From: a virus
Length of the DNA stretch: 64,000 nucleotides
IMG/VR virus record: IMGVR_UViG_3300040801_005040
Coordinates: 37,885 to 101,884 of that record
Strand: one strand, 5' to 3'
Every line of letters begins with the position of its first letter. Position 1 is the first letter of the stretch. Positions 1-64,000 of the stretch are shown here, piece by piece. The translations under genes were made by a program, and so were the position numbers. A model generated the notes under the pieces. The model was given only the letters and a program-made list of their open reading frames with translations. It ran no database searches and was not told the origin of the DNA.

Positions 1-473
1 ACATCACCTGTTACCGAAGTATTAAAATTTTCATCTTTTGCATGACTTAAAGAACAATGGTCTATTATAAAATTATTAACTGAAAAACTAGTTCTAATTT
101 TTAAACCATCAGTTCCTGCAGGTGAATTAGGACCAGGTCTAAATTTTATATATCTTACAATAACGTTACTTTCTCTAATCCAAACATCACTTAATCTAAT
201 ACATATGCCCCCGGGAGAGGTTTCGCCTGCAATAGTAGTGTTACCATATACATTAAGTGGAGTTTGAAGATTAATGTATCCAGATGTAGCAAAAACAATT
301 ATTCCACCACCTGAAAGCTGTGAACTTTCTAACTTTTCTCTTAAACTACCAGGACCTGAATCATTAGTATTGGTAACTACATAAATATTTTTCCCTCTAC
401 CTCCTGATGTAGATTTTCCAAAACCTTTAGCAGAAGGAAAAGCTAATTTTATGTCTAAGTTATATACTGCCAT
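1..473 (-). CDS. Pectate-lyase-like (PL1-type) tail protein, 3' end missing
   Basis: The reading frame is open from an ATG at 473 to the left edge, so only the N-terminal 157 residues are visible. They carry the pattern of extracellular PL1-type beta-helix lyases: AFPSAKGFGKSTSGGRGK, then YVVTNTNDSGPGSLRE, TIAGETSPGGICI, and NVIVRYIKFRPG followed by IIDHCSLSHAKDEN. In the family these segments form the first coils of a right-handed beta-helix that cleaves acidic polysaccharide. As the last visible gene of the tail module it is probably a tail-spike depolymerase that degrades host capsule or exopolysaccharide. There is no signal peptide, as expected for a virion protein. Its ATG overlaps the stop of the upstream gene. 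The family call is firm; substrate and catalytic residues cannot be judged because the rest is cut off. Confidence 0.8.
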   Translation of the reverse strand, partial: MAVYNLDIKLAFPSAKGFGKSTSGGRGKNIYVVTNTNDSGPGSLREKLESSQLSGGGIIVFATSGYINLQTPLNVYGNTTIAGETSPGGICIRLSDVWIRESNVIVRYIKFRPGPNSPAGTDGLKIRTSFSVNNFIIDHCSLSHAKDENFNTSVTGD

Positions 474-1438
474 TAGTTAGTTTTTATTATAGAAAGTTTA
501 CCTATAACTATTTGATCTCCTACAGCAGGCGTTGATCCAGCATAAAATCTAAGTATTGCTGTTCCAGTAAGATTAGCAGTTACATTATATTCAAGATAAG
601 TATAAGAAGAAGAAGATAAAAATGGAGCTGCACCAGGACTGCCTGTTAATCCAGTCCAAGATCCTGTATAAGGACCACTACCTGTAGAAACATCCCCCTT
701 TCTTCCCCATATTCTAATATTAAAAGTATCTCCTGTTGTTACTGAAAAAGAATATTCTGCTCTTTCAGCATTAGTATCTCCTGCAGTCATAACAAGGGCA
801 AAACTACCAGAATATGTATTGTTTGTAGTAGTGCTTAATGACCCTGCTGATCCACCTACTCCCCATCCTGTTGTACTATCTGTACTATTATTTATTGCTG
901 CAGCTGCTGCATTTAATTGAGTATGTATTTCATTAGGATCTACATAACTGGGATCAATAGCAGTAATTATTATATTATCTATTGTTGTTGTATTTCCAGT
1001 ATCAGCATTATTTGATCCTCCAACCCTAATATAATTGACATTGCTATTAGTTTTATTGTATGTAATGAATTCTGTAAAAGATGATGTTGCTAAAAAATAT
1101 GATAGTGTTGCTAAAAAGCCTTCTCCTTCAAATATTATTATATCCCCATTAGTACCAATAGTTTCAGCAACATGAAATTTTATTTCTACTTCAGTATTTG
1201 TTGGCAACCCCAATTCTATTCTACCATAAAAAGGAGTATTTGTACCAGCAGAACTTGTGATTGATAAAGCATATAAACCATCTATAGGTGTAGGAGAAGA
1301 AGTTATTGATGCCCACGTACCACTATTTACAATTATATCTGTTCCTGTAACACTATTAGTTTCTTTATATGGAGAAGCTGCGTTAGAGGTATTATATAAG
1401 TTATTTGTTTTTAATACTGAACTACTAACTAGAAACAT
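473..1438 (-). CDS. Tail-module protein with two beta-sandwich-like domains
   Basis: This 321-aa Ser/Thr/Gly/Asn-rich protein has no enzyme motif I recognise. Residues about 35-165 read like a lectin or carbohydrate-binding beta sandwich, ending in a TTTIDNIIITAIDP strand pattern. Residues about 170-321 (from NEIHTQLNA, through TGWGVGGSAGSLS, to GKLSIIKTN) are clearly paralogous to the whole C-terminal part of the next gene upstream (1440-1943). The gene sits between two other tail genes with 1-bp spacing. I infer a receptor- or glycan-binding tail subunit or a fibre decoration. Confidence 0.6.
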   Translation of the reverse strand: MFLVSSSVLKTNNLYNTSNAASPYKETNSVTGTDIIVNSGTWASITSSPTPIDGLYALSITSSAGTNTPFYGRIELGLPTNTEVEIKFHVAETIGTNGDIIIFEGEGFLATLSYFLATSSFTEFITYNKTNSNVNYIRVGGSNNADTGNTTTIDNIIITAIDPSYVDPNEIHTQLNAAAAAINNSTDSTTGWGVGGSAGSLSTTTNNTYSGSFALVMTAGDTNAERAEYSFSVTTGDTFNIRIWGRKGDVSTGSGPYTGSWTGLTGSPGAAPFLSSSSYTYLEYNVTANLTGTAILRFYAGSTPAVGDQIVIGKLSIIKTN

Positions 1439-1439
1439 T

Positions 1440-1943
1440 TTAATTTATTTTTATGATTGATACAGAATCAACATGAACTTCATCAGCAACACCTCCAGCA
1501 AGGGAGGGATGAGCATATATTCTAATTACACATATTCCAGTACTTGTTGCTATTATATTAGAAAAAGTATACTCTTGCCAATTATTGTTAGTTATTGGTA
1601 TGCTTGCAGGAGAATTTGTTAAATTAGACCAATTGCCAAAATATTGTGCTGTATAAACAGGAACTTTTGCCCAAATACTTATCTCGTATGTATCTCCTAC
1701 ATTTGCTGTCCAAGAATATTCCATTCTTTCAGATGTATTGGGCGCACCTATCATAGCAAAGTAAAAATCTCCATTTTGAGCTCCTCCTGTTATAACATTT
1801 AAAGTTCCAGAAGAACCGCCTATCCCCCATCCATCAGTTGAATTAATTTCATTACAATATAAAGAAACAGCATTAGCATTTGTATGAATTTCATTAGCTG
1901 CTGGAATACATGCTGGTTTTGTATATTGATTTATAATAAGCAT
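1440..1943 (-). CDS. Tail-module protein, paralog of the neighbouring gene's C-terminal domain
   Basis: This 167-aa protein shares the NEIHT start, the DGWGIGGSSGTLN segment, the ERMEYSW strand, a GD(T)YEI.IWAK strand and the VDSVSIIKIN ending with residues 170-321 of the adjacent 321-aa protein. The pair probably arose by tandem duplication. The fold looks all-beta and of carbohydrate-binding type. No catalytic motif is seen. It lies 2 bp after the upstream gene in the tail transcript. Role inferred: small tail-tip or spike-associated glycan-binding protein. Confidence 0.55.
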   Translation of the reverse strand: MLIINQYTKPACIPAANEIHTNANAVSLYCNEINSTDGWGIGGSSGTLNVITGGAQNGDFYFAMIGAPNTSERMEYSWTANVGDTYEISIWAKVPVYTAQYFGNWSNLTNSPASIPITNNNWQEYTFSNIIATSTGICVIRIYAHPSLAGGVADEVHVDSVSIIKIN

Positions 1944-1945
1944 AA

Positions 1946-2839
1946 TTAGTTCTTTATAAATTCAAGATATACAATCAAACCTTTTCCTGGTTCAGTAGAA
2001 CCTACTTGATCTATATCAATATTTACTTTATCATCAAAAATAAAATTAGCATCAGATATAACAGGAGTTGTATTTGAGCCTACAGATGTTTCAGAGCCTG
2101 CATCTATTACTAATTTAGTAGATAAAACATCCCCTGTATTTTTTCTTATTTGTATATCTATATTAGACCCTGTAGGTGCTTGCCATACAGAAGCTCTTAC
2201 AGAATTTAAAGTAGCAGAATAAGGCATCCTAAAATAACCAGCACTATTTCCTACAATAATATTATCCTGTACTCCAGAACAAGCTACTCCAATATAATCA
2301 AAGTTTGTAGCAGAATCTGTAATAAGATAATAGGTGCTAGGATCTTTTACAGCTATAGCATCATAATCTGATTGATTGAGAGCTACTATATTATTAATTT
2401 GTACTGCACTAGCTCCAAGTCCTGTAATATCAGACTCAATCATATTACCTATACGTCCATCAAGATATCCTTTATTAATTATATCATCGTCAGTAACTGT
2501 ACCTCCTTTACGGATTACATATTCAATAGCTCCACCATCAAAAGAAAAAGAAATAGTATTTGAACCAAAAACTACACTTGACTTTGCTATAGGGGATGTT
2601 CCTGCCTCAATAGTAATGTTTGCAGTACCAGTAGGAATAAGTATTTTATTTTCATTAGCTGTAAGCCCTATATTAAAACTAGCTGGAAGTGTAAGACTAC
2701 CAGTAGATTGAAGATAGTTAGCTAAAAGAGCTACTATTTCATCTATTGCTGCTTGCCCATCAGTTGCTGAGAGTCCTGACGTAGTGTTGTCATACTCAAA
2801 GTTCTCTACCTGATTAGCATCAAATTTTGGTTTTGCCAT
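1946..2839 (-). CDS. Tail fibre protein with modules shared with the two large fibres
   Basis: This 297-aa protein is built from parts found elsewhere in the module. Residues about 130-175 (IESDITGLGA..., NQSDYDAIA, STYYLITDS) match a segment of the 669-aa fibre at 5420-7429. The C-terminal 110 residues (FRMPYSATLNSVRASVWQAPTGS through VGSTEPGKGLIVYLEF) match the C-terminus of the 818-aa fibre at 7440-9896. The N-terminus (MAKPKFDANQVENFEYDN) is unique here. The composition is typical of phage fibres. It probably forms part of the distal tail or baseplate. Confidence 0.6.
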   Translation of the reverse strand: MAKPKFDANQVENFEYDNTTSGLSATDGQAAIDEIVALLANYLQSTGSLTLPASFNIGLTANENKILIPTGTANITIEAGTSPIAKSSVVFGSNTISFSFDGGAIEYVIRKGGTVTDDDIINKGYLDGRIGNMIESDITGLGASAVQINNIVALNQSDYDAIAVKDPSTYYLITDSATNFDYIGVACSGVQDNIIVGNSAGYFRMPYSATLNSVRASVWQAPTGSNIDIQIRKNTGDVLSTKLVIDAGSETSVGSNTTPVISDANFIFDDKVNIDIDQVGSTEPGKGLIVYLEFIKN

Positions 2840-2840
2840 T

Positions 2841-4490
2841 TTATTTTATTGCTTTAATTGGTCCTATATACCCTCTGTTAAGTTTATTAGCTCCAAAACT
2901 TAAAGGTTTTTGTGTGTTTAATGAAGGAGGTATTATTACAGTTATTTCTTCACTGTATGATATTTTATTATCTACAGTATTTGCCCAAATTCTAAAATAA
3001 TATGTTGTTCCTGATCTAAGAGAACTAGGATTACTATTTCCCACTACTTGGGAATGAAATGTAAGATAGTTAAACTCTGTTGCAGATTGTTCTGTATAAA
3101 CTCCCGTATTTCTGGAAAACTCTACTCTACCTTGAGCAGGTATATCAAGATTCCAAGAAACTCTAAAAGAGTTGACATCAATTTCATTTACCATTATATT
3201 ACTTATAACTGCAGAAGGTCCTTCTACTATAGTATTACAAGTTAAATTTGGGTCAATAACTATATTTGCACTCTCAAGGGCCCCCCATACTGAAGCAAAT
3301 CCACTTTGATATATATTATTTTCAGATAGTAAAACATTTCCCGTGTATATACCTCCATAGTCATAAACAGTACTTCCACTATTAAAAGTAGTACCACATA
3401 CTGTTACATCAGGCATATATGCACCCCCTGAAAAAAAGGCCATGTCACTACTATCTTTGAAAAGACAATTATTAAATGTTATATGTCCACCCCCAATACT
3501 TGTAGAACCTATAACTCTTCCGTCGTAAGTTCCATCTTTAGCAAAAGTGCAATTATTGTAAGTAACAATTCCTTGATGTGTTACTGTTCCTGAATCGCAA
3601 AATTCTCCTTCTCCATAACATTGACCCGTACCCGTATAGTATTTTACAAAATCCAAATTAGAATTATTTCCATCGGGAGAAGTGAATATAGAATTATTAA
3701 AAGTAACTACTCCACTTGCTCCTTTTATTATTCTTCTTTCAGAGTTATAGAAATTACCATTGTTTATTGTAACCATAGATCCTGAATCAAATAATTGTAT
3801 AGCTTTAGTAGCATCTGTTCCAAAATTTATTTGATAGTAATAATCTGAAGAATCACATCCCCATATATCATGTATTTCAATTCCATCTATATTAACCCTT
3901 AAAGGCTGACTTGGTAGCTCGTACCAATATGTAATTAGTCCTGTAGCAGAACCTGTACCAGAAGTTAAGCTACAAGCGTTTAAAGCTCTTACATCGTGTA
4001 TGTAGATATTTTTTAATTCCCATTCTTCTGTATAAACATTAGGATCATCATAGAGATTTATTCTTAAAGCTATTACTCCTAAAGATACAGTTGGAAACAT
4101 ATCTTTAATTTCCAGACCGTCTATGTTTACATGGGAATTAACTGTAAAAGCTTTTCTTATTGAAAGATTCTGAGAAACATCTACAATTAAATTTTTTATA
4201 TATGTTTTACTTGGACCTGGTGTTGGGCTAGTACTTGCATCAGTTGTTCTTTTTGATACTATAATTCCTTCAGAATCACCCCAGCTTCCTGATGAAGCAA
4301 ATTGAATTGTTGAATTATTAAAGTCAGCATTAGTATTTATATTCCCTCTAAAAAACAATGTTGACGATATTTTATAAGTTAGATTAGGCCCAGAAGTAAG
4401 AACCTCTTCGTTATCTAAAGCATTTTGTAATGCTATAGTATCGTCAGTTATACCATTTCCTACTGCACCATAATCTTGAAAACTTGCCAT
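2841..4490 (-). CDS. Tail spike: pectate-lyase-superfamily beta-helix plus fibronectin type III domain
   Basis: This 549-aa protein starts with the classic tail-spike entry motif FQDYGAVGNGITDDTIALQNAL (residues 3-24 area), the N-cap of Pectate_lyase_3-type right-handed beta-helices. Residues about 50-420 show repeated short strands with Asn ladders, such as NNCTF, FNNCLF, FNNSIF and VCGTTF. Residues about 430-520 form a fibronectin type III-like domain (NSFRVSWNLDIPAQGRVEFS, SGTTYYFRIWA). Inferred role: polysaccharide depolymerase of the tail spike, with the FnIII domain as linker or binding module. It abuts its neighbours (1-2 bp). Active-site acids cannot be assigned from sequence alone. 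Confidence 0.75.
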   Translation of the reverse strand: MASFQDYGAVGNGITDDTIALQNALDNEEVLTSGPNLTYKISSTLFFRGNINTNADFNNSTIQFASSGSWGDSEGIIVSKRTTDASTSPTPGPSKTYIKNLIVDVSQNLSIRKAFTVNSHVNIDGLEIKDMFPTVSLGVIALRINLYDDPNVYTEEWELKNIYIHDVRALNACSLTSGTGSATGLITYWYELPSQPLRVNIDGIEIHDIWGCDSSDYYYQINFGTDATKAIQLFDSGSMVTINNGNFYNSERRIIKGASGVVTFNNSIFTSPDGNNSNLDFVKYYTGTGQCYGEGEFCDSGTVTHQGIVTYNNCTFAKDGTYDGRVIGSTSIGGGHITFNNCLFKDSSDMAFFSGGAYMPDVTVCGTTFNSGSTVYDYGGIYTGNVLLSENNIYQSGFASVWGALESANIVIDPNLTCNTIVEGPSAVISNIMVNEIDVNSFRVSWNLDIPAQGRVEFSRNTGVYTEQSATEFNYLTFHSQVVGNSNPSSLRSGTTYYFRIWANTVDNKISYSEEITVIIPPSLNTQKPLSFGANKLNRGYIGPIKAIK

Positions 4491-4948
4491 TATAATCTAA
4501 TTATATATTTTATACTTACATTATCTACTTCAAATTGATCACCTGAAGTAACTCCTCCAAAAACATATCTCCAGAGTGTACTTGATTCGGTTCCATGAGG
4601 AATATCAAATTGATATTTCTTAAAAGTAGAACTTATAACTTCTTGATGTACTATATTAAAGGACATTCCAGATTGAAAAGTGTTTGTACCTACAGTTTGT
4701 CTTGCTTCATAGACTATTCTTAAATAATATCGCTGCCCATCAAGAGGTACTATAGCATTTTGATACAATACATGATTATTTCCTGTATTTTGTAATGGAC
4801 CTAAAGCTATTACATTACCAACCCCTCCCGCAATAGTAGATCCATTATTTTTTACCCAAGAAGCATCAACATCAAATGTTCCATTTTCTACTTGCTCTTC
4901 TCCTAAAACAGGAGTTCTTATTCCTTTTCTATGTGTTTGCAATCTCAT
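4490..4948 (-). CDS. Tail-module protein with CBM-like domain (paralog of next gene)
   Basis: This 152-aa protein has one predicted beta-sandwich domain: EEQVENGTFDVDASWVKNN near residue 18 resembles the start of carbohydrate-binding-module-type domains, and the end FEVDNVSIKYI is the matching last strand. It is paralogous to 4945-5418, which shares the FEVDNVSI ending and the QFDAR/VYEARQT strand. The stop and the next start overlap by 1 bp. Inferred to bind glycan on the host surface as part of the tail complex. Confidence 0.55.
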   Translation of the reverse strand: MRLQTHRKGIRTPVLGEEQVENGTFDVDASWVKNNGSTIAGGVGNVIALGPLQNTGNNHVLYQNAIVPLDGQRYYLRIVYEARQTVGTNTFQSGMSFNIVHQEVISSTFKKYQFDIPHGTESSTLWRYVFGGVTSGDQFEVDNVSIKYIIRL

Positions 4949-5418
4949 AATATTAGTCTTATGCTTACATTATCTACTTCAAAAATTGAGGAGCTAATTG
5001 GACCACCAAAAGCTAACCTTGTAAAATTACTAGATGTTCCAGGTACAGTTAAAGTTTTGTTATAAGTATATGTTGTGAATGAATTTGTCAATGGAATATT
5101 AAAATCTATTGAATAATTTGTAAGACCTACTTGAAAAGCTCCACCTCCAAGTACAGTATCTCTGGCATCAAATTGAACTTTTATAGTTATTGTTTGTCCT
5201 AAATAAGAACTTAAAAAATCCCCATATACTGCCCAATTATTTGCTGTAACATTTAATGCTCCCATAGGATATACAGTAGCTATTCCTTCAGATATAAAAC
5301 TTGATCCTTGAGTAGTCCAAATACCAGCAGGATTATTAAACCCAGGATCACTAACTAGTTCTGGTCCAAGACCTGATCCAGCTGCATTTAAAGCATGTAA
5401 GTTTTTTAATAAACTCAT
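4945..5418 (-). CDS. Tail-module protein with CBM-like domain
   Basis: This 157-aa protein reads GPELVSDPGFNNPAGIWTT at residues 18-36 and ends SSIFEVDNVSIRLIL, the pattern of small CBM-like jelly-roll domains. It overlaps its downstream paralog (4490-4948) by 4 bp. The pair suggests tandem duplication to raise avidity or broaden glycan binding. No catalytic motif is seen. Function is inferred from the fold pattern and position between a fibre and a tail spike. Confidence 0.55.
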   Translation of the reverse strand: MSLLKNLHALNAAGSGLGPELVSDPGFNNPAGIWTTQGSSFISEGIATVYPMGALNVTANNWAVYGDFLSSYLGQTITIKVQFDARDTVLGGGAFQVGLTNYSIDFNIPLTNSFTTYTYNKTLTVPGTSSNFTRLAFGGPISSSIFEVDNVSIRLIL

Positions 5419-5419
5419 A

Positions 5420-7429
5420 TTATATATCTAAGAAATAATATTGTACTGCATTTCCATTATAGAACACTATCATATATTGATCAGTAGAAGGTTGAAAAGA
5501 AGCTCCTGCTATTTTTGTAGCTGATACTATTGAAGGTTCTGTAGCAGCATTTATAAGTACTTGAGCCCATCCCCCTAAAGTTTCATTAGCGTAAGTATAA
5601 GCACCGGGTCCTGCAAGACCAGAAGCAGCATTCATATACATATAATTACCTCCCGTTCTCGATAAGTCAATTATTGACCCTGAATTAGTAGCTATAGGTT
5701 CAGATGGGTCTATTGCATCTGTTATAATATAAAAGGTATTTACATCTGGAGTCCCTATTGCATCATATTCGGCTTGAGTAAGAGACATTATATTAGTTAC
5801 TTGATCTGCTCCTGTAACCCCTGTAACATCTGATTCTACTACAATACCTGGCAAAGGAGTACCTATAAAATAAGTACAATATACTGCTTGACCTACATTA
5901 GGTGCTTCAGAAAAATCAAATATTCCTGATCCAGGAGTAGTTTCTGTTATACCTTGAGTAGCCACCATTGCCTGTCCATCAAGGAATGCTATAAGACTAC
6001 CTCCTGCATATTCTCCTTGTGATACTGTAAATGTAGTATTTACACCATCTATTGTTCCTGAAGGTATTTCTGTAAATATATTATTATAAGCAGTTCCTCC
6101 ACCACCTCCTCCAGAGGGAATAGCCCATGTACCATCTCCTCTCCAGAAAGTTGAAGCTGTAGCACCTGTACCACTATTTAAATTAGATACTGGTATATTT
6201 CCAGTGATATCATTGGCAGGTACATTAGTTGCATTAGTGAGGTCTATTGCTGAAGGTGTTCCAAGATTTGGAGTTACAAGTTCTGGAGAATTAGAAAAAA
6301 CTACATTGCCAGAACCTGTTTTATCAGGTATGAGAACAGCTAATTCAGCTGAAGTAGTAGTGGCAAACTGTGCCAGGGAATTAGATGTAAAAGCATCTCC
6401 TCCTGAGCTAATTGCTATGTTAGCTTGTCCTCCAGTTCCATTTGTAACAACTACTCCAGAACCAGTAAAATTGAGTATGGAAGCAGAAGAAACTATTGAA
6501 ACATCGTCATCTTCTATTGCAAGAGAACTATAATTTGCATCAGCATATTCTTTTGTAATAAGAGCTTGATTTCCTTTTGAATCAATATCTGCAATACTTA
6601 CGTTTGTAACATAAGGTGCAATATTATCTATAGTAAATTGTACAGTCCCACCAGTAAGAGATGTTGTATTATTAATGGGATCAATAATAAGTCCATCTCC
6701 AGATAAAGATGCAAGAGTTGTCACGAGAGCAACAGTATTAGATGTATCTAATTCTACTACAGATGGAAAATCTGATATATCTGCTGTTGTTAAAGGTCTG
6801 CCAGCATACCCTGTAGTACCATTTGCCACAAGCACATTGCCTGCAGTAACTCCGGCAGAAATTACATCTGTAAGACCTATAAGAGAAGTAGCTGCTGTAT
6901 CTGCAGTAGGTTCTAGTCTACCAACAGAAGCATTCCATTTAAGTACATTTCCATCTGATATTCCTGTAAGGTCTACATCTGAATGTGTTCCTATACTACC
7001 ACTTGCAGAAACTTTAGCAGTATTAATTGCAATATTTGCAGAGTTGGTAGATATATTAGATGTGTTGGTAGCTATTTGAATATCTTGAGCATTTTGAGAA
7101 GATAATGTTGCATACGTAGTAGAGATATTAGATATATCTGCTACTGTAATAGCTCTTGATTCCCAACTATTACCATCTCCAAGAAGGGCATATCTATTGG
7201 TTGGTGTACCATCTCCTACATCTGAAAGTCCACTAATAGTACCTCCTCCACCTGCTCCTGACACATAAGGAAGAGAATCCCACGCAGTAGTTCCATTACC
7301 TATTTTAAGCTTAAAAGTGTCTATTTCAAAAGCAGGTTCTCCTGCTAAAAGAATTGGATTTACAGATGTAAAATCAGCTGCTGTTGCTCTTTTAAATTGA
7401 ATAGTTTCAATTATAAAATCTACTGCCAT
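5420..7429 (-). CDS. Large tail fibre protein (669 aa)
   Basis: The N-terminus ([20 protein letters not shown]...GEPAFEIDTFKLKIGNG.TAWDSLPY) is the domain found at the start of many phage tail fibres (Mtd-N-like) and is nearly duplicated in the 818-aa neighbour. The middle is low-complexity Ser/Thr/Ala/Gly fibre shaft with a Gly-rich hinge (SGGGGGGTAYN, about residue 445). Residues about 540-590 share the VTNIMSLTQAEYDAIG...FYIITDA module with the 297-aa fibre. The C-terminus (SATKIAGASFQPSTDQYMIVFYNG) matches a segment near residue 680 of the 818-aa fibre. It is likely a host-range determinant. Starts 10 bp after the upstream fibre gene. Confidence 0.7.
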   Translation of the reverse strand: MAVDFIIETIQFKRATAADFTSVNPILLAGEPAFEIDTFKLKIGNGTTAWDSLPYVSGAGGGGTISGLSDVGDGTPTNRYALLGDGNSWESRAITVADISNISTTYATLSSQNAQDIQIATNTSNISTNSANIAINTAKVSASGSIGTHSDVDLTGISDGNVLKWNASVGRLEPTADTAATSLIGLTDVISAGVTAGNVLVANGTTGYAGRPLTTADISDFPSVVELDTSNTVALVTTLASLSGDGLIIDPINNTTSLTGGTVQFTIDNIAPYVTNVSIADIDSKGNQALITKEYADANYSSLAIEDDDVSIVSSASILNFTGSGVVVTNGTGGQANIAISSGGDAFTSNSLAQFATTTSAELAVLIPDKTGSGNVVFSNSPELVTPNLGTPSAIDLTNATNVPANDITGNIPVSNLNSGTGATASTFWRGDGTWAIPSGGGGGGTAYNNIFTEIPSGTIDGVNTTFTVSQGEYAGGSLIAFLDGQAMVATQGITETTPGSGIFDFSEAPNVGQAVYCTYFIGTPLPGIVVESDVTGVTGADQVTNIMSLTQAEYDAIGTPDVNTFYIITDAIDPSEPIATNSGSIIDLSRTGGNYMYMNAASGLAGPGAYTYANETLGGWAQVLINAATEPSIVSATKIAGASFQPSTDQYMIVFYNGNAVQYYFLDI

Positions 7430-7439
7430 ATTGTTTGTT

Positions 7440-9896
7440 TTATACTCTATATCCTATGAATGTTACTTTAAGTCCTCTACCTGCTATTGTTGATCCTACA
7501 GCATCTATATCAATTGTTATTTCTGCATCATCTGCGAGATCACCATCTGATATCACAGCTGCAGTTGCTGCTGTAGTAGATGTTTTTTCTGTAGCATCAA
7601 TGGTAAGTTTAGTTGAAAGAATACTAACTCCTGATTCATTTATATCTACTGTAATAGCAGATCCAGTAGGAGCTGTATTTACACTTGCTCTTACGTCTAA
7701 AAGAGTCATTGCATAAGGCATTCTGAATGTTACTTTAGCTGTACCAGTAGTAATAAGAGTAGTTTCATCAGATACAGCTACCATGAATTCTGCTGGAAGT
7801 GAACTTGTAGTTGCTAATGATACAAAGTAATATTCTGTGGCAGTACCATTATTATAAACTACCAAATACATATCTGTATTTGCTTCAAATGTAGCACCTC
7901 CTACTTTAGTTGCTGAGGTTACAGTAGGTTCAGAAGCAGCATTAACTAACCCTTGTGCCCAACCTCCTGCAACAGCTCCAGTAAAAGTATAGGTAGTAGC
8001 ACTAGAAGCAGAAGCCATATTATAATATGTTCCTGTTACTTTACTTAAATCAAAAGCTGTACCAGTAGATGTAGCAGAATCTACATAATCTCTTACTGCA
8101 GCTGAAGTTGGGATAGTTGTATCATTATCGTTTGATCCAATCCCTTCTCCTTCTGTTACTACTGCAGAAGCTGCAAAATCAGCTACTTCTATGTTAGATA
8201 AACTGTTCCCAGTTCCATTTGCATCAAATGTCTTATTTGTTAAAGTGTCTGAAGAAGAAGCTGTGATAAAATTTGTAAGAGATGATGTAAAAGCTAAAGA
8301 TTCTGATACACCGTTTGCTCTTATATAAAGATTATCTAAATCTGATCTATACCACATATCACCATCAGCTGGTACTGAAGGATCTGCTGTTACACCTGAA
8401 TGTTGAAATCCTGCAGTAGTAGCATTTGGAACAAAAATTTGTTTTGATCCTGCAGCAAAACTGTTTCCTCCTGTGATAGCCGCTACAGTATTGTCTGAAA
8501 CAGCTGCATTAAGTTCAGCAAGAGTCATTGACACTGTATTGTCAGTAAAGTCAATGGTTTTATTAGTAAGGGTTTGAGTTGCAGCTGTACCAGCTATTGT
8601 AAGATCTGTATCAGGTACTGTAAGAACTCTTGTTGTACCTGTGGTAAGACCATCTACTTCAAATCTTATTTGCTTAGTATTATCTACAGAACCTTGTACA
8701 ATACTGGTAGTATCTGCTACTGGTAAAGAAGCTCCTCCTCCTCCTACGACAGACCATCCAGCAGATGTACGTTGTTTAAGGGTATCTTCTGAGATATCAA
8801 AGTATACCATTCCAGTAGTAGTGCCTGGTTCAGTATCTGTGGGCACAAGAAGAAGATGATTTGCTTCTATTTCAGAAGATACATCTATACTTCCTGTAAT
8901 ATTGAGAAGGGTGCCAGACCAAGTAAAGTTTGCATCTCCTTCAATAGTTCCATCCCCTGTCCATACACCTACTTGATTATTTACAGGTGTTCCAACTTTA
9001 GAAACATCACCTGAGCCTGCAGGTGTTGCCCAAGTTCCATCACCACGCCAGAATGTAGCTGCAGAAGCTCCTGTTCCTGAATTAAGATTTGTAGTCGGTA
9101 AATTACCTGTTACATCAGCTGCAAGATCTACTTGATTAACTGTGATCTGTTGTCCTGTAAGAGTAATATAGTCTGGAGTTCCAGTAAATGTTACTGCAGC
9201 ATGAGAAGCCCCTTGAAGGGATACTATGTCAGAGCCTACTTCCTGGAGAGCTGCTTCTACGTCTGTACCTGTATAATAAGTTCCAATATCTGTAATTGGT
9301 ATTTCAGAAGCTGTTTGATCATCTGTATCAGATATTGCAGCTAATGCTGTACCTACTTCTTGAAGAGCTCCTTCTACCTCGCTGGATGTAAAAAATGCTC
9401 CAGTATCAGCAATAGTGATATTATCTGCTGAGGTTGTAGTAGTTTCATTAGACCATACTACATCGTAATTAGTACCCGAGTTTTTCTTTAGTACTTGTCC
9501 TGTGGTTCCTCCAGAAGGTACTTCTATTGATTGCCAGCGTGAATGCCCAATGCTTGTATTAAAAGCAGATATTACACCAGTGGTAGAATAATCTGATATG
9601 TCTGCAAGTACAATCGCACGAGAGTTGAAAACTGTACCAGTACCCATAAGGGCATGGCGATTGGCTGGAGTAGCTGTTCCTACATCTGTTAAGTCTGAAA
9701 GTTTCCCAATTGTTTCAATAGGAATTTGAATATATCCAAGACTATTCCAGGCAGTAGAGCCGTTTCCTATTTTTAACTGATTGGTATCAGTTTCAAACCC
9801 AGCTTCACCAGCCAGAAGGACTGGATTTTGAGCAGCCCATGTAGCTGCATCAGCTCTTTTGAGCTGAATGGTTTCTATAATAAAATCTACAGCCAT
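7440..9896 (-). CDS. Large tail fibre protein (818 aa)
   Basis: It starts with the same fibre N-terminal domain as its neighbour ([35 protein letters not shown]). Shaft repeats follow, including two [13 protein letters not shown] / [13 protein letters not shown] copies near residues 170 and 215, the fibre signature [15 protein letters not shown] near 435 and a second [13 protein letters not shown] near 555. The C-terminal about 110 residues ([25 protein letters not shown] to [13 protein letters not shown]) match the end of the 297-aa fibre. This is a mosaic fibre made by exchange of modules among three tail genes. Probable adhesin or shaft. Confidence 0.7.
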
Positions 9897-9901
9897 TTTA
9901 T

Positions 9902-10471
9902 TTAATTTGTCAGTTCTCCACCGTCAATCTTAACGGTAATTGGATCATAGTTTGCATTATCAGTAACAATGTCTTGAATATTACCGTATTGACCACAAGT
10001 TTTACAGTCATCAGAACAAAGCTTATCAAGCATTTTAGTGAAATTAAGCATTTCATCTATAAATCTTTCTTCCATTGCATGTTCCAATGCACGTAAAAGA
10101 GCATCTGTATTAATAACAGTATTTTCTATGGTATCATTACAACTATCGCAAATGTTAAGATGACTTAGTTTGTTCATCATGCATTCTCTATAGCGTCTAA
10201 ACTCTCCTACAAAACTTACTGCTGTTTCATCAGAGTCTTCTGCTTCTATAAAGTAAATGCCATCAAAATAAGGCTCTTCTATGTCTGTAAGAGTGATTTC
10301 AATATTTTGAGTTGATGCTCCAGTGAGTTTAGAAGAAAGATCAATTAGCTCTCCAAAATTTTTATAAGTGTTTTGAGTCCAAAACCTTAAAATTGAAACA
10401 TCAGTAGCGTCAAGTATCTTGAGTTCCAGCTTAGTCTTATCAGCTGAAATAGTAAAAGAGGAGATTTCCAT
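9902..10471 (-). CDS. Unknown tail-module protein with cysteine cluster
   Basis: I choose the ATG at 10471 ([19 protein letters not shown], 189 aa). The longer in-frame start at 10507 lies inside a terminator hairpin. The N-terminal about 100 residues look like an all-beta domain ([11 protein letters not shown]). The C-terminal part carries C-x8-C-x2-C and C-x3-C-x2-C clusters ([15 protein letters not shown]) that could bind zinc. It is the first gene after the terminator that ends the head operon, so it begins the tail-fibre transcript. Possible baseplate or fibre-attachment protein; no family recognised. Confidence 0.55.
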
Positions 10472-10487
10472 AGAATCAAATTTAATT

Positions 10488-10530
10488 AAAAAAGGGAGTA
10501 GAGCCAAGCATGACCCAACTCCCTTTTGTA
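10488..10530 (-). terminator. Intrinsic terminator between head and tail-fibre genes
   Basis: Read on the minus strand, AAAGGGAGT and ACTCCCTTT form a perfect stem with a loop of about 18 nt, followed by TTTTTTAATT. It lies directly after the 439-aa structural gene and marks the end of the head/connector transcription unit. Confidence 0.8.
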
Positions 10531-10553
10531 TTAATTAGCTAACTCTAAATCAA

Positions 10554-11873
10554 TTAGGAAAGTGTCGGAATAACTACACCATTGGCGCCATTGATAGCTG
10601 TGTTGAGATCAGCAATCAAAGCGTTTGTTTTAGTGAATGTACCGATATCTTCCTTAACAAAGATAGTAATCTGCTTTTTGGATGCAACTTGCTCATCATC
10701 CCTTCCATAATCCCTGTACTCAAGGCTAACTGCATGGTAGGTAGCATCAAGCTCAGAGTCATAGTGCTCTGGAAAGTTATGAGGATAACCAGCACCACGG
10801 AAAGTGTCTTGCCTGTTACCAAGCAGGTATTCTTCCATGTTGCGTACACTGTATCCATCTCCTTTTGCAGGAGTTCCTCCTGATACGCTGATAACAGGGG
10901 AATCCGCAGGAGTTTCAGCAGTTACAGTAAACAAAAGATTAGTACGGGTTTTCTTGCCAGTTACATAGTAATCAGCCAGCCATCCAGTTTTTTCAGTAAT
11001 GACTACTTGCCATACTGAACCATCAACGCCAGGAGTGGTTTGAGCAACAGTTGCAGTTACACCAGATACTCCGTTTGCACTGAAGGCAAGAGCAGCTTCA
11101 ACCCTTTCAAAGGCAGAAGTAATTGCTATAGCGTTAGTGGTAGGAACAGCAGTGTAATCAGTGTTTGCGTTAATCCAATCTGAAATTTCAGCTGCGAGGG
11201 TAGTAGTAGTACCACCAGCAGTAACAGGAACAAAATAATCAGTTCCGTTAAGAGTAACTTTTACATTGCCATCTTCAGTTGCAACAGCAGTCATTGTAAG
11301 GGTTACAACAGCAGCAGTACCATCGGTGGTGTTTTTATCAAACTTAAACCAACGATTCTGAGGAAGCCTTACAGTAGTTGCATCTTGTTGAGTAAGCAAG
11401 AAGGTACCAGTATCTTGAGGTTGTTCACGAGACCAGTTACGAGCAAGAGACTTGATAAGACCATCAACTATCTTTTCACTATCGGTGTCAAGAGCCTTGT
11501 AAAATGCTTCTTTAATGTAAAAGTCTTCCGCTGAAAGACTGCCAACTCCCTGTACTTCAATTGCAATGCGATAAAGTTCACCTGCAACAGGGGTTCCAAT
11601 AGGAACAGTTACTACTTTAGGAACTGCAGCTACTGCCTTCTGTGAGCTACCATAGGTAACTTTGGAAGGATCCAATTTATACTGTGTAATTCCACCTTTG
11701 AAGTTTTTTACCCCAACCATGAATTCCACTCCGTTTGCAGGAGCAGTACCATCTGCACTAAGCACAAAAGCATCACCATTGGTGGCATTTCGCGCTTCAC
11801 CCATAGTACCATGGTTTGGATAATCCTTTCCAATTAGGACGTTTCTTACGTAATTTTCACCTATTAAGGCCAT
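10554..11873 (-). CDS. Structural protein, probably abundant (head decoration or tail)
   Basis: This 439-aa protein starts ALIGENYVRNVLIGKDYPNHGTMGEARNA. Codon use is cleaner and GC higher than in the fibres, as in the capsid gene, which suggests high expression. Residues about 190-330 are rich in Thr/Ala/Val and look like an inserted Ig-like or beta-sandwich domain (AAVVTLTMTAVATEDGNVKVTLNGTDYF). The flanking parts are mixed. A strong terminator follows. I do not recognise the family. Tail tube/sheath-like or capsid-auxiliary roles are both possible; its place after the connector-type genes slightly favours a tail or neck role. Confidence 0.55.
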   Translation of the reverse strand: MALIGENYVRNVLIGKDYPNHGTMGEARNATNGDAFVLSADGTAPANGVEFMVGVKNFKGGITQYKLDPSKVTYGSSQKAVAAVPKVVTVPIGTPVAGELYRIAIEVQGVGSLSAEDFYIKEAFYKALDTDSEKIVDGLIKSLARNWSREQPQDTGTFLLTQQDATTVRLPQNRWFKFDKNTTDGTAAVVTLTMTAVATEDGNVKVTLNGTDYFVPVTAGGTTTTLAAEISDWINANTDYTAVPTTNAIAITSAFERVEAALAFSANGVSGVTATVAQTTPGVDGSVWQVVITEKTGWLADYYVTGKKTRTNLLFTVTAETPADSPVISVSGGTPAKGDGYSVRNMEEYLLGNRQDTFRGAGYPHNFPEHYDSELDATYHAVSLEYRDYGRDDEQVASKKQITIFVKEDIGTFTKTNALIADLNTAINGANGVVIPTLS

Positions 11874-11889
11874 AATAATAAATATTTAA

Positions 11890-12600
11890 TTAAACGCTTC
11901 TTTTATTTAATTCTACTTTAGCTTGAAGGGAATTTTCCCTGTAACTTCCAATTGCATGTTCAACTGCCCTATTAAGAATATTCCTGTGCAACTCTGTTGT
12001 AAGCTGACATTCTGTTTGAGAAGTTAAACCCTCTATTGTATAACCAGGATAGTCTACAGATAGGTCAGTTAATATGATAGGCAAAGGTTTTTTAATGTAT
12101 CTCATTTGATACGAAGTAGGAGTATATTTAGAAATAATCTCCACTGTTTTAGAACCTCCACCAAGACTTACATCCAACCTCCATGCTTTATTCCTATCAG
12201 GTTTTCTAAAAGGGTTAAGTATGCTCACATTATACTCATCGTGCGTTATGGGCTTAACTGTAATTGTTTCACCATCAAAACATTCACCAGGAGCTGATAT
12301 GGTAACCCTTTCGTTTATAATGTACCAGGTATCTGTTGGTATTACAAAGAACTTTGAATAAGGACTGATTCCAGCAGCATTGGTAGTTGAAACGCTTGTA
12401 CTATGTGACAAAACTATCTGAGCAAGATCCTTTCTTTGGTTCTCACCAAATTCAAACTGTTGATACAACTCCTTTACAATCTCTTCCTGTGCTTTGGTAA
12501 GAAAGACTGATTTCTCAAACTTATTTACTCCTGGCGCACTTTTACTGGCGAGATTATCGTAAAGAATATCGAATTCACTATTGAATTCAGGGTTTGTCAT
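11890..12600 (-). CDS. Probable connector/neck protein
   Basis: This 236-aa protein begins with a helical segment (DILYDNLASKSAPGVNKFEKSVFLTKAQEEIVKELYQQF) followed by beta-rich sequence and a basic helical C-terminus (TELHRNILNRAVEHAIGSYREN). Size, fold pattern and position after the capsid gene resemble head-tail adaptor (gp11-like) proteins of podovirus-type phages. That assignment is inferred from context. Its ATG overlaps the stop of the upstream gene (ATGA), so the two are translationally coupled. Confidence 0.5.
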   Translation of the reverse strand: MTNPEFNSEFDILYDNLASKSAPGVNKFEKSVFLTKAQEEIVKELYQQFEFGENQRKDLAQIVLSHSTSVSTTNAAGISPYSKFFVIPTDTWYIINERVTISAPGECFDGETITVKPITHDEYNVSILNPFRKPDRNKAWRLDVSLGGGSKTVEIISKYTPTSYQMRYIKKPLPIILTDLSVDYPGYTIEGLTSQTECQLTTELHRNILNRAVEHAIGSYRENSLQAKVELNKRSV

Positions 12601-13502
12601 TTTTCAGTAGCGTTTTCAACTCTTTTTTCAATTGCAAGTCTCATTTCCTGTCCAAAAGGAGAAGAAAGGAACCTACCTGCAGCATGAATATCAGGCTTGT
12701 CTGCTTCTTCTTCGCTTGCTATAGGCTCACCTTCTTTGGTAAAGTAATTACCATTAATCTTATCAACTACTCCAAGACCCCACGCTTCTTCAAGAAGCGC
12801 CATAATCTCAAAGTTTTTGTTTTTAGAAAGATTAAGAACTATTTCCCTTTCTTTTGGTACATTGATTGATTTACCAACTTCAGTCTGTAAGAATGATAGC
12901 TTAGCATTCAGGTTACTCCTTTTTCCAAGCTGAGACAAAATGAAACGCAAAGCCCTCCTGTCATTGGAGTATTTACTGTAAAAAGTAAATGCTTCTGCCT
13001 GTTCAGAGATTTTCTCTGCATCAGCTTTTTCATCTTCACCTTCTTCTATCAGAACATACCTGTAGCTTTCCCTGGGTTTTACCCGCATATCTTCTAAAGA
13101 CTTGGCTACAATTTCACTATTTAAAAGAACTTTGTAAATGATGTAATCTTCGGGAACATCAAGTTTAAGTATCTTATCTTCTTTTCCGAGGGCTATAGGA
13201 AACATTCCTCCCATTTTATAACCCCTCCAGAAATCTCCATAAATGGAAAGATCCCTTCGTAGTAAGAACTCAAGTCCTTGTTTTTCCTCATCCGTAAGGA
13301 TGTTTTTCATTTTGTCACTTCTGAGCCTTGGAGGACTTATGTAATCATAAGTACCATCCAATTTTCTTCCGTAAGCCACGTGATTAGGGTTAGTAATTTC
13401 CTTTGTTGGTTTAGGAATGAATTTAACCTTTACCACGCGAGCTTTTAAAAAAGCAGTACTGGGTATCTTCCCGCTTTTTGTAATTGTTTTTGTTTCTTCC
13501 AT
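12597..13502 (-). CDS. Conserved-type virion/assembly protein next to capsid gene
   Basis: This 301-aa basic and acidic mixed protein has no motif I can name. The start at 13502 is supported by an AGGAGA Shine-Dalgarno-like sequence 5 bases upstream. Residues about 55-100 (ILTDEEKQGLEFLLRRDLSIYGDFW) are helical, followed by a highly charged stretch near 160 (EEGEDEKADAEKI). It lies directly after the capsid gene and a hairpin, and overlaps the adaptor candidate. Probably part of the head-neck module. Confidence 0.55.
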   Translation of the reverse strand: MEETKTITKSGKIPSTAFLKARVVKVKFIPKPTKEITNPNHVAYGRKLDGTYDYISPPRLRSDKMKNILTDEEKQGLEFLLRRDLSIYGDFWRGYKMGGMFPIALGKEDKILKLDVPEDYIIYKVLLNSEIVAKSLEDMRVKPRESYRYVLIEEGEDEKADAEKISEQAEAFTFYSKYSNDRRALRFILSQLGKRSNLNAKLSFLQTEVGKSINVPKEREIVLNLSKNKNFEIMALLEEAWGLGVVDKINGNYFTKEGEPIASEEEADKPDIHAAGRFLSSPFGQEMRLAIEKRVENATEK

Positions 13503-13523
13503 TTTCTCCTGTTATTTAGATGA

Positions 13524-13547
13524 TATAGGGCAACTTAATGCCCTATA
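13524..13547 (-). terminator. Hairpin after capsid gene, possible attenuator
   Basis: TATAGGGCA and TGCCCTATA pair perfectly (9 bp, 6-nt loop) between the capsid gene stop and the next gene. There is no U-run, so it is more likely a partial terminator or an mRNA-stabilising 3' hairpin than a full stop. Confidence 0.5.
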
Positions 13548-13554
13548 CCAGATA

Positions 13555-15063
13555 TTATGCTGCCAACATCTCAGGGATGATTTGAGCAGTACGAGAAGGA
13601 TCAAATACAACTGTAGCAAGTTGACAGAACTTGGTTACAATTGCACTATCCTCGTCGTGGGAAGCATTCATGTTGTTTGCCTGTCCAGTAAATGGATTCC
13701 TGAAGCCCCAACGATAGCTGCGGTATTCTGGGCTTCCATTAACTGTTACCTTTTGGATGTTAGGAGTTTCAGGAGTTCCGATATAGAAAATATCATAACG
13801 GTAAGACTCAGCTACTCCACGTCCACCAGGGAAGCGCACTTTATTCCTTTCCCTATCATCGTAGAAATCATCTACTTCAACTTTAACGGTTACACCGTTA
13901 GGAGCAAGATATTCTACGAATTGGAATCCAGCCTTAAGTGCATTGCTATGCAGTTCAGAGCTAGATTTAGAAATAGTATCGATTTTGTTTGATCCAGGGT
14001 TATTAAGGAAAGACTGCCATCCACTTATAGAAGTAATAACTGCTTTGTGGAATGCATAAGCTCCCCTTTCACCAGTACGGAGCATGAAGGTCCTTTCAGA
14101 GAATCCAAGCTTTCCTTCAGAAAGGCTAAGTAGGATTTCTTCCAGCATTTCAAGGTCAAATTCACCGTCATAGTAGTAGGTGTTTGCCATTTCCATTTGC
14201 TCACGAATACCAGATCCCATACGAATGGCCCATCCAGATTTGTCAATGTTTTGGTATTCACCTTTGTAATCACGGTTAGTCCTACCAAACATGAGCGCAC
14301 GGTTCTTGTAAGTAGCAAATTCTTGCTCAACAAGCCAGTCCTCATAAAGTCCAAGAACAGCAAAAGACTTTTTGTTACCTGCTTTATCAAGTACCGGAAG
14401 CCCATAAGCAAATTTCTTATTTTGTGCGTTACCAGCAATTTTGTGAGAGATACGAAGTGTAGAAACATCACCTCGCATGGAGATGGGAGTTACACGCCTT
14501 ACCCCACCAACGTCACGGGAAAGACCCCTTCCAACTGCAGCATATTCAACAGAGAACCTTTTTCCTGCCACAAGCTCTTCTCCAGGAATGGATTCAGCAC
14601 CCATCATCTCAACAGTGTATTTCCACTGTCCTGAGCCTACAGGTTTTGGTTCTTTTACAATACGCATTGGATAGAGCTCATTCTTCTCACCAACGATGGT
14701 TTCTCCATCAAAGAACCACATTTCATTGAAATACAGGTCAAAGGTGGTTCCACCTTCACCAATTCCAAAGTCATTAGCAGTTACTGTAGAACCCTGGTAC
14801 ACAGCCTCCTGCAACTCAATGTTGCGACGAGAGCTACCAATAAGTTCCCAGTAAAAATCCCTATCATCATCAATGTTGTAAGAGGGAAACTTACTCAACA
14901 TCGCTTCAAGACTCCTACCACGGTGAATTGCCAAAAGCTTAACCATTACGTTATTAATCTTTTGGGGCATCCTTTGGTACATCGCATCCAAAGTATTCTC
15001 TGGATTTATCATACCAGCGATAGCTTCGGAGTCTGTAACTTGGTATCTACCTAATTGTAACAT
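13555..15063 (-). CDS. Major capsid protein candidate
   Basis: This 502-aa protein sits directly downstream of a scaffold-like gene and a portal, in the usual place for the major capsid protein. GC content and codon choice are visibly richer than the surroundings, as expected for the most abundant virion protein. Size fits crAss-like capsid proteins (about 490-500 aa). Features include NINDPENTLDAMYQRMP-type N-terminal helical sequence (residues 15-45), a central mixed alpha/beta region with ELIGSSRRNIELQEAVYQG, and a C-terminal RSYRWGFRNPFTGQANNMNASHDEDSAIVTKF segment (about 450-480). HK97 fold is assumed from family knowledge, not seen directly. Confidence 0.75.
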   Translation of the reverse strand: MLQLGRYQVTDSEAIAGMINPENTLDAMYQRMPQKINNVMVKLLAIHRGRSLEAMLSKFPSYNIDDDRDFYWELIGSSRRNIELQEAVYQGSTVTANDFGIGEGGTTFDLYFNEMWFFDGETIVGEKNELYPMRIVKEPKPVGSGQWKYTVEMMGAESIPGEELVAGKRFSVEYAAVGRGLSRDVGGVRRVTPISMRGDVSTLRISHKIAGNAQNKKFAYGLPVLDKAGNKKSFAVLGLYEDWLVEQEFATYKNRALMFGRTNRDYKGEYQNIDKSGWAIRMGSGIREQMEMANTYYYDGEFDLEMLEEILLSLSEGKLGFSERTFMLRTGERGAYAFHKAVITSISGWQSFLNNPGSNKIDTISKSSSELHSNALKAGFQFVEYLAPNGVTVKVEVDDFYDDRERNKVRFPGGRGVAESYRYDIFYIGTPETPNIQKVTVNGSPEYRSYRWGFRNPFTGQANNMNASHDEDSAIVTKFCQLATVVFDPSRTAQIIPEMLAA

Positions 15064-15085
15064 TATCTATTTAAATTTAAACGGT

Positions 15086-16198
15086 TTACACATCTATTTC
15101 AAAATCCCCTGTAAGGAACTTTGATTCATTATCTATTTGCGAGGTGTATGATCCATCCTGGGAGAAAGTAGAAACACTGCTTTTAAGTATTTCGTCAAGT
15201 TCTTTCGTTTTTCCAGTTTCAATGGTGGTATTCAATTTTGAAAAATCAGAAAAACCATCTGTAATCATAAAGAGGTATTCAGTAATCACTTTCATTTTTA
15301 CAGGATCATCTGTCAAAGCCTTACCATATTTAGATAACACTTTTCCATCTTTATCCCTTGCAATGGGAGTGGTAATCTGTTTAAACAACTTCTCTTTTTG
15401 ATTATCGTCAAGTTTAATACCGTCAATAACCTCTGTTGTTTTGTCAATGAACTGTTTTAAATCAGTGTTGACTTTTTCCTCCCTTTCCTTGATTTCCTTT
15501 TCTTTTTGCTCAAATTGAACTTTAGTAAAGGATTTGATGTTTTCAATTGCTTTTTTTGCATCTTCAACATCTTCACCAAGATCTACGCTTCTTTTTGCAT
15601 ATCTCTCAGCTTCTTCTCTTGTGAAATTCCTGTTCAGAAAATCCTGTGCAAGAACTTTAAACCTTAATTCTGAATTATTATCATCAGCCAGAACTTCAGG
15701 TGTAATGGAATTGAGTTGCTGCATAGTCCTTTCGTACTGTACAAACTCATCCTGGGGCACCCCCCTTTCCATTGCTTCTTTATAAGATTTTGTAATCTCA
15801 TCAAGCCCGTTTGTGATTTCAGACTTAATGGCTTCTTGTAAATCAGCAAAGCTTTTAACAGGTTTCTCTGTATTAAGAGAAGACAAAACCCCGGATTTAT
15901 GCAAATGCGTAGCCAAGGAAGAATATACTTCTGACAACTTATCATTATCAGAATCAGGAGAAGAAATGCTAGTATCTGCTTTCTTTTCCGGGGACTTTGC
16001 CTTTTCTTCTTCTCCAGCTACGCTCTCTGAAACGTTAGGTTTCTCACTAGAGGTTTTAGGTTGAGGCTGTGAAACCTCAGTTTTTTTAATTTCAGGTTGA
16101 CTGTTATCATCTGGGATAACTATGTCTTCAAATAACGTTTGGTCAGTTCCCTCATCCAGTAGGTTAAGGTCAAGTGACAAATCATCTCCTAATGTCAT
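15086..16198 (-). CDS. Head scaffolding-type protein
   Basis: This 370-aa protein has the composition of phage scaffolds: a strongly acidic, disordered N-terminal 100 residues rich in Asp, Glu, Ser, Pro and Lys (LSLDLNLLDEGTDQTLFEDI, EEEKAKSPEKKADTS). A long charged helical middle follows, with coiled-coil character around residues 205-255 (FEQKEKEIKEREEKVNTDLKQF). It lies immediately upstream of the capsid gene. Inferred role: internal core guiding procapsid assembly. Confidence 0.65.
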   Translation of the reverse strand: MTLGDDLSLDLNLLDEGTDQTLFEDIVIPDDNSQPEIKKTEVSQPQPKTSSEKPNVSESVAGEEEKAKSPEKKADTSISSPDSDNDKLSEVYSSLATHLHKSGVLSSLNTEKPVKSFADLQEAIKSEITNGLDEITKSYKEAMERGVPQDEFVQYERTMQQLNSITPEVLADDNNSELRFKVLAQDFLNRNFTREEAERYAKRSVDLGEDVEDAKKAIENIKSFTKVQFEQKEKEIKEREEKVNTDLKQFIDKTTEVIDGIKLDDNQKEKLFKQITTPIARDKDGKVLSKYGKALTDDPVKMKVITEYLFMITDGFSDFSKLNTTIETGKTKELDEILKSSVSTFSQDGSYTSQIDNESKFLTGDFEIDV

Positions 16199-16276
16199 AA
16201 TTCAATTTCTTTATATTACTTCCTTACTAACAAATCTAACTGGTTTTTAGTTATACGTCAATGCTCCACAATATAG

Positions 16277-16885
16277 CTAAAACAGTATAATGTTTCCTCC
16301 AAGCCATAATGTACTATTGGTGTCATATCCTACTGTACCCCTAAATTTATTTATCCGTATTCCAAGTTCAGGCATAACTATTGGTGTATTATCAAGACCA
16401 TTATCAGGAATCCCCACTTTCATTCCAAAATCAATTGAGAATATGTCTTTAGGTACTTCCATCTCTACTTTCACCTTATCTTTTATCAGAAAGGGCTTAA
16501 GCTTATAGCTTGATCTTAATTCAAGAAGATCACCTCTGGTTTTTGCGTAAACATCAATTGTCTGTACCGTATCTTCAAATGTTTCTTTATACTCTTTAAT
16601 GGTAGCTAATTCCTTTACCATACTATCTTTAGCTATTGAGTCTTTTAAAGAGAGGTATTCCTTGTACCATTTATCTGTAAAATTCTTTTTTGGTTTTGGC
16701 AAAGGAGCTGGATTAAAAACAGGTGTAAAATCATTTTGTAACTGAGGCGCTGTTATTAATACAGGTACTCTTTTTGTAATTACCTCTGGTTTTTCATTAC
16801 ACGCATCAATATATAGCAGAATGAATATTAATGCTATTAAGTGAGGTAGATAAGTATGGAAAAGATGTTTTGCTATATCCTTCAT
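16277..16885 (-). CDS. Membrane-anchored protein, possible spanin
   Basis: This 202-aa protein has one N-terminal hydrophobic segment (residues 12-29, YLPHLIALIFILLYIDAC) followed by a Pro-rich periplasmic-type region and a charged helical stretch (YKEYLSLKDSIAKDSMVKELATIKEYKETFED). The C-terminal half reads as beta strands (ELGIRINKFRGTVGYDTNSTLWLGGNIILF), reminiscent of an outer-membrane-like tail. The topology (anchor, coil, distal domain) would suit a spanin or injection-related membrane protein; both are guesses. It overlaps the portal stop by 4 bp. Confidence 0.5.
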   Translation of the reverse strand: MKDIAKHLFHTYLPHLIALIFILLYIDACNEKPEVITKRVPVLITAPQLQNDFTPVFNPAPLPKPKKNFTDKWYKEYLSLKDSIAKDSMVKELATIKEYKETFEDTVQTIDVYAKTRGDLLELRSSYKLKPFLIKDKVKVEMEVPKDIFSIDFGMKVGIPDNGLDNTPIVMPELGIRINKFRGTVGYDTNSTLWLGGNIILF

Positions 16886-19305
16886 TTGGAACTACTGGTT
16901 GCTGGTTTTCTCGTTTGAAGAGTTAGTTTTTTATCTTCTCTTTCCATCTTATCATCGTGCATTGCTTTCTGCAGCTTCCTGTCATCATCCTTATCTTTAA
17001 GTTGTTCCTTTTTAAATTCTAATTCAGCAAGATGTTTTTGATAATCAAGATTGGCTTTTTGAAGCTCTCCCTCTCCAACTGACATATCACTATTCATTAA
17101 CAGTTCAAGTTCAGCTATCCTGCTTCTTTCATCAATGTCATATATATCAACATTGAGTTTCTCTTGTTCGAGGGCAGTTTTCTGTGCGGCAATTTCTTGT
17201 TGCACCTTAAGTTGCTGTTGTTCTGCTTCAGCATTACGTTGCTGAGTTTGCTTTTCGTCTTTTTCAATTAACCTTTGTATTTCAGTTAAACTTGGACTAG
17301 TGTAAATTTTCATGATTGTGGAAAATGACAGAAGCTGGTTTTGCAATGCTGCCTGAGCAAGCATATCAAGATTTTGCTCAAGGGCTTCTGATTCTACATC
17401 ATTTGTAATTTCTAATCCATATTCATTTTCCTGAAACTCATCGCCATCTATCTCCATGATCTGAGCCGAGTAGTCAGATGCGATGTAAGACAATTTAAGT
17501 TTATTGCCCCTCATTGCAATTTTAGCAGTTTCAAGGAGTAATTCAAGAGCCCTTTTCTTGACATCCTGGTGGGTCTTGAATATCATTTCAGTAACATAGT
17601 TGCTTTGACGTATTGCAGTATCTACGCCACCTACAGTTTCCCTTTTCTCTACGTTTCCAAGACGCTGTTTTGGTACACCCGTAATCTCATCCATCATCTG
17701 TTTGGCATACTCCATTACCTCTATGTTACGGGCAATATAGTTTCCAATATCAGCGTTGTATATTTTACCAGAGGTATTCCCAACTGCTCCAGCAAGTTTT
17801 CCTGTTGATTGTCCTTTTGTTCCTTCGCGGAATGAATCAATTACAAGAATACCAGCTTTTTTTGCAAAATAGAGTGTCTTGGTAATATCCCATCCTTCCG
17901 GGAATTTAGCTTTGTCAATTTCAAGTACAGGACCAAAGAATTTACTGTATGCTTCCATTAAACGATAGAAAGCACCGTTAAATATGTAATTGAAAGGTTT
18001 GGCCCTGTCTAAAAGAGAAACTGCTTTTTGATCATTTGTATTATAAATTTGTCCTACTACTCCAGGAGTATTATATCCAGGATCCCCTATTTTATTGTAT
18101 TGAATAGGTCTTGGGCGCATATCTACGTAAATCTTATCAGCAATTTTAGTTCCTTGCCACCATTGACTTACCCACCTGTGGCCTTCGAGACTTTCACCAA
18201 GATTTTCATCAAGTATATAATCTTCATTGCGATATTTAATTTGAGTGTCTCCATCCCTGTCAATCCATTGAATTTTCAGAAGTTTTTTATAACTCCTCCA
18301 GAATACCCTTAATACCCTTACGTTTCCAGAAGTATCAAAATAGTTTGCCTTTGAGCTAAAGTCAGCATAACTATTTTCCATGACAGTAAGATTATCATCA
18401 AGGATATTAGTAAGTGCATTTCTGTATCTCCATCCTTCCCTGTCATCAATGTCTTCCCTGAACATATCACCATCCAGTTCCCTGCCCCCATGTTGCGTAG
18501 AAGTCTTTTCAAGAATGTAATCTATGTCCTTATCTTCAAGATCTTCATTAAATGTATCAATTATCTTTCCGGGAGACCAATAATCATCTATTACAATAAT
18601 AGAAGCATCTTCATACCTATTGGAAAATCCATGTTGTATAACATAAGTCTTTAATTCATTCAATCTTTCAAATACAGGGTTTCCATGAATTATATCGCAA
18701 TAATATCCTTCTTCCCCATTTATTAAAGCGCTTTTAAGACCTTCAGAGAATTTATGTTTTACATTAAGCTCTTTAACAAAATGCTTGAGTAATTCATTTG
18801 CCCTTTTTTCCCTGAAATCCTGCCATTCAAAAGACACATAATCAGCAAGAGCTTCCATTTCAGCTTTGACTTCATCTTCACTCATGGTATCATCCATAAA
18901 GATTTCATCAAGCTTTTGGCGTATCATATCTCTTTTTTCCCTTTCCATTTTACTAATGGAAGTAGGATTGATAACCCTTACAGTCCAGTCAAATTTCCTG
19001 GCTGCTTCTTCTCCTACCAGTACGTCAATCCTTGGGGCAATAATAGGGTAATGTTGAATTGCATCAGGGACAAAGAAATTTTCCATGTCATTTGGATTTA
19101 ACGTAAGCTTCATGTCATCCTTATGCAGAATGCCATTGTAAAAATCTACGTTTATTTTCTTTTCCCTTACTCTTTTGCGTATGGTTTCATTGAACATTCT
19201 ACTGTTGTCATCTGCCCAGTCAAGATGTTCTTTTCTCCATTTCTTATTTTTAGACCTAAATGATTTTTTCTGATTAGGCCACCTGCGCATTGTTTCTCTG
19301 CTCAT
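16882..19305 (-). CDS. Portal protein
   Basis: This 807-aa protein follows the terminase directly, as expected for portal. Characteristic segments: PIIAPRIDVLVGEEAARKFDW (about residues 88-110), a DYWSPGKIIDTF region, a long central domain with MDEITGVPKQRLGNVEKRETVGGVD (about 545-570), then DVKKRALELLLETAKIAMRG. The C-terminal 120 residues are an extended charged coiled coil (ALEQEKLNVDIYDIDERSRIAELELLM and a KDKDDDRKL tail), probably the barrel or crown. The dodecameric portal is the DNA gate at the capsid vertex. The size matches long crAss-like portals. Confidence 0.8.
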   Translation of the reverse strand: MSRETMRRWPNQKKSFRSKNKKWRKEHLDWADDNSRMFNETIRKRVREKKINVDFYNGILHKDDMKLTLNPNDMENFFVPDAIQHYPIIAPRIDVLVGEEAARKFDWTVRVINPTSISKMEREKRDMIRQKLDEIFMDDTMSEDEVKAEMEALADYVSFEWQDFREKRANELLKHFVKELNVKHKFSEGLKSALINGEEGYYCDIIHGNPVFERLNELKTYVIQHGFSNRYEDASIIVIDDYWSPGKIIDTFNEDLEDKDIDYILEKTSTQHGGRELDGDMFREDIDDREGWRYRNALTNILDDNLTVMENSYADFSSKANYFDTSGNVRVLRVFWRSYKKLLKIQWIDRDGDTQIKYRNEDYILDENLGESLEGHRWVSQWWQGTKIADKIYVDMRPRPIQYNKIGDPGYNTPGVVGQIYNTNDQKAVSLLDRAKPFNYIFNGAFYRLMEAYSKFFGPVLEIDKAKFPEGWDITKTLYFAKKAGILVIDSFREGTKGQSTGKLAGAVGNTSGKIYNADIGNYIARNIEVMEYAKQMMDEITGVPKQRLGNVEKRETVGGVDTAIRQSNYVTEMIFKTHQDVKKRALELLLETAKIAMRGNKLKLSYIASDYSAQIMEIDGDEFQENEYGLEITNDVESEALEQNLDMLAQAALQNQLLSFSTIMKIYTSPSLTEIQRLIEKDEKQTQQRNAEAEQQQLKVQQEIAAQKTALEQEKLNVDIYDIDERSRIAELELLMNSDMSVGEGELQKANLDYQKHLAELEFKKEQLKDKDDDRKLQKAMHDDKMEREDKKLTLQTRKPATSSSK

Positions 19306-19306
19306 C

Positions 19307-21673
19307 TTAATTCATTATTCTCATGTCATCCAGCTTAAATTTAGGAGCTATCTGACCTGCGATTCTATTCCAGTTTTTATCTACAAACTCATCATTTTCA
19401 AAATGAGCTCTTTCTTTTTCTTGTTCGTAACTAAATTTTATTTTATCCATATCCTCCCTCATAATCATTACCATGTCCATTGCTGATACCCTGTCAAAGT
19501 TACCATCTGGATTCCAGGTAATACATTCTTGGAGATATGGTATAGATCTTATTTTTTCATAATTCTGATATGTTTGTTCTTCACCCTTTTCGTCTACATA
19601 TTTGCTAGTACCCAACATCCAGCTTCTTTGAAGGGTTTTACCAAGAGCAATGGTCTGTTTGTTTGTCCTGGTTCCTTTTGCCCTGTTTCCATGAAGCGTA
19701 TCTTTTACAATCTCCATATCCCTGAGAAGCTGGGGAGTATCATATAAGAGATGTGTTTTGTTAAGATTGCTAAAATGAATATATAATCCCTTTAAGTTAT
19801 TTTCATAGTTAAGCTGTGCATTATAAAACTCACAAAGCATTATACAAACATCATAAAATTCACTTGCCAGTACGGGACGCCCACTATATTCTGCTACAAT
19901 CCTATCTGTAAGCAAGTCAAAAACAAATACTGATGCAAGTGACCCTTGTAATGTATAATCATTGTCAATGGGGTCAGCTCCAATAATATATCTATTTCTG
20001 TATACTTTTCCACTCCTGTCTTTCTTGGGCATTTCAAAGATTTCAAGAGCTCCCTGGTTGTTTTTATTGTCTTTAAGTGGAAATTTGTGTATTGGACTGA
20101 TAGTAGTATCTGGTTTCCATTCTACATTTCCATTATTATCGTATACCAGTTTTCCTATGTAATGTTCATTACAATGCTGTTGATAATTTACCATTATCTT
20201 CTCAAGGGTTTCTTTGAGAGCTCCAATTGGAAATGCAGTACCTTCAGTACGCATAACCGCTTCCTGAGGAGTAATTGGCCTTTCAGCTTTTTCCTGTACA
20301 ATTGCATTAGGGTCAGACGTATTATACTTTACGTTGATACGTCTTACAAAAGTTTTAATTAGCGCTTTGACTACATCTGAGTTTCCATTCTTATCATAGC
20401 ATCCTGCAGCATTGAGATATTGACCAAAAAAGAATGCAGATTCAGTGCTGCCATTTGTATTTTTATCAAACACATTTGGCATGTGCTGTATGTTATAACC
20501 ACGAGGATTATAAAATATTTGTTGTAATCCTTCAAAATCCACTCCTTCTTCACCACCTGTACCATAGGCATTCATAAGACCAAAGACCTGATCATCTTCC
20601 TCAACTGAAGGCCTTGCAACTGCCCATGCAGTAAGGAAATCCTGAAAAGAACCTACTTCTTCCCATTCAATAAGAATTCCCCTTTTACCCCTGGCCCGGT
20701 GAGGGTCATTCTTAAGCGTAACTCCATTGACTGTATTTCTTACTCCGGCAACCCTTCCTGTATTGGAATCCTTGTATCCCATCATCCAGCCCATTTCATT
20801 CATAGAATCTTTGGCTTCCCTTATTCTTGGCCATGGGGTATTATCAGCGCAAAAGTCAGTAATGTCAAGGAACTTGTTAAGAACACCATCTTTAACGAGA
20901 TATTCTTTCTCATTTGCAATAGCAAAGGATTTTGTTTTTTCCTTGCTTATTTCAGTTTCCCCAAGTATAAAATTCCTTGAGAGTTTTGATCCTCCTTTAA
21001 AAGAGAATCCAGATCCCCTTTTCTTTAGGGTTGCTGTATGTTTTCCATTTCGTCTCGCTTTTTCGAGATAGTGGAAAAAAAGATAATCTCCATCATATAT
21101 ATCAGGAAACCCTTCAGTCCTTACTGTCTTACCCCCTTTACGTATGTTACGTTTTATGTAGCTGTAATTCAAGTAAAAGTAAAAGTATCCAGGAATCCAC
21201 TCTCCATCATATTCCCTTACCATTCCCTCTCTGCACCTTCTGGCTTCTTCCTGCCAAAATTGCGCATACTCAGAATTGGGATTACTGTTTGGGTATAAAT
21301 GAGTATACCTTCCAGTAGCTTGAAATCTGATAGCAGCCTGTCTGAAATAATCCATGTCCTCAAGAATATGAGGATTATGGATATTTACTGCTATCCTTCC
21401 ATCAGGAATTTCTCTTCTTGTTTTATTATAAGGATCATCCCAGCGTTTAAGATCACAAGCTCTTTTCCTTTCATTGCTAACTAAATTTTGTATGAAAAGA
21501 ATAGAATCATATGCTTCTAAAAAATCAAAATACACCTCTTTGGTGTATTGCTCTGAAAGATCTTTTTCTCTTAAAGACTCGCCTATGATAATCTTTAACT
21601 CTTCGGGAGTCCTAAAGGTTGTCTGTGCACTATTAAATAAAAACCTTCTGTCCTGATCAAATTCCATCTTCAA
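19307..21673 (-). CDS. Terminase large subunit
   Basis: This 788-aa protein is the packaging motor ATPase-nuclease. A degenerate Walker A lies at residues 217-230 (KKRGSGFSFKGGSK, lacking canonical GKS/T), followed by a hydrophobic Walker B with catalytic Glu pair in GILIEWEEVGSF (about 340-350). The RNase-H-like nuclease domain contains YIIGADPIDNDY with the first metal-binding Asp (about 570) and ends with RVSAMDMVMIMREDM carrying the last Asp. The usual terminase is 450-600 aa. The extra N-terminal about 160 residues are typical of crAss-like enzymes. The start overlaps the preceding gene by 17 bp; the third codon Met is an alternative. Confidence 0.85.
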   Translation of the reverse strand: MKMEFDQDRRFLFNSAQTTFRTPEELKIIIGESLREKDLSEQYTKEVYFDFLEAYDSILFIQNLVSNERKRACDLKRWDDPYNKTRREIPDGRIAVNIHNPHILEDMDYFRQAAIRFQATGRYTHLYPNSNPNSEYAQFWQEEARRCREGMVREYDGEWIPGYFYFYLNYSYIKRNIRKGGKTVRTEGFPDIYDGDYLFFHYLEKARRNGKHTATLKKRGSGFSFKGGSKLSRNFILGETEISKEKTKSFAIANEKEYLVKDGVLNKFLDITDFCADNTPWPRIREAKDSMNEMGWMMGYKDSNTGRVAGVRNTVNGVTLKNDPHRARGKRGILIEWEEVGSFQDFLTAWAVARPSVEEDDQVFGLMNAYGTGGEEGVDFEGLQQIFYNPRGYNIQHMPNVFDKNTNGSTESAFFFGQYLNAAGCYDKNGNSDVVKALIKTFVRRINVKYNTSDPNAIVQEKAERPITPQEAVMRTEGTAFPIGALKETLEKIMVNYQQHCNEHYIGKLVYDNNGNVEWKPDTTISPIHKFPLKDNKNNQGALEIFEMPKKDRSGKVYRNRYIIGADPIDNDYTLQGSLASVFVFDLLTDRIVAEYSGRPVLASEFYDVCIMLCEFYNAQLNYENNLKGLYIHFSNLNKTHLLYDTPQLLRDMEIVKDTLHGNRAKGTRTNKQTIALGKTLQRSWMLGTSKYVDEKGEEQTYQNYEKIRSIPYLQECITWNPDGNFDRVSAMDMVMIMREDMDKIKFSYEQEKERAHFENDEFVDKNWNRIAGQIAPKFKLDDMRIMN

Positions 21674-22205
21674 ACATGGACTTTACTTTTTGTCCTTTTA
21701 ACTGAGATTGTTCTTCCATTTCACGTATCACCTGATCCTTTGCTTTTTTTAGCTTTTCCATTGCATCTGGAATTTTATTAAGCATTGTAAGCAAAGAATC
21801 AAGTTTATAAATTGGATTACCCCTACTGTCTGTTTTTTCTAATAACGCTTCTGGATTCTTTAACTCCTTTTCAATAAATTCTACAGTTTTTACTGAAGCA
21901 TCATATAAACTTGAAGAAGGGGTTTTTGAATATTCTTTATAAAATTTAATTCCTTTAATTACAGTTTCATCTGGCTCCCATTCTTTAGGAAGACTGATTG
22001 CTTTTATTATTTCTTCTTTTCTAATATCTTCATCAATGATACTTTGAAAATCAGATCTAACATCTGTAAAAAACCATATGAAGGATAACTCTTTTAATGT
22101 TAAGTCTTCATCTTCATTTTTATCCCTTATATCGGCAAATGGCTTAAGCATCATTGTTTGAGGCTCAAATATTACCTGATATTTCCTTAGCTGAAATAGT
22201 TGCAT
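21657..22205 (-). CDS. Small protein before terminase, possible small terminase or assembly factor
   Basis: I choose the ATG at 22205 (MQLFQLRKYQVIFEPQTMML, 182 aa) because AAGGAGA lies just upstream. The protein is mostly helical and charged, with a long C-terminal helix (DAMEKLKKAKDQVIREMEEQSQLKGQ). Position directly before the large terminase is where a small terminase often lies, but no helix-turn-helix is evident, so the role is open. Confidence 0.55.
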   Translation of the reverse strand: MQLFQLRKYQVIFEPQTMMLKPFADIRDKNEDEDLTLKELSFIWFFTDVRSDFQSIIDEDIRKEEIIKAISLPKEWEPDETVIKGIKFYKEYSKTPSSSLYDASVKTVEFIEKELKNPEALLEKTDSRGNPIYKLDSLLTMLNKIPDAMEKLKKAKDQVIREMEEQSQLKGQKVKSMFEDGI

Positions 22206-22228
22206 ATCTTCTCCTTTACACAAATATA

Positions 22229-22259
22229 AAATAAAAAAGCTCAGCGTAACACTGAGCTT
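22229..22259 (-). terminator. Intrinsic terminator upstream of the packaging genes
   Basis: On the minus strand AAGCTCAG and CTGAGCTT form a perfect 8-bp stem with a 7-nt loop, followed by TTTTTTATTTT. It ends the transcript carrying the GroES-like gene and separates it from the terminase/portal unit. Confidence 0.85.
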
Positions 22260-22286
22260 CTTATTAGACTCCTAATAGATATTTGA

Positions 22287-22835
22287 TTAACGCTTCACAT
22301 ACAAGAGTGATCTTTCATGTACAAGAAGATAATTTCTACCATTCAATATCTGTATATATTTTACAATATCATTGACTTCTTCTGCTTTAACGCTATTTGG
22401 ATTTTTAACCCTTACGAAGCTGTCAATGTCTACACATACAGTATCCCCTTTCTTTACTTGATTGCATTGAGGCCCTACAGCTATTACCTGTTGAATATGA
22501 TTTAAAGACTCTGTAATTTCCTTAAAAGCATTTAAACTAAAATCCTTTTGTACTAAAAATCTACCTGCATCTTCAAGACTATAAAGACTACAGGTCAAAA
22601 GTACATTCTGACCAATAGGTTCTATTCCAGGGTCTACTATTTTTATAGAATCTTCATATTTTTCCTTGTAAACCCTAAATGCTTCGTCAGCAGTTTCAAT
22701 TAGCGATGCTTTAGTAGTATCAGACAGCTTATGCTTTTCCTGAATTTTCTTTAATTCTTCAGAAAGTATTTCACCTGTCTTCTTTTCTTCCTTGTACTTC
22801 TTCGCTGCTTTCGCTACGTCTCCTCTTCTTTGCAT
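22287..22835 (-). CDS. GroES-like co-chaperonin
   Basis: This 182-aa protein has a charged helical N-terminal extension of about 60 residues followed by a GroES-like domain. Diagnostic parts are PIGQNVLLTC (first strand), an extended mobile-loop-like stretch, then QQVIAVGPQCNQVKKGDTVCVD, which parallels GEVLAVG...VKVGDIVIF of GroES, and YLLVHERSLLYVKR, which parallels VLIMSESDILAIV. In GroES this fold caps the GroEL chamber; T4 gp31 is a phage-coded analogue. The same phage encodes a GroEL at 42294-43931, so a cognate pair is likely. It overlaps the upstream gene by 65 bp, which is unusual, so the first residues are uncertain. Confidence 0.7.
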   Translation of the reverse strand: MQRRGDVAKAAKKYKEEKKTGEILSEELKKIQEKHKLSDTTKASLIETADEAFRVYKEKYEDSIKIVDPGIEPIGQNVLLTCSLYSLEDAGRFLVQKDFSLNAFKEITESLNHIQQVIAVGPQCNQVKKGDTVCVDIDSFVRVKNPNSVKAEEVNDIVKYIQILNGRNYLLVHERSLLYVKR

Positions 22836-23088
22836 TTTGTTTTGCTTTTTTTATTCTTTTAAAATTACCATATGATGAATATAACTTTCCAGTTGAAGGT
22901 AAATTAAAATTGGGCATATTCTTTTCAAATTCTTCTTCTGTCCAATTTAAATCTATTTCAAGATTTGCTGTTTTCTCCCGAATAAATTTAAAAGGCGCTT
23001 TTACAATTTCAAATACCTGATCCTGAGTTAAGTTATACTTATCGCATAGCTTTCGTATTATTTTATATTCTTCCTTGTCAAGCCTCAT
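22771..23088 (-). CDS. Small basic protein, function unknown
   Basis: This 105-aa protein has a helical N-terminus (RLDKEEYKIIRKLCDKYNLTQDQVFEIVKAPFKFIREK) resembling small phage DNA- or RNA-binding adaptors, and a very basic tail (KRIKKAKQNAKKRRRSE). It lies between the winged-helix candidate and the GroES-like gene with 11-bp and 65-bp overlaps. A nucleic-acid-binding role is inferred from charge only. Confidence 0.55.
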   Translation of the reverse strand: MRLDKEEYKIIRKLCDKYNLTQDQVFEIVKAPFKFIREKTANLEIDLNWTEEEFEKNMPNFNLPSTGKLYSSYGNFKRIKKAKQNAKKRRRSESSEEVQGRKEDR

Positions 23089-23470
23089 TTTTAATGTTCA
23101 GGTTGAATACCAGTTGAAATACATCTGCCCCATCCTCAACATTTGGAATAAGCACTCTGGTCACAGAATCGCCAATTAAGATTTTTCTATTTCTGAGTTC
23201 ACTTAACATATTACTTAAAACCTGATTATTACTGTAGCCCATTTTTTTCTTTATTTCTTCCCTGACTTCAGTATCAATTAATAATTGATTAACCAGTTTC
23301 TCATCCTTAACTTTTAACATAAGGTTATGGCGTCTATATAACAAGTATGCTACAATGTCCATCTCTTTGTTTGTCATTTTATGGAAAGGCTTTAAAAGCA
23401 ATAACCATACCCTGAAAAATTGTTCAAGAGTGACATCAAACGTTTTTACGTTAGTGTTTTTCTTTTGCAT
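23078..23470 (-). CDS. Small helical protein, winged-helix-like
   Basis: This 130-aa protein contains EMDIVAYLLYRRHNL, a charged helix (KDEKLVNQLLIDTEVREEIKKKMGYSNNQVLSNMLSELRNRKILI) and a beta pair near the end. The pattern helix-helix-SNNQVLSNMLSELRNRKIL resembles a winged helix recognition region. Possible regulator or small terminase-like protein. It overlaps both neighbours (11 and 20 bp) in a compact operon. Confidence 0.5.
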   Translation of the reverse strand: MQKKNTNVKTFDVTLEQFFRVWLLLLKPFHKMTNKEMDIVAYLLYRRHNLMLKVKDEKLVNQLLIDTEVREEIKKKMGYSNNQVLSNMLSELRNRKILIGDSVTRVLIPNVEDGADVFQLVFNLNIKNEA

Positions 23471-23744
23471 TTTCCGTATCTATTTCCTGTGCTCTTTTCA
23501 AGTAGGACTTAAGACGGAGGGATGCTTTTTCAAAATCTTTTTGCAACTTTCTTCCTTTTGTCCTTTTGCTATTGTTAAAAGGTCTTAGTGGCAATACTTC
23601 CCCGTTTCTTCCAACTAAACCTTTACGCATAGCCCTCCATACACTTTTATACTTTGTAGCTCCTGTAAAAGTGCGAAGCTCAAAAGTATGTGCTGGTACT
23701 GAAAGCCTTTCGTCTATTTGACGCATCTTAACTGTTTTTTGCAT
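23451..23744 (-). CDS. Small basic protein, function unknown
   Basis: This 97-aa Lys/Arg-rich protein (RPFNNSKRTKGRKLQKDFEKASLRLKSYLKRAQ) may start at residue 1 (MQKTVKM) or residue 7 (MRQIDERL). No known domain. It overlaps the upstream gene by 31 bp and the downstream one by 20 bp. Charge suggests nucleic-acid binding. Confidence 0.5.
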   Translation of the reverse strand: MQKTVKMRQIDERLSVPAHTFELRTFTGATKYKSVWRAMRKGLVGRNGEVLPLRPFNNSKRTKGRKLQKDFEKASLRLKSYLKRAQEIDTENAKEKH

Positions 23745-23908
23745 AATCTAATTGTTTTTTTATTAGTGTCATCATCACAAATATAGTAATTAGGATGACT
23801 TGAAACAAATAGATTTACAATACGTCTAATAGAATCTGTAACATTTTCAATAAACAGGCTTCTTCCCAGATCCCTGGTCTCCTCCCAACCGTTTATTTCT
23901 TTTAACAT
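23714..23908 (-). CDS. Small protein, function unknown
   Basis: This 64-aa protein (EINGWEETRDLGRSLFIENVTDSIRRIVN, then YYICDDDTNKKTIRLCKKQL) overlaps the upstream Cys-rich gene by 62 bp and the next by 31 bp. No motif recognised. Translation is plausible from the packed operon but not independently supported. Confidence 0.4.
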   Translation of the reverse strand: MLKEINGWEETRDLGRSLFIENVTDSIRRIVNLFVSSHPNYYICDDDTNKKTIRLCKKQLRCVK

Positions 23909-24092
23909 AATAGTTTCCGTATAAATTTACATGTAGTGCTTCCCAAGTATCTATATCAGTTTGCTCTATATCTGTTCCTCCGCATATTCCACAAAAATCT
24001 ATAATCCTCCCTTGTAATGTTGTAGGTCTTATATTAAGCGAAAGACAATTTGTGCAATAATGTACAGGCTCTTCGTTATAGTCCATCACCAA
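23847..24092 (-). CDS. Small zinc-ribbon-like protein
   Basis: This 81-aa protein has C-x2-C at HYCTNCLSLN (residues 13-16) and C-x2-C at DFCGICGG (residues 34-37), a four-cysteine zinc-ribbon pattern. It overlaps the upstream Cys-rich gene by 7 bp. It belongs to a group of four Cys-rich mini-proteins in this region. A structural or regulatory zinc-binding role is inferred. Confidence 0.55.
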   Translation of the reverse strand: MVMDYNEEPVHYCTNCLSLNIRPTTLQGRIIDFCGICGGTDIEQTDIDTWEALHVNLYGNYYVKRNKRLGGDQGSGKKPVY

Positions 24093-24304
24093 AAGTCTTT
24101 AGGGCAAGTACATCGCATGCATTTTGTTTTACTTGGTAAGTAACAACCACATTTACTACAAGTATTGGTTGCTTTCATCCTATACTGACAGTTCATACAG
24201 ATCTCCATTCTTGCTTCTGCAAGTTTTTGTTCTCTGTCGGGCATATCCTGTATCTTCCAAAGTTTGGAATACCCTTCTACAAGTTGTTTTAATTTATTAC
24301 CCAT
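24086..24304 (-). CDS. Small Cys-rich (zinc-binding) protein
   Basis: This 72-aa protein has seven cysteines in its C-terminal half: ICMNCQYRM, TCSKCGCYLPSKTKCMRCTCP. They are spaced as two zinc ribbons. Such proteins are common as short accessory genes in Bacteroidota phages; the function is unknown to me. It is the first gene after a terminator hairpin, so it probably starts a transcript. Confidence 0.6.
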   Translation of the reverse strand: MGNKLKQLVEGYSKLWKIQDMPDREQKLAEARMEICMNCQYRMKATNTCSKCGCYLPSKTKCMRCTCPKDFW

Positions 24305-24311
24305 AATAAGA

Positions 24312-24337
24312 AAGCCCCACCTAGGGGCGTGGGGCTT
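24312..24337 (-). terminator. Strong 9-bp hairpin terminator
   Basis: AAGCCCCAC and GTGGGGCTT pair perfectly around an 8-nt loop. On the minus strand it is followed by TCTTATTAT, a weak U-tract. It likely ends the tRNA-Met transcript just before the Cys-rich gene. Confidence 0.6.
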
Positions 24338-24372
24338 AGATAAACACTTAATTATGAAAAACAGCTCCTATC

Positions 24373-24462
24373 TCAGGAGTATACATATGTGCAATTCTGA
24401 CATTCTCCTTCACAATTTGTACAGTTTGTTTGCCAGAATCCATTTAGATTTAACTCTTGCAT
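24373..24462 (-). CDS. Tiny four-cysteine peptide (29 aa)
   Basis: The short frame MQELNLNGFWQTNC... contains NCTNCEGECQNC, that is C-x2-C-x3-C-x2-C, and ends before the terminator. It lies between the tRNA and the Cys-rich gene, on the same strand. Spacing is zinc-finger-like. Coding status is inferred from the cysteine pattern and context only. Confidence 0.45.
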   Translation of the reverse strand: MQELNLNGFWQTNCTNCEGECQNCTYVYS

Positions 24463-24505
24463 TTTCAAATATATAAAATATTTTATTATGAAAGTAAAAA
24501 ATAAG

Positions 24506-24579
24506 TGGTCTCACCAGGATTTGAACCTGGGACCCTCTGATTATGAGTCAGACGCTCTAACCAGCTGAGCTATGAGACC
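24506..24579 (-). tRNA. tRNA-Met (anticodon CAU)
   Basis: Read on the minus strand the 74 bases fold as a full cloverleaf: acceptor GGTCTCA/TGAGACC with discriminator A, D arm AGCTCAGCTGGTTAGAGC, anticodon stem TCTGA/TCAGA with loop CTCATAA (anticodon CAT), T arm CCAGG-TTCAAAT-CCTGG. CCA is not encoded. With CAT it may be elongator Met or, if the wobble C is modified, Ile; the absence of initiator features favours elongator or Ile2. It lies in a run of small minus-strand genes. Confidence 0.93.
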
Positions 24580-24580
24580 T

Positions 24581-24727
24581 TTAAATTGCATTATCCAATT
24601 CACCAATAAGTTGCCTTATTTCATACCTCTCTAAAACTTGCTCAAAGGTTTTACCATCTTTGGTCTTAAGGCTTAATTTAAAATGGTTTTTTACTTCTAC
24701 GGGAGTACATTGAATATCACTTAACAT
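24581..24727 (-). CDS. Small protein (48 aa), function unknown
   Basis: An open frame starting MLSDIQCTPVEVKNHFKLSL and ending with a charged helix (EQVLERYEIRQLIGELDNAI) lies directly next to the tRNA gene, one base apart. Amphipathic content and position in the operon support coding; no family recognised. Confidence 0.5.
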   Translation of the reverse strand: MLSDIQCTPVEVKNHFKLSLKTKDGKTFEQVLERYEIRQLIGELDNAI

Positions 24728-24799
24728 GGTATTAAAATTAAAAGTTAGACTATAAAGATACCAAAGAAAAGCGACTTTAAACTACCTAAAAAAATGTGT

Positions 24800-25156
24800 T
24801 TAATTAATCAAAACTTCATGAACACCTGACATGTGTGTTACATTAAAATGACACGTATTTGTCTCATTATCAATATATAAAGAATCATTAGGTGTGCTTG
24901 GGGAAGAACTATAAATCTCGTCTTTACCTACAGAATAATTAATTGAAGGAGTAATTCCAGTATAATATCTAAAATCAGTATACCATGGATTAATATACCA
25001 TACTGGCCAATTATGATTGTGCATTACAACTTTTGTAGTAAGTTTCCAATCTTTCCAATTTGGAATAAGTTTTTTAATTGCATTTACAAACTTTCCCATA
25101 TCTACCTCAGCTTCAATAGTAACAGTCTGACTATCAAAATCTAGTTGAAATCTCAT
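24800..25156 (-). CDS. Small protein, function unknown
   Basis: This 118-aa protein starts MRFQLDFDSQTVTIEAEVDMGKFVNAIKKLIPNW and is mainly beta in pattern, with a Trp/Tyr-rich centre (NHNWPVWYINPWYTDFRYYTG) and HFNVTHMSGVHEV near the end. Its start abuts the stop of the membrane protein gene. Unknown family. It may act with that membrane protein. Confidence 0.55.
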   Translation of the reverse strand: MRFQLDFDSQTVTIEAEVDMGKFVNAIKKLIPNWKDWKLTTKVVMHNHNWPVWYINPWYTDFRYYTGITPSINYSVGKDEIYSSSPSTPNDSLYIDNETNTCHFNVTHMSGVHEVLIN

Positions 25157-25698
25157 TATTTTTTTACATTATTAGTTATCGTAACATGAATTGCTATTGG
25201 AATAGCAGCCATAAACTCTCCAGCTCCTAACGTCCACAAACCTAAAAACTTACCACCTACCATACCCAATACGGCTATCCCAAATCCGATCCAACCAAGA
25301 ATCTTAGGCGTTGAAGTTCTGTAAAAGTTCAAGATATCCAAATATGCAAACACTATCCCTGCAACAGTAAATACATAATGGGCTATTTCAACCCAGGAGA
25401 CGCCAATAGTAACTGGAGTGCAAATTACACCCATAAACATAAAAGCAGTCCACTTATTTACCTGCCTGACATTTGCCCTAACTGGCCATCGAAAAAGAAC
25501 TTTAAGCTTTTTTGAAAAATTATCAGCTCGTATAAAAAATATACTCATTATCGAAGTAAGCGTAATAAAAAGCAATTGCTCCTGATAACTCCTTGCATAC
25601 TCACTCCAGGAAGGATATAAATTCCAGCCCACCATGATGGTGATAGCTATCAATGCTATAGCAAGAAGAATATTAATTGTAAGTCTCGCTCCTTTCAT
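25156..25698 (-). CDS. Multi-pass membrane protein
   Basis: This 180-aa protein has about five hydrophobic segments: residues 7-25 (TINILLAIALIAITIMVGW), 42-56, 85-103, 108-124 and 134-152, with a further hydrophobic C-terminal stretch. It ends in a basic KK tail. Such phage membrane proteins can act as holin, superinfection-exclusion factor or transporter; with this number of segments it is not a typical holin. Function unknown. Confidence 0.6.
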   Translation of the reverse strand: MKGARLTINILLAIALIAITIMVGWNLYPSWSEYARSYQEQLLFITLTSIMSIFFIRADNFSKKLKVLFRWPVRANVRQVNKWTAFMFMGVICTPVTIGVSWVEIAHYVFTVAGIVFAYLDILNFYRTSTPKILGWIGFGIAVLGMVGGKFLGLWTLGAGEFMAAIPIAIHVTITNNVKK

Positions 25699-25870
25699 CA
25701 GGATACCTTTTAGTGTAAACCTTAATCCATAAAAAATAATACTCTGCTTTTAATACTTTACACCAATAGCCGAGATTAGACTCATCTAAGTTAGGTTCAT
25801 ACAGAAGGTCTACTGTCAAAGTAGTGTAGCAACCAAAAAATTTCCTTATACTACCAAATCCCCTAACCAT
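25673..25870 (-). CDS. Small protein, function unknown
   Basis: This 65-aa protein (MVRGFGSIRKFFGCYTTLTVDLLYEPNLDESNLGYWCKVLKA...) contains aromatic residues and two cysteines and overlaps both neighbours by 25-26 bp. Its beta-like pattern and operon position make coding plausible. No family recognised. Confidence 0.45.
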   Translation of the reverse strand: MVRGFGSIRKFFGCYTTLTVDLLYEPNLDESNLGYWCKVLKAEYYFLWIKVYTKRYPDERSETYN

Positions 25871-26061
25871 GCCCTATAAAATAAGTAAATGCAGATCCAT
25901 AAAACACAGAAGAGAGAAAAAAGGTAGAGATAATCTATGGGCTCAAAATCATTATCCATAGCATTAGGTATAAGTATCCCACTCCTACTGAGTGACAAAC
26001 TAAATGTAAGAAGAAGAATTGTATTTTCAAAGAAAAGTGGATAAAAATCCACTTCTCTCAT
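25846..26061 (-). CDS. Small two-segment membrane protein
   Basis: This 71-aa protein has two hydrophobic spans (FENTILLLTFSLSLS, residues about 10-24, and YLYLFSLFCVLWICIYLFYRAWL, about 46-68). Small two-span phage proteins of this kind may be holins, but no direct evidence for lysis is seen. It is the first gene after the structured region at 26.1-26.4 kb. Confidence 0.5.
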   Translation of the reverse strand: MREVDFYPLFFENTILLLTFSLSLSRSGILIPNAMDNDFEPIDYLYLFSLFCVLWICIYLFYRAWLGDLVV

Positions 26062-26099
26062 TAAACACCTCCTTTCTTTAGATTCTTACTTCATAATTA

Positions 26100-26380
26100 G
26101 ATACACTTATCCCCTCAGAGAATTAGACCTTCAATCACTCGAAGGCGATTTTAACTATAACTACTCCATTGACTGCTGTACGTCAGACTTTTAATCTTAC
26201 ACCCACCAGGGGACTTTACCCTATAGTCATTGCTCCCTGCCAGTCAATCTTTCATTAAGTCAGTTTTATAGCTACCGGGGACAATTGGGGATTGAAGAAT
26301 CCTTATAACCCGATGTCTAACCCTTACTTCCTTTTGGCCCTCAGGGTGGTCTGCTGGGTAGCAGGCTATGGGGCTAATAT
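26100..26380 (-). ncRNA. Structured non-coding region, probable RNA (about 270 nt)
   Basis: No frame explains this stretch, which is GC-richer than its surroundings. Several stems pair perfectly: ATTGACTG (26168-26175) with CAGTCAAT (26241-26248), CCTTC with GAAGG (26128-26132/26141-26145), GGATT with AATCC (26289-26293/26298-26302) and CTGCT with AGCAG (26351-26355/26360-26364). TTATCCCC (26107-26114) and GGGGCTAA (26370-26377) could close the whole fold with one mismatch. It lies between a minus-strand terminator and the next minus-strand gene, so it may be a leader, a riboswitch-like element or a stand-alone RNA. I do not match it to a named family; strand is inferred from the neighbours. 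Confidence 0.5.
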
Positions 26381-26384
26381 AGTA

Positions 26385-26417
26385 ATAAAAAAATAACCCC
26401 CCAAAAAATGGAGGGTT
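26385..26417 (-). terminator. Intrinsic terminator
   Basis: On the minus strand AACCCTCC and GGGGGGTT form a stem with one mismatch around a 7-nt A/T loop, followed by ATTTTTTTATT. It ends the operon 26439-27434. Confidence 0.8.
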
Positions 26418-26438
26418 ACTTTGCTAACCTTTAATCAA

Positions 26439-26678
26439 TTATTTTTTGGCTGGGGCTGGTTCTTTTTTTCTTTTTTCTTCCACTTCCTTTTTAAGGAGTT
26501 CCAGCTCATTAAGCCCCATTTGAACTGTTCCAATACAATTAATAATACTATTAATCTCATTCAGTCCCCAGCTAGGCTCATCTCCTTCTTTACCACAGGT
26601 ACCCTTAATCACATTATCAATATGCGTATTAAGAATAATAAGCGCTGATTTCGGTGTTAACTCTTGTTGTCCATTCAT
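26439..26678 (-). CDS. Small helical protein, function unknown
   Basis: This 79-aa protein (NGQQELTPKSALIILNTHIDNVIKG...) is helical with a strongly charged C-terminus (LELLKKEVEEKRKKEPAPAKK) suggestive of a coiled coil or disordered tail. It is last in the operon before the terminator and overlaps the upstream gene by 4 bp. No family recognised. Confidence 0.55.
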   Translation of the reverse strand: MNGQQELTPKSALIILNTHIDNVIKGTCGKEGDEPSWGLNEINSIINCIGTVQMGLNELELLKKEVEEKRKKEPAPAKK

Positions 26679-26893
26679 ATCTTCCTTATTTTATAAAATG
26701 TGTTTTCTAATAAATTCTCTCCTGTTTCTTGAGATATTTCACCATTTAACATCCCAATCTTAATCTCTATTTCATCCCTCTGATTAAGTAATGCAAGCAA
26801 ATGTAATAAATATTCCTTAGACGGATGTTTTGAAACAATACTTACTGTTCCATTAGTTGGCGTAACCTTTACAAGACTCCAATTATTACTCAT
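26675..26893 (-). CDS. Small protein, function unknown
   Basis: This 72-aa protein (MSNNWSLVKVTPTNGTVSIVSKHPSKEYLLHLLALLNQRDEIEIKI...) has a beta hairpin followed by a helix. It overlaps both neighbours by 4 bp (ATGA type), which supports translation. No family recognised. Confidence 0.55.
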   Translation of the reverse strand: MSNNWSLVKVTPTNGTVSIVSKHPSKEYLLHLLALLNQRDEIEIKIGMLNGEISQETGENLLENTFYKIRKI

Positions 26894-27150
26894 TCTAACC
26901 TCTCTATAACCTTATAAACATGCTGGTATTCATTAAAATCAATAAGATTACTAATAACAGCTTCTTTCAAATACCATTTACTTTCCTGACTATCACTATC
27001 AATAATCTTATACGAACTTTCCGTAATAAGACTAACCATTATCTTCCTTAAAACCTTAGTACTATCAGTATCCTTGTCCTGCGCAAGGTAAACTCCACCA
27101 TCTACAATCTCTATCCCTGATACTGTAATACTACCTTCCTCTATTCCCAT
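26890..27150 (-). CDS. Small protein, function unknown
   Basis: This 86-aa acidic protein (GIEEGSITVSGIEIVDGGVYLAQDKDTDSTKV...) looks beta-rich. It overlaps the downstream gene by 4 bp. No family recognised. Confidence 0.5.
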   Translation of the reverse strand: MGIEEGSITVSGIEIVDGGVYLAQDKDTDSTKVLRKIMVSLITESSYKIIDSDSQESKWYLKEAVISNLIDFNEYQHVYKVIERLE

Positions 27151-27153
27151 AAC

Positions 27154-32692: not shown

Positions 32693-32980
32693 ATGAGTTA
32701 TGTTGATTTTTTAAATGAAATGAGAGAAAATGCTAACATTAAATCATATAATGTTGAGCATAAACCTAATGGTACAACTGTCGTATCAAAGATGTGTACA
32801 GTAAATGAAGAAATTTATCTTGTTACTGTTGATACTAATAAATATCATAGATGGAATTATGGGGAATGTGTACAAGATGTATTCCCCGAATTATTTCCTG
32901 AACAAAGAGAGTTTCTTATTACATCTCTTACTCCTGATGAGTGGGAAGAAGTAATGTATTTTCCTGAAGATGAAGAATAG
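32693..32980 (+). CDS. Small acidic protein, function unknown
   Basis: This 95-aa protein shares the start MSYVDF with the preceding membrane protein gene, which suggests a local duplication of the start region. The body (KPNGTTVVSKMCTVNEEIYLVTVDTNKYHRWNYGE...) is beta-rich and ends in an acidic tail. It overlaps the lipoprotein start by 11 bp. Confidence 0.5.
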   Translation: MSYVDFLNEMRENANIKSYNVEHKPNGTTVVSKMCTVNEEIYLVTVDTNKYHRWNYGECVQDVFPELFPEQREFLITSLTPDEWEEVMYFPEDEE

Positions 32981-33725
32981 ATTGTTTTACGCATTTATTA
33001 CAATTGCAGTACTTATTGCTGCAAGTTGTAGCAGGGATAACCCGGAAGAGCTATTAAGGCCTGGATATCTTGTTGCCAGTATAAACTCACCTTCATATGA
33101 TAGTACAAGTAAAACTGTACCATTATGTGGAGGTGTACCTGTATATGCAGTTTATTCATTGCTTAATGAATATGGTATTTATAGGGATACTTTTGATATT
33201 GTTTTTGATAATAAAAAAGCAATGTTTAAAGGACAAATGACATTTGGAGAAGGAGAATATACTGTTGAGGATGTTTCGTTATATGATGTTAATTGGAATG
33301 TAACCCATTTGAGTTTAGATGGTACTGAATCATATAACTTATCCTTTCTGGTTAGTAAAACTGTTCCCTACCCCATAACAATAATAGCTTATGATACTGT
33401 TACTGTAAGAGATGAAGTAGTATGCTTTAATTATATAGAACCTGAAGAGCCACAAGACAATGGTGAAATAACTATTGTTGCAGCTGAATCTATTCATTTC
33501 TATGTACCTGTAAATACATGTCTTACAAGAATAGTATTATTTGTAGATGGTGAAGAAATAATAAGCACAGAAGATATGAATCCTGGGCTTCATACTTTTG
33601 CCATCCCAATAGAATTTGAATCATTTTCACTTGAAGGGTATATAGAGAATGCTCTTATACAATCATTTAGTGGTAATGATCACAGTGCAGAAAACATATA
33701 TTATTTTGCACTTAATTGTGAATAA
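32970..33725 (+). CDS. Phage-encoded lipoprotein
   Basis: This 251-aa protein starts with a lipoprotein signal peptide: basic start (MKNR), hydrophobic core (LFYAFITIAVLIAAS) and lipobox LIAAS-C with Cys at residue 20, followed by SRDNPEE. The rest is beta-rich, in Ig-like patterns (residues 40-140, then 150-250). It is probably exported and anchored in the host envelope. Known phage lipoproteins often block superinfection by masking receptors; that role is inferred. Confidence 0.65.
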   Translation: MKNRLFYAFITIAVLIAASCSRDNPEELLRPGYLVASINSPSYDSTSKTVPLCGGVPVYAVYSLLNEYGIYRDTFDIVFDNKKAMFKGQMTFGEGEYTVEDVSLYDVNWNVTHLSLDGTESYNLSFLVSKTVPYPITIIAYDTVTVRDEVVCFNYIEPEEPQDNGEITIVAAESIHFYVPVNTCLTRIVLFVDGEEIISTEDMNPGLHTFAIPIEFESFSLEGYIENALIQSFSGNDHSAENIYYFALNCE

Positions 33726-33793
33726 TGTGTAGAGTTGATTGCTAGTCATCTTTTTAAACATTTATTCTAACATTTATTTTAACACTTAATTTT
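33726..33793 (+). promoter_or_regulatory. A/T-rich leader with repeated ACATTTATT units
   Basis: The leader of the 219-aa gene contains AACATTTATTCTAACATTTATTTTAACACTTAATTTT, a twice-repeated 9-mer. It may be a promoter with an unstructured A/T leader. Confidence 0.3.
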
Positions 33794-34453
33794 ATGAAAC
33801 CTTTAATCTCAGGAAGTGAAGTCTTCCAACAATTGTCCGATGATCTTAAAGCTAAGATCTCCTCTCTGCCGAAAGAGAAAGTACTTGCTGTTTATATGCG
33901 GAATACATCCACAGATGACAATAAAGTACAAGTAGAATTCGCAGAGAAAATTAACTTGAGTACACAACCTCAAAGTGCCCTTGCTGCATTTAACCCTGGT
34001 GATGAGAGATTCTCATCTGGTGCACGTCGCACCTGGATTACTGCAGACAGGGTGTATGCTGAGAATATGTTTAAGGTATCCATTAAAGATAATGAAGCAT
34101 TTGCTGAAATTGGCCAAGTGCTTAATCCTATCAATGGTGGAACACAAGAGCTGCGTATTCAAGTACGTGAATTCCTTGAGTCTGAAATGACAGACTCTCA
34201 GCGCGAGTATGCTGATAACTACCTGAAAAGGATCCCTTCTACCGGAGCATATTTCTATGCTAAAAATGGTGAAAGGGTGTGTGCAGAAACTCGCCTTGTA
34301 ATTGTCGATAGGGTATGGGATGAGATTGCCAATACATATGTATCTGGTAATCCCGGACATATCCTTATTGAGGGAGAATATAAAACTGCTACTACAACAA
34401 GTGCAGCTTCAATTCTTCAGGCTGCAGGTACCAGCCCTAAATTGGTATCCTAA
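33794..34453 (+). CDS. Probably abundant protein, function unknown
   Basis: This 219-aa protein has clean codon use and higher GC than its neighbours, a strong leader and its own terminator, all signs of high expression. Residues 1-60 read helix-strand (KAKISSLPKEKVLAVYMRN), then mixed sequence (ELRIQVREFLESEMTDSQREYADNYLKRIPSTGAYFY) and a Thr/Ala-rich tail. I do not recognise the family. A nucleic-acid-binding or host-takeover role is possible. Confidence 0.6.
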   Translation: MKPLISGSEVFQQLSDDLKAKISSLPKEKVLAVYMRNTSTDDNKVQVEFAEKINLSTQPQSALAAFNPGDERFSSGARRTWITADRVYAENMFKVSIKDNEAFAEIGQVLNPINGGTQELRIQVREFLESEMTDSQREYADNYLKRIPSTGAYFYAKNGERVCAETRLVIVDRVWDEIANTYVSGNPGHILIEGEYKTATTTSAASILQAAGTSPKLVS

Positions 34454-34491
34454 CATTTCTTTTGACTAGCATTTAATTTTATATATTTGTT

Positions 34492-34521
34492 ATTCCCCTC
34501 TCAGTAAAATGGGAGGGGAAT
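34492..34521 (+). terminator. Hairpin terminator before the tmRNA
   Basis: ATTCCCCTC and GAGGGGAAT form a perfect 9-bp stem with a 12-nt loop, followed by TTATG. It ends the upstream gene just 4 bp before the tmRNA 5' end. Confidence 0.65.
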
Positions 34522-34839
34522 TTATGGGCCCGTATTGGCTTTGACAATGGTACAGGTTTTTCTATATTCAGCCGTGAGAGATAACACGCTAAAACTAAGG
34601 TGAATTAAGTAAATGGAGACATTTCTCAAATTCAGGCGAACATGAAAGTAGTTGATATGATTATCAATGAAGATGTTCAGGTGGCTGCGTAAACTGCCTT
34701 ATTATTTACGCTTAATTTAGGATTAGACACCCTTCAGTGGAGTTTCCTGTTTCTCTAAAAAGCAGGTGGTGGAGCAACTAGTTTTGCCCTAAGCTGTAAT
34801 AAAATATAGATTAATCATATTATTGGACGAGGGTTCGAT

Positions 34840-35508
34840 TAATTATAGTCGACTTAGAAGGTAACTTCTATGACAAAACTGGATGAATTGCTGGAAAGCT
34901 AAGTGTGAAAACATATGCCAATCAGCAGCCAAGCTTACTGGAAGAAGTAAGAAGGTTCAGAGACTAGGGATACTACGGTAAGCCCACAGCGTCCAGCTCC
35001 TATTTATAGGATGATGATATAGTCCGATACTCTTAAGAAATTAGGAGGAGAAAAAGTTATTAATTACTTTTTCTCGTTTTTGTAAAAGTTCTTTGGTGTA
35101 TTTTCCATTTCTTGGAGTTAAAGAATGTAGTTCTTTTAATAATGATATTCTGTGTACTTTTTTTGAATGTTTAGATTTTAGTTTTGATACTATTAATAAA
35201 CATTTTGGAAAATAAGTATATTTTAAATCATAATTATCAGTATGATTTTTTTCTTTAGCTTTTTTCTTAGATATAAATCCTTTTATTTTTAATTCTTTTA
35301 ATATAAAAGATTGGATATCTTCAAGTATGGATTTTTCATTATTGGAAAAATTTAATTGTACAGTTATTTCTTCATTTCTATGATTTTTAATAGCTGTAAT
35401 TGATCCATCAGCATCAAAGAACCCGGATATATAGTTCCAATTCATATTTATAATATAGTTTTGGACTAAGGTATAAATAATACCTATATCCTGCAAAAAT
35501 AACACTTG
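34840..35508 (+). other. Group I intron in the tmRNA T-loop
   Basis: The core elements are all present: P GAATTGCTGGAAAGC (34885-34899), Q CAATCAGCAGCCAAGC (34919-34934), R GGTTCAGAGACTA (34954-34966) and S GATATAGTCC (35016-35025); R and S form P7. P1 is formed by exon TCGAT (34835-34839) with intron GTCGA (34848-34852), placing the required U-G pair at the splice site. The intron ends in G at 35508. Splicing restores a canonical T loop TTCGATT and 5-bp T stem. Borders follow from that restoration and from P1. The region between S and the 3' splice site holds an antisense endonuclease gene. Confidence 0.85.
35041..35445 (-). CDS. LAGLIDADG homing endonuclease, antisense within the intron
   Basis: I choose the start at 35445 (MNWNYISGFFDADGSITAI, 134 aa); the longer frame to 35535 would run out of the intron into the tmRNA exon. 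The YISGFFDADGSI sequence is a clear LAGLIDADG motif (catalytic Asp within DADG), followed by a typical beta-sheet saddle and a KKVHRISLLKELHSL helix near the C-terminus. One motif means it acts as a homodimer. It would cut intron-less tmRNA genes at the T-loop site. It runs opposite to the intron, so splicing and translation are not from the same transcript. Confidence 0.85.
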   Translation of the reverse strand: MNWNYISGFFDADGSITAIKNHRNEEITVQLNFSNNEKSILEDIQSFILKELKIKGFISKKKAKEKNHTDNYDLKYTYFPKCLLIVSKLKSKHSKKVHRISLLKELHSLTPRNGKYTKELLQKREKVINNFFSS

Positions 35509-35533
35509 TCCCTCCGGGTCCACTAAAACTAAC

Positions 35534-35559
35534 AAGGAGCTTCATAGCTCCTTTTTTAT
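35534..35559 (+). terminator. Intrinsic terminator of the tmRNA gene
   Basis: AAGGAGC-TTCATA-GCTCCTT is a 7-bp stem followed by TTTTATTT, 11 bases after the tmRNA 3' end. Confidence 0.85.
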
Positions 35560-35569
35560 TTAACTAAAA

Positions 35570-36052
35570 ATGAAAGTATTAAATATTTACACAGATGGAG
35601 GACACAGAAAAAAGTTAGGGCTAGGAGCCTACGCTTATGTTATTCTGGATAACAATAACCATGTTATTGCAGAGCATGTTAGGGTTATTGAAGAAAAGGA
35701 TGAAAAAATAACCAATAACATTATGGAACTTAAAGCTGTAATAAAAGCTTTAAACTGGGTTAAATCAAATGGATATAGCCCAGAGGATCATAGAATTTAT
35801 GTGTTTACTGATAGTCAGTATGTACAATTGGGTATAACTGAATGGATGTCAGTGTGGATTCGTAAGAATTGGAAAAATGCTGCTGGAAAAGAAGTTGAGA
35901 ACAGGGATTTATGGGAAACTCTTAACAAACTATTCTTCTTTGATTTTAAGTATTTACATATTCAATGGATACAGGGTCATAATGAAAGTAAATGGAATAA
36001 TCTTGTAGATGAACTATGTACTAACGCAATGTTAAGCTATGAATCTACATAA
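35570..36052 (+). CDS. Ribonuclease HI
   Basis: This 160-aa protein removes RNA from RNA-DNA hybrids, for example lagging-strand primers. Catalytic acids are visible: YTDGG (Asp9), MELKAV (Glu53), FTDSQYV (Asp81), and the last Asp in NNLVDELC near residue 148, preceded by WIQGHN, the usual His loop. Length matches the family (about 155 aa). It opens the replication module after the tmRNA terminator and overlaps the next gene by 14 bp. Confidence 0.92.
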   Translation: MKVLNIYTDGGHRKKLGLGAYAYVILDNNNHVIAEHVRVIEEKDEKITNNIMELKAVIKALNWVKSNGYSPEDHRIYVFTDSQYVQLGITEWMSVWIRKNWKNAAGKEVENRDLWETLNKLFFFDFKYLHIQWIQGHNESKWNNLVDELCTNAMLSYEST

Positions 36053-36242
36053 TGTTACTGTGGAAGAAGCAGCAAATACTATTCAAAAGTATATATGGCT
36101 TCGTAAAAGCGTTAGGATACATATTGTAACTAACCTTAATGATCCTGAAGAAAAGAGATTGTTTCTTCTTGCTTATAGAATTGCACAACAATATTTAGAA
36201 AGTCAAAATGATGGAAAAAGAAACTGGAGACGTCACAACTAG
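36039..36242 (+). CDS. Small protein in replication operon
   Basis: This 67-aa protein (MNLHNVTVEEAANTIQKYIWLRKSVRIHIV...) is helical with a basic end (NDGKRNWRRHN). It overlaps RNase H by 14 bp and the helicase by 35 bp. Unknown; possibly a helicase partner. Confidence 0.5.
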   Translation: MNLHNVTVEEAANTIQKYIWLRKSVRIHIVTNLNDPEEKRLFLLAYRIAQQYLESQNDGKRNWRRHN

Positions 36243-37341
36243 AGCCCCTGACGTAAATCAGCTGAGGAATATGATACAATCCAATGCTGTTGAACTGGTT
36301 AAGAAGAATAAATATATCCTTCTTACATGGGCAACAGGATGTGGTAAGAGTCTTGCAGCACTAAAAATGGTTGACCATATGAACAAGACTCTTGAGTCAG
36401 GTGTTTCAGGCTATCTTATTTGTAAAGAACACTCGCATTTAAGTAACTGGGAAAAAGATATAGAAAAACATAACATGAAGCATTTGCTTAATGATATGAC
36501 TATGTTTCTATATGATTCTCTGCATAAATATGAAGGGCCTGTTGATTATGTTATTCTTGATGAATGTCATGCAATAACTGAAAAAAGACTTGAATATTTG
36601 ATGGATATTGTAGGTGAATCTACAGTAATAATAATGCTTTCTGCAACAGTAAACCCTGAGAAATTAGAGCTTTTAAGAGCACTTTGTAAAGGTCCCCTTG
36701 TTCAGAGTAACATTACTATTTCTGAAGCCATAAAGTATGGTCTATTGCCCTCTCCGAAGCTTTACGTGCACTTTTATGGGCTCAATAAAACTGAACACAA
36801 AGAATATCACGAAATAACTGTGGAGCTTGAAAAATACAGACGTAAATTCTTTATGAACAGAGATATATGGGCTAAGAATAAATGGGTTAATCTTGGCTCA
36901 ACTCGTAAGCGCATAATGGCAGAAATGAAAACTAAAAGAGCTAAAGAACTTATTGAAAAAGAGTTTAAAGGCTCACGTTTTATATGCTTTACAGGATCAA
37001 AAAAACAATGTGAAGAAATAGGAGGTGAAAAGTTTGTTCATTCAGACCTTAAAAGTAAGGAGGTAATTGATAAAAAAGACCTTTTTAATGAGGGTAAGAT
37101 TGATGAATTGTATGTGGTAAATATGTTTCGTGAAAGTATTAACCTGGTTAATGTTCAAAAAGGACTTATTGTACAGCTTGACAATGTTAAACTTAGTTTT
37201 ATACAAATGCTCGGGAGGGTGTTCAGATCAGAATTTCCTGAAATGCATATAATGGTACTCAAGCAAACACAGGATGAGAAATACTATCGTAATATTATTA
37301 AAGGATTTAACAAGGAATATATAATTGTAATTAATCATTAA
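36208..37341 (+). CDS. SF2 (SNF2/DEAD-type) helicase
   Basis: This 377-aa ATPase has the SF2 helicase motifs in order: motif I WATGCGKS (residues 41-48), motif II DECH (118-121), motif III SAT (145-147), and in the second RecA lobe motif VI QMLGRVFR (about 340-348), preceded by VVNMFRESINL (motif V area). Size is short for SNF2 proteins but fits crAss-like phage helicases. Probable role: strand separation or remodelling in replication/recombination. The start codon lies within the preceding gene. Confidence 0.88.
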   Translation: MMEKETGDVTTRAPDVNQLRNMIQSNAVELVKKNKYILLTWATGCGKSLAALKMVDHMNKTLESGVSGYLICKEHSHLSNWEKDIEKHNMKHLLNDMTMFLYDSLHKYEGPVDYVILDECHAITEKRLEYLMDIVGESTVIIMLSATVNPEKLELLRALCKGPLVQSNITISEAIKYGLLPSPKLYVHFYGLNKTEHKEYHEITVELEKYRRKFFMNRDIWAKNKWVNLGSTRKRIMAEMKTKRAKELIEKEFKGSRFICFTGSKKQCEEIGGEKFVHSDLKSKEVIDKKDLFNEGKIDELYVVNMFRESINLVNVQKGLIVQLDNVKLSFIQMLGRVFRSEFPEMHIMVLKQTQDEKYYRNIIKGFNKEYIIVINH

Positions 37342-37342
37342 G

Positions 37343-37705
37343 ATGGATTTAGGTGTAAAAAATATTGAAGCTTGGGATAAATGGGTTACTTCTAACCAGG
37401 ATAGCTATGGTAAAGCTTGTGTTGATTGTGCACGTTTTGTCATGGAACAAATGGAAAGGGATATTAAATCTGGAGTTATCATTCAGAAGGGATTTGCAAA
37501 AAAATATGTAACTCTTGCTGATGAAACTTTAAAAACTGGTATTACTGGGTTTATGGCTGGTGCTATAGCTCAAATGGTATCACAATGTTCAGAGTATGGT
37601 TCTATTTTCAGACAAGATTGGAATGGAGAATATAATGTTACTTCTGAAGGAGTAGTAAATCCTGCAATATTAACTGTTAAAACAAAAGAAGATGAAAACA
37701 ACTGA
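37343..37705 (+). CDS. Small protein, function unknown
   Basis: This 120-aa protein (MDLGVKNIEAWDKWVTSNQDSYGKACVDCARFVMEQMERDI...) is helical with a C-x2-C pair near residue 29 and a Gly/Ala/Met-rich middle (ITGFMAGAIAQMVSQC). It lies 1 bp after the helicase. No family recognised; conserved phage helicase-operon protein is my guess. Confidence 0.55.
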   Translation: MDLGVKNIEAWDKWVTSNQDSYGKACVDCARFVMEQMERDIKSGVIIQKGFAKKYVTLADETLKTGITGFMAGAIAQMVSQCSEYGSIFRQDWNGEYNVTSEGVVNPAILTVKTKEDENN

Positions 37706-38171
37706 AAGATTTGAAAAAGCATTGTCAGCTTTATATAATGCTTTTCATGAAAACAAATTGCATTCTAATAAGTGTTCCGCTTGTGCCGTTGGAAACATAC
37801 TTGGGCATGATAGATGGTATGGTGGAAATTTTTCAAGGTACATTTTAAGAAAAGACCCTTGTGTAGAACAAATATTTATAGTTGGTTTTAATAATAGCGG
37901 ATATAGTGGAAAAGAATTAGCAATAGTTGAATATATATTTATGAAGGAAGTTCATAAAGATGTAAAGTTGTACACAAACCGCGAAAGGGGTCGTCTATCT
38001 TATGATTATGATGAACTTAAAGAGACTCCTGAAACTCACTTCAATGGTTTATGTGCAGTAGTTGAATATCTTGCTAAGCTTGATAATATTCCTAATCCAA
38101 TGGATTATTCTAAGGTATTTGAAAGAACTGAAGAAAATTCTCCTAAATATAAATTAGAAGAAATATTATGA
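37692..38171 (+). CDS. Conserved-type protein with cysteine motif
   Basis: This 159-aa protein has NKCSACAVGNILGHDRWYGGNF (residues 27-48) and GYSGKELAIVEYIFMKEV, then a C-terminal helix GLCAVVEYLAKLDNIPNPMDYSKVF. The SACAVGN motif recurs in my memory as an uncharacterised Bacteroidota and phage family. Function unknown. It overlaps the preceding gene by 14 bp. Confidence 0.55.
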   Translation: MKTTERFEKALSALYNAFHENKLHSNKCSACAVGNILGHDRWYGGNFSRYILRKDPCVEQIFIVGFNNSGYSGKELAIVEYIFMKEVHKDVKLYTNRERGRLSYDYDELKETPETHFNGLCAVVEYLAKLDNIPNPMDYSKVFERTEENSPKYKLEEIL

Positions 38172-38178
38172 AAACTAT

Positions 38179-38388
38179 ATGAACCAAAATGACGTACTGG
38201 TGATGATCCAGCTCATTGAGGAAGAATATCCTCGTGAGCAAAGGGATACTGCTTCAAAAATGTCTGAAATCATAGAGAGGGAGTTTAACATAAAAGTTGC
38301 TCCCTCTTTTATTTTAAGGATAACAGGTATTGATGATGATTACGAAAGAGAACAAAGAAAAATACAATATGGAACGGATTGTTATTGA
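38179..38388 (+). CDS. Small protein, function unknown
   Basis: This 69-aa protein (MNQNDVLVMIQLIEEEYPREQRDTASKMSEIIEREFNIKV...) has helix pairs typical of a small DNA-binding or protein-binding adaptor. It overlaps the start of the next gene by 20 bp. Confidence 0.5.
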   Translation: MNQNDVLVMIQLIEEEYPREQRDTASKMSEIIEREFNIKVAPSFILRITGIDDDYEREQRKIQYGTDCY

Positions 38389-38932
38389 TATAAGTATACT
38401 TAGGGAGTATGACCTTAGTGTAAACAATTACTTAAACTTACTTTATTTCTATTCTGTTGAAAAAGGAATAAATGAAGGATTTGTATCAAAATTTACTCCA
38501 AGCCATCCTGTAATTCTTGCTACTTCAGATCTTGTGAAGAAACAATTTATCTTTTCTGATGGCATAACCATACAGCTTAGGGAAAGAACAAGGGAGCTTT
38601 TTGAAGGCTCTAAAGATTTATTTCTTGAGTGGTTTAATAAGTTTCCCATTAAAAGCCCTTCTGGTAGGGTTTTAAGACCTTCTTCTGATGAAACAATAGC
38701 AGGTAGAAAACTACGTAAGACATGGAACAAACATTTTAAGAATAACGCTGAAGGTGCCAGAAAAGCAATAGCAGTTCTTGAGGTTGAGATGGATTGGCGC
38801 AGGAGGACAAATAAGTTTGAGTATATGCAAATGGCTCAAACGTGGCTTAATCAGGGTTCTTGGGAGGTTTATGAATATCTTCTTAAAGATCATAAAGTAA
38901 CTGTTAAAAGAGAAAGGGAGGATTACTTATGA
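38369..38932 (+). CDS. Helicase-loader/replisome-organiser-like protein
   Basis: I choose the ATG at 38369 (MERIVIDISILREYDLSVNN, 187 aa). The N-terminal half resembles a winged-helix domain (LRERTRELFEGSKDLFLEWFNKF). The C-terminal part (EVEMDWRRRTNKFEYMQMAQTWLNQGSWEVYEYL) resembles the end of DnaD-like/phage replication organisers, where Trp-Leu-Asn-x-W is common. Its position two genes before the DnaB-like helicase supports a loading role, which is inferred. Confidence 0.55.
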   Translation: MERIVIDISILREYDLSVNNYLNLLYFYSVEKGINEGFVSKFTPSHPVILATSDLVKKQFIFSDGITIQLRERTRELFEGSKDLFLEWFNKFPIKSPSGRVLRPSSDETIAGRKLRKTWNKHFKNNAEGARKAIAVLEVEMDWRRRTNKFEYMQMAQTWLNQGSWEVYEYLLKDHKVTVKREREDYL

Positions 38933-39594
38933 GCATAGAGAGTTTTATACAAAGTAGTTATAGGACTAAAGCACAGCTTTTAAATCCTGTAAATAAAAAA
39001 GATGTTATTCGTTATGATCTGGCTCTCAGTGTATTAGAAGCACATAAAGGTAAAAAAATTAACATTTTAACTTTACCTTCAGTTTGGTGGAATTTTGAAA
39101 AATTACTAATTTACCTTAATGAACAGTATAATCTTGGTGTAAAGATATACTTTACTGCTTGTGAAAGGGAAAATTCATTATTTCCGCTTGTGACTGACAA
39201 TATGCCAAGATCAAAAGGTGTTGGTATAGGAATAGCATGGTCTTTTAAGAAAAAACTTCATTTTAGTTCTACTGATGTTGCAGTAGTATATAATGAGGAT
39301 ATCTTTGATTATTGTAAAGATAACCCTACTGAGAAATTTGACTTCGTATGGCTTGATTTAATGTGTAATATCAACAGTATGATTTACAGGCTTGATGATG
39401 TTAAACATATTACTAAAAGAAAGTCAGATTTAGTTGTTACTTTTTGCAGGGGAAGAGATGGTATTGAAACAGGCATGCATAATAAAATTGTAACTGATAA
39501 GTTTAATGAAATTGGTTATTCTTTTGTAGACGTTACTGCTTATACTGATACATATCCAATGAGTCAAATCAGAGTTAAAAAGATAAAAAATTAA
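38929..39594 (+). CDS. Protein with methyltransferase-like Rossmann pattern
   Basis: This 221-aa protein has a first strand-loop (GKKINILTLPSVWWNFEKLL), a second strand ending in acid/Cys (KIYFTACERE), and FDFVWLDLMCNINSMI (residues about 134-150) resembling the Asp-containing motif IV region of methyltransferases, then a helix and VVTFCRGRDG. It lacks the glycine-rich G-x-G loop of a typical SAM site, so it could be an inactive relative. It lies between the loader candidate and the DnaB-like helicase. Confidence 0.45.
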   Translation: MSIESFIQSSYRTKAQLLNPVNKKDVIRYDLALSVLEAHKGKKINILTLPSVWWNFEKLLIYLNEQYNLGVKIYFTACERENSLFPLVTDNMPRSKGVGIGIAWSFKKKLHFSSTDVAVVYNEDIFDYCKDNPTEKFDFVWLDLMCNINSMIYRLDDVKHITKRKSDLVVTFCRGRDGIETGMHNKIVTDKFNEIGYSFVDVTAYTDTYPMSQIRVKKIKN

Positions 39595-40769
39595 TGGATG
39601 AAGAAAAAAAAGATGTAAAGAAAAGAATTGATGAAATCAGGGATATATCTAAAAAGAGGGCTGAAGGAGAATTATTTTGTATACCTTTTTATCACAAGCA
39701 CCCAAAACTTTCTAAGATTGTCCCTGGTATTGTCAAAGGGATCCTTTATAAGGTAACAGCGCAGAGTGGTGTAGGAAAGACTCAATTTACAAAAGAGATG
39801 TTTTGTATAACTCCATTGGAGTTTATAAGACAGAATCCTGATACCAACATAAAGGTCAAGATATTTTATTTTGCTCTTGAAGAAAGTAAGGCAGAGTTTA
39901 TTGATACTTTGCTTTCAAACAGATTGGCTACGAAATACAATATTAGGATAGAACCATTGATGCTTAAAGGCATACATAAAAATTATCTTAGTGAAGATAT
40001 TCTTGCTAAGCTGGAAGATTGTGAAAAGGATGTTCAGTATTACATGGATCACATAGAAATAGTTGACAGTGAATACAATCCTACGGGTATGTATAAATAT
40101 TGTCGTCATTACAGTGAACAAGTTGGTAAACATATCTGGGAAAATAGAACTTTTCAAAAGAGAGATAGTTCTGGTACTATTATAGAAACTGTTGAGCCTG
40201 CTTATGTGAGATATGAGCCTGATGATCCAAATTTACATGTTATAGTAATAGCTGATCACATTAGCCTTATATATCCTGAGTATGATAAGAAACGAGAAAA
40301 GATGCTTACTACTCATGAAGCAATAGCAAAATGGAGTACAGAGTATTGTAAAAAGCAAATTACAAAGCATTGGAACTGGACTGTAGTTAATATTCAGCAG
40401 CAAGAACAATCAAAAGAAGCCCAGCAATTTACAATGACAGGCAAAAGTATTATTGAAAAGACTGAGCCAAGCCTTGATGGTCTTGCAAACAATAAGGAAA
40501 TACAACGCGATGATTATGTCATCCTCTCTGTGTATTCTCCTGATAAGTTTGGTTTTGAAGAATATCACCAGTATGATATAAACAGGTTTAGAGATACCTT
40601 TAGGGCTGTCAAAGTACTTAAGAATAGGATTGGCAGTCCAAATGGGTATGTCCACTTTTTATTCGATGGGGCTACAAACAGGTTTAATGAACTACCAAAG
40701 CCAGGAGAGGATGACGAAAAACTCAAACAAGCATACGCCACAGCAGATTATCTACTCGGCAGAGGATAA
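39594..40769 (+). CDS. DnaB-like replicative helicase
   Basis: This 391-aa RecA-fold ATPase has Walker A AQSGVGKT (residues 56-63), a following FYFALEESKAEF (the catalytic-Glu strand of DnaB helicases, about 92-103), Walker B VIVIADHISLI (about 210-220), TVVNIQQQEQSKEA resembling the arginine-finger/H4 region, and a C-terminal RNRIGSPNGYVHFLFDGATNRF. In phages this forms the hexameric replicative helicase. There is no N-terminal primase-binding domain. It overlaps the previous gene by 1 bp. Confidence 0.85.
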   Translation: MDEEKKDVKKRIDEIRDISKKRAEGELFCIPFYHKHPKLSKIVPGIVKGILYKVTAQSGVGKTQFTKEMFCITPLEFIRQNPDTNIKVKIFYFALEESKAEFIDTLLSNRLATKYNIRIEPLMLKGIHKNYLSEDILAKLEDCEKDVQYYMDHIEIVDSEYNPTGMYKYCRHYSEQVGKHIWENRTFQKRDSSGTIIETVEPAYVRYEPDDPNLHVIVIADHISLIYPEYDKKREKMLTTHEAIAKWSTEYCKKQITKHWNWTVVNIQQQEQSKEAQQFTMTGKSIIEKTEPSLDGLANNKEIQRDDYVILSVYSPDKFGFEEYHQYDINRFRDTFRAVKVLKNRIGSPNGYVHFLFDGATNRFNELPKPGEDDEKLKQAYATADYLLGRG

Positions 40770-40923
40770 AATTACTTTGATTGTATATGATGACATACTT
40801 TCAGATAAGGCTCGCGTCCTTAATTTTACTTATGAATGGAAAAACATGAACCAGGAAGAAAGGAAATGTGTGAAGCGTTGGAATTATGTAACATATCAGG
40901 AAGACACGAACATTAACAATTAA
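40711..40923 (+). CDS. Small protein overlapping helicase end
   Basis: I choose the ATG at 40711 (MTKNSNKHTPQQIIYSAEDK, 70 aa), which overlaps the helicase gene by 59 bp; longer in-frame starts lie deeper inside it. The C-terminal part (NMNQEERKCVKRWNYVTYQEDTN) is charged. Unknown function; a terminator follows. Confidence 0.5.
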   Translation: MTKNSNKHTPQQIIYSAEDKITLIVYDDILSDKARVLNFTYEWKNMNQEERKCVKRWNYVTYQEDTNINN

Positions 40924-40943
40924 TTTTAACATACACTAATGCC

Positions 40944-40973
40944 CTGAATATTAGCTTATTCAGAGTATTTTTT
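40944..40973 (+). terminator. Intrinsic terminator
   Basis: CTGAATA-TTAGCT-TATTCAG stem with TTTTTT a few bases later. It ends the helicase transcript and precedes the inserted endonuclease gene. Confidence 0.75.
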
Positions 40974-41002
40974 GTATATTGTACTACTTACAAGGAGAAG
41001 AA

Positions 41003-41571
41003 ATGTATTATTTATACAGGCATGTCAGACCTGATAAGAATCAGGTATTCTATGTTGGCGTAGGAACTTTAATGGGAGAGAATTTAATTCCTCATCTTGG
41101 CAGTACATTCAGAGCTTATTATAGAAGAGCTTTTCAAAAAAAGAGCAGGAATCCTTATTGGCATAATATTGTTAATAAGGCAGGCTATGAAGTAGAAATA
41201 ATGCTTGAATCTGATAGCATAAACTTTATTAAAGAGAAAGAAAAGAAGTTTATACAATTGTATTCAAGTACTCTTTGTAATATGACTACTGGTGGAGACG
41301 GTGTTGAAAGCTATAATCACACTGAAGAAACTAAAAGAAGAATTAGCAATACAATGAAAGGTGTTAAAAAGCCAAAATGTGTTGCTGATAAAATTAACAA
41401 GGCTAAATTTAAGCCTATTATTATGTATAATAACAAGGAAAAATTAGAATTTGATTCTGCCACCAGTGCTGCTAAGTATCTTGGTAACATTAACAAAAGA
41501 TCTAATATTTCAAGTTGTTTATACGGGAAAAGAAATCAAGTAAATGGTTATTATTTTAAATTTAAGGGAGA

Positions 41572-41575
<4 letters not shown>
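41003..41575 (+). CDS. GIY-YIG homing endonuclease (free-standing)
   Basis: I choose the ATG at 41003 (MYYLYRHVRPDKNQVFYVGVG, 190 aa), which has AAGGAG 5 bases upstream; the frame upstream is longer by 8 codons. YLYRHV...VFYVGVG is the GIY-YIG core, followed by an Arg in YRRAF, and Glu in the AGYEVEIML area. The middle has NMTTGGDG, then a NUMOD3-like SYNHTEETKRRISNTMKG repeat, and a NUMOD1-like C-terminal DNA-binding part (FDSATSAAKYLG). It has a clear Shine-Dalgarno, unlike its neighbours, and lies behind a terminator: signs of a mobile gene. Confidence 0.9.
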
Positions 41576-43931
<2,356 letters not shown>

Positions 43932-43963
43932 AAATTTAATCTTTAACCTTTAATTATTTTATT

Positions 43964-44443
43964 ATGAATTTTGGTGTACCTACCCAACGCAGAACTACTA
44001 CTAAAGTAGAAAAGTATCCTAACACTCCTGTTGCAACCCTGGTGGTTGCTGAAGCTGGAAAAGGAAAGAAAATTTATTTCAATGAAAAAGCCGAACAGCT
44101 AATGGGGCTTCCTGAAGAAGGAGCTACAATTGCATTTTCTTTTGAAGGGGGAATCCATGTAGTAAATGGAAACAATCCTGCAATTCCTGAAGAAGTAAAG
44201 CTCAATGTTTCTAAAAGTTCTCCTCGTAGGATTTCTGATAAGAGAACATATGAGTATATCATTAAATCCCTTGATTTGAATGATCAGGTGGAAAATGAAT
44301 TTCAGCTTATTCAGAATACTATTGATGGAATGACTGTTTGGACATTTGAACTAATGAAATCAACAGGAGAGGAAGATCTCTATCATGCTGAAGTTGTTGG
44401 TGAAACTCAACTTACTAACGAGAGTACCTGGAATAACGGCTAA
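43964..44443 (+). CDS. Protein before ssDNA-binding candidate, function unknown
   Basis: This 159-aa protein (MNFGVPTQRRTTTKVEKYPNTPVATLVVAEAGKGKK...) is beta-rich with a charged C-terminal part (QLIQNTIDGMTVWTFELMKST). Clean codon use and an A/T leader suggest good expression. It stands 17 bp before the next gene, and probably acts with it in replication. Confidence 0.55.
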   Translation: MNFGVPTQRRTTTKVEKYPNTPVATLVVAEAGKGKKIYFNEKAEQLMGLPEEGATIAFSFEGGIHVVNGNNPAIPEEVKLNVSKSSPRRISDKRTYEYIIKSLDLNDQVENEFQLIQNTIDGMTVWTFELMKSTGEEDLYHAEVVGETQLTNESTWNNG

Positions 44444-44460
44444 TCTTTTAAATCAATTTT

Positions 44461-45372
44461 ATGAAATTTGGAGAACAAAGAGAAGCTACGGATGGTGGTG
44501 TAAGAAAGGTATATACGGGAGTAGAAAATTTCCGTGTTATAGCTATCAATCCAAACCATACGAAGCTTAAAGAACTTTATGGTGAAAATGCCAAGGAAGA
44601 AGAATACATTGGCGAAAATGAGATCAATGGGCAAAAATATCCTCAGCTTAGGATTGTAGTTCATTGCGACAATAATCCTGAGGAAGGAGAGCCAAAGGTA
44701 ACCTGCAGGCCTACTTTCTGGGTTACAAAAGCCCCTGTAGAAAGTCAGACGGGTAAGAAGCAATACATTAATGTCTTCGGCAATACCATTTGGCTTACGG
44801 ATGAACAGGGAGCAATGAATGTACCTTTTCATGAAAATGTAGGTCCTAATGGAACTTACAAGTTTGATGCAACTGGTAAAAGGCTTGCGCTTAGGGGTGA
44901 AGAAGAGTTTATTCAATTCTTTCGTGCACTTTTGAACTTGCCAAGCCCTATTAAGGTTAATGATCCAATGGAAGCTGCATCTCAATTTGATATATCAGAT
45001 TGGGATAAAATGTTTTCAAAGGACTTTAGTATGATAAACAGTATTGTAAAGAATACCAACAATAAAGTTGGATTTCTTCTTGGCGCCAAGCGTGTTGAGG
45101 ATAATGTTTATCAGGATGTCTTTACCAGAGCTCCCCTTCGTCAGTATCAAAAGGGAAGCAAAAGGTTTGATTATTTGCTGAAAGACCTTGATTCTTCCAA
45201 AGAAGCAGGAGCTTATCCAAATACTGATTTTGGACCAAGGGACTGTGTATTGCGTGAATATGAGCCAGATGCTACTCCTACTAATACAAATGCATTTGCC
45301 CCACAACAACCAGCTAATACTGGAAGTTTCTTTAATCCTGAGGCTGCTGCTTCTTTTGCTGGCAGTAACTAA
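44461..45372 (+). CDS. Single-stranded DNA-binding protein candidate
   Basis: This 303-aa protein has an OB-like central region (KVYTGVENFRVIAINPNHTKLKELY, YPQLRIVVHCDNN, RPTFWVTKAPV) and a long disordered Asn/Pro/Gln/Ala-rich C-terminus (TNTNAFAPQQPANTGSFFNPE), a layout common in phage SSBs. High expression is suggested by codon use. It lies beside the primase and is followed by a terminator. The SSB role is inferred; no diagnostic motif exists. Confidence 0.55.
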   Translation: MKFGEQREATDGGVRKVYTGVENFRVIAINPNHTKLKELYGENAKEEEYIGENEINGQKYPQLRIVVHCDNNPEEGEPKVTCRPTFWVTKAPVESQTGKKQYINVFGNTIWLTDEQGAMNVPFHENVGPNGTYKFDATGKRLALRGEEEFIQFFRALLNLPSPIKVNDPMEAASQFDISDWDKMFSKDFSMINSIVKNTNNKVGFLLGAKRVEDNVYQDVFTRAPLRQYQKGSKRFDYLLKDLDSSKEAGAYPNTDFGPRDCVLREYEPDATPTNTNAFAPQQPANTGSFFNPEAAASFAGSN

Positions 45373-45398
45373 AGGAAGTATTTTAATGGCATGAAATA

Positions 45399-45424
45399 AA
45401 GGGGAAGTGTAAAAGCTTCCCCTT
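45399..45424 (+). terminator. Hairpin terminator
   Basis: AAGGGGAAG-TGTAAAAG-CTTCCCCTT, 9 bp perfect; followed by ATTCATG, so no strong U-run. It ends the SSB-candidate transcript. Confidence 0.6.
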
Positions 45425-45448
45425 ATTCATGTAATAAAACCTTGAGAT

Positions 45449-46495
45449 ATGAAAGGATTTGCAGAAGGTAAACCTTATCCGAGTTATAAAGATGTTTATG
45501 AAAGACTTACTCAAGAGAGTGTATATGCAATGTACACAGGAGGAGTGTTTAAAGCAGGACTTATGACTTCACCCATTGGGGCAAGGGATAGACATGCTTC
45601 TTTCAGTATCTTTTGGAGTCACAGGAAAGGGAAATATTTATTTAAAGAATTCAGATATGGATATACTGGCGATTGTGTTGATCTTGTAAGGTATATCTAT
45701 AACTATAAGGATAACACTCGTGCCTGTATGCGCATTATGCATGATTTTGGCATTGATGATTATCATATAGATTCTGATATTGGATTTCTTCCTTCACCTG
45801 GGAGCAAAGTCAATAAGAGCATTGTTGTAAGCCCACCAAAAAGAGAAGTTGAAATTAAGATTACAGTTAGAGATTGGGTATTCTACGATGTTGTTTTCTG
45901 GGGTCAGTTTGGTATTACAATGAAATGGCTTCAAAGAGGTAATGTTTATCCTATTAGCCATTATTATGTCAATGGATACATGAGACATGCAGATACGTAT
46001 GCTTACGCTTATGTTGAAAATAAAGATGGAATTTTTACATATAAAATATACCAGCCTTTTGCCGACAAGAAAAAGAAATGGCTTAATAGTAACGACTCTT
46101 CTGTTTGGGAATTATGGGATCTTCTTCCAGAGAGGTTTCCAATATTAATAATTACCAAGAGTAGAAAAGATGCATTATCCATAATGTCAACCATTGGTAT
46201 CCCTTCTACTGCGTTACAATCTGAAGGTACAAAACCAAAACCTCAGGTAATGGATGAGCTTAAGAGCAGGTTTGACAGGATTATTGTCTTTTATGATAAT
46301 GATTTTGATAAAGAAACAAACTATGGACTTAAGTATGCGCAGAGCCTTCAAAGGGATTTTGGGCTGGAGATTATGATGCTTCCTTCTGAGTATGGGGAGA
46401 AGGATTATAGTGATTTTGTTAAAAAATATGGGCCAAATAAGGCTCGAAAAGTATTAGAAGAACTGGTAAAAACACTTAATAATGAAAACAGTTAA
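45449..46495 (+). CDS. DnaG-type primase
   Basis: This 348-aa protein has an N-terminal region that reads like the primase zinc-binding/catalytic lead-in without cysteines (DRHASFSIFWSHRKGKYLFKEFRYGYTGDCVDLVRYI), and a TOPRIM core: FPILIITKSRKDALSIM (residues about 230-247) and RIIVFYDNDFDKETNYG with the Asp-x-Asp metal site (about 272-288). It makes primers for the lagging strand. The first TOPRIM Glu appears replaced (ITKSRKD), a point to check. Its end overlaps rIIA-like by 14 bp. Confidence 0.8.
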   Translation: MKGFAEGKPYPSYKDVYERLTQESVYAMYTGGVFKAGLMTSPIGARDRHASFSIFWSHRKGKYLFKEFRYGYTGDCVDLVRYIYNYKDNTRACMRIMHDFGIDDYHIDSDIGFLPSPGSKVNKSIVVSPPKREVEIKITVRDWVFYDVVFWGQFGITMKWLQRGNVYPISHYYVNGYMRHADTYAYAYVENKDGIFTYKIYQPFADKKKKWLNSNDSSVWELWDLLPERFPILIITKSRKDALSIMSTIGIPSTALQSEGTKPKPQVMDELKSRFDRIIVFYDNDFDKETNYGLKYAQSLQRDFGLEIMMLPSEYGEKDYSDFVKKYGPNKARKVLEELVKTLNNENS

Positions 46496-49181
46496 CAATC
46501 AGATTTATGATGTTAGAGGGGATGATTATGAAACTATTAAAATGCGCGTTGATGATTCCAAATTGGCAAAGCTTTATGGAATGCTCAGTAACATTTATAG
46601 GAATCCCATCGGCTCTATTGTTAGGGAATATGCTTCTAATGCACATGATGCAAACGTAGAAGCAGATAATTTTAAAAATCTCTCCTGGGAAGAATTATGT
46701 AAAATTTATCCCTGGATAAATGATGCTAACAGTAAGCTTAAACTGACAGAACAAGAATATCTTGAACTTAAGGCTAAGCTAAGTAAAGCAGGTACAGATG
46801 AACCTATAGTAGTGTCTGTTGACAGGAATAAAATGGAGTTTTATGTCAAAGATTATGGTATTGGACTCAGTCCTTCACGCATGCATCATGTATTCTTTAC
46901 TTATTTGTCTTCCACAAAAGAGGATACAGATGGTGAAATTGGTGGTTTTGGCATAGGTGCAAAAAGTGCACTTGCTTATACAAATACCTTTTTCATTGAT
47001 ACTGTTTACAATGGAGTGGAATATAATTACATGATGACTAAGAATGCCGAGGGAATGCCTGAAGGTAAACTTATGCTGTCAAAGGAGAGTAATGACCATA
47101 ATGGAACAATGATTCGCATTCCAATTAAGGAATGGTCTGACATAAAAACATTTGATAAGGAAATAGAGAGAATGCTTCTTTATATGCCTAATGTTTTTTA
47201 TGCTGGAGAAGAACAGTATTGTACTATAAATAAAGATAAACTTTACAAAGGCAAAGGTTGGATTTTAAATTCTTCCCAAAGGTATGATCAAATGCATATA
47301 GTGCTTGATAACATTCCTTATACTATAGATTGGGGAGAACTTGATATAAAAGCTGTTAAAGTACCTCTTGGTCTTACTTTTTCCACTGGTGAAGTTGTAC
47401 CTACTCCTTCAAGGGAATCTCTTCTTTATACTAAGAATACTAAGGATAAAATCATTGAGAGGATAGGTAACATACAGGATTATTACTACCAGAAGAAAGT
47501 TGAAGAAAGCAAACCTACGAATGATTTAATGGTGGCATGGAAAGCTTTAAATGGCTCTTCTAATAAAGTTAATCTTTTTAATGGAGATGATGAAGCTTTT
47601 TATATTGATTTACAAGATCTTTTAAAAGATGCTGTAGGACCAATTACATCTACTGTTAATTCAATTCCAAAAGCAGCTGTTTATGCTCCTTTAGTTACCT
47701 CATCTCTTTCTTTAAAAAAACTTTATAATTTAAGCGAATCTTCTTTCTTTGCTTACGGTGAAATAGAGTTGGGTCGTAATGCAACTGGGAAACTAAAAGT
47801 TTATTCTGAAGACAATTATTATTCTGGAGATGTATCTTATAGAAAGGTTATTAATGACTTAGATGCTGGTACTGCTGTAGTTACTACAAAGCTAAAAGTA
47901 AATCAACTTGAGGTTCATTATTTTCTTGAGAAGAAGTTTGATTATGGTAAAATTCAAAATCTTATCAGAAGTGGAAATTGGATCTCAAACCTTAAAATAT
48001 ATCGTTTAAGGAATATGAATCATAGCACTTATGAAAGAGTATTTCAACTTAAGCAATTTGAAAAAAGTCAATGGGATCCAACTATAGAAGGAATCAAAGC
48101 AGTTGATAATTTTATTAAAGACCATGCTCATAATTTAGATGTACTTGTTGACCCTAATTATAACAGACTTTATCGTGCTGGTAAGTGTAAATTTAAACCT
48201 AAAGCTACAAGTTTAATTCCAGATGGAGTTTATAGCACTAAGATTTATTACAAAGGTATTGAGGCATCAGGATCAACAGTAAAACAAATTCCAGCAGGTA
48301 ATCTTAAGAGTTTAGATTCAAGAGGTTTGCCTAACCCCATAGTAATATATGGAGACAATACTCAGATACAGAATTTAAAGCTCATAAGGGATTTAATTGT
48401 TGCTTATACCGATTCTAAACCAAGAAGTCAAAGTAAGAAAAAGGCCAAATACAGGAATCTTAGTCAAGCGTGTGAATTTGTAATAATTTATAAAAAGGAT
48501 GTAAGTAAAATAAAACAATTTCAAATGGATAATTGGTATCACGTAGAAGATGTGAATTCTGGTAAGTTTAAACCTTTACAAAGAGTTGCAACTGCTAATT
48601 ATATGCGGAAAACCATGTTAAGGTATAATCTTAACTTAAATGATGCTATAGGATTATCTTTAGATCTTCAAAATGATTTAGCTGTAATAAATAAGTATAT
48701 TGATACTAATGTTGAGCGTTATAAGAATGTTATTTCTTATAATAATCAAGATGCTGATTTACTTGAATTTATAACAGAATCTCATATTAAAAATGATGCT
48801 CTTGACTGGTTAATGATGGAAAGGTTTTTACGTATTAAAAAACTTTTCTCAAGAAGTATTGCTCTTAATGTTCATTTGGGTTATCATCTTGAACCACATG
48901 GGTCTGCTGGAATGTCTCATACTTTAATGAGAAAGTATCATATAGCACAGAATTTAATTAGAGAAGGGGTTCCTGTTGACATAATCTTTCATGATAGTTT
49001 CAGAGACTATGTTCTTTCTCAATATGTGCTTAATGATTCAGTATCTTATAGATATGTTATGTATTCTGTACATGAATCTTCTGCAGTTACTTGTTTGTAT
49101 GAGGATTTTTATGGTCAGGATGAATATTTAAAACAAATACCAGATGAGACAGATAAAGGGGGATTTGCTAAAGCTGTTTAA
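46482..49181 (+). CDS. rIIA-like GHKL ATPase
   Basis: This 899-aa protein has a GHKL ATPase domain at the N-terminus: N-box REYASNAHDAN (Glu49, Asn53), G1 motif DYGIG (residues 124-128), G2 GGFGIGAKSA (154-163). The domain with MLSNIYRNPIGSIVREYASNAHDA is characteristic of T4 rIIA-type proteins. The long C-terminal part is unassigned. T4 rIIA acts with rIIB on membrane-linked lysis inhibition and in resistance to lambda Rex exclusion. With the rIIB-like gene close by, an anti-exclusion role is likely. Confidence 0.82.
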   Translation: MKTVNNQIYDVRGDDYETIKMRVDDSKLAKLYGMLSNIYRNPIGSIVREYASNAHDANVEADNFKNLSWEELCKIYPWINDANSKLKLTEQEYLELKAKLSKAGTDEPIVVSVDRNKMEFYVKDYGIGLSPSRMHHVFFTYLSSTKEDTDGEIGGFGIGAKSALAYTNTFFIDTVYNGVEYNYMMTKNAEGMPEGKLMLSKESNDHNGTMIRIPIKEWSDIKTFDKEIERMLLYMPNVFYAGEEQYCTINKDKLYKGKGWILNSSQRYDQMHIVLDNIPYTIDWGELDIKAVKVPLGLTFSTGEVVPTPSRESLLYTKNTKDKIIERIGNIQDYYYQKKVEESKPTNDLMVAWKALNGSSNKVNLFNGDDEAFYIDLQDLLKDAVGPITSTVNSIPKAAVYAPLVTSSLSLKKLYNLSESSFFAYGEIELGRNATGKLKVYSEDNYYSGDVSYRKVINDLDAGTAVVTTKLKVNQLEVHYFLEKKFDYGKIQNLIRSGNWISNLKIYRLRNMNHSTYERVFQLKQFEKSQWDPTIEGIKAVDNFIKDHAHNLDVLVDPNYNRLYRAGKCKFKPKATSLIPDGVYSTKIYYKGIEASGSTVKQIPAGNLKSLDSRGLPNPIVIYGDNTQIQNLKLIRDLIVAYTDSKPRSQSKKKAKYRNLSQACEFVIIYKKDVSKIKQFQMDNWYHVEDVNSGKFKPLQRVATANYMRKTMLRYNLNLNDAIGLSLDLQNDLAVINKYIDTNVERYKNVISYNNQDADLLEFITESHIKNDALDWLMMERFLRIKKLFSRSIALNVHLGYHLEPHGSAGMSHTLMRKYHIAQNLIREGVPVDIIFHDSFRDYVLSQYVLNDSVSYRYVMYSVHESSAVTCLYEDFYGQDEYLKQIPDETDKGGFAKAV

Positions 49182-49617
49182 GGAAGGAGAGTTTGATGTA
49201 ATTATTCATGGTTGTAATTGTTTTAACGTTATGGGGGCAGGGATAGCAAAACAAATTGCAGAAAAATATCCTAAAGCTTCGCTTGCAGATAAGGAAACTT
49301 TGATGGGAGATGCTAAAAAACTTTCAAATTGGAGTACTTATATCTTGCCTAATAACCAGATAATCATTAACTTATATACTCAATACCTACCCGGAAAAAA
49401 CCTTAATGAGTGGGCTCTTTTTCTTGGCTTTGAAAAATTACTGAATTATCTATTGCCTATTGGTAAAAGAATTGGGATACCTGCAATTGGGTGTGGCATA
49501 GCTGGAGGAGATTGGAATAAAATATTTCCTGTCCTTACAGAAATTGCTAAAAAAGCAGGTCATGATCTTATTACGTATGTTGAATATGAAAAATTAAACA
49601 AAAATGGAACTGATTAA
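49144..49617 (+). CDS. Macrodomain protein (ADP-ribose-binding)
   Basis: This 157-aa protein has macrodomain signature parts: GDLLKLFKEGEFDVIIHGCNCFNVMGAGIAKQI (residues 4-36; Asn-containing N-x-F-x-M-G-G/A-G loop) and IGIPAIGCGIAGGDWNKIFPVLTEIA (phosphate-loop G-x-G-x2-G-G-x-W). Family members bind or hydrolyse ADP-ribose and derivatives. It lies between rIIA-like and rIIB-like genes with overlaps of 38 and 14 bp, suggesting a functional link, perhaps removing ADP-ribose marks set by host defence. Confidence 0.88.
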   Translation: MRQIKGDLLKLFKEGEFDVIIHGCNCFNVMGAGIAKQIAEKYPKASLADKETLMGDAKKLSNWSTYILPNNQIIINLYTQYLPGKNLNEWALFLGFEKLLNYLLPIGKRIGIPAIGCGIAGGDWNKIFPVLTEIAKKAGHDLITYVEYEKLNKNGTD

Positions 49618-50899
49618 ATTAACTAAAGTGGATGACAATGTCATTCTGGTGATGGATGATCAAATTTATCACAGAAGAATTTCTTCCTCGGAAGATAATC
49701 TTTTTGATGAAATTCAGGAAGGTGTTGATGAGCTTAAAAGTGGAGCACTTGAAGCTGATGAATATGCTGAAGTCAAAAAAGCGCTTCGTATATTGATGAA
49801 CACCAGACCTATTCCTGAATTTAAAGAGCTAAAAGAAAGGGAGGAAAGAATTAGCAAAGAAACTTTTGATTTGGCTAATGGAGAGTTAGACATGGAAGAA
49901 AGGCTTGAAAAAGCTGAAAGAATTGCCTCTGTAAATGATAACCTTGAACATGATCTTCAGGGTTACGTATATCTTAAAGGACATTCTGTTCCCATGCCAG
50001 CTGATTTGGTTGAAGCATTTCAAGATGCAACATATAATGATTCAAGCCTTTATACTGTTGAAGCTCTTGAAAACTTTTGGAAATGGGCAGTTCTTAATCC
50101 AAACCCTGAAGCAAGGAATGACCTTTTCAAATGGTTTAAAAAAGGTGAGTTTACAATTACCAGTGAAGGTATGGTAGTAGCATATCGTCGTGTTGATGTA
50201 AAACATCAAGGTAATGGTGAATCTAAACTTTGGGAATTTGTAAAAAGCTCCTGGGATAAAGTTAAAGCCTGGAAGAAAAGCCCTGCGAGATATAATGTAT
50301 ATCAAACAGAAAATGGATATTTAACTTTACCGGAAAGCTCACCTGTCAGCAATGATTATATTTTTATGGGCAATCTTGATGACCTTTATGATGATATGTC
50401 TGACCAAACTTTTGGAGAAACTATCTATACTGATAATTATACCAAAACCATGTCGATTAAGCTTGGTGAAGAAGTTAGCATGGCAAGGGAAGATTGTGAC
50501 TCTAACAGGGATGCTTCTTGTAGCAGGGGGCTGCATTTCATGAATAAACGTTATTCAGGAAACTTTGGATCTGTTCCTATTGTCATTCTTATTAATCCAA
50601 TGAACATAGTGGCATTCCCAAGGTATGATAATACTAAAGGAAGGACTTGTAGATATCTTCCTGTAGCTCTTGCAGATACAGATGAAAATAACAGGATTCT
50701 TCCTTTTAACGAAGGGGCTTGCGAGTTTACTTATGCAGGTCTTGAGAAAGATAGGATTGCTAATCTTGCTTTTGAAAAAGGATTTGATGGTCTTGTCAAA
50801 GCAGGCTTGATTTCAGGTGAAGTTACAATCAAGGATTTCAATTTTGTCAGGGATGTGGCAAAGAAATCCATTGAAGGTAAATTAACCAATGTGGAATAG
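49604..50899 (+). CDS. rIIB-like protein
   Basis: This 431-aa protein has rIIB-type segments: LENFWKWAVLNPNPEARNDLFKWFKKGEFTITSEG followed by MVVAYRRVDVK (residues 155-200), a pattern of Leu-x-FW, Asn-Pro, hydrophobic Phe, and Gly before aliphatic/Tyr. The middle reads CSRGLHFMNKRYSGN and PIVILINPMNIVAFPRYD. T4 rIIB partners with rIIA. The start overlaps the macrodomain gene by 14 bp, and the end overlaps UDG by 11 bp. Confidence 0.8.
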   Translation: MELIKLTKVDDNVILVMDDQIYHRRISSSEDNLFDEIQEGVDELKSGALEADEYAEVKKALRILMNTRPIPEFKELKEREERISKETFDLANGELDMEERLEKAERIASVNDNLEHDLQGYVYLKGHSVPMPADLVEAFQDATYNDSSLYTVEALENFWKWAVLNPNPEARNDLFKWFKKGEFTITSEGMVVAYRRVDVKHQGNGESKLWEFVKSSWDKVKAWKKSPARYNVYQTENGYLTLPESSPVSNDYIFMGNLDDLYDDMSDQTFGETIYTDNYTKTMSIKLGEEVSMAREDCDSNRDASCSRGLHFMNKRYSGNFGSVPIVILINPMNIVAFPRYDNTKGRTCRYLPVALADTDENNRILPFNEGACEFTYAGLEKDRIANLAFEKGFDGLVKAGLISGEVTIKDFNFVRDVAKKSIEGKLTNVE

Positions 50900-51584
50900 T
50901 ATAGTAGGTGAAGGCTGGGCTCAGAGATTATCTCCAGTTCTTAATTCTGAAGGGATGAATAACCTGATGAATTTTGTAGTTTCTGAGTACCAGTCTTCGC
51001 TTATTTATCCAAAGCAGGAAAATGTTTTCAGGGCATTTAGACTGTGTCCTCCAGAAAAGTTAAAGGTAATTATATTAGGACAGGATCCTTATCATGATGG
51101 CAGTGCTACTGGGTTAGCATTTGCGAATAGACATGATGTTGCTCAATTTTCACCAAGCCTTCATTCCATATGGAGAGAGGTGGAAAGGCAATATGGAGGT
51201 ATGATTCTTGATTTTGATCCTACACTTGAAGAATGGGCTCACCAGGGAGTATTGCTATTAAATACAGCGCTTACTGTAAAGAAATACTCTCCTACGAGCC
51301 ATTCTGAAAAGTGGCATCCTTTTACAAAAGAGGTGCTTAAGCTCATAAATGAACAATTTAATGGCTTGCATTTCTGTTTCTGGGGTTCCCATGCTAAAAG
51401 CTTTTCCAACTTAATTTCTGATAACAGACATTTTAAATATTACGCTGCTCATCCCGCAGCACATGTTTATAGGAAAGATAATAGTAGTTGGTCCTGCAAT
51501 CACTTTGAAGAAATCAATAAAAAATTAACTGAACAAAACGGTGAAGATGAAATTATTGAGTGGCAAAACTATAATCTTAAATAA
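50889..51584 (+). CDS. ung: Family 1 uracil-DNA glycosylase
   Basis: This 231-aa protein removes uracil from DNA. Catalytic motif GQDPYHD (Gly64-Asp70, with Asp66 the general base), FSPSLHSIWREVERQYG, GVLLLNTALTV, FCFWGSHAKS and AAHPAAHVYR are all present. The last one replaces the usual HPSPLS loop but keeps the His. UDG is a typical crAss-like phage gene. It overlaps both neighbours (11 and 44 bp). Confidence 0.93.
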   Translation: MWNSIVGEGWAQRLSPVLNSEGMNNLMNFVVSEYQSSLIYPKQENVFRAFRLCPPEKLKVIILGQDPYHDGSATGLAFANRHDVAQFSPSLHSIWREVERQYGGMILDFDPTLEEWAHQGVLLLNTALTVKKYSPTSHSEKWHPFTKEVLKLINEQFNGLHFCFWGSHAKSFSNLISDNRHFKYYAAHPAAHVYRKDNSSWSCNHFEEINKKLTEQNGEDEIIEWQNYNLK

Positions 51585-52053
51585 ATTCCCAACACATGTA
51601 GCAAGAACCAGAAATAAGAAAGCCCCTAATAAATATATGAAGGTTACAAACCAAAGTGTATATAATGGAGCAATGAACAGGTTTACAAGAAACAATGTCA
51701 TTACCAATATGCACGAATACATCATTGAAAACATTCCAAAGAACTTTGGTAAGTTTAAAGGTCCTGTTAAACCAGTATTTCATATCTATACTGTTAGAAA
51801 TCATGGTACAGTTAAGCGAAAAAAAGATACTGGAGAACATATATGGAAACCTGTAGCAGATGATTATCAAGCAAACTGGGATGATGATAACCTTGCTTTT
51901 CTTTGGATAAAAACAATCAAGGATACGCTTTCTAAAGTTGGTGCGTGGCCTGACGATAATGTTGATTATTGCAGAGGGGCAGACTGGGATATCATTTTTG
52001 TAGACACTTTAGAAGAAAGAAAAATAGTAATCAATTTCATACCCCTTGACTAA
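51541..52053 (+). CDS. RusA-like Holliday-junction resolvase
   Basis: This 170-aa protein contains WDDDNLAFLWIKTIKDTLSKVGAWPDDNVDY (residues 115-145), matching the RusA family pattern D-x-DN-x-x-K...D-x-L...DD in which Asp residues bind metal. Its N-terminus has the usual beta strands (KTIILNKFPT). RusA resolves four-way junctions during phage recombination or packaging. It overlaps UDG by 44 bp; residue 3 (51547) is an alternative start. Confidence 0.75.
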   Translation: MKMKLLSGKTIILNKFPTHVARTRNKKAPNKYMKVTNQSVYNGAMNRFTRNNVITNMHEYIIENIPKNFGKFKGPVKPVFHIYTVRNHGTVKRKKDTGEHIWKPVADDYQANWDDDNLAFLWIKTIKDTLSKVGAWPDDNVDYCRGADWDIIFVDTLEERKIVINFIPLD

Positions 52054-52355
52054 TGGTAGCTGAGAATATTATTGAATTGAGGAACCTTGTATATGAGGTT
52101 TTTGAAGTAACTGACTACAACTTATATTTCAAAGCATTTGATGCTGAGAAATATTATGAGTGTACTATTATGGCTGAAACATATATGGAAAAAGCGAGAG
52201 ATGCTTTCTTTGCAACTCTTCAAAAAGAAGTATGTGATATTGAAAAGGCCATAGAATTTCATTCTGCGTTTAAAGTATTCCAAATGTCATTGGAGTATGC
52301 AGCTAAAAAGTATGAAATAACAAGAAAATCTGAGATTGATGAAGACATTATCTGA
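52053..52355 (+). CDS. Small helical protein, function unknown
   Basis: This 100-aa acidic helical protein (MVAENIIELRNLVYEVFEVTDYNLYFKAFDAEKYYECTIMAETY...) lies between the resolvase and the exonuclease with 1- and 20-bp overlaps. No family recognised; possible partner of either nuclease. Confidence 0.55.
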   Translation: MVAENIIELRNLVYEVFEVTDYNLYFKAFDAEKYYECTIMAETYMEKARDAFFATLQKEVCDIEKAIEFHSAFKVFQMSLEYAAKKYEITRKSEIDEDII

Positions 52356-53376
52356 TTTAAGTTTAAGAATTACAGAAGAAGAATATAGAGAAATAGGAGA
52401 TGTTTCATATTCCCTTCTTTCTTCAATAGACAGGCTTGGGGCTGAGGTTAAAACAGAAGATTTTCAAGGAAATAAGGGTACTCAAATGGGAACTCTTATT
52501 GAAGAACTGGTAATTGGTGGCTATGATGCAACCAAGTATTATATTGGGGATGCTGTTGATATAGGAGATACCTTAATAACCATAATCAATGAAATATTTC
52601 AACCTGAGTATGAGATTGAATTGAATGAAGAATGGCTTGAAGGTTTTGTTTTACAGGCTCTTATAGACATGCCTCATTTGCAGTATTATAATAATTGGAA
52701 AAATGAAACAAGGGCTAAAAGCATAGTTAAGAATGGCTTTCCTTACATTAAATCTCTTGTTGAGTCCAGAGGTAAAATTTCATTTACCAATGCTGAGTTT
52801 GATACTTGTGTTCAATGTGCAGTTACTTTGAAAAGTCATGCTTTTACTGGAAAAATCTTTAAGAAGAGGGAAAATGTAGATACGTTTGCTCAATTTAAAG
52901 GGACATTCAATATTCATGACATTACTGTAAGGTTTATGGTGGATTTTCTTGAAGTAGATCATAATACTAAAACTGTAACTCCTTATGATATTAAGACTGG
53001 GAATAAAAAGCCTGAAAACTTTCAAAAAAGCTATCATTATTGGAGATATGATATCCAGGATTACATTTATACTAAAGGTGTAACGAAAGTACTTTTCGAT
53101 GAGTTTCCTCATTATACTTATAATCCTGTTCATTTTATTTATATCAATACTGTTGGTACTCCCAGACCTTTGATTTATAAGGGTCTTGGAACAAATGCAT
53201 TAGTTTGGACTGGTTATAAGTATGATGGGTGGAAATATAAAGGTATAAGTGAACTTATAGATGAGTATGTTTGGTACAAAAAACATAACTTTGAAATAGA
53301 CTTCCCTGAAAAGATATACAATAGTGAAGGAAAGCTTAATATAGAATCTTTTGATTTTCAACCATTAACGTCATGA
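52336..53376 (+). CDS. PD-(D/E)XK exonuclease
   Basis: This 346-aa protein has a Cas4/lambda-exo-like core: GTQMGTLIEELV (residues 48-59, Gly and Glu of motif I), FMVDFLEVDHNTKTVTPYDIKTG (D then D-x-K of the active site, about 200-226), and YHYWRYDIQDYIY (Gln/Tyr motif, about 237-249). Such enzymes are a standard component of crAss-like phage replication modules. Role: end resection for recombination or replication. Confidence 0.85.
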   Translation: MMKTLSDLSLRITEEEYREIGDVSYSLLSSIDRLGAEVKTEDFQGNKGTQMGTLIEELVIGGYDATKYYIGDAVDIGDTLITIINEIFQPEYEIELNEEWLEGFVLQALIDMPHLQYYNNWKNETRAKSIVKNGFPYIKSLVESRGKISFTNAEFDTCVQCAVTLKSHAFTGKIFKKRENVDTFAQFKGTFNIHDITVRFMVDFLEVDHNTKTVTPYDIKTGNKKPENFQKSYHYWRYDIQDYIYTKGVTKVLFDEFPHYTYNPVHFIYINTVGTPRPLIYKGLGTNALVWTGYKYDGWKYKGISELIDEYVWYKKHNFEIDFPEKIYNSEGKLNIESFDFQPLTS

Positions 53377-53969
53377 AAGCAACACTTGAAATAAGAAGAA
53401 ACAAAAGCATTACTTATTTGCTTCCAATATTCACTCGATTTGTACCAGTGTCTTATTTCAGGTTACTTGAGAATACGTATTTGTGGTTTGATGATTATAC
53501 TGAAGAAACTTTTTGCTTACTGTATAAATTTGATGGAAAAGTGCGTGGCACAATGGCATCAAGAGAAGGTTTTACCGTTTATGAAGAGAGGGTATTACAG
53601 AGAAACAAATATTATCAGGGAAGCGATGATTATGATAAATATGTTATCTTTAAATTTCTTCTACCTGAAGAAATGTTCCAAGTGAGAAACCTTTTTCTTG
53701 AAGGTAAATACAGCAAGTATTCAGATGAACATAAAGCAGCAATACTTGACCATATTCTGAGGTTTTATGGGCCAGCCGAAAAAGTATTTATAGAGAGGAT
53801 ATTTCAGAGGGACCCCGAGCTTAGACAGCAGTTGCTTGAAAAGCTTGGACCCTCTACGTATCTTCCTCCAGATGCTGAGGTAAGTTCTGCTCCTTATATT
53901 GAAGATGAATTATTTGCAAATGCAGTAAAATTTAAAGAAGAAATAAATGAACCTAAAAGAGTATTCTAA
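53373..53969 (+). CDS. Protein in nuclease/MazG operon, function unknown
   Basis: This 198-aa protein has an N-terminal beta part (MKATLEIRRNKSITYLLPIF), then a helical middle (MFQVRNLFLEGKYSKYSDEHKAAILDHILRFYG) and charged end. No family recognised. It overlaps neighbours by 4 and 23 bp. Confidence 0.55.
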   Translation: MKATLEIRRNKSITYLLPIFTRFVPVSYFRLLENTYLWFDDYTEETFCLLYKFDGKVRGTMASREGFTVYEERVLQRNKYYQGSDDYDKYVIFKFLLPEEMFQVRNLFLEGKYSKYSDEHKAAILDHILRFYGPAEKVFIERIFQRDPELRQQLLEKLGPSTYLPPDAEVSSAPYIEDELFANAVKFKEEINEPKRVF

Positions 53970-54309
53970 ATTAGCCAGTAGGACTGATGCCCCCATATCC
54001 CCTACCTATGACAAGCTGCATGCTGTTCATATGGTTATGGGCATGGTTACTGAGGTAGGAGAGCTACAGGACATCTATAAAAAGAATTTAGCTTATGGTA
54101 AACCTATAGATGAAGTGAATGAAAAAGAAGAAATTGGAGACTTGATGTGGTATATTGCCAATCATTGCAGGGTTAAAGGTTGGGACTTGGGAGAAATTCT
54201 TGAAACCAACATTAAAAAACTCCAGGCAAGGTTTCCTGAAAAATTTGACCCTGCTTTTGCCATAAATAGGGATTTGGAAGCAGAAAGAAAAATATTAGAA
54301 AATGAATAA
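53947..54309 (+). CDS. MazG-like nucleotide pyrophosphohydrolase
   Basis: This 120-aa protein has the MazG helical motif: MVTEVGELQDIYKKNL (E-x2-E) and EKEEIGDLMWYIANHC (E-x2-D), the metal-binding acids of the fold. It hydrolyses NTPs or ppGpp-like nucleotides, which in phage can restrain host stringent response or sanitise dUTP. Overlaps PolB by 8 bp. Confidence 0.9.
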   Translation: MNLKEYSKLASRTDAPISPTYDKLHAVHMVMGMVTEVGELQDIYKKNLAYGKPIDEVNEKEEIGDLMWYIANHCRVKGWDLGEILETNIKKLQARFPEKFDPAFAINRDLEAERKILENE

Positions 54310-56230
54310 ACCTGTCTATGTATATGATATTGAGACTTATCCTAATGTCTTTATATTTGTATTCAGGCCAGTTCAGAAAGAAAGAAAAATAGTAATATTT
54401 GAAATAAGCTCCCGAAGGGATAACCGGAAGGAGCTTCTTTCATTTTTACAAAATGATCAAGTACAGGTAGGCTATAATAATTTGTTCTTTGATTATCCTG
54501 TTATTCACTATCTTATTAAGAATCCTAATGCAACTCTGAAACAATTATATAATGAAGTTCAACAAATAATTAATTCAGACCAAGCGAGAGTTCCTTTCTG
54601 GAAAGTTCAAATAGAACAAATTGATTTACTTAAGATCTGGCACTATGATAATGCAAACAGGATGACAAGTCTTAAATGGCTTGAATTCAGTCTTAGGTGG
54701 CATAAAGTTCAAGATTTGCCTTTCCGTCCTGGTACTATAATACCAGAAAAGGATTTTGATAAACTTATCGAATATTGTATTAATGATGTTGACTTTACTT
54801 ATTTCTTTTTAGGAAAGAGTATTGAGCCAATAAATTTCCGTTATCAAATGACAACGGATCTTTCTCATAATGTCATGAATTACAGTGATGTAAAAATTGG
54901 AGAATATATTAATCAAATAACATATTGTAAAAATAGTGGTAGGGAATTTCGTGATTTCAAAGATCAAAAAACTCATAGAGAAATATTCTACGCTAAAGAT
55001 CTTATACCAGCGTGGGTTACCTTTTCTACTGATAATCTTACTTCTTTTCTGGACAATCTTCGTGATTTACAATTTTCTCTTGATGTTGGTTTCGAGTTTA
55101 ACCCCATAATTGGTGATCTCGTAGTCAACTTTATGATGGGTGGATTGCATTCACAGGATTCTGCAAGAATATTTAAATGTAAAGAAGGATGGCGTCTTAA
55201 GGAAAGTGATGTAGGATCAATGTATCCCAAGAGTATTATTGAAGGAAACCTTTATCCTGAGCATCTTGGACCTTCCTGGAGGATGGGTATTAAGCAACTT
55301 TATGATGAGAGGGTTCATGAATTCAAACCTGCTTTAAAGAAGCTTGCTAAAGGCTCGCCAGAATGGAATGCAATAAATGCGAAGCAAGCTGCATATAAAT
55401 TGGCAATGAATGGAGGGGGTTATGGTAAAACTGGCTCTAGCTTTAGTTGGCAGTATGATCCCCTTGTGATGATAAGGACTACTTTCATGGGCCAATTAGC
55501 CTTACTTATGTTGGTAGAAAGGTTTTATCTTGCTGGTTTTGAAATAGTATCTGCCAATACGGATGGGGTTGTAGTGCACTATCCTAAAGAGAAAGAAGAC
55601 CTTGTCGAGCAAATTAAAAAGGATTGGGAGAATATCACTAAATATGAACTTGAGGATACTTATTATTCTCAAATTATATTTAGGAATGTAAATCATTATT
55701 TGGCTGAGATAATTGATAAAGACTCAGAAAAACCTATTTATACAAAACATAAGGGTGACTTTGAAATTGATGCTGAATATCATAAAAACAATAGTCAACG
55801 GATTGTTGCAATTGCACTTAGCGAGTATTATTTAAAGGGAGTCCCTCTTGAAGATGTAATTTGTAATCCAGGCTATGAATTTCGCAAAGGAGAAAAGACT
55901 ACTATTTATGATTACTGTATAGGTAGAAAGTCTGTAGACAAAGTAGAAAATTATACTCTTGTCACTCCTGAGGGGAACAAAGAATTTTATGATAAAGTAA
56001 TACGTTTTTACATTTCTAATTCAGGAAACAAATTTTTTAAGGTATACTCTTCTGGAAAAGTAGAGGCAGTATGTAAAGGATTTTTTGTTACTCCTTTTAT
56101 GGAGTATGAAGAAAAAGAAGACTACGATATCAATTTTCATTATTACATTAGAGAATGTACTAAAATTATTGATGAAGTAGAATTAGGTAATAGACATCAA
56201 CCAAAAGGAGAACAATTAACACTATTCTAA
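54302..56230 (+). CDS. Family-B DNA polymerase
   Basis: This 642-aa enzyme has 3'-5' exonuclease motifs: YDIETYPN (Asp9, Glu11), GYNNLFFDYPVI, and YCINDVDFTY (Tyr-x3-Asp). The polymerase motifs follow: A ESDVGSMYPKSI (D-x2-S-x-Y-P), B KQAAYKLAMNGGGYGKTG (K-x3-N-x2-YG type) and C SANTDGVVV, where the usual DTDS is NTDG. Length is short for family B but similar to protein-primed and crAss-like enzymes. No terminal-protein gene is seen, so priming is probably by the DnaG-type primase. Confidence 0.92.
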   Translation: MNKPVYVYDIETYPNVFIFVFRPVQKERKIVIFEISSRRDNRKELLSFLQNDQVQVGYNNLFFDYPVIHYLIKNPNATLKQLYNEVQQIINSDQARVPFWKVQIEQIDLLKIWHYDNANRMTSLKWLEFSLRWHKVQDLPFRPGTIIPEKDFDKLIEYCINDVDFTYFFLGKSIEPINFRYQMTTDLSHNVMNYSDVKIGEYINQITYCKNSGREFRDFKDQKTHREIFYAKDLIPAWVTFSTDNLTSFLDNLRDLQFSLDVGFEFNPIIGDLVVNFMMGGLHSQDSARIFKCKEGWRLKESDVGSMYPKSIIEGNLYPEHLGPSWRMGIKQLYDERVHEFKPALKKLAKGSPEWNAINAKQAAYKLAMNGGGYGKTGSSFSWQYDPLVMIRTTFMGQLALLMLVERFYLAGFEIVSANTDGVVVHYPKEKEDLVEQIKKDWENITKYELEDTYYSQIIFRNVNHYLAEIIDKDSEKPIYTKHKGDFEIDAEYHKNNSQRIVAIALSEYYLKGVPLEDVICNPGYEFRKGEKTTIYDYCIGRKSVDKVENYTLVTPEGNKEFYDKVIRFYISNSGNKFFKVYSSGKVEAVCKGFFVTPFMEYEEKEDYDINFHYYIRECTKIIDEVELGNRHQPKGEQLTLF

Positions 56231-56847
56231 TGCTTAACTTTAAAAATGTAATAGACCAGGAACACGAAGCTGTTGTAATGACAGTGTTTAATTCAGCAGC
56301 TTCTGTTTTTGGACTTCAGCAAACTAACAGGGCTTTCTCAAAATATAGAAATAGAAGTCGTAATCAAGTTTTTATAAGAGCTGCAGTATTTTATTTTTTG
56401 CAAAATAAATATGGCGTACCCAATAATGTTCTTGCACGTGTTTTTGGATTTAATCATAGTACTATAATACACGCTGTAGCACATTTTCAAGATTTAGTAT
56501 CAGTAGGAGATAAATTTGTTTTAGAGACGTATTATAAGCCTATGAGCAAAAAAATCTCGGGTGTAAATATGCCTCCTGAAGAACTTGAAATAAAGATGAA
56601 AGCTCTTGTTAGAAGATGGACAAAAGTTAATTTATTGTATTTACTTGAAGAATATACTACAAAAATGGAATCAAAAGTTTATAACATAGACAAGCTAATC
56701 AATGATGTAGAGACAATGGGCTATAGGATAATAAGAAATCCTGAGACTGTATTTGTGTCCTACAAAATAGAGGAAGAACAGCTACCTGAGGAAATTAAAA
56801 TTTTAAGGAATACTTATGGATTCATGGTGCAAACTGAAATTGAATGA
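56230..56847 (+). CDS. Protein with DnaA domain IV-like fold
   Basis: This 205-aa protein has residues about 42-100, SRNQVFIRAAVFYFLQNKYGVPNNVLARVFGFNHSTIIHAVAHFQDL. It matches the DnaA C-terminal DNA-binding domain: Arg-rich helix, then the basic loop and signature FG-x-HSTI. No ATPase domain is present. It may bind phage origin sequences or bring host DnaA-like machinery. It is coupled to PolB by a 1-bp overlap, suggesting an origin-recognition job. Confidence 0.75.
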   Translation: MLNFKNVIDQEHEAVVMTVFNSAASVFGLQQTNRAFSKYRNRSRNQVFIRAAVFYFLQNKYGVPNNVLARVFGFNHSTIIHAVAHFQDLVSVGDKFVLETYYKPMSKKISGVNMPPEELEIKMKALVRRWTKVNLLYLLEEYTTKMESKVYNIDKLINDVETMGYRIIRNPETVFVSYKIEEEQLPEEIKILRNTYGFMVQTEIE

Positions 56848-57119
56848 ATACTCAAATTAAATTTCCTGAAAAAGTAGAGCAAAGGCTTAAGCATATAGCT
56901 ACTCAATTTGGAGAAGTATATTATAAGGACAAATTAGAAATATGTACTCTTATATATGATCCAACTAAAGATGGTGATGACATATGGAGCAATCTTGATA
57001 GATATGCTGCATATAGGATTTATTATTATGAGCCAAAGCTACTTGATGAAGAAGTATTAGGCGAGGATAAAATGTCTCAGATTAAGTTACTTTATGACTT
57101 AGCTATAGAGACTCTTTAA
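56844..57119 (+). CDS. Small acidic protein, function unknown
   Basis: This 91-aa protein (MNTQIKFPEKVEQRLKHIATQFGEVYYKDKLEICTLIYDPTKDGDDIWSNLDRYAAYRIYY...) is the last gene of the replication module, with 4-bp overlap. No family recognised. Confidence 0.55.
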   Translation: MNTQIKFPEKVEQRLKHIATQFGEVYYKDKLEICTLIYDPTKDGDDIWSNLDRYAAYRIYYYEPKLLDEEVLGEDKMSQIKLLYDLAIETL

Positions 57120-57129
57120 ACTAAATCAA

Positions 57130-57267
57130 ATGAAAAGACAATATTTTAAAACCAGCCTTTATAAGAGGCTGCGGGATTGTATTGACCAAAATAAAGAATT
57201 TACTCTTGTAAACCCTAGCGAAGCTCAATGGATACTCAGATTGATTGGCAAAAAAGATAGAAAATGA
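57130..57267 (+). CDS. Small basic peptide (45 aa)
   Basis: MKRQYFKTSLYKRLRDCIDQ and following (NKEFTLVNPSEAQWILRLIGKKDRK) forms a helical basic frame. Its stop TGA overlaps the next start (ATGA). Coding is supported by this coupling; function unknown. Confidence 0.5.
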   Translation: MKRQYFKTSLYKRLRDCIDQNKEFTLVNPSEAQWILRLIGKKDRK

Positions 57268-57506
57268 AAACACTTGAAGAACAGGTAGAGGAGTTTTACC
57301 AAAACAACAGGGAGGAACATCTAAAAAAAACCATAGGAACCTCTGATTTTTGCAAATCAATGATGTCCGCCTTCCACAAACACGCTTTGGAGGAGAAGAT
57401 GAAAGAAATTGAATTAAAGCAGGATGTGCGTCCCGATGGAGAATGGCATAAGGGTTACGATGCAGGCATTAGATTTTCAATAGAAATCCTAAACCAAGAG
57501 AAATGA
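57264..57506 (+). CDS. Small cassette gene ending LNQEK
   Basis: This 80-aa protein (MKTLEEQVEEFYQNNREEHLKK...) is helical and ends ILNQEK. The last 18 bp, including stop and next start, belong to a repeat that recurs downstream. GC is higher than in the replication module. Unknown function. Confidence 0.55.
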   Translation: MKTLEEQVEEFYQNNREEHLKKTIGTSDFCKSMMSAFHKHALEEKMKEIELKQDVRPDGEWHKGYDAGIRFSIEILNQEK

Positions 57507-57592
57507 AAGAAGATCAAAATGATTTAGCAGTAATGACAATCATATTTGCTTTTATCGTTATGGTAATGGTAATGGTAATAGTGCTAAACTAA
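57503..57592 (+). CDS. Tiny membrane peptide (29 aa)
   Basis: MKEDQNDLAVMTIIFAFIV and a Met/Val repeat tail (MVMVMVIVLN) form a single hydrophobic span. The repeat of ATGGTA codons (57560-57577) may be a replication-slippage tract. Bounded by two junction repeats. Coding is likely because of those borders. Confidence 0.5.
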   Translation: MKEDQNDLAVMTIIFAFIVMVMVMVIVLN

Positions 57593-57597
57593 GAGAA

Positions 57598-58005
57598 ATG
57601 AAACGAGAAATAAGATTTAGGGTTTGGGATACCAAAAACAAAATAATGGTTACCGACAAAAATTGGGAGCAATACAAGAACAATAGTACGCTTGGATATG
57701 AATATTGTAAAGATGAGTGGTATCCTGTATATCAGGTGCTTGAAATGATTTTTCCGGTTATTTCCGATCAGTTTGAAAAGATGCAATTCACCGGACTAAA
57801 GGATAAAAACGGAAATGAGATTTATGAGGGTGACGTATTGTCGATAAATGACTTTTCGTGTCCAGTTACATTTAGCGACGGATGCTTTCAATTAAAAAGC
57901 AGTCCGAATCAAGGCACAAGCCCGCTAACTGGCGAAAGAGCTTCAAGGCTTAAAGTCATTGGCAATATTTACCAACACCCTGAACTACTGAACCAAGAGA
58001 AATGA
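57598..58005 (+). CDS. YopX family protein
   Basis: This 135-aa protein matches the YopX phage family: KREIRFRVWDTKNKIM at the start, QFTGLKDKNGNEIYEGDVLSI (residues about 62-82), TFSDGCFQL, and VIGNIYQHPELL near the end. Function of YopX is unknown; it is common as a cargo gene in phages and prophages of many phyla. GC and codon use differ from the replication genes, suggesting recent transfer. Confidence 0.85.
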   Translation: MKREIRFRVWDTKNKIMVTDKNWEQYKNNSTLGYEYCKDEWYPVYQVLEMIFPVISDQFEKMQFTGLKDKNGNEIYEGDVLSINDFSCPVTFSDGCFQLKSSPNQGTSPLTGERASRLKVIGNIYQHPELLNQEK

Positions 58006-58118
58006 GAGAACACGGGACGGTACTTTGTAAATCCATAGGCCGGGAAATGGGCGGGAAAATAGCTGAATCAATAAAGCCCCCTGTATCGTCCCTAATAAAA
58101 TTAAACCAAGAAAAATGA
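58002..58118 (+). CDS. Small cassette gene (38 aa) ending LNQEK
   Basis: MREHGTVLCKSIGREMGGKI and following (AESIKPPVSSLIKLNQEK) is a GC-rich short frame bordered by junction repeats on both sides. It encodes a short amphipathic segment. Coding is supported by repeat-bounded start and stop. Confidence 0.45.
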   Translation: MREHGTVLCKSIGREMGGKIAESIKPPVSSLIKLNQEK

Positions 58119-58642
58119 AACCCGAACAAATAGAACAAAAGCTGTTAGAACTTGGCGCAACAAGAGAAAAGTATGACTTTCGTGATGATGATGATTATTA
58201 CTTAGATCTCAAAATAAGCGAATTAATTTCATACGTTTATGAACCTGACACTAATGTGGGTTACTTTTATTATGAGGGTGGAGAAATAGACACTCTTGAC
58301 ATGAAAGAAGTTGAAAGAACACTTAATTTTTTTAAATTAAAAGAAAAAAAAGAAATGGAAAAATTAGATGACGAAGATGAAATAATGTCGATGCTTGTTG
58401 GATATGCTTCTGCTTATGAAAGTAAAAGGTTACCAATAGACGAAATTAAATTAGATACTGCGGTTAGTTTTATCATGGATTTTATTTTAAATAATAGGAA
58501 TGAAAAGGCAGAAATTCTCACTGAAATTCTAAATAAATGGGATGATGCTGCCATAGACAAATGGTATGGTATGCAACATTCTAATTCTGGAGTCAGATCA
58601 AGCCTAAAGAAGCTTAGAGACGAAATTTTAAACCCTGAATAA
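58115..58642 (+). CDS. Acidic cassette protein, function unknown
   Basis: This 175-aa protein (MKPEQIEQKLLELGATREKYDFRDDDDYYLDLKISEL...) is acidic and mostly helical, with GYASAYESKRLPIDEIKLDTAVSFIMDFIL near the centre. Base composition returns to AT-rich after residue about 70, suggesting that it may be a fusion of cassette and older sequence. Unknown. Confidence 0.5.
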   Translation: MKPEQIEQKLLELGATREKYDFRDDDDYYLDLKISELISYVYEPDTNVGYFYYEGGEIDTLDMKEVERTLNFFKLKEKKEMEKLDDEDEIMSMLVGYASAYESKRLPIDEIKLDTAVSFIMDFILNNRNEKAEILTEILNKWDDAAIDKWYGMQHSNSGVRSSLKKLRDEILNPE

Positions 58643-59019
58643 TGAAAACACTATTATTTATACTATTCCCTTTTCTGGTGAGTAGTCAAGTCAAAGAGTT
58701 AAAACCATATACTGGCTGGGATGGTCAGGATATAGACAAAGGATACCAATATATAAATGATTTGTATCAGTCATATTATAAAAATCTCAATATTAATATG
58801 ACTACAAATACTCAAGGATATATTGATATTATGGGACAAAAGGATGGAAAGCCATTTATAGAACAATTGTACTATAATGCTACTGAGATTTCACCTAATA
58901 ACTATAATGTTGAAATACAATCTTTGAGTCCTGTATTTGATCATACAAGATTTATTGAAGGTTACTTACAAACTAATATAATTGGGTCTCAACCCAGAGA
59001 AAAAAAAGGGGGGTATTAA
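58642..59019 (+). CDS. Secreted protein, function unknown
   Basis: This 125-aa protein begins with a signal peptide (MKTLLFILFPFLVSSQVKEL, likely cut after Ser-Ser-Gln or nearby). The rest is Tyr/Asn-rich and beta-like (YQYINDLYQSYYKNLNINMTTNTQGYIDIMGQKDG). It probably acts in the periplasm or outside the cell. It is the last plus-strand gene before the convergent terminator. Confidence 0.55.
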   Translation: MKTLLFILFPFLVSSQVKELKPYTGWDGQDIDKGYQYINDLYQSYYKNLNINMTTNTQGYIDIMGQKDGKPFIEQLYYNATEISPNNYNVEIQSLSPVFDHTRFIEGYLQTNIIGSQPREKKGGY

Positions 59020-59030
59020 CCCCCTTTTTT
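59003..59030. terminator. Bidirectional terminator between convergent units
   Basis: A run of A followed by GGGGGG, TATTA, CCCCC and T-run makes a hairpin with U-runs in both directions. It overlaps the ends of both the 125-aa gene and the giant minus-strand gene. Confidence 0.85.
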
Positions 59031-62000
59031 ACTGTGTCTCCTTGCTATAATCTTCGATAATATAATCAAGCCACCTAACGCCTATTGCGAGTTTTTTACT
59101 GTAGTATAATTTTCCTTTTTTATCTTCTTTAGGGTCATCAGATACTCCAAATGGAAGCATAAGGGTATCCATTGTTTCATCAACAGTATTAGTTGTAAGA
59201 CCTATCATATTTTCCATTAAAGAGAAAATTGGAACAGGATCTTTAATAAGAGCATTAAATGAAGTTGGATTTGAAAAGAATGACAATTCAAGATAGGCCC
59301 TGTTAGCAAGTTTCTGGAACTGGCGGGTAGCAAAGTATTTTTTGTAGTCTGCTCTTCCATCATCATCCCAATCTCCTCCAAGTGCAGCCAGCATAACAAA
59401 GAATGCAGCAATCATCCTTGTTTCTACCATTGCTTCCCTGATAGTTCTTTCTCGTAAGGCAAGATATTCTTCTTCGCTTATTTTATCTGCCATATCAGGA
59501 TTATCTATTTTCCATTGCTCATATTGTTTTTTAAGCAGTGCAGTGTCTCCTTTATATTTATAAGCACCAAGAGTTACTACGTCAAGGGCAATTTTTTTAA
59601 TGTTAGGTATGAACTTATCTTTTGCGAGAGTTTTAAGTAGAGACCTGTATCTTCCATATTCCCATTCTTTTATCTCATCAGTATATTTCATGGAACCATA
59701 CCTTTCTTCTACCATTGGTGCAACCCAACTACGGAATTGTAAGAGAACTTGTCCTGCAAGATCCGTTTGCATTCCAGAGATATCCTCTTGTGTATTGGTA
59801 CCTTTTATTTGACGAGTAACGTATTTTACTCTTCCACGGAAATCATCAAAAGCCTGATTTGACAAACCTTCAATGGATATTTTATCTCCCTCTCTCTTAA
59901 CTCTTTCTAACAGTGATTTACTGCCAGCAGGGAGAGTATTGAGACGTTGAATGTTTCCATCTGCATCTAATCCATAGTTTTGAAGCATAGCTATCAGGAC
60001 AGTGTTTCCAATTGCTTCATCTCCTTTTTGTTGTAACAGATAGATTTTATCATAAGTAAGATTACGAGTAATACTGCTGGCAGAAAGTCTTGCAGCATCT
60101 CTTTGTATCCAGTTTTCCTTTTCCACTTTAAAGTACTCTGCCATATGATGGAAAAGGTTTTGGTCTGCCCCCCTGTTTACCATCATACTCCTGGCTTTGG
60201 AAAGCTGTTCTTTATTAAAATACAGCCCTCCAGAAGCTTTAATAAACATGTTGGCATATCCACCCATCAAGTTACCAAAAGCAGAGATGTAGTTCCATCC
60301 CAGAGCCTTTGCAGAGAGGAATGCCATTGCTTGTTTGACAGTTTTAGTACCAGAATAGACTTTGCCCTTAACTTCATAAGTAAAATCCTGACCTTGTAGC
60401 TTATTATTGTAAACAAGCCCTTTAATTAGCTTTTCAAAAGTTTTTAGGTTTGTATCAGATTTCTTTAACTTAAATCCTGTTTTAGTTTCATTTGGAACAG
60501 GTCTTCCCCTAAAATCAGTTTCAATGACATCCTGCTCGCTAAGGTGTAACTTAAGCAAATCCATTATATGCTGGATGTTACTCATATGATGCTTGCGATA
60601 TACACTTTCTGCAAAGAGAATCATGCTTGAAGTAAGGTCTTCACTTTTCTTGGCAGTGTTCACTTCCCAATCTCCTTCAGCGTTTTTATAAAGGAAGTTG
60701 TCATAAAACATAAGTGGAATTACATCTCCATCGCCAGTTTCCATAATATCATTTTGGCGTACTCGTAATCCATTTATCATTTCATTCCACCCTTCCGTAA
60801 CTGAAACTGTACCCCCCTGTGCAAATACATCAACAATATCTTTTTGAATATTAGGGATAAAGCTTTTACCTATTCTTTCTGGCACTAGCTTATTGAAATG
60901 CTTATTTTTCTCAACAAACCAGTCGTAATATTCTTTAAGCGCTTTATTGGAAGGCTCTAAGAGGGTTTTATATTCAGCACTATACCATTTAGTAGGGTCT
61001 TTTACTTGAGCATAAGAAGACAGGGCATATTTGTTAAGCCATGCACTATCTCTTGAAAGGTCATTTTGAGCTAACCATTTTTCAGTAAACCATTCTCTTG
61101 CTTTCTGGCTTGGTACAGTAAGTTCAATGCTTGATGTAAATTGCTTTAACGCTTCTTTAAACTTTGCTTTTCCCTCTTCAGAATAAGCGTAATTATCCTT
61201 TAACCATTTAATGTCTTCTTTTTCAAGAGCCTGTGTTTTTTTCTCGTAAAACTCCTTAGAGAATACGAAAATCAAGTTTTTGGTAGCAGGATTTATGATT
61301 TTACGATATGCTTGTATAAGCGACATTCCTCTGCCTGCAGCCCATGTTGCAAGAGCATTTCTTTTTTCTTCAGCTTCTTTTACAATGCCTTCAACATCCC
61401 TGTTTATATTACCAAAAGATTCTTTGATATACCGTCTGGCAATCTCAAAAGCAGGCTGTCCAATTTTTGAAAGAAAGGCTACATTACGAAGGAATCCAAG
61501 TTCACGTTGAGGTTTTTTAATGTCTTCGTGTTCATCTTCAAGTATTTCTCGTATTTTACTCATAATCGTACTTTGCAAGTGCGACATGCGAGAAAATTCA
61601 AGAGCTGCTTTTTGTTTATTTTCCCTGTCTGGAACAGACTCTATAATATCATCTTTGAGTGCAGCAAGAGCTTGCATTTCCATGTACATATTATAAAGTT
61701 TCTTAGCATCATCCAGAGAATTCATTTTCTGAAGCACTTTAGCTTCATTTTTCAATAAATTATTTAATGTGTCAAGAAGCGGAGTAACATCGTGGTTTAC
61801 TTGAATTGACTGGATGGTTTTTGATAGCTGGTCTTTTTGTATACTTAACTTTTCAACTTTTTCCCTATCTGTGTAGCTTTTTGCTATCATTGCATCAAGC
61901 ATGTCATTTTGCTTGAACAATGTAGTGAGAATTCTGTCGAGGGTTTCATTCCCAGTAAGCTCTTTGTCTACAGGAAGCGGTTTAGTAAAAGTTTTATCAT

Positions 62001-64000: not shown

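Follow-up and report, generated by a model that had tools for sequence, protein, structure and literature searches.

An antisense LAGLIDADG gene within a group I intron that splits the tmRNA gene of a crAss-like phage

What is a group I intron doing in the T-loop of a phage tmRNA gene, and how could the RNA serve the phage when its T arm is split? We analysed this locus in a 64 kb stretch, the window, of a viral record of 101,884 bases. Our best explanation, to which we give a probability of roughly 0.86, is that this crAss-like phage encodes a tmRNA of its own whose T-loop is interrupted by a mobile group I intron, that the intron holds an antisense homing-endonuclease gene, and that the whole is a tmRNA-directed homing element. 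Phage rescue RNAs are already known; here maturation of the RNA would depend on a selfish ribozyme.

The interrupted tmRNA gene

The phage is crAss-like (Crassvirales). Its terminase is about 42% to crAss001 over 95% of the length, its portal and major head proteins match PHROGs, and its auxiliary capsid protein matches crAss_AuxCP (PF25650, E 1.5e-25). A 'tail sheath' PHROG match at 10554-11873 was rejected, as the protein is the crAss auxiliary capsid protein (PF25650). The phage also encodes a GroEL-type chaperonin (42294-43931, + strand; PF00118, PHROG 5725). When the proteins on either side of the tmRNA gene (33794-34453 and 35570-36052) were used as probes of viral contigs, no relatives were found.

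The tmRNA gene occupies 34526-35522 on the + strand, and its T-loop is interrupted as TTCGAT|T (Table 1). An earlier note, made from the letters alone, had proposed a phage tmRNA with an 18-residue tag and a terminator, split in the T-loop by 669 bases at 34839/34840, and had predicted that splicing would restore a 7-nt T-loop and a 5-bp T stem. All of these elements are found. In the tmRNA spliced in silico, 328 nt long, the acceptor halves GGGCCCG and CGGGTCC pair 7/7 including G3·U70, the T stem GAGGG/CCCTC has 5 bp, and the predicted joined loop is TTCGATT, 7 nt. The G3·U70 wobble is a mark of alanine acceptors. Helix 2 is long and joins both ends of the RNA. Folding without constraints gives a minimum-energy structure that contains the acceptor, the T arm and helix 2; its energy of -87 kcal/mol (z -1.8 against shuffles) is weak evidence by itself. 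Downstream of the 5' exon there is one site, 35510, at which a 3' exon completes the full set of 12 pairs in T stem and acceptor, and such a site is present in 97 of 20,000 shuffles (0.5%). The identification as a phage tmRNA is thus borne out by the 12 diagnostic pairs with G3·U70, by the fold and by homologous exons in cultured phages. A chance match at this locus was ruled out by the intron score (E 1e-25), the 12 exon pairs and the 28 loci with the same link to tmRNA described below.

An uninterrupted tag frame closes with VAA, in agreement with the hydrophobic-AA type of degron. An ANM start and a long tag are common to the window and other phages, for example L018, L020-L022, L027 and phi14:2. 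TTTG-N17-TATATTTG is the Bacteroidota-type promoter consensus. It matches four times in the 64 kb on both strands, against 3.2 expected, and only the position of one match, just 5' of the tmRNA gene, is notable.

Table 1. Features of the interrupted tmRNA locus, with positions in the window
Feature	Position	Strand	Basis or detail
Candidate Bacteroidota-type promoter, TTTG-N17-TATATTTG	34461..34489	+	exact match
tmRNA 5' exon	34526..34839	+	sequence; homologous exons in other phages
Helix 2 and tag frame, both within the 5' exon	34526..34839	+	
Acceptor, 5' half	34526-34532	+	GGGCCCG, then TATTGGCTTTGACA
Tag reading frame, ANMKVVDMIINEDVQVAA-stop	34636..34692	+	sequence; 18 codons
T stem, 5' half	34829-34833	+	GAGGG
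Loop TTCGAT, end of 5' exon	34834-34839	+	
Group I intron, 669 nt, ending in omega-G	34840..35508	+	Rfam RF00028; boundary rule
Catalytic core, P3-P9, with P7.1/P7.2-like insert	34840..35047	+	RF00028; sequence
Internal guide GUCGA	34848-34852	+	base-pairs to UCGAU; the splice-site pair is U·G
P2 hairpin	34856-34869	+	
LAGLIDADG homing-endonuclease gene, 134 aa, MNWNYISGFFDADG...	35041..35445	-	PF14528; AlphaFold; Foldseek
tmRNA 3' exon	35509..35522	+	loop T, T stem CCCTC, acceptor CGGGTCC, A73
Intrinsic terminator of the tmRNA gene	35534..35560	+	

Standard detectors are blind to this gene. RF00023 reported no tmRNA in the raw window sequence, and ARAGORN found none at the locus, raw or spliced. 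These negatives weigh little, because ARAGORN also misses L011, L013 and L040, all of which lie above the RF00023 cut-off, and because uninterrupted homologues pass RF00023 (58 bits for Flavobacterium phage FpV4, 87 bits for Cellulophaga phage Calle_1). Many phage tmRNAs are missed by standard searches. The same blindness would be expected if the window tmRNA were a decaying or non-functional relic, kept only to house the intron and its endonuclease. Such decay would also agree with the 3' end, where ACTA stands in place of an encoded CCA, and with at least one phage tmRNA, that of Kehishuvirus 'tikkala', that looks broken at the T arm. We nevertheless consider a relic quite improbable: the acceptor, T and helix 2 pairs are all intact, the tag frame is open to its VAA end, promoter- and terminator-like signals lie on either side of the gene, and long ANM-type tags are kept in divergent phages. 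Tag changes among close relatives are partly synonymous, in numbers too small for a rate test.

The intron and its antisense gene

The insertion matches the whole RF00028 model (1-253) at 34831-35047 on the + strand with 103.4 bits (E 9.9e-26); this is the search on the raw sequence that the earlier note had proposed as a check of its group I assignment. The conserved core and the U-G splice pair in P1, which it had described, are both present. P1 has 5 bp, and the -1U/omega-G rule places the boundaries at GAGGG-TTCGAT|34840-35508|T-CCCTC, in agreement with the suggested insertion site. P10, between the 3' exon and the guide, has only 1 bp in the position-7 introns of the window, L038 and L039, a point against our reading, and 5-7 bp in several relatives with introns at other sites.

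The intron also holds, towards its 3' end and antisense to the tmRNA, a LAGLIDADG gene that the first reading of the sequence had overlooked. Its product is assigned to PF14528 (E 5e-9, over the cut-off). The AlphaFold model has a mean pLDDT of 92.9, and with this predicted fold Foldseek matched I-OnuI and I-CreI with TM-scores up to 0.74 on the query, although identity is only about 12-22% over the aligned part. The single motif in 134 aa suggests that the enzyme would act as a homodimer, like I-CreI. The window endonuclease was also sought in annotated phage records, and none was found there. The GFFDADG core of the motif is invariant in 26 of 26 aligned family members, indicating continued selection on the endonuclease. 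In a promoter scan of the antisense genes, the exact -7 motif occurs in 6 of 24 cases against 2.7 expected, a slight signal.

Just past P9, at 35048-35075 (+), a perfect 10-bp hairpin is followed by GTTTTTG and resembles a terminator on the sense strand. Together with the antisense gene, whose transcript would be able to base-pair with the intron while this is still part of the tmRNA precursor, this hairpin raises the idea that splicing is a switch, with the phage tmRNA becoming active at a time set by the antisense transcript or by the rate of splicing. We regard a switch as very unlikely, since no conserved regulatory element was shown and relatives with sense or external genes, or with no intron, manage without it.

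Introns of this kind are known. The first report of an intron-form tmRNA was that of Williams 2002, as cited in a survey (PMC11915505) which catalogues 883 tmRNAs with T-loop group I introns, most of them at position 7, the commonest of four subsites; the reservation in the earlier note that the class may not be new was therefore justified. According to the same survey, introns are up to 700 bp long, and a LAGLIDADG gene is present in 36 of the 883, in some after P9. The survey as a whole, all forms of tmRNA taken together, counts 79 phage tmRNAs. The window locus is, by its -1U, omega-G and loop site, an intron-form tmRNA of position 7, and it shares with the surveyed forms the gene, the loop, the boundary rule and a LAGLIDADG gene after P9. 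Unlike the forms described in the survey text, it resides in a crAss-like phage and has an antisense endonuclease gene and a long tag of phage type; the orientation of endonuclease genes is not discussed in that text (PMC11915505). It is thus a known kind of intron in a new setting, a crAss-like phage tmRNA. A partial literature search found nothing on introns in crAss-like tmRNAs, and we make no claim of priority.

An antisense arrangement has a precedent in Didymium nuclear rDNA, where group I introns carry an antisense homing-endonuclease gene in the P9 region and an internal promoter has been proposed (PMC9548176). As here, the gene is opposite to the intron strand and in the P9 region. 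The Didymium enzymes are of the His-Cys type in eukaryotic rDNA, whereas the present family is LAGLIDADG, is found in phage and bacterial tmRNA genes and includes sense versions. How antisense endonuclease genes are expressed in rDNA introns has been called an intriguing, unsolved question (PMC9548176).

An endonuclease family linked to the tmRNA T-arm

With the window endonuclease as query we assembled a family of the window, 25 viral loci and 4 bacterial chromosomal loci, full-length or nearly so, each read by hand and by script. Twenty-eight of the 30 members are found within a tmRNA gene or immediately next to one; 24 of these belong to phages and 4 to chromosomes of Bacteroidota. The two others are L015, cut by the contig end, and L025, in which a position-8 intron splits the T-arm but the locus contains no matching 5' end. 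The endonuclease family thus follows the T-arm of tmRNA genes in phages and bacteria alike.

Among the members read, whenever the endonuclease gene is inside an intron the intron is in the T-loop. Position 7, by the -1U/omega-G rule, is used in the window, in L028 and in L038 and L039 from Flavobacteriaceae MAGs; position 8 in L001 (and L025, if real); position 2 in L002; and position 3 in the remaining introns, L014 being ambiguous because position 3 would require omega-A. All four T-loop subsites known from the survey (PMC11915505) are therefore occupied. Seventeen resolved introns hold the gene in antisense and six in sense orientation (the latter L007, L009, L012, L029, L036, L037). In five loci it is outside, downstream and antisense, with an intron in L002, L003 and L014 and with none in L011 and L013. 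L040, where a remnant of the endonuclease gene follows an intron-free tmRNA, was left out of the 30. The bacterial loci L038 and L039 are flanked by metabolic genes, contain the only high-scoring tmRNA of each genome and encode the usual GESNYALAA tag.

The following scheme is inferred from the families involved; it takes in splicing and trans-translation of the RNA as well as expression of the antisense gene and cleavage by its product. The intron sits between T-loop bases 6 and 7, and the precursor would have no T arm until it is removed; self-splicing would restore the T arm ahead of alanylation and SmpB binding. The spliced tmRNA would then be served by the host alanyl-tRNA synthetase and by host SmpB, because neither the phage record nor 23 related viral records, which may be incomplete, yielded an SmpB gene. 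The single-motif LAGLIDADG enzyme most likely cuts T-arm DNA that lacks the intron, in the tmRNA genes of other phages or of hosts, and repair of the cut would copy the intron, or the endonuclease gene, into the target.

Empty alleles, probable exchange and an apparently permuted relative

Close relatives carry empty and occupied alleles side by side: the intron-free L135 and L113 against L018, L020 and L021, L076 against L014, and cr106_1 against cr128_1. The tags of L135 and L113 are ANMNKVFSLLGEEVAVAA and ANMNKVFSLLREEVAVAA, respectively. L018 and L021 have a tag identical to that of L135, yet bear an intron at position 3, and L020 after splicing reproduces the T-arm of L135 exactly. The guide tracks the exon, GACCC standing opposite GGGTT and GACTC opposite GAGTT.

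The three trees, which are short, with moderate supports and some weak branches, place the window differently. By its exons it groups with crAss phage tmRNAs; by its intron core, with L038 and L039, the two chromosomal tmRNAs from Flavobacteriaceae (support 0.92); and by its endonuclease, with L001 and L028 (0.89) and not with L038 and L039. Because the trees disagree and because empty and occupied alleles occur in close relatives, the introns and, separately, the endonuclease genes appear to have been exchanged horizontally. Vertical inheritance of a tolerated intron, with the antisense endonuclease a passenger that has no current role in mobility, would accommodate the finding that intron and endonuclease are separable: in cr128_1 an intron of this kind holds an antisense ORF that is not LAGLIDADG, and L002, L003 and L014 have their endonuclease gene outside the intron. 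The tree conflict, the neighbouring empty and occupied alleles and the motif core, whose invariance in all 26 aligned members points to continued selection, make this alternative unlikely. We read the element of the window as a tmRNA-directed homing element that is probably exchanged among phages and hosts.

A wider proposal we put forward only tentatively, at somewhat less than even odds. The endonuclease family may be specialised for the tmRNA T-arm and may drive an exchange of introns in which crAss-like phages, other phages and Bacteroidota hosts all take part, at all four subsites and from genes in either orientation or external to the intron. Intron-bearing phages might gain an edge by cutting the intron-free tmRNA genes of rivals or hosts, and L028 would represent the same element in a two-piece permuted tmRNA.

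Several related phages have tmRNAs whose intact T-loop region can be aligned to the window family. Those of Calle_1 (annotated by the depositors) and cr106_1 are annotated; those of FpV4 (L213 1501-1913) and phi14:2 (L215 1463-1931), both cultured phages, are unannotated, and the phi14:2 gene is overlaid by annotated short hypothetical ORFs. In all four the T-loop is uninterrupted, unlike that of the window. The tag of phi14:2 is long and of the ANM type, as in the window. Homing, expression of antisense endonuclease genes and the role of phage tmRNA in infection could be studied at the bench in cultured relatives whose site is intact, such as phi14:2, grown on Cellulophaga baltica, and Calle_1. 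The relative of cr106_1, the gut crAss-like GenBank record cr128_1 (L216 1200-2516; MT774392 7824-9140), has an unannotated tmRNA with a position-3 intron of 869 nt. The antisense ORF in this intron is a different one without the LAGLIDADG signature; it looks HNH-like by eye, and Pfam finds only a zinc finger. In 'tikkala' (L218 1190-1520), the tmRNA homologue diverges from its relative right past the T-loop, with T stem and acceptor unpaired; it is possibly broken at the T-loop site.

L028, a 97 kb contig with a crAss-like terminase, differs in the order of its parts. On the reverse strand, the acceptor piece (approximately 2764-3469, intron included) comes first, with a position-7 T-loop group I intron that contains an antisense LAGLIDADG gene. 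A 46-aa ORF follows, and then the coding piece from 3749 onward. This 5' piece, GGGGCCTAATTGGTTTTGACG..., starts 292 nt past the start of the 3' half of the T stem and has the open frame GESEMMQLLRAAA-stop. Helix 2 and an acceptor with 7/7 pairs, G3·U70 among them, join the two pieces; none of 200 shuffles pairs equally well. L028 thus resembles a permuted phage tmRNA made of two pieces and bearing an intron in addition. The survey table lists intron forms and permuted forms with no joint class (PMC11915505), and the combination in L028 would be absent from it. A methylophage paper mentions a permuted tmRNA (PMC9004378). A search for relatives of L028 through its neighbour gene returned only L028 itself.

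L011 and L013 have the T-loop AGTCGGAG, which we considered as an escape allele tied to the endonuclease and rejected: it occurs in 43 phage DNA stretches and is beside an endonuclease in only 2. These stretches (L170-L212) form a lineage of uninterrupted tmRNAs in which this non-canonical T-loop has 8 nt, and most carry a conserved 21-aa tag such as GNVLNKMETLGLLRGSEVTVA. On the phage contig of L014, a GOLLD RNA (RF02032, 328 bits; 1800-2214) lies about 0.8 kb from the endonuclease gene that stands beside the intron-bearing tmRNA.

Follow-up and report, generated by a model that had tools for sequence, protein, structure and literature searches.

Near-identical 18-bp stop/start borders join consecutive small, unrelated genes in a crAss-like phage

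In integrons, gene cassettes are lined up as unrelated small genes with repeated sites between them. In T-even phages, short repeats between small genes have reportedly been proposed to promote the shuffling of modules (mobile regulatory cassettes), and these cassette elements are said to carry promoters and stem-loops. A seam of another kind is found in Island3, where the C-terminal 18 residues of gp68 recur in gp67, encoded just upstream, and the relative lacks gp68 (PMC3029335). Cluster K mycobacteriophages, in turn, carry 11-19 copies per genome of a 13-mer, the start-associated sequence (SAS), which lies mostly 3-7 bp upstream of a start codon, holds a Shine-Dalgarno (SD) core and is conserved across related phages (PMC3203893).

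Here we describe an array of small genes joined by a near-identical 18-bp border (the border array), found in a window of 64,000 nucleotides that runs to the end of a virus record of 101,884 bp (IMGVR_UViG_3300040801_005040, positions 37,885-101,884). Like genes 67/68 of Island3 and Brujita, the array consists of adjacent unrelated genes with a common C-terminal coding tail at the DNA level; in that pair one of the genes is found in some relatives but not in others, and the common seam was inferred to be a place of recombination (PMC3029335). The two cases differ in that the Island3/Brujita seam spans about 50 bp, involves two genes and comes with a comparison genome (PMC3029335), whereas the border array repeats 18 bp, including the stop and the overlapping start, at four to five consecutive junctions and stands without a comparison genome.

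The likeness to SAS is that of a short asymmetric repeat at the starts of some, not all, small non-structural genes, in one orientation and not common in the tested bacterial genomes; moreover, some SAS copies hold an upstream stop codon (PMC3203893). The border, too, sits at gene starts in a single orientation and is not enriched in the Flavobacteriales family that was searched, which may not be that of the host. Unlike the dispersed SAS, however, it occupies only adjacent junctions (five in all), has no SD sequence (no AGGAG core), and includes the start codon, within ATGA, and the upstream coding tail in the repeat itself. Formally, no described repeat at start codons comes closer than SAS; the border falls outside that class, although it might have a similar role.

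In contrast to the T-even cassettes, no promoters or stem-loops were found in the border array. Its arrangement, unrelated small genes separated by a repeated site, is also that of integrons, but no integrase was seen in the block (none of the 10 ORFs between 54.3 and 59.0 kb matched a recombinase), there is no palindromic attC-like site, and the repeat lies within coding sequence. The border array looks like a variant of the known mosaicism at short conserved boundary sequences, and an unusually clean case of it. Near-identical borders with unrelated modules between them are present in the array; one border flanking different modules across genomes was seen for the analogous borders of three other loci only (L168, L169 and L186).

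The border copies and the genes they join

The window virus is a crAss-like phage, a gut-phage type, with a major capsid protein 49% identical to that of crAss-like phage cr108_1 (Steigviridae) and a DNA polymerase 44% identical to the enzyme of Maribacter phage Panino. The border array lies at the 3' end of its + strand replication block, directly ahead of a convergent gene for a 1650-aa protein, for which cr108_1 was the sole match among phage records. At the same locus, the replication block of Panino ends in a tRNA array and cr108_1 carries other genes, neither having a block equivalent to the border array; no homologous block was found in the polymerase relatives L160-L164 either.

Elsewhere in the window, the phage encodes a GroEL-type chaperonin (42294-43931; phrog_5725, E 2.2e-140) and rIIA-like and rIIB-like genes (46482-50899). 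A 439-aa protein (10554-11873) matches a tail sheath family (phrog_165, E 4.7e-10), which is unexpected if the phage is a podovirus, as other crAss-like phages are. In addition, a TAATCTT(A/T) motif, possibly an early promoter element, occurs ~20 bp ahead of several + strand starts (27603, 29665, 32209 and 44440), two occurrences reading GTCTAATCTTAA.

Four copies of the 18-mer were found at consecutive junctions between 57489 and 58118, each ending one ORF and starting the next exactly as the original prediction described (Table 1); the ORFs that they open encode 29, 135, 38 and 175 aa, respectively. These copies are all on the + strand and carry 0-2 changes relative to copy 1. Copies 1, 3 and 4 encode Leu-Asn-Gln-Glu-Lys-stop (LNQEK), overlap the start that follows by the 4 bases ATGA and differ from each other only synonymously. 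In copy 2, the upstream stop is a TAA within the repeat, and the former frame, Glu-Lys-TGA, is still readable. The count of four holds for the near-identical copies; a decayed fifth border, which matches copy 4 at 15 of 18 positions, had been overlooked. Similarity between copies ends sharply at both edges of the 18-mer, with none beyond in either direction.

Table 1. Positions of the borders, the genes they join, the recombination genes and the before/after loci (window coordinates unless a locus is named)
Feature	Position	Strand	Description
Border copy 1	57489-57506	+	CTAAACCAAGAGAAATGA
Border copy 2	57584-57601	+	CTAAACTAAGAGAAATGA; CAA to TAA change shortens the upstream gene
Border copy 3	57988-58005	+	CTGAACCAAGAGAAATGA
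Border copy 4	58101-58118	+	TTAAACCAAGAAAAATGA
Decayed border copy 5	58628-58645	+	TTAAACCCTGAATAATGA; LNPE-stop, same phase
80-aa gene	57264..57506	+	ends LNQEK-stop; ATGA overlap with next gene
29-aa ORF	57503..57592	+	hydrophobic, one putative membrane segment; ends LN-stop
135-aa YopX-family gene	57598..58005	+	PF09643, E 1.5e-23; ends GNIYQHPELLNQEK-stop
38-aa ORF	58002..58118	+	ends LNQEK-stop
175-aa gene	58115..58642	+	ends LNPE-stop
125-aa gene	58642..59019	+	last in the + strand block ahead of the convergent 1650-aa gene
Sak4-like ssDNA annealing protein	41572..42294	+	phrog_2872, E 2.1e-27
Exonuclease VIII-like protein	52339..53376	+	phrog_412, E 5e-13
Before/after pair for the MKWIIR... 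gene	L168:1340-1560; L186:900-1100 and 1590-1660; L169:7960-8030		

With up to 3 mismatches to the 18-mer allowed, 4 copies were recovered, as opposed to a mean of 0.19 and a maximum of 2 in shuffled sequences (0 of 100 shuffles reached 4). Likewise, when the 18-mers at the gene starts of the genome were compared with one another (6,670 pairs), the seven closest pairs all came from the border run, decayed copy 5 taking part in one of them. Given the shuffled-sequence control and this internal comparison, a chance origin of the repeats is excluded. That the copies are homologous, i.e., related by common descent, is well supported at the sequence level by their common phase, by the purely synonymous differences among the LNQEK copies, by copy 2 being a one-base nonsense derivative in the same phase, and by the sharp edges.

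The four copies enclose no more than three genes; these are, as predicted, short and unrelated, and include the YopX gene. The 29-aa, 38-aa and 175-aa proteins have no detectable relatives, and none was found for the 80-aa protein (marginal partial matches only) or for a 205-aa protein. The genes had also been described as GC-richer, which is true of the 80-aa (0.39), YopX (0.38) and 38-aa (0.42) genes but not of the 29-aa (0.28) and 175-aa (0.31) genes, the mean for + strand genes being 0.334 (sd 0.034). Among the 40-odd YopX homologues, the C-terminus consists of GNIYxxPELL and a tail variable in length and sequence, and the next gene is very often joined by an ATGA-type overlap. In the window protein, the tail following the PELL motif is NQEK. 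Since this is how the family natively ends, the LNQEK tail of the YopX gene could be border-derived.

Identical seams in tandem would follow naturally if one ancestral gene had been duplicated together with its junction, the gene bodies then diverging completely. However, the bodies (29, 38, 80, 135 and 175 aa) show no similarity and differ in GC content, and YopX is a member of a large family of its own. Moreover, full divergence of the bodies beside 18 bp that stayed ~90% identical would need strong selection on the seam. We consider such a history most improbable.

Distribution of the 18-mer and its relation to start sites

The original prediction likened the border to a natural modular cloning site and proposed looking for it in other phages. 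In 2.9 million viral contigs, the degenerate 18-mer had 46 exact matches, compared with 43 for the reversed control, i.e., no enrichment, and no contig held two copies; for a 15-mer short form, none of the matches listed came from a contig with two copies. The likening to a cloning site was an overstatement, and a ubiquitous cassette site is ruled out by these counts. Across the rest of the 102-kb phage genome, no copy above 14/18 was found. In 296 genomes of the Chryseobacterium indologenes family (Flavobacteriales), there were 14 matches, 12 of them the same variant (TTAAACCAAGAAAAATGA), compared with about 27 for the control. For this one family, which may not be the host's, a common codon pattern is ruled out as the explanation.

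The 18-mer is private to the border array locus; this rules it out both as a widespread cloning site and as the phage's ordinary start signal. No relative with the border-array genes or the 18-mer was found among the records searched, which may lack very close relatives. What holds of the predicted recombination-ready border is the homology of its copies, the preserved ATGA overlap and the unrelated genes in between; a border common to other phages it is not.

We also considered whether an A-rich, non-SD initiation context might have been selected independently at each start. Bacteroidota do not use SD sequences and have Kozak-like contexts with adenine at -3 (PMC6847099), and other phages among the retrieved loci reuse A-rich or SD leaders repeatedly, e.g., AAAGGAGGCAGAATGA in L122. 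However, scored against a profile of the start sites of 92 other genes in the same genome, the border copies rank only at the 8th to 58th percentile, that is, average or poor. Because the phage's own profile does not favour the 18-mer, convergence on an optimal start signal is disfavoured; nor is the 18-mer an ordinary start signal, as it does not recur elsewhere in the genome. In addition, three of the four copies have G rather than A at -3, the other genes of the genome do not use the 18-mer, conservation covers the C residues at -9/-8 and coding positions to -14, and the nonsense copy keeps its old phase. Independent selection at each start is, in our judgement, decidedly unlikely.

A start-associated regulatory site, acted upon by a phage protein, a small RNA or a specialised ribosome and co-regulating translation of the small genes, would account for copies that always contain the start codon, share one orientation and fall in one functional block. 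It would also fit the absence of the 18-mer from the rest of the genome and its lack of enrichment in the tested bacteria, the same formal properties having been described for the SAS of Cluster K mycobacteriophages (PMC3203893). Yet no antisense partner was found for the 18-mer, inspection revealed no inverted structure within it, and no conserved RNA fold is common to the junctions, which rules out a shared RNA structure there. Furthermore, the copies number just four to five and are all adjacent, one of them has a premature stop within the repeat, and the repeat includes the upstream coding tail, whereas SAS copies mostly lie 3-7 bp before the start. A regulatory site of this kind seems to us unlikely.

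Seams and gene movement in related phages

Common seams were also observed in other phages, in a screen of about 4,500 gene junctions. Across all loci, neighbouring unrelated genes had a common seam 42 times, compared with 1.0 expected, and in low-GC loci (n=202) a common 21-bp tail/start seam was found 34 times, compared with 1.7 expected, the expected counts being derived from cross-locus pairs.

Several such seams come from polymerase relatives of the window phage. In L169/L214, four small genes within 0.7 kb end in FKNK or FKKK directly before the stop, with the seam TTTAAAAACAAATAARATGA; these FK(N/K)K-ending proteins are mostly unrelated, and stop-GATGA is found at the seam. Small, mostly unrelated genes with an FKNK-stop tail and the seam TTTAAAAACAAATAAGATGA occupy L169:6745-7510 and L186:1-1120. 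Ahead of the same 104-aa anchor gene, L186 holds a different set of small genes, ending in (F/Y)KNK-stop with a similar seam, and in L168 the anchor comes directly after an upstream 141-aa gene, with an ATGA overlap. These polymerase relatives carry independent cases of the same stop/start-seam design in another sequence, and by analogy the border array would have arisen in the same way. Some arrays are repeated SD leaders and have a simpler explanation. L122, a phage or prophage contig, is one of these: near-identical AAAGGAGGCAGAATGA leaders precede successive small genes at 2300-5300, including two consecutive YopX genes.

The charged tails common to other arrays (FKNK-stop and NQNK-stop), together with the solely synonymous differences among copies 1, 3 and 4, raise the alternative that LNQEK-stop is itself selected, as a C-terminal stability or targeting tag of co-expressed small proteins. 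Nonetheless, a nonsense change has removed the tail from copy 2, copy 5 reads LNPE-stop, and the surroundings of the start codon are equally conserved, so we hold a selected peptide to be very improbable.

Gene movement could be followed in L168 and L186, which are 95.5-95.9% identical over the parts they have in common. In L186, a gene of about 150 bp (MKWIIR...) precedes the 104-aa gene; L168 carries this small gene between a 45-aa gene and the polymerase instead, inserted exactly between CA and ATGAAAG (Table 1). The empty site in L186 and L169 reads ACAAGACAATGAAAGAAAATG, in which the stop of the 45-aa gene overlaps the start of the polymerase. The L168 insert begins at this same ATGAAA, and where the insert ends the polymerase start, ATGAAAGAAAATG, is re-created. 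Of the 40 distinct gene gain/loss breakpoints in the whole set, 15 fell on a start codon, compared with the 2.6% expected from random placement within the same regions; this count shows where gains are found rather than that seams attract them, since start-codon breakpoints would also result from random insertion followed by the loss of every product with a broken gene, and since alignment ends tend toward gene edges, which contributes to the count.

Proposed origin of the borders

We consider it probable that all the repeats descend from a single 18-bp stop/start junction and were left by the addition of accessory genes one at a time. The ancestral junction would have comprised the final codons of one gene together with its stop, and the start of the following gene, which overlaps that stop. 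This crAss-like phage would have received small accessory genes singly where its replication operon ends at the 3' side, each by insertion or duplication at a stop/start junction, and each incoming gene would have brought or acquired the same seam, the upstream frame ending in LNQEK-TGA and the next starting in ATGA. Recombination between short seams or ATGA(AA) microhomologies is the likely route. Selection would then retain those insertions after which the genes on either side are still intact and still translated, probably via termination-reinitiation, and the ATGA overlap may serve to couple their translation. Counting against this origin, a stretch of 18 bp offers little length for homologous recombination, and at the border array itself neither the gain nor the exchange of a gene is seen.

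Two proteins encoded by the phage probably assist the joining: the Sak4-like annealing protein is a plausible candidate agent of short-homology recombination, with the exonuclease VIII-like protein as its candidate partner, and the recombinase acting at the border array would be the phage's own. An HNH homing-endonuclease-like gene (41003-41575; phrog_314) lies directly upstream of the Sak4-like gene with a 4-base overlap. As no other phage was found in which these 18-mers flank a different gene, gene swapping at the 18-mer is something that we infer; the border may still be able to exchange genes.

More broadly, and more doubtfully, Bacteroidota phages might keep lineage-specific coding seams of about 18-21 bp as working, translation-preserving acceptor sites, at which their own annealing protein adds, removes or moves single small genes. 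How phages take up a single small gene without disrupting a packed, overlapping operon has usually had to be deduced from mosaic maps whose border sequences are gone. Near-identical seams, along with before/after relatives that are 95% identical, make both short-homology joining and selection for a translatable seam directly testable, and this in phages with few genetic tools. The value of the border array would rise if its seams proved to be working exchange sites.
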